Origin: Synergistaceae bacterium
GTDB taxonomy: Bacteria > Synergistota > Synergistia > Synergistales > Aminobacteriaceae
Assembly (NCBI GenBank): GCA_017475805.1
Contig: JAFVEW010000223.1
Span: 1-8,219, forward strand
DNA length: 8,219 nt
Direction of reading: 5' to 3'
In this document: in pieces, positions 1-8,219 of the stretch
Layout of the letters: each line of letters opens with the position of its first letter
How positions within the stretch are numbered: the stretch's first letter is position 1
Notes under the pieces: generated by a model
Told to the model about the DNA's origin: nothing
What the model saw: the letters and a program-made list of their open reading frames with translations, nothing else
Database searches by the model: none
Position numbers and translations under genes: made by a program

Positions 1-369
1 GCTCCGAACAAAGTCGAAACGGCAAAATATTTATCTGACCGATTGGGCGTTACGACCGTAATTAAAGAGCAGGAGAGCATTTCGTTTCAAGGCGGAACGG
101 GAATTTTTGCCAAAAAGAGTGTAACGAAGTCCCAGCAGGAAGTTCAGAGAGCCGTCTTAACGCCTGACGAAATTATGAGATTGCCCGGACCTGTTAAAGA
201 CGTGAATCAAAATATCGTAGAGCCAGGCGACATGTTGATTTTTTCGGCAGGATTCCCTCCGATTTACGGAAAACAGATTTTATATTTCCTCGACAAGATT
301 TTTTCAGAACGCTCAAAGATTGACGCTCCTGAGAAAAGCGATGTTATCAGGCTTGAATTGGCGGCTTAA
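1..369 (+). CDS. VirD4/TraG-family type IV coupling protein, C-terminal fragment (5' end outside window)
   Basis: This is the last 122 residues of a conjugative coupling protein, the membrane ATPase that passes the relaxosome to the type IV secretion channel. The frame is open to the window edge, so the gene starts further left and the TTG at 43 is not a real start. The recognisable part is the conserved family tail: a VLTPDEIMRLPGP segment, then EPGDMLIFSAGFPPIYGKQI, then ILYFLDKIFSERS and a closing APEKSD. The Walker motifs lie outside the window. The stop at 367-369 is 23 bp inside the 3' end of the convergent nuclease-like gene, and I see no terminator between them. A second, frameshifted copy of its final ~70 bp occurs at 1259-1329. 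Family assignment rests on recalled consensus and is fairly sure. Confidence 0.85.
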   Translation, partial: APNKVETAKYLSDRLGVTTVIKEQESISFQGGTGIFAKKSVTKSQQEVQRAVLTPDEIMRLPGPVKDVNQNIVEPGDMLIFSAGFPPIYGKQILYFLDKIFSERSKIDAPEKSDVIRLELAA

Positions 370-976
370 AATCGAATTTCTGTTTAAGATTTTCTGAATT
401 AACGAGGCATGAAACATTAACTTTTTTCGCGGAATAGCATGGCGTTAGAGGATAAAATCTTTGAGGAATATTTTTTTTGAAAATTGCGAGGATTCTTTTT
501 TGTGGACGTACCGATATGTCCCTGATATCTTCGCGGAGGGCAGTGTTGGGAATGTAATAATTATTTTCTTTTACAAATCCCATGCAGGCGTAAATATTTC
601 CTGCGACTTTTTCAGTGAAAAGCACGGACTTCGTAAAATCATAAGTTCCGACCATTTTGGCGCATGTCTGAATTTTCATAAGTTGCGGAAGTATGGATAA
701 TTTCATGTCCGTAGTGCCGTTATCGGCAAATGAAAAATCCGACGGGCTTAATTTTCCACGCAGACATCTTTCGTAAAAGTCAACGCTTCCGCCAACGCGC
801 TCCTCGAAAATTTTAACGCCTGTCAAATGTAAAAAATTTCTTGGAAGAAAAGAAGCCTCGAAAAATTCGGGGGATTTTTCCGCTCCAAAGATAAAAAGCA
901 GATTTTTATTTTCTAAATTTTCGTTATAAAGTTTTGCACATTCAGTAATAACCTTTATGGCGTTTTCTTTTTTCAT
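347..976 (-). CDS. PBECR4-type (Barnase-EndoU-ColicinE5/D-RelE-like) nuclease-fold protein
   Basis: The gene encodes a 209-residue soluble protein with no signal peptide or membrane segment. It resembles the PBECR4 family, predicted RNase-fold domains carried by phages and mobile elements. Motifs in order are FLPRNFLHLTGV (about 43-54, with H50), a GSVDFYERCLRGKLS segment (63-77), a KMVGTYDF segment (107-114), FTEKVAGNIYACMGF (120-134), YYIPNTALREDIRD (140-153) and KRILAIFKK (160-168). Length is near what I recall for the family. The ATG at 976 follows AAAGGAAA at 990-983 with good spacing. It is convergent with the coupling protein gene and overlaps it by 23 bp. The mRNA would carry a long structured leader (977 to about 1190). 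Whether it acts as toxin, effector or phage-defence nuclease is unknown, and no antitoxin partner is visible. Fold assignment is inference from remembered motifs. Confidence 0.7.
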   Translation of the reverse strand: MKKENAIKVITECAKLYNENLENKNLLFIFGAEKSPEFFEASFLPRNFLHLTGVKIFEERVGGSVDFYERCLRGKLSPSDFSFADNGTTDMKLSILPQLMKIQTCAKMVGTYDFTKSVLFTEKVAGNIYACMGFVKENNYYIPNTALREDIRDISVRPQKRILAIFKKNIPQRFYPLTPCYSAKKVNVSCLVNSENLKQKFDFKPPIQA

Positions 977-998
977 AAAAAATTTCCTTTCAAAATTC

Positions 999-1041
999 TA
1001 AAAGGGAGCGAACACACCTCAGCGTATCACGCTCCCTTTTA
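999..1041 (-). promoter_or_regulatory. 12-bp stem-loop in the PBECR4 leader, terminator/attenuator-like
   Basis: A perfect 12-bp inverted repeat (arms 999-1010 and 1030-1041, TAAAAGGGAGCG and its complement) encloses a 19-nt loop. Read on the minus strand the stem ends in CCCTTTTA and lies only 9 nt before the RBS of the nuclease-like gene. A competing 5-bp hairpin (AGCGT 1021-1025 with ACGCT 1029-1033) uses the same arm. It could be an attenuator, an insulator against read-through, or a translational control hairpin. The T tract is short (four), so termination is uncertain. Confidence 0.5.
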
Positions 1042-1047
1042 ATGGCT

Positions 1048-1175
1048 GATTTTTCTGCTGTCCGCCAGCGGTCGGCACATAAGTCCGACAGGAACACAGA
1101 TTTTTCAGTTGTCTGCCAACGACCGACACATAAGTTCGGCAAGTATTTCGGATTTTAGGTGTCAGCCCACCAACG
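1048..1175. repeat. Tandem imperfect 51-bp repeat (two copies and a degenerate third) with conserved stem-loops
   Basis: Copy 1 is 1048-1098 and copy 2 is 1099-1149, both opening with GATTTTTC. A degenerate third copy begins near 1151 and fades by about 1175. Each full copy carries the loop CACATAAGT (1076-1084 and 1127-1135) between complementary arms: GTCGG/CCGAC in copy 1 and CCGA/TCGG in copy 2. Two base pairs differ between copies with both partners changed, and the pairing is kept. An alternative outer pairing (1058-1062 with 1087-1091; 1109-1113 with 1138-1142) is also kept in both copies. The repeat lies in the upstream region of the nuclease-like gene. Confidence 0.65.
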
Positions 1176-1195
1176 AATTAAATTCATTAAAATAA

Positions 1196-1201
1196 ATTAT
1201 A
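1196..1201 (-). promoter_or_regulatory. Possible -10 (TATAAT) for the PBECR4 gene
   Basis: A perfect TATAAT on the minus strand lies 220 nt upstream of the nuclease-like gene. No convincing -35 hexamer sits at 16-18 bp. If it is used, the transcript leader would include the tandem stem-loop repeat and the 12-bp hairpin. The surrounding sequence is very AT-rich, so chance occurrence is possible. Confidence 0.3.
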
Positions 1202-1258
1202 TCTCATAAACTAAAAATATGTTTTTACAAAAATTCCGTATTCATCTTTTATCAGCAT

Positions 1259-1350
1259 ATTTTATATTTTCCCGACAAAATATTTTCAGAACGCTCGAAA
1301 TGACGCGCCTGAGAAAAGCGATGTTATTTATGAAAAAGCGGCGCAATTAA
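1259..1350 (+). pseudogene. Displaced remnant of the traG/virD4 3' end
   Basis: Positions 1259-1329 align with 277-347 of the coupling protein gene at roughly 88% identity: six or seven substitutions and a net 2-nt deletion. The weaker match continues to about 1350. In the coupling-protein frame the copy reads ILYFPDKIFSERSK and then hits a TGA at 1301-1303, so it is not functional. No start codon or RBS belongs to it. The rest of the gene is absent upstream of it. It is therefore a duplicated gene end, separated from the intact one by the nuclease cassette. Confidence 0.8.
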
Positions 1351-1371
1351 TGATAATAGTTTATAATTGAT

Positions 1372-1404
1372 TACGAGTTTTTAAGAACTCGTATGTGATA
1401 TAAT
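1372..1404 (+). promoter_or_regulatory. Promoter and palindromic operator of the Xre regulator
   Basis: An 8-bp perfect inverted repeat, TACGAGTT (1372-1379) and AACTCGTA (1386-1393) with a 6-nt spacer, abuts an extended -10 element TGATATAAT (1396-1404, hexamer 1399-1404). No good -35 is seen, as is usual for extended -10 promoters. A palindrome covering the -35 region of an Xre-type gene suggests autorepression. This promoter may also serve rep downstream. Confidence 0.55.
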
Positions 1405-1439
1405 TATCCAAATTAAATTTTGACAAAGAGGTGAAGAAC

Positions 1440-1724
1440 GTGGAATTGAAAGCTGGCTTCAAAATAGCGGTGCTTAATTGGAAAGACGTGTGTAAGACGG
1501 TCGAATTCTACCGACGTTCTTTGAATCTGTCTCAACGAGGGTTAGCAAGAATTTTAGGAGTTGAGTCAACTACAGTAGGTGTTTGGGAGAGAGGAATAAA
1601 AGAACCTAAAGCCTCAAATCTTGCGAAATTAGCGCAAGTTTTTGGGGTATCAGAAACTGATTTGCTACATCCCTCAGCAAAGGTTCTGAAAAAGATAGAT
1701 AAGATGAACGCAAAAGCACCTTAA
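1440..1724 (+). CDS. Xre/Cro-family helix-turn-helix transcriptional regulator
   Basis: The gene encodes a 94-residue DNA-binding protein of the HTH_3 type. The HTH core spans about residues 22-76: FYRRSLNLSQRGLARILGVE, then STTVGVWERG, then the typical EPKASNLAKLAQVFGVS segment. I start it at GTG 1440 rather than GTG 1431, because AGAGGTGA (1427-1434) is a near-perfect Shine-Dalgarno that would overlap the 1431 codon but is 5 nt from 1440. The short N-terminal extension (MELKAGFKIAVLNWKDVCKT) and the lysine-rich C-terminal tail show no domain. It lies 244 bp upstream of rep on the same strand and could share a transcript with it. The palindrome at 1372-1393 is its likely operator. It may control rep, but that is inference from position. 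Confidence 0.85.
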   Translation: MELKAGFKIAVLNWKDVCKTVEFYRRSLNLSQRGLARILGVESTTVGVWERGIKEPKASNLAKLAQVFGVSETDLLHPSAKVLKKIDKMNAKAP

Positions 1725-1848
1725 AAAAAAGCACCCAGTGCAGATTCGAGAGTCCAGCAAGGGTGCGTAACGATTCGCTGCTTGCATAATCCAACCTCCT
1801 ACCAAAGATTTTGGATTAAAGCAGACACATTTTTCCTAAATGTTCTGC
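1722..1848 (-). ncRNA. Candidate countertranscribed (antisense) RNA to the rep leader
   Basis: On the minus strand an extended -10, TGATATACT (1861-1853), would start transcription near 1848-1846. A terminator-like end follows: GCACCC (1766-1761), a 24-nt loop, GGGTGC (1736-1731) and eight Ts (1730-1723). The predicted RNA is about 125 nt and opens with a strong hairpin (the complement of 1818-1851). It lies wholly within the leader of rep on the other strand, the position used by copy-number control RNAs of many plasmids. It also contains TAGGAGG seven bases before an ATG (1787), so a coding or dual role is possible. Promoter and terminator are visible; function is inferred. Confidence 0.5.
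1723..1766 (-). terminator. Intrinsic terminator of the minus-strand RNA
   Basis: The stem GCACCC/GGGTGC (1761-1766 with 1731-1736) is followed on the minus strand by an uninterrupted run of eight Ts. A tighter GCAC-TGG-GTGC hairpin right against the T run could serve instead. There is no T run on the plus strand, so it should not stop transcripts heading into rep. Confidence 0.6.
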
Positions 1849-1851
1849 TTT
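1818..1851 (+). promoter_or_regulatory. Rep leader stem-loop I (antisense target)
   Basis: Arms AAAGCAGA (1818-1825) and TCTGCTTT (1844-1851) are extended by ACATTT (1827-1832) and AAATGT (1838-1843). This makes a 14-bp stem with one bulged C (1826) and the five-base loop TTCCT (1833-1837). The bases TTCCTAA (1833-1839) are the exact complement of TTAGGAA at 1925-1931 in the next stem-loop. The minus-strand RNA would carry the mirror hairpin, as expected for loop-loop recognition. Confidence 0.55.
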
Positions 1852-1908
1852 AAGTATATCACAAAATAAGCCTACGGAGTCGCTGTAAAAGATTATGTGA
1901 AGCAGAGA

Positions 1909-1957
1909 AAAAATTTTCAGTCCATTAGGAACGAAAAAATTTTTAATACAAAGGAGG
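1909..1957 (+). promoter_or_regulatory. Rep leader stem-loop II and rep ribosome binding site
   Basis: AAAAATTTT (1909-1917) can pair with AAAATTTTT (1936-1944), a 9-bp A/T stem. It exposes an 18-nt loop containing TTAGGAA (1925-1931), complementary to the loop of stem-loop I. The rep Shine-Dalgarno AAGGAGG (1951-1957) starts 7 nt after the stem. A separate CCTCCT at 1795-1800 in the same leader could pair with AGGAGG (1952-1957). Both suggest that translation of rep depends on leader folding. These are pairings seen by eye, with no energies computed. Confidence 0.45.
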
Positions 1958-1968
1958 CGAACAGACTG

Positions 1969-4900
1969 ATGGAACTTGAAAACAAAATCACGCAAACACA
2001 AGCACAGAACGGTTCTTCGTTCAGTGATGTGTCTGTTGTCCGTCAGTCCGAAAACGCCTCCGTGCAGGGCGGATTTATTTCCGTTGCCTATGTTATTTCT
2101 TGGAGCGAATTTAATAAGGAAACTTCCGAAGAAATCGGTTTTGAACAGGAAAAACGCGAATGGTGCGGATCGCTTTCAGAGCTTAAATCGAAATTAGAGG
2201 ATTTAAGGAAAAGCGCGGATTCTTGCGGTTGCAGTCTTTCAGATTGCCGCGTTTCGTTAGCGGAGTACGCCGAGCCTGAATTAAAATCTGAAAATATTTC
2301 AGAAATAAAATCATTATTCTTACGGATTTTTAATAACGGAAAATTTTATTTCAAAACGCAGGAAGAAGCGAAAGAGTTTTTTCTTGAACATTGCCATAGT
2401 AACGGAATCCCGACACCGAACGAAATTCAGTACGTTATAGACGGCTACTATATTAAATGGAATTTCGAGCAGGGATTTTCGGGAAGTGAAGTTTCGTTAT
2501 GGAAATTTATTCAGAAATTTTTGCATGGGATTTTTGTGAAATTAGGCTCGGACGCTTCAATCTGTCAGGACGCGACCGCAATGCTTTATGCGTCAGGATT
2601 CAGCACGGTATTCGACCCCTGCGAGAAGACTTCAATAATTTTCAGTAATGATGAGAACTATGCTTCGCCGATAGAATTTTTGTCAAAACTTCCGTTGAAT
2701 TTTTCAGAAATCGCGGACTATGAAAAGGCAAAAAAAATTGTCCCGTTATGTGCTAAAATTTACAAAGACAAAAGAAATTATAGCGAGAATCGAGACGTTG
2801 AAAAAATTATAGCACAGAACGAAGAAAAAAGAATAATAAAAGAGCCTGACGTTACGGAACGGGCGAAGTTATTTTCAGAGGCTTTTACAGACGCATTGAA
2901 AGATGAAAAATGCGTCGGCGAACAGTACCGATATTATCAGCATCGTGCGACAGGCGACCCGAAGAAATTTTATAAGTGGCTTGAAATAAATTCGGGCGAA
3001 AAAATTTTGCCGAACTTCGACCCTGAGAGTTACGGCTGGCTGTCTGCGGCAACGTATTATTCGCGTTTCAGACGTAAAAGCAACGTTGCTTCAATCGACT
3101 GCAACTTTTTAGTCATTAAATGGAAAGACTCCGAACTCAGATTTATTCCTGCTCAGGAACAGGGCAAAGAGCTTGTTTTGTCGCGCTGTCATGAGCTTGG
3201 ACTTCCAGAGCCGAAAATAGTTTCAACGCCTGACGGTCTTGAAATCAAATGGTTCTGGAACGACCGAATGTCAAAAATTTTATACGCGAACGACCCGTAT
3301 AATTCGAGATTTAATGACGGCTGGGACGCGGTTCAGAAAAAACTTTTTGAGAAGTTCTGGTATTTCGGAGCTGACGCGAAAAAAATCTGCGCGACAACGA
3401 TGTTCTCGATACCCGGCTCAAAGGACACGAGAAAGACTTTGAAGTCGGACGACAGAATAATCCGCGAAATTCACAATGGCGAAACCGTTGAATCTTACAG
3501 GAATATTCAACGCGCACTTGGACTCAAAGAAACTTTCGAGAACGAACAGCCCGAAGTTTTTGATGAAATTCTTGAGCAGAAATGGCAGAAATTCAGCGAG
3601 GAAAATTCCGAACTCGTAAAAGAATGGCTCGCTGACGTTTTGAAAATTCATCAGGCTGGGCAGAACTGGGTCTGCTTCGGCTTTATTGACGAACAGGGGA
3701 ATTGGAACAACCGCTGGGTTAAGGCATTCGAGATTCGTAAATTTTTAATGAATCTTGTCCGCAAGCCCGAATTTCATGACTGCGATTTTTACGTTTCGCA
3801 GGGAGAATTTTTTGACCGCAACGACAGGCATGTCGAAGATTTAGCCTCGATTAAAGCTGCCTTTGTTGACTTGGATTATAAAGTTCTTGTCGAATACAGA
3901 CCTAAAATTTCCGAAAATCCGACTCCCGAAAAATGGGAAGAACTCGTCAAAGCTCATTGCGAAAAATTCAAAATCCCGTTGCCGAACGACATGGTTTTTT
4001 CGGGCGGCGGCGTTCACGTTAAATGGATTTTTGAAGAAGTTGTTTCGAGGGCAGAACTTGAATTATGGCAGTATGCCCAAAAGTTATTGCTTGAGCAGTT
4101 CAAGACGCTTGGCGCAGACCCCCAAAGCTCAGACGGCGCAAGGGTTTTAAGGCTTGTCGGAACGCTCAACCACAAGGAAAATTCAATCGTCAAAGACAGG
4201 AACGTCAGGGTCATTGACCGCGAATTTTTCTCAAAAAATAAAATTTCATTTAGGGAATTTCTTGACGGCTTGGAAAAATCACAGCCCGAAAACGCCGACG
4301 ACTTTGACAAAGTTAAAGCCGACTGGCAGAGGACTTTGGCTCAGCTTTCAATTAGAGAAGCCGCCATGCTCCGTCCCGATTCTGAAATGAAAATTGATTT
4401 TGAATCGCCGGAGTTTAAGAGAGCCGATGAGTATTATTGGCTTGAAAACACTTTGCGCCACCATAAACTTCACGCGACTTATATCGCCGCTGAAATTTCG
4501 GGCGTAACGAAATGGATCGAAACTTATCAGCTTCATCAGACGCTGAGAATGCTTTACGGGACTCCGAATTTGAAGCTCTCGCTGTCAGAGCTGAAAAGTC
4601 CGGAACTCGCAGAGAAGAAAGAAGCCCTCGAATGGATTCCGTGCAATTACGTAGTTTTGTCGCGCTGTACGGGCGAAACTGTTGAAGAACAGAAAGAAAA
4701 TATTTTTGCCCGTTGCCATGAGTACAGGGGCAGAGGAATCCCCGAACCGAATCAGATAATTAAAATCGGGAAAACTTTGCTTGTTGAATGGACTTATCAG
4801 TCAGTCCTGATATATAAAGCGTTATCGAGATGGCAGATGGTGCAGGAATTTTTGTGCCGCCATTTTGAGGACTGGGGAGCGATGGACAATCCCGAATATC

Positions 4901-6006
4901 TGAAAGCTACGGCGTTGTTGCCAGTGCCGGGCTTCGTTTATGACGGCGAAACCGTGAGGCTCGAATACAGCGATTTAGGGAAGCTGTACACGTTCCACAG
5001 GCTTGCGAACGCTGTTTTGAATTTTTCACAGAAAGAAGTTGAAGAATACAGGAAACAGAAAGCCTCCGAAACGGCAAAACGCGAGGCAAAACGAAAAATT
5101 ACGCCGAAAGTTGCTGTATCTGAAAAAGCCATTGAAAAATTAAAGGCGAAAAATCCAGCCGCTAAATTCAAATTCGCTGATTGGAAGACGATGGCTTTAA
5201 TGCGCTACATGGACATAATAAAATTCCTTGACCTCCAAAGGGAAGCTGACGGCGAAATTCCGCAGAACACGAGGGAATTATGCTGTTTTTGGGCGTTAGT
5301 CTTTGCGCGTCAGGCAGGACTGTTAAAGACTTACGAAGAATTTAAGGCAAAAGCGGAGGAGCTTATAAAATTCTGCGGCATTGAGTTCATGAGCGAGTGT
5401 TTTGTAGCGACGCTCAAAAGCGCGTTCACGAAACATTATTCAGCAAAGACGGACACATTGATTTCCAAGCTCCGCATAACGCCCGAATATCAGAAGCAGA
5501 TGAAAGTCCTGTGTTACGGCATCCGTACTTCCGTCAAGAAACGTCAGCCCCGTGCAGAGTGGCTTGCCGAACATTCGCAGGAGCGTGAGAAGCCGTGGGA
5601 GAAAATGGGATTTTCCAGAGCGAAATATTTTAACTTGAAGAGGCTTGGAATGTTGCCCGAAATTGATAACATATTTGTTAAAAACTCTGGTCATCAATAT
5701 TTAGACTGGTCTAACAATATTATGAGCGCGCGCGCATTATTGTGTTTTCTTGTTCGTTATTTTGAATTGATGAGTTTTATTTTATCAAAGAAGTTGCGCG
5801 TTTTTGTTTTTTCGGCTTTTACTTTGAATTATTCCGCTCAGTCTTGGTTCTTGTCTTTACTTGGGTTTCTTTACTGTCGGGATTTTCGTATTCGTAATCT
5901 GATAACTTTGTTTTTCTTGAAGCGCAGGGTTATCCGACCTAAGAGAAAGAGGAAACGGCAGAGTGGTTGGAGGCTGGATGGCGGATTGATGAATCCGTGC
6001 ATGTGA
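1969..6006 (+). CDS. Large plasmid replication protein with four tandem AEP/RepB-like primase modules, one intact
   Basis: The protein is 1345 residues from ATG 1969, which follows AAGGAGG (1951-1957); an upstream GTG at 1897 lacks an RBS. It probably initiates or primes replication. Four similar modules lie at about 37-250, 299-520, 553-770 and 816-1028. Each has an [HC]xxxxxx[IL]PxP segment, a [KE]W 13-14 residues later, and a helix ending in Gx[DM]. The PxP prolines (150, 415, 672, 927) are 265, 257 and 255 apart. Only module 3 has the archaeo-eukaryotic primase set: VDLDY (D634, D636), SGGGVHVKW (H683) and D722 before RVLRLVGTLNHK. Other modules read RIF, VIK and VLS at DLD, and Y, E and L at the histidine. 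Residues ~1067-1231 form a helical domain closing with a KPWEKMGFSRAKYF helix-turn-helix. The last ~105 residues are hydrophobic and T-rich in codons and may be read-through of a lost stop. Confidence 0.8.
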   Translation: MELENKITQTQAQNGSSFSDVSVVRQSENASVQGGFISVAYVISWSEFNKETSEEIGFEQEKREWCGSLSELKSKLEDLRKSADSCGCSLSDCRVSLAEYAEPELKSENISEIKSLFLRIFNNGKFYFKTQEEAKEFFLEHCHSNGIPTPNEIQYVIDGYYIKWNFEQGFSGSEVSLWKFIQKFLHGIFVKLGSDASICQDATAMLYASGFSTVFDPCEKTSIIFSNDENYASPIEFLSKLPLNFSEIADYEKAKKIVPLCAKIYKDKRNYSENRDVEKIIAQNEEKRIIKEPDVTERAKLFSEAFTDALKDEKCVGEQYRYYQHRATGDPKKFYKWLEINSGEKILPNFDPESYGWLSAATYYSRFRRKSNVASIDCNFLVIKWKDSELRFIPAQEQGKELVLSRCHELGLPEPKIVSTPDGLEIKWFWNDRMSKILYANDPYNSRFNDGWDAVQKKLFEKFWYFGADAKKICATTMFSIPGSKDTRKTLKSDDRIIREIHNGETVESYRNIQRALGLKETFENEQPEVFDEILEQKWQKFSEENSELVKEWLADVLKIHQAGQNWVCFGFIDEQGNWNNRWVKAFEIRKFLMNLVRKPEFHDCDFYVSQGEFFDRNDRHVEDLASIKAAFVDLDYKVLVEYRPKISENPTPEKWEELVKAHCEKFKIPLPNDMVFSGGGVHVKWIFEEVVSRAELELWQYAQKLLLEQFKTLGADPQSSDGARVLRLVGTLNHKENSIVKDRNVRVIDREFFSKNKISFREFLDGLEKSQPENADDFDKVKADWQRTLAQLSIREAAMLRPDSEMKIDFESPEFKRADEYYWLENTLRHHKLHATYIAAEISGVTKWIETYQLHQTLRMLYGTPNLKLSLSELKSPELAEKKEALEWIPCNYVVLSRCTGETVEEQKENIFARCHEYRGRGIPEPNQIIKIGKTLLVEWTYQSVLIYKALSRWQMVQEFLCRHFEDWGAMDNPEYLKATALLPVPGFVYDGETVRLEYSDLGKLYTFHRLANAVLNFSQKEVEEYRKQKASETAKREAKRKITPKVAVSEKAIEKLKAKNPAAKFKFADWKTMALMRYMDIIKFLDLQREADGEIPQNTRELCCFWALVFARQAGLLKTYEEFKAKAEELIKFCGIEFMSECFVATLKSAFTKHYSAKTDTLISKLRITPEYQKQMKVLCYGIRTSVKKRQPRAEWLAEHSQEREKPWEKMGFSRAKYFNLKRLGMLPEIDNIFVKNSGHQYLDWSNNIMSARALLCFLVRYFELMSFILSKKLRVFVFSAFTLNYSAQSWFLSLLGFLYCRDFRIRNLITLFFLKRRVIRPKRKRKRQSGWRLDGGLMNPCM
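5663..5788. repeat. Cluster of palindromes inside the 3' tail of rep
   Basis: Within the last part of the rep reading frame are a TAACA/TGTTA inverted repeat near 5667-5680, a perfect TTAGAC-TG-GTCTAA palindrome (5701-5714) flanked by AATATT on both sides (5696-5701 and 5716-5721), an uninterrupted (GC)5 tract (5726-5735) and a TTGATGA/TTATCAA near-inverted repeat ending at 5788. This is unusual for coding DNA and fits an intergenic or origin-like stretch. No iteron series was found. Confidence 0.45.
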
Positions 6007-6017
6007 GTTTGCATGTT

Positions 6018-6046
6018 GGGGTTGTGTAGTTAGCCGCCCCGTTTTT
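6018..6046 (+). terminator. Possible rep terminator
   Basis: Twelve bases after the rep stop, GGGGTT (6018-6023) can pair with AGCC-G-CCC (6032-6039) with a bulged G and one G-T pair, followed by GTTTTT (6041-6046). The stem is short, so this is a weak call. Confidence 0.35.
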
Positions 6047-6157
6047 CGCATTTTGTCGTTTTAATTTTTCGCACATGGTTTTGATTTTATGCCGCTATAA
6101 TTTTTGACATTGAAGTGGTCGGACTTAAATCCTAAAAAAAGTATTTGTGTAAAGTTT

Positions 6158-6173
6158 ATGATATGACTATCAT
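6158..6173. repeat. Inverted repeat ATGATA-TGAC-TATCAT upstream of parA
   Basis: A perfect 6-bp inverted repeat with a 4-bp spacer lies 24 bp before the par -35. A second short palindrome, GTTAA-T-TTAAC, is at 6180-6190. Together with the operator-like repeat at 6206-6236 they could form part of a centromere or operator array for the RHH protein. They do not share one motif, which weakens this idea. Confidence 0.3.
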
Positions 6174-6196
6174 GTAACAGTTAATTTAACACATAA

Positions 6197-6236
6197 TTGA
6201 AATAAGTTTAGTAAAGAAGTATAATAATAACTAAAC
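6197..6236 (+). promoter_or_regulatory. parA promoter with overlapping operator-like inverted repeat
   Basis: TTGAAA (6197-6202) and TATAAT (6220-6225) are separated by exactly 17 bp, a near-consensus housekeeping promoter. A 7-bp perfect inverted repeat, GTTTAGT (6206-6212) and ACTAAAC (6230-6236), brackets the -10. RHH partner proteins commonly repress their own par operon by binding here, so autoregulation is likely. The expected leader is about 70 nt. Confidence 0.6.
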
Positions 6237-6304
6237 AATAAGACTGTTATAAAATATATATACATAAGGAGCATACATAATAATATTGTGTATAAAGTTA
6301 ATAA

Positions 6305-7063
6305 ATGAAAGAAATAATAGGAATTATAAATCAGAAAGGCGGCGTTTCAAAGACAAGCACAGCTTTGGCTTTATGGACAGGCTTGCCAAAATTAAAAGGT
6401 CTTAAAACAGTCTGCGTTGACCTCGATCCGCAATGTAATCTGACGGTAAGCAGTGGCGCGAAGATGGATAACGCTACGATACTTGACGTAATGTTAGAAA
6501 AAATTTCTATCCGTGATGCCGTACAGCATACGAAATTCGGAGATGTTGTCGCAAGTCATAAAGGTTTGAGCGGCATAGAAGTCCTTTTGACTCAGGTAGG
6601 TCGTGAGTATAAGCTGAGAAACGCATTGAAACTCTTATCGGATTATGATGCCGTTATTCTTGACACTCCGCCCTCACTTGGAATATTGACGATTAACGCA
6701 TTAACCGCAAGCACTTCCGTCATAATTCCTGCAAACGCGGATTTCTTTTCAATGTATGGAATATCACAGCTTGGCGAAACGATAGAATCCGTAAAAGAAT
6801 ACACGAATCACGGATTAAAAATTGACGGCGTTCTTCTGACGAGATATACGGACAGGACGGTTTTGAGCCGCGATATGGCAGAGAACATCAGGAAACTTGC
6901 TGAACGTTTGAAGACAAAAGTTTTTAAGACGACAATCAGGGAAGCCGTGAGCGTAAGGGAGGCACAAGTATCACAGCAGAGCATATTTGTCCGCGCTCCA
7001 CAGGCTAAGGTTACTCAGGATTACGAAAACTTTATTAACGAATTATGGGAGGAAAGGGAATGA
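6305..7063 (+). CDS. parA: ParA/Soj-family partition ATPase
   Basis: This 252-residue protein is a deviant Walker ATPase that drives plasmid segregation over the nucleoid together with a centromere-binding partner. The deviant Walker A is KGGVSKTS (residues 11-18), followed by VDLDPQCNLT (38-47) and the Walker B region VILDTPPSLG (117-126, D120). There is no N-terminal helix-turn-helix, so it is the short type Ib/Soj form. The ATG at 6305 has no adjacent Shine-Dalgarno; the nearest purine-rich site, AAGGAG (6266-6271), is 33 nt upstream, with stops in this frame between. A seven-codon reading frame from GTG 6288 ends in a TGA overlapping the ATG, so coupled re-initiation is conceivable. The stop overlaps the next gene's ATG, indicating a two-gene par operon. 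Confidence 0.93.
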   Translation: MKEIIGIINQKGGVSKTSTALALWTGLPKLKGLKTVCVDLDPQCNLTVSSGAKMDNATILDVMLEKISIRDAVQHTKFGDVVASHKGLSGIEVLLTQVGREYKLRNALKLLSDYDAVILDTPPSLGILTINALTASTSVIIPANADFFSMYGISQLGETIESVKEYTNHGLKIDGVLLTRYTDRTVLSRDMAENIRKLAERLKTKVFKTTIREAVSVREAQVSQQSIFVRAPQAKVTQDYENFINELWEERE

Positions 7064-7395
7064 AAAAAAATTATCAGGAAGTTAAGGAAAATCCAGCTTT
7101 AAGTTACATCAGCCAAATGAACGATGACAGCAGTGCTTCGGAGCTTGAAACCGAACACAGCGAAAATGGAGAGCTGGAAACGGTAATGCGTAATGCCTCA
7201 TCAGTTGAAATCGAACCTGTCCCTTACGGATATAAAATCCGACCTCAGTACAGCGAAATAAAAACACGGAGGGTACAGCTTGTGTTTCCGCCGTCATTAT
7301 TTAGGAAAGTGCAAACTCAGGCGAAAAAATCAAAAATGTCAGTTAATGAATTTGTCTGTCTTGTACTTAATGCTGTTGTCAATAGAGATAATTAA
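7060..7395 (+). CDS. Ribbon-helix-helix partition partner (ParB analogue)
   Basis: The ATG at 7060 overlaps the parA stop as ATGA and follows GGGAGG (7047-7052) with 7 nt spacing; an in-frame ATG at 7045 lies in that RBS and is less likely. The product is 111 residues. Residues 1 to about 65 are acidic and look disordered. The C-terminal ~42 residues fit a ribbon-helix-helix fold: the strand RRVQLVFPPSLF, then helix RKVQTQAKKSK, a turn at MSVNEF and a second helix VCLVLNAVVNR. Small RHH proteins coupled to short ParA proteins (omega- or ParG-like) bind the centromere, repress the operon and stimulate the ATPase. It is not a classical ParB with a CTPase fold. The role is inferred from fold and operon position. 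Confidence 0.8.
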   Translation: MKKNYQEVKENPALSYISQMNDDSSASELETEHSENGELETVMRNASSVEIEPVPYGYKIRPQYSEIKTRRVQLVFPPSLFRKVQTQAKKSKMSVNEFVCLVLNAVVNRDN

Positions 7396-7415
7396 AACAG
7401 TTTATTAGTTGCGTA

Positions 7416-7453
7416 AATGAATGCTGTTACATTATAAAGTAATAGTATTCATT
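7416..7453. terminator. 15-bp stem-loop between convergent genes, possible bidirectional terminator
   Basis: Arms 7416-7430 and 7439-7453 (AATGAATGCTGTTAC and GTAATAGTATTCATT) pair over 15 bp with two G-T pairs around an 8-nt loop. It lies 20 nt after the RHH gene. The downstream sequence is AT-rich but has no clean T run, so it might instead be a protein-binding site. Confidence 0.4.
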
Positions 7454-7473
7454 CTATTTAATAATATTTCTTG

Positions 7474-7500
7474 TTGTGTAGTAATATTACACATACACAA
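7474..7500. repeat. Nested palindromes TTGTGTA / GTAATATTAC / TACACAA
   Basis: A perfect 10-bp palindrome GTAATATTAC (7481-7490) is enclosed by TTGTGTA (7474-7480) and TACACAA (7494-7500). The octamer TTGTGTAT also occurs just upstream of parA (6286-6293) and inverted here (7500-7493). It may be part of a par binding site, or simply AT-rich intergenic structure. The rest of 7396-7563 shows nothing else I can name. Confidence 0.35.
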
Positions 7501-7563
7501 TTTATATCATTATTATAAATAATCATAATGCTTTTCAAGATGGCTTAGCGTAATAATTATCTG

Positions 7564-8142
7564 TTATTCTTCCATGAGCTTTTGAAAGGCTCTTGCTCTG
7601 ATAAGTGTTGTCGTGCTAATGCCAGTCATAGCCACGACCTGTTTATAAGAATGAGTTTTCAGCAGTTCGAGGGCGTGATTTATTTGCGCCCTTGAAAATT
7701 TTTTCGGACGACTCTCACGAAAATCAGGATTTTTACGGGCTATTGCTTTTCCCTCCAAAGTACGCTGTTTTATTATGTCCCGTTCAAATTCGGCAAAGGA
7801 CAGCATAATATTTCGGATTAACTTCCCTGTCGGCGAACCGTCAATTATTCCCATGTTCAAGACGTTGATAATAACGCCTTTGTCGTTGAGGCTTTCAATT
7901 AGCTGAATGCCGTTTATGAGGCTACGGGCTATCCTGTCGAGTTTCATAATAATGAGCGTGTCCCCTGACTGAATAATTTTCAGAAGTTTATCGAGTTCGG
8001 GACGATGATTTTTTGAGCCGCTGAAAACGTCCGAGAAAATTTTTTCTGCCCCTGCTTCTTTTAGGGAGTTAATTTGAGCTTCGAGAGAATTTCCATCACG
8101 AGCCTGAGAGTTTGTGCTTACGCGAGCATAGCCAAAAATCAA
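7564..8142 (-). CDS. Small serine recombinase (Tn3 resolvase / Hin invertase family)
   Basis: The 192-residue protein opens with [10 protein letters not shown], in which S9 is the expected catalytic serine. The family pattern continues with [20 protein letters not shown], a [16 protein letters not shown] stretch, [12 protein letters not shown] with the catalytic arginine region, and [17 protein letters not shown] forming the long dimer helix. The C-terminal ~45 residues are a helix-turn-helix ([20 protein letters not shown], then [13 protein letters not shown]). Length is normal. The start is TTG 8142; GGATGTGAT (8154-8146), one mismatch from a full Shine-Dalgarno, precedes it by 3 nt, and nearby ATGs are out of frame. 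On a plasmid its likely job is multimer resolution. An invertase role cannot be excluded. It converges on the par operon. Confidence 0.92.
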
Positions 8143-8156
8143 AAAATCACATCCAT

Positions 8157-8192
8157 TTATGAGTATAAGTTATGAGAACGCATTTTTAGCGT
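8157..8192. promoter_or_regulatory. Possible resolvase binding region (partial res) and promoter
   Basis: Just upstream of the resolvase gene are a direct repeat TTATGAG (8157-8163 and 8170-8176) and a short inverted repeat ACGC/GCGT (8178-8181 and 8189-8192). A minus-strand TATACT (8167-8162) could be a -10. res sites usually lie here, but the window ends before a full set of subsites could be seen. Confidence 0.3.
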
Positions 8193-8219
8193 ATTTTACA
8201 GCACTGAAAAAAAATCCCA

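Follow-up and report, generated by a model that had tools for sequence, protein, structure and literature searches.

Mobile-element archaeo-eukaryotic primases (AEPs) carry a single AEP in a uniform layout, as described in the available portions of PMC5862659. The protein analysed here, P0001, resembles them in its location on an element, in motifs I–IV of its module 3, in a helical, HTH-like C-terminal part, and in that no helicase domain was found. It differs in that its family contains two to four AEP modules, of which one is live. The RepB' primase of RSF1010 (3h20, 3h25) is likewise built from a single AEP, followed by PriCT-1, and motif II of its family contains Gln in place of His (PMC5862659, same portions). 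The PrimHYQ and RepE-RepS layout combines a single AEP with PriCT-1 and an HTH, whereas P0001 possesses extra AEP modules. Cyanophage S-2L PrimPol (6zp9, AEP domain) also has one AEP domain, in contrast to the multi-module P0001.

The catalytic subunit of DNA polymerase epsilon carries a second, inactivated polymerase half. Like P0001, it is a replication protein in which a polymerase fold is present in both live and dead form, but it is a B-family polymerase and contains two copies. In the PriS and PriL/PriX system, a catalytic AEP is aided by a non-catalytic part, which holds the initiating nucleotide (PMC5700102, available portions). PriX is akin to the Fe-S domain of PriL in that account and is not an AEP, whereas the putative helpers of P0001 are dead AEP copies within the same chain. 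In the available portions of PMC5862659, PMC4538821, PMC5700102 and PMC10345425, we found no layout with tandem or inactivated AEPs.

Overall organization of P0001

The window is a stretch of 8,219 nucleotides from a Synergistaceae bacterium. P0001, a probable replication initiator/primase of 1345 residues, is encoded at 1969..6006 on the forward strand, within the open reading frame 1897–6006. Its ATG start codon at 1969 is preceded by a ribosome-binding site, AAGGAGG, read from the sequence at 1951..1957 (+). The protein is sequentially composed of module 1 (residues about 36–250; 2074..2718), module 2 (about 293–520; 2845..3528), module 3 (about 541–769; 3589..4275), module 4 (about 812–1022; 4402..5034), a C-terminal helical region (1069–1235; 5173..5673), and a variable tail (5674..6003), all on the forward strand. 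Scoring of 7993 candidates yielded 36 homologues besides the query.

The initial annotation had described four copies of one sequence pattern, and its landmarks are correctly placed. The PxP motifs have their second proline at residues 150, 415, 672 and 927, with spacings of 265, 257 and 255; among 26 relatives, Pro occupies the corresponding column in 26, 26, 25 and 24 for modules 1–4, respectively. The tryptophans of the KW/EW pairs, W164, W428, W686 and W941, are conserved in 26, 25, 24 and 26 of the 26.

Module profiles cut from the 26-sequence alignment were compared by hhalign. Module 1 matches modules 2, 3 and 4 at 98.3%, 98.8% and 98.0%, module 2 matches modules 3 and 4 at 98.5% and 95.8%, and modules 3 and 4 match each other at 96.0%, with E values of 5e-17 to 8e-9 over the six pairs. 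None of sixteen forward-against-reversed controls scored above 9.5%, and comparison of each of the four modules with the C-terminal domain gave 0.2–0.3%. The module HMMs also detect the other modules within the same proteins. The four-copy pattern is hence real and beyond chance. Self-BLASTP of P0001 as a single sequence found no internal repeat, and the repeat is therefore visible at the profile level only; the repeat detection proposed earlier fails on the single sequence and succeeds with profiles. The BLASTP result is what a chance or low-complexity resemblance would give, but such an origin of the pattern is exceedingly improbable in view of the profile comparisons with their reversed controls and of the structure matches described below, and it is already refuted for modules 2, 3 and 4.

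Modules 2 and 3 match AEP structures in the predicted model of the long protein, and module 4 does so when predicted alone. On these predictions, modules 2, 3 and 4 are of AEP fold. Module 1 has no entry in the VIA-align structure-match list of the long model, though the order of its strands and helices in the predicted model is broadly that of the AEP modules. The long model has a pTM of 0.38, at which the placement of the modules relative to each other is not reliable. Of the four AEP folds expected, three are hence matched by structure; module 1 is classed as AEP-like on its strand/helix order and its profile match, strongest to module 3, and lacks motif I and the motif-II His.

The active site of module 3

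Module 3 is the only module with the catalytic set. It contains AEP motif I (hhhDhD; DLD with D634 and D636, 3868..3876), motif II (sxH; H683, 4015..4017), motif III (hD; D722, 4132..4134), and motif IV of the PrimPol-PV1 supergroup (Rh, with an Asn six residues on; R728 and N734, 4150..4170), all on the forward strand and each present in 26 of 26 sequences. The same motif IV spacing of six is found in PolpTN2, R231/N237 (PMC5862659, available portions). All six active residues are retained in 26/26 core rows and in 11/11 lineages of the tree set, and a metal site is found in module 3 only, as first proposed.

The motif-I acid pair is absent from modules 1, 2 and 4 in every one of the 26 sequences. 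In the motif columns of P0001, DLD is replaced by RIF, VIK and VLS, and the motif-II His by Y, E and L, respectively, in agreement with the initial annotation. Its assignment of the catalytic residues to the third copy holds for DLD and the His and fails for the third acidic residue, which is not unique to that copy because module 1 keeps a motif-III Asp, D201, in 21 of 26 sequences. Single motif-I acids also persist in module 2 of P0037, L028r and L029r, in module 1 of L028r, and in module 4 of L029r. Among the 11 tree-set lineages, module 2 has kept the full motif-IV pair in eight and the second Asp of motif I in three. Among the core rows the motif-IV pair is present in four and lost in 22 of 26; P0001 itself has S480 and D486 at these positions and lacks the pair. 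Judged from these columns, the loss of catalysis in module 2 was graded.

The C-terminal region and tail

The C-terminal region is basic (mean +7.2) and forms helices up to residue 1200 in the predicted model. It probably ends in a helix-turn-helix, a reading of our own aided by HTH matches in P0042 and P0049. Its profile matches L033, L034 and L035 at 22–28 bits; these single-AEP plasmid proteins match module 3 at 86–95 bits. By such sequence matches, the C-terminal domain is common to P0001 and single-AEP plasmid initiators. In 15 of 20 among the plasmid records listed, tblastn matches to residues 606–1225 fall into two pieces that span about 1.1 kb, and it looks as if module 4 lies between the pieces. 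P0001 has no Pfam match to PriCT, though the helical part is common to its single-AEP relatives. The tail is hydrophobic and polybasic, and is poorly conserved as protein.

Evolution and conservation of the modules

As had been anticipated, the number of modules varies among homologues when these are scanned with the module HMMs; P0034 and P0035, for example, lack modules 1 and 4. The four modules probably did not arise from one quadruplication, because the order 2-3-4 is found in every deep tree-set lineage while module 1 is confined to the core rows and L028r. With this refinement the earlier scenario, including the loss of catalysis in three copies, is supported. An AU test did not reject modules 1–4 as one clade against the single-AEP relatives (p 0.38), which is no proof of the clade.

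Mean pairwise identity is 0.541, 0.638, 0.670 and 0.685 for modules 1–4, respectively. In one pair of relatives (L026 vs L032; NG86), which covers module 3, module 4, the end of module 2 and the tail, dN/dS is 0.087 for module 3, 0.121 for the end of module 2, 0.134 for module 4, and 0.89 for the tail. In this pair, the end of module 2 is under purifying selection, and so is module 4. It is very unlikely that the dead modules are functionless remnants in decay. Their catalytic residues are gone and the module number varies, in line with decay, but the identity of modules 2 and 4 is near that of module 3, the dN/dS values, set against that of the tail, contradict decay for module 4 and for the end of module 2, and the 2-3-4 order recurs across every deep lineage.

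The modules differ in charge. Module 1 has a mean net charge of −12.5 (residues 55–255, 26 sequences). Module 2 has a mean of +7.2, with a range of −2 to +13, and is about neutral in P0001 (+1). Module 4 is slightly acidic in the core family, and ranges from −15 to +5 across the tree set.

Genetic neighbourhood

The neighbours of the replication gene, in the window and in relatives, are of plasmid or conjugative-element type. An HTH_3 regulator (1431..1724, +; PF01381, 8.2e-13) lies upstream and is possibly a copy-control repressor. A ParA-type partition ATPase (6305..7063, +; PF13614, 4.2e-44) is followed by a small gene (7045..7395, +) that is perhaps its partition partner and whose HicB similarity (PF05534, E 0.04) falls below the cut-off. 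A serine resolvase is encoded at 7564..8142 (−; PF00239, 1.8e-37), and in four of the seven relatives retrieved (L026, L027, L028 and L032 of L026–L032) a similar gene lies close to that for replication. A 34-bp near-palindrome (81%), ATATTATGA plus a GC core, lies at 5713..5746 inside the 3' end of the replication gene, and is a possible candidate for an origin or recombination site.

Rep proteins often bind repeated sites, and four alike modules within one chain might each bind one copy of a repeated origin site, the chain acting as a Rep oligomer would on iterons. We consider this unlikely: a search of stretches around the gene in the window, L026, L027, L028 and L032 revealed no four-fold iteron or direct repeat, module 1 is acidic and module 4 slightly so, and the residues in the active-site columns differ strongly from module to module.

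No helicase was found by Pfam among the seven window ORFs scanned. The dead modules could be purely protein-binding, recruiting a host helicase, SSB, ParA or the resolvase with no contact to nucleic acid or nucleotide. The missing helicase, the nearby resolvase genes, the acidic character of module 1 and, to a slight degree, of module 4, and the loss of the motif-IV pair from module 2 in most core rows are consistent with such a role. However, module 2 is basic on average and keeps in most tree-set lineages a motif-IV pair that protein binding alone would not need, and we regard the purely protein-binding role as doubtful, if a serious contender.

Proposed role of the dead modules

On balance, we lean towards P0001 being the replication initiator and primase of an element that is conjugative or mobilisable, with the dead modules kept as built-in helper subunits. 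The C-terminal domain would recognize and open the origin, and module 3 would lay the primer. Modules 1, 2 and 4, catalytically dead, would be retained as built-in helpers. Module 2, basic on average, would most likely grip the template beside the active site, like PriL/PriX for PriS, and may perhaps also hold the initiating nucleotide in branches with the motif-IV Arg and Asn; the latter function is poorly supported in the core branch because of the rarity of the pair there (4/26) and its absence from P0001. The acidic module 1 and the slightly acidic module 4 would most likely provide scaffold or partner-binding surfaces.

This arrangement suggests that dead enzyme copies are re-used as helper parts. 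More speculatively, and with rather low confidence, P0001 may be a single-chain primosome, in which inactivated AEP duplicates do the initiation-site, template-grip and scaffold jobs of the unrelated PriL/PriX and PriCT. If true, helper subunits can arise from the polymerase itself. A replication protein in which one polymerase copy is live and several are dead makes the function of a dead copy testable, and the natural two-, three- and four-AEP versions, together with the stages of decay of module 2, allow a stepwise removal of modules to be compared with relatives.

Distribution of relatives

P0001 has no useful match in Pfam, NCBIfam or PADLOC. It does not match Pfam RepB_primase (PF16793); its relatives P0037, P0039 and P0049 score 25.7, 25.1 and 28.5 against this family (curated cut-off 24.3). 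Two PHROGs, 25314 (E 6e-10) and 9432 (E 3e-5), match P0001, both on module 3. When the full alignment was searched against the sequences of solved structures, the best match had an E of 1.5. The window has no near DNA match among plasmids and no Rfam match at the gathering threshold. Viral contigs yielded no relative when searched with the single P0001 protein, and 12 loci when searched with the alignment, each with one AEP as counted by the module HMMs on ORFs of at least 120 residues. The named relatives are Synergistaceae, and relatives were found in Synergistota of goat stomach.

Architecture of the replication protein

P0001, the probable replication initiator of the window, is an archaeo-eukaryotic primase (AEP) plasmid-type protein that carries tandem dead AEP copies. 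It is encoded in the single long open reading frame of the window (1897–6006, + strand), starting from an ATG at 1969, which lies 11 bases past an AAGGAGG sequence (1951–1957) and yields 1345 residues. The protein is sequentially composed of four AEP-like modules, M1 (residues ~36–250), M2 (~293–520), M3 (~541–769), and M4 (~812–1022), followed by a C-terminal domain (residues 1069–1235) and a tail (window 5674–6003).

The initial annotation had read the protein as tandem AEP modules, one of them live. The four-fold pattern behind that reading is real: the second prolines of the PxP motifs lie at residues 150, 415, 672, and 927, and the tryptophans of the KW/EW pairs at residues 164, 428, 686, and 941. 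Self-BLASTP of the single P0001 sequence revealed no internal repeat; homologues were therefore gathered for profile comparison. Scoring was limited to the 7993 candidates sharing most words, and 37 proteins including the query were obtained at E ≤ 0.001, from which 26 rows were drawn for the core alignment (A1). All six pairs of M1–M4 profiles align with hhalign probabilities of 95.8–98.8%, versus 0.2–0.3% for control comparisons of M1–M4 with the C-terminal domain and at most 9.5% for 16 forward-versus-reversed controls. Among the matches listed, module HMMs searched against all proteins recover sister modules of the same chain, and the M1 HMM matches M3 of P0001 at 50 bits. The structural reading is supported.

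Catalytic residues of the four modules

Motifs of the AEP and PrimPol-PV1 families are defined here as in PMC5862659. M3 carries D634, D636, H683, D722, R728, and N734 in 26/26 core rows each, and these six active residues are kept in all 11 members of a tree set spanning deeper lineages. The motif-I acid pair is found in 0/26 core rows in each of M1, M2, and M4. M1 retains the motif-III Asp in 21/26 and the motif-IV Asn in 18/26 core rows, and Tyr replaces the motif-II His in 23/26. In M2, Glu takes the motif-II position in 26/26, and motif IV contains Arg in 8/26, Asn in 10/26, and both in 4/26. In the tree set, M2 retains both motif-IV residues in 8/11 members and the second motif-I Asp in 3/11 (P0037, L028r, and L029r). 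M4 carries Pro and Tyr in place of the motif-IV Arg and Asn, respectively, each in 26/26 core rows; in the tree set, Glu occupies the first motif-I position in L029r and motif III in P0037 and L030r, and P0037 has the motif-IV Asn. These leftover residues in M1, M2, and M4 indicate that catalysis was lost by degrees, not in a single event.

Module number and order of duplication

Of the 37 proteins, the three with a named source come from metagenome bins of Synergistaceae; four loci found in species genomes bear the title Synergistaceae from goat reticulum. In the phylum of genome G002, 7 of 185 genomes match, two of them through weak fragments only. Module number does vary among homologues, a point raised by the initial annotation, from one to four AEP modules per protein. 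The layout counts leave out several shorter matches, possibly truncated at contig ends. Four modules are present in 26/26 rows of A1 and in L028r; three (2-3-4), by module-HMM search, in P0032, P0036, P0037, P0039, L029r, L030r, P0052, P0053, and P0054; two (2-3) in P0034 and P0035; and one in the plasmid proteins of L033–L035, in P0042–P0050, and in 12 viral loci. Matches by tblastn occur in 471 plasmid records, with 80% query coverage in 0/471. Residues 606–1225 are matched as two pieces across ~1.1 kb in 15 of the 20 plasmid records listed, corresponding to M3 and the C-terminal domain.

In a tree of 45 module sequences, the M2 sequences form one side of a branch (100/99), as do those of M4 (98/98) and, weakly, those of M3 (72/49). 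The M1 sequences do not, and M1 of L028r is placed beside M4 (86/78). M1, M2, and M4 cluster together (97/94), to which long-branch pull may contribute. The lineage order is repeated within M2, M3, and M4, and their duplications therefore predate the divergence of the family. The two-module protein P0035 is nested in the tree, so its layout probably reflects loss. In L030r and P0037, a SEAAS or SENAS leader resembling that of four-module proteins sits shortly ahead of M2, suggesting that module 1 was cleanly gained or lost.

In P0037, a single ORF reads through from a three-module replication protein to an MmeI-type restriction-modification enzyme. In L028, the four-module gene (490–4320) adjoins an MmeI gene (4563–7343) as a separate ORF. 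In L029 (1882–9469), a three-module version lies close to phage-type genes for a DUF2800 nuclease and an Enc34-type ssDNA-binding protein, which suggests that it also serves in prophage replication.

Conservation, selection, and proposed working

Mean pairwise identity over the 26 sequences is 0.541, 0.638, 0.670, and 0.685 for M1–M4, respectively, 0.619 for the C-terminal domain, 0.27–0.51 for the linkers, and 0.258 for the tail. In the single close pair with DNA (L026 and L032, 77% identical), dN/dS is 0.087 for M3, 0.134 for M4, 0.121 for the end of M2, 0.069 for the C-terminal domain, 0.287 for linker 3–4, and 0.89 for the tail. Purifying selection acts on M4 and the end of M2 in this pair. 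Mean net charges are −12.5, +7.2, 0.0, and −3.0 for M1–M4, +7.2 for the C-terminal domain, and +16.7 for the tail; M2 of P0001 itself has a net charge of +1.

The computations establish the architecture, the AEP folds of M2, M3, and M4, the single complete catalytic set, and, in the one pair compared, the selection. Section 16 of PMC5862659 describes RepE/RepS and PrimHYQ proteins as a single AEP with PriCT-1 and HTH and without a helicase, and attributes DNA unwinding by ColE2 Rep to the PriCT-1 and HTH parts. The C-terminal domain of P0001 would locate and open the origin, and M3 would make the primer. In PMC5700102, PriX holds the initiating nucleotide beside PriS. The weaker parts of the proposal are that M2 may support the template, or the first nucleotide where motif IV persists, and that M1 and M4 may be scaffold or docking surfaces.

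A DNA signal in the 3′ end of the gene

The tail is encoded by a long stop-free stretch with a hydrophobic segment and a KRKRKR end. Ten loci contain the 3′ part of the gene (the window, L014, L018, and L026–L032), several sharing one genome. The 9-mer ATATTATGA, which often precedes a GC palindrome, lies within this gene end in 9/10 loci and is absent from L030. In L029 and L031, it occurs in a different reading frame, and it arises in 9/5000 and 33/5000 dinucleotide shuffles of those stretches, respectively. The variant ATATTATGASGCG is found in genome G001 at two such gene ends only; G080 and G084 each have one, on contigs other than that of the gene; and G002 and G003 have none, their copies reading AGCGC. 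The tail also has the lowest dS of the parts compared between L026 and L032. Near-neutral protein change, lowest dS, and recurrence of ATATTATGA together point to a DNA element, perhaps the origin. In the window, ATATTATGA is part of a 34-bp near-palindrome (5713–5746), a possible origin or recombination site.

Genes surrounding P0001 in the window

The gene content of the window is that of a conjugative or mobilisable element. A VirD4/TraG coupling protein, represented by its C-terminal part (1–369), is followed by a PBECR4 nuclease-like gene (347–976, − strand; PF18813, 5.5e-35), possibly toxin-like cargo, and an HTH regulator (1431–1724). Downstream of P0001 are ParA (6305–7063), a small gene (7045–7395), and a serine resolvase (7564–8142, − strand). 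The 3′-terminal sequence of that coupling-protein gene (274–347) recurs beyond the PBECR4 gene at 1256–1327, in two pieces of 86% and 96%, resembling the scar of a cargo insertion. A 43-bp repeat is present in two copies (1048–1090 and 1099–1141; 79%) between annotated genes.
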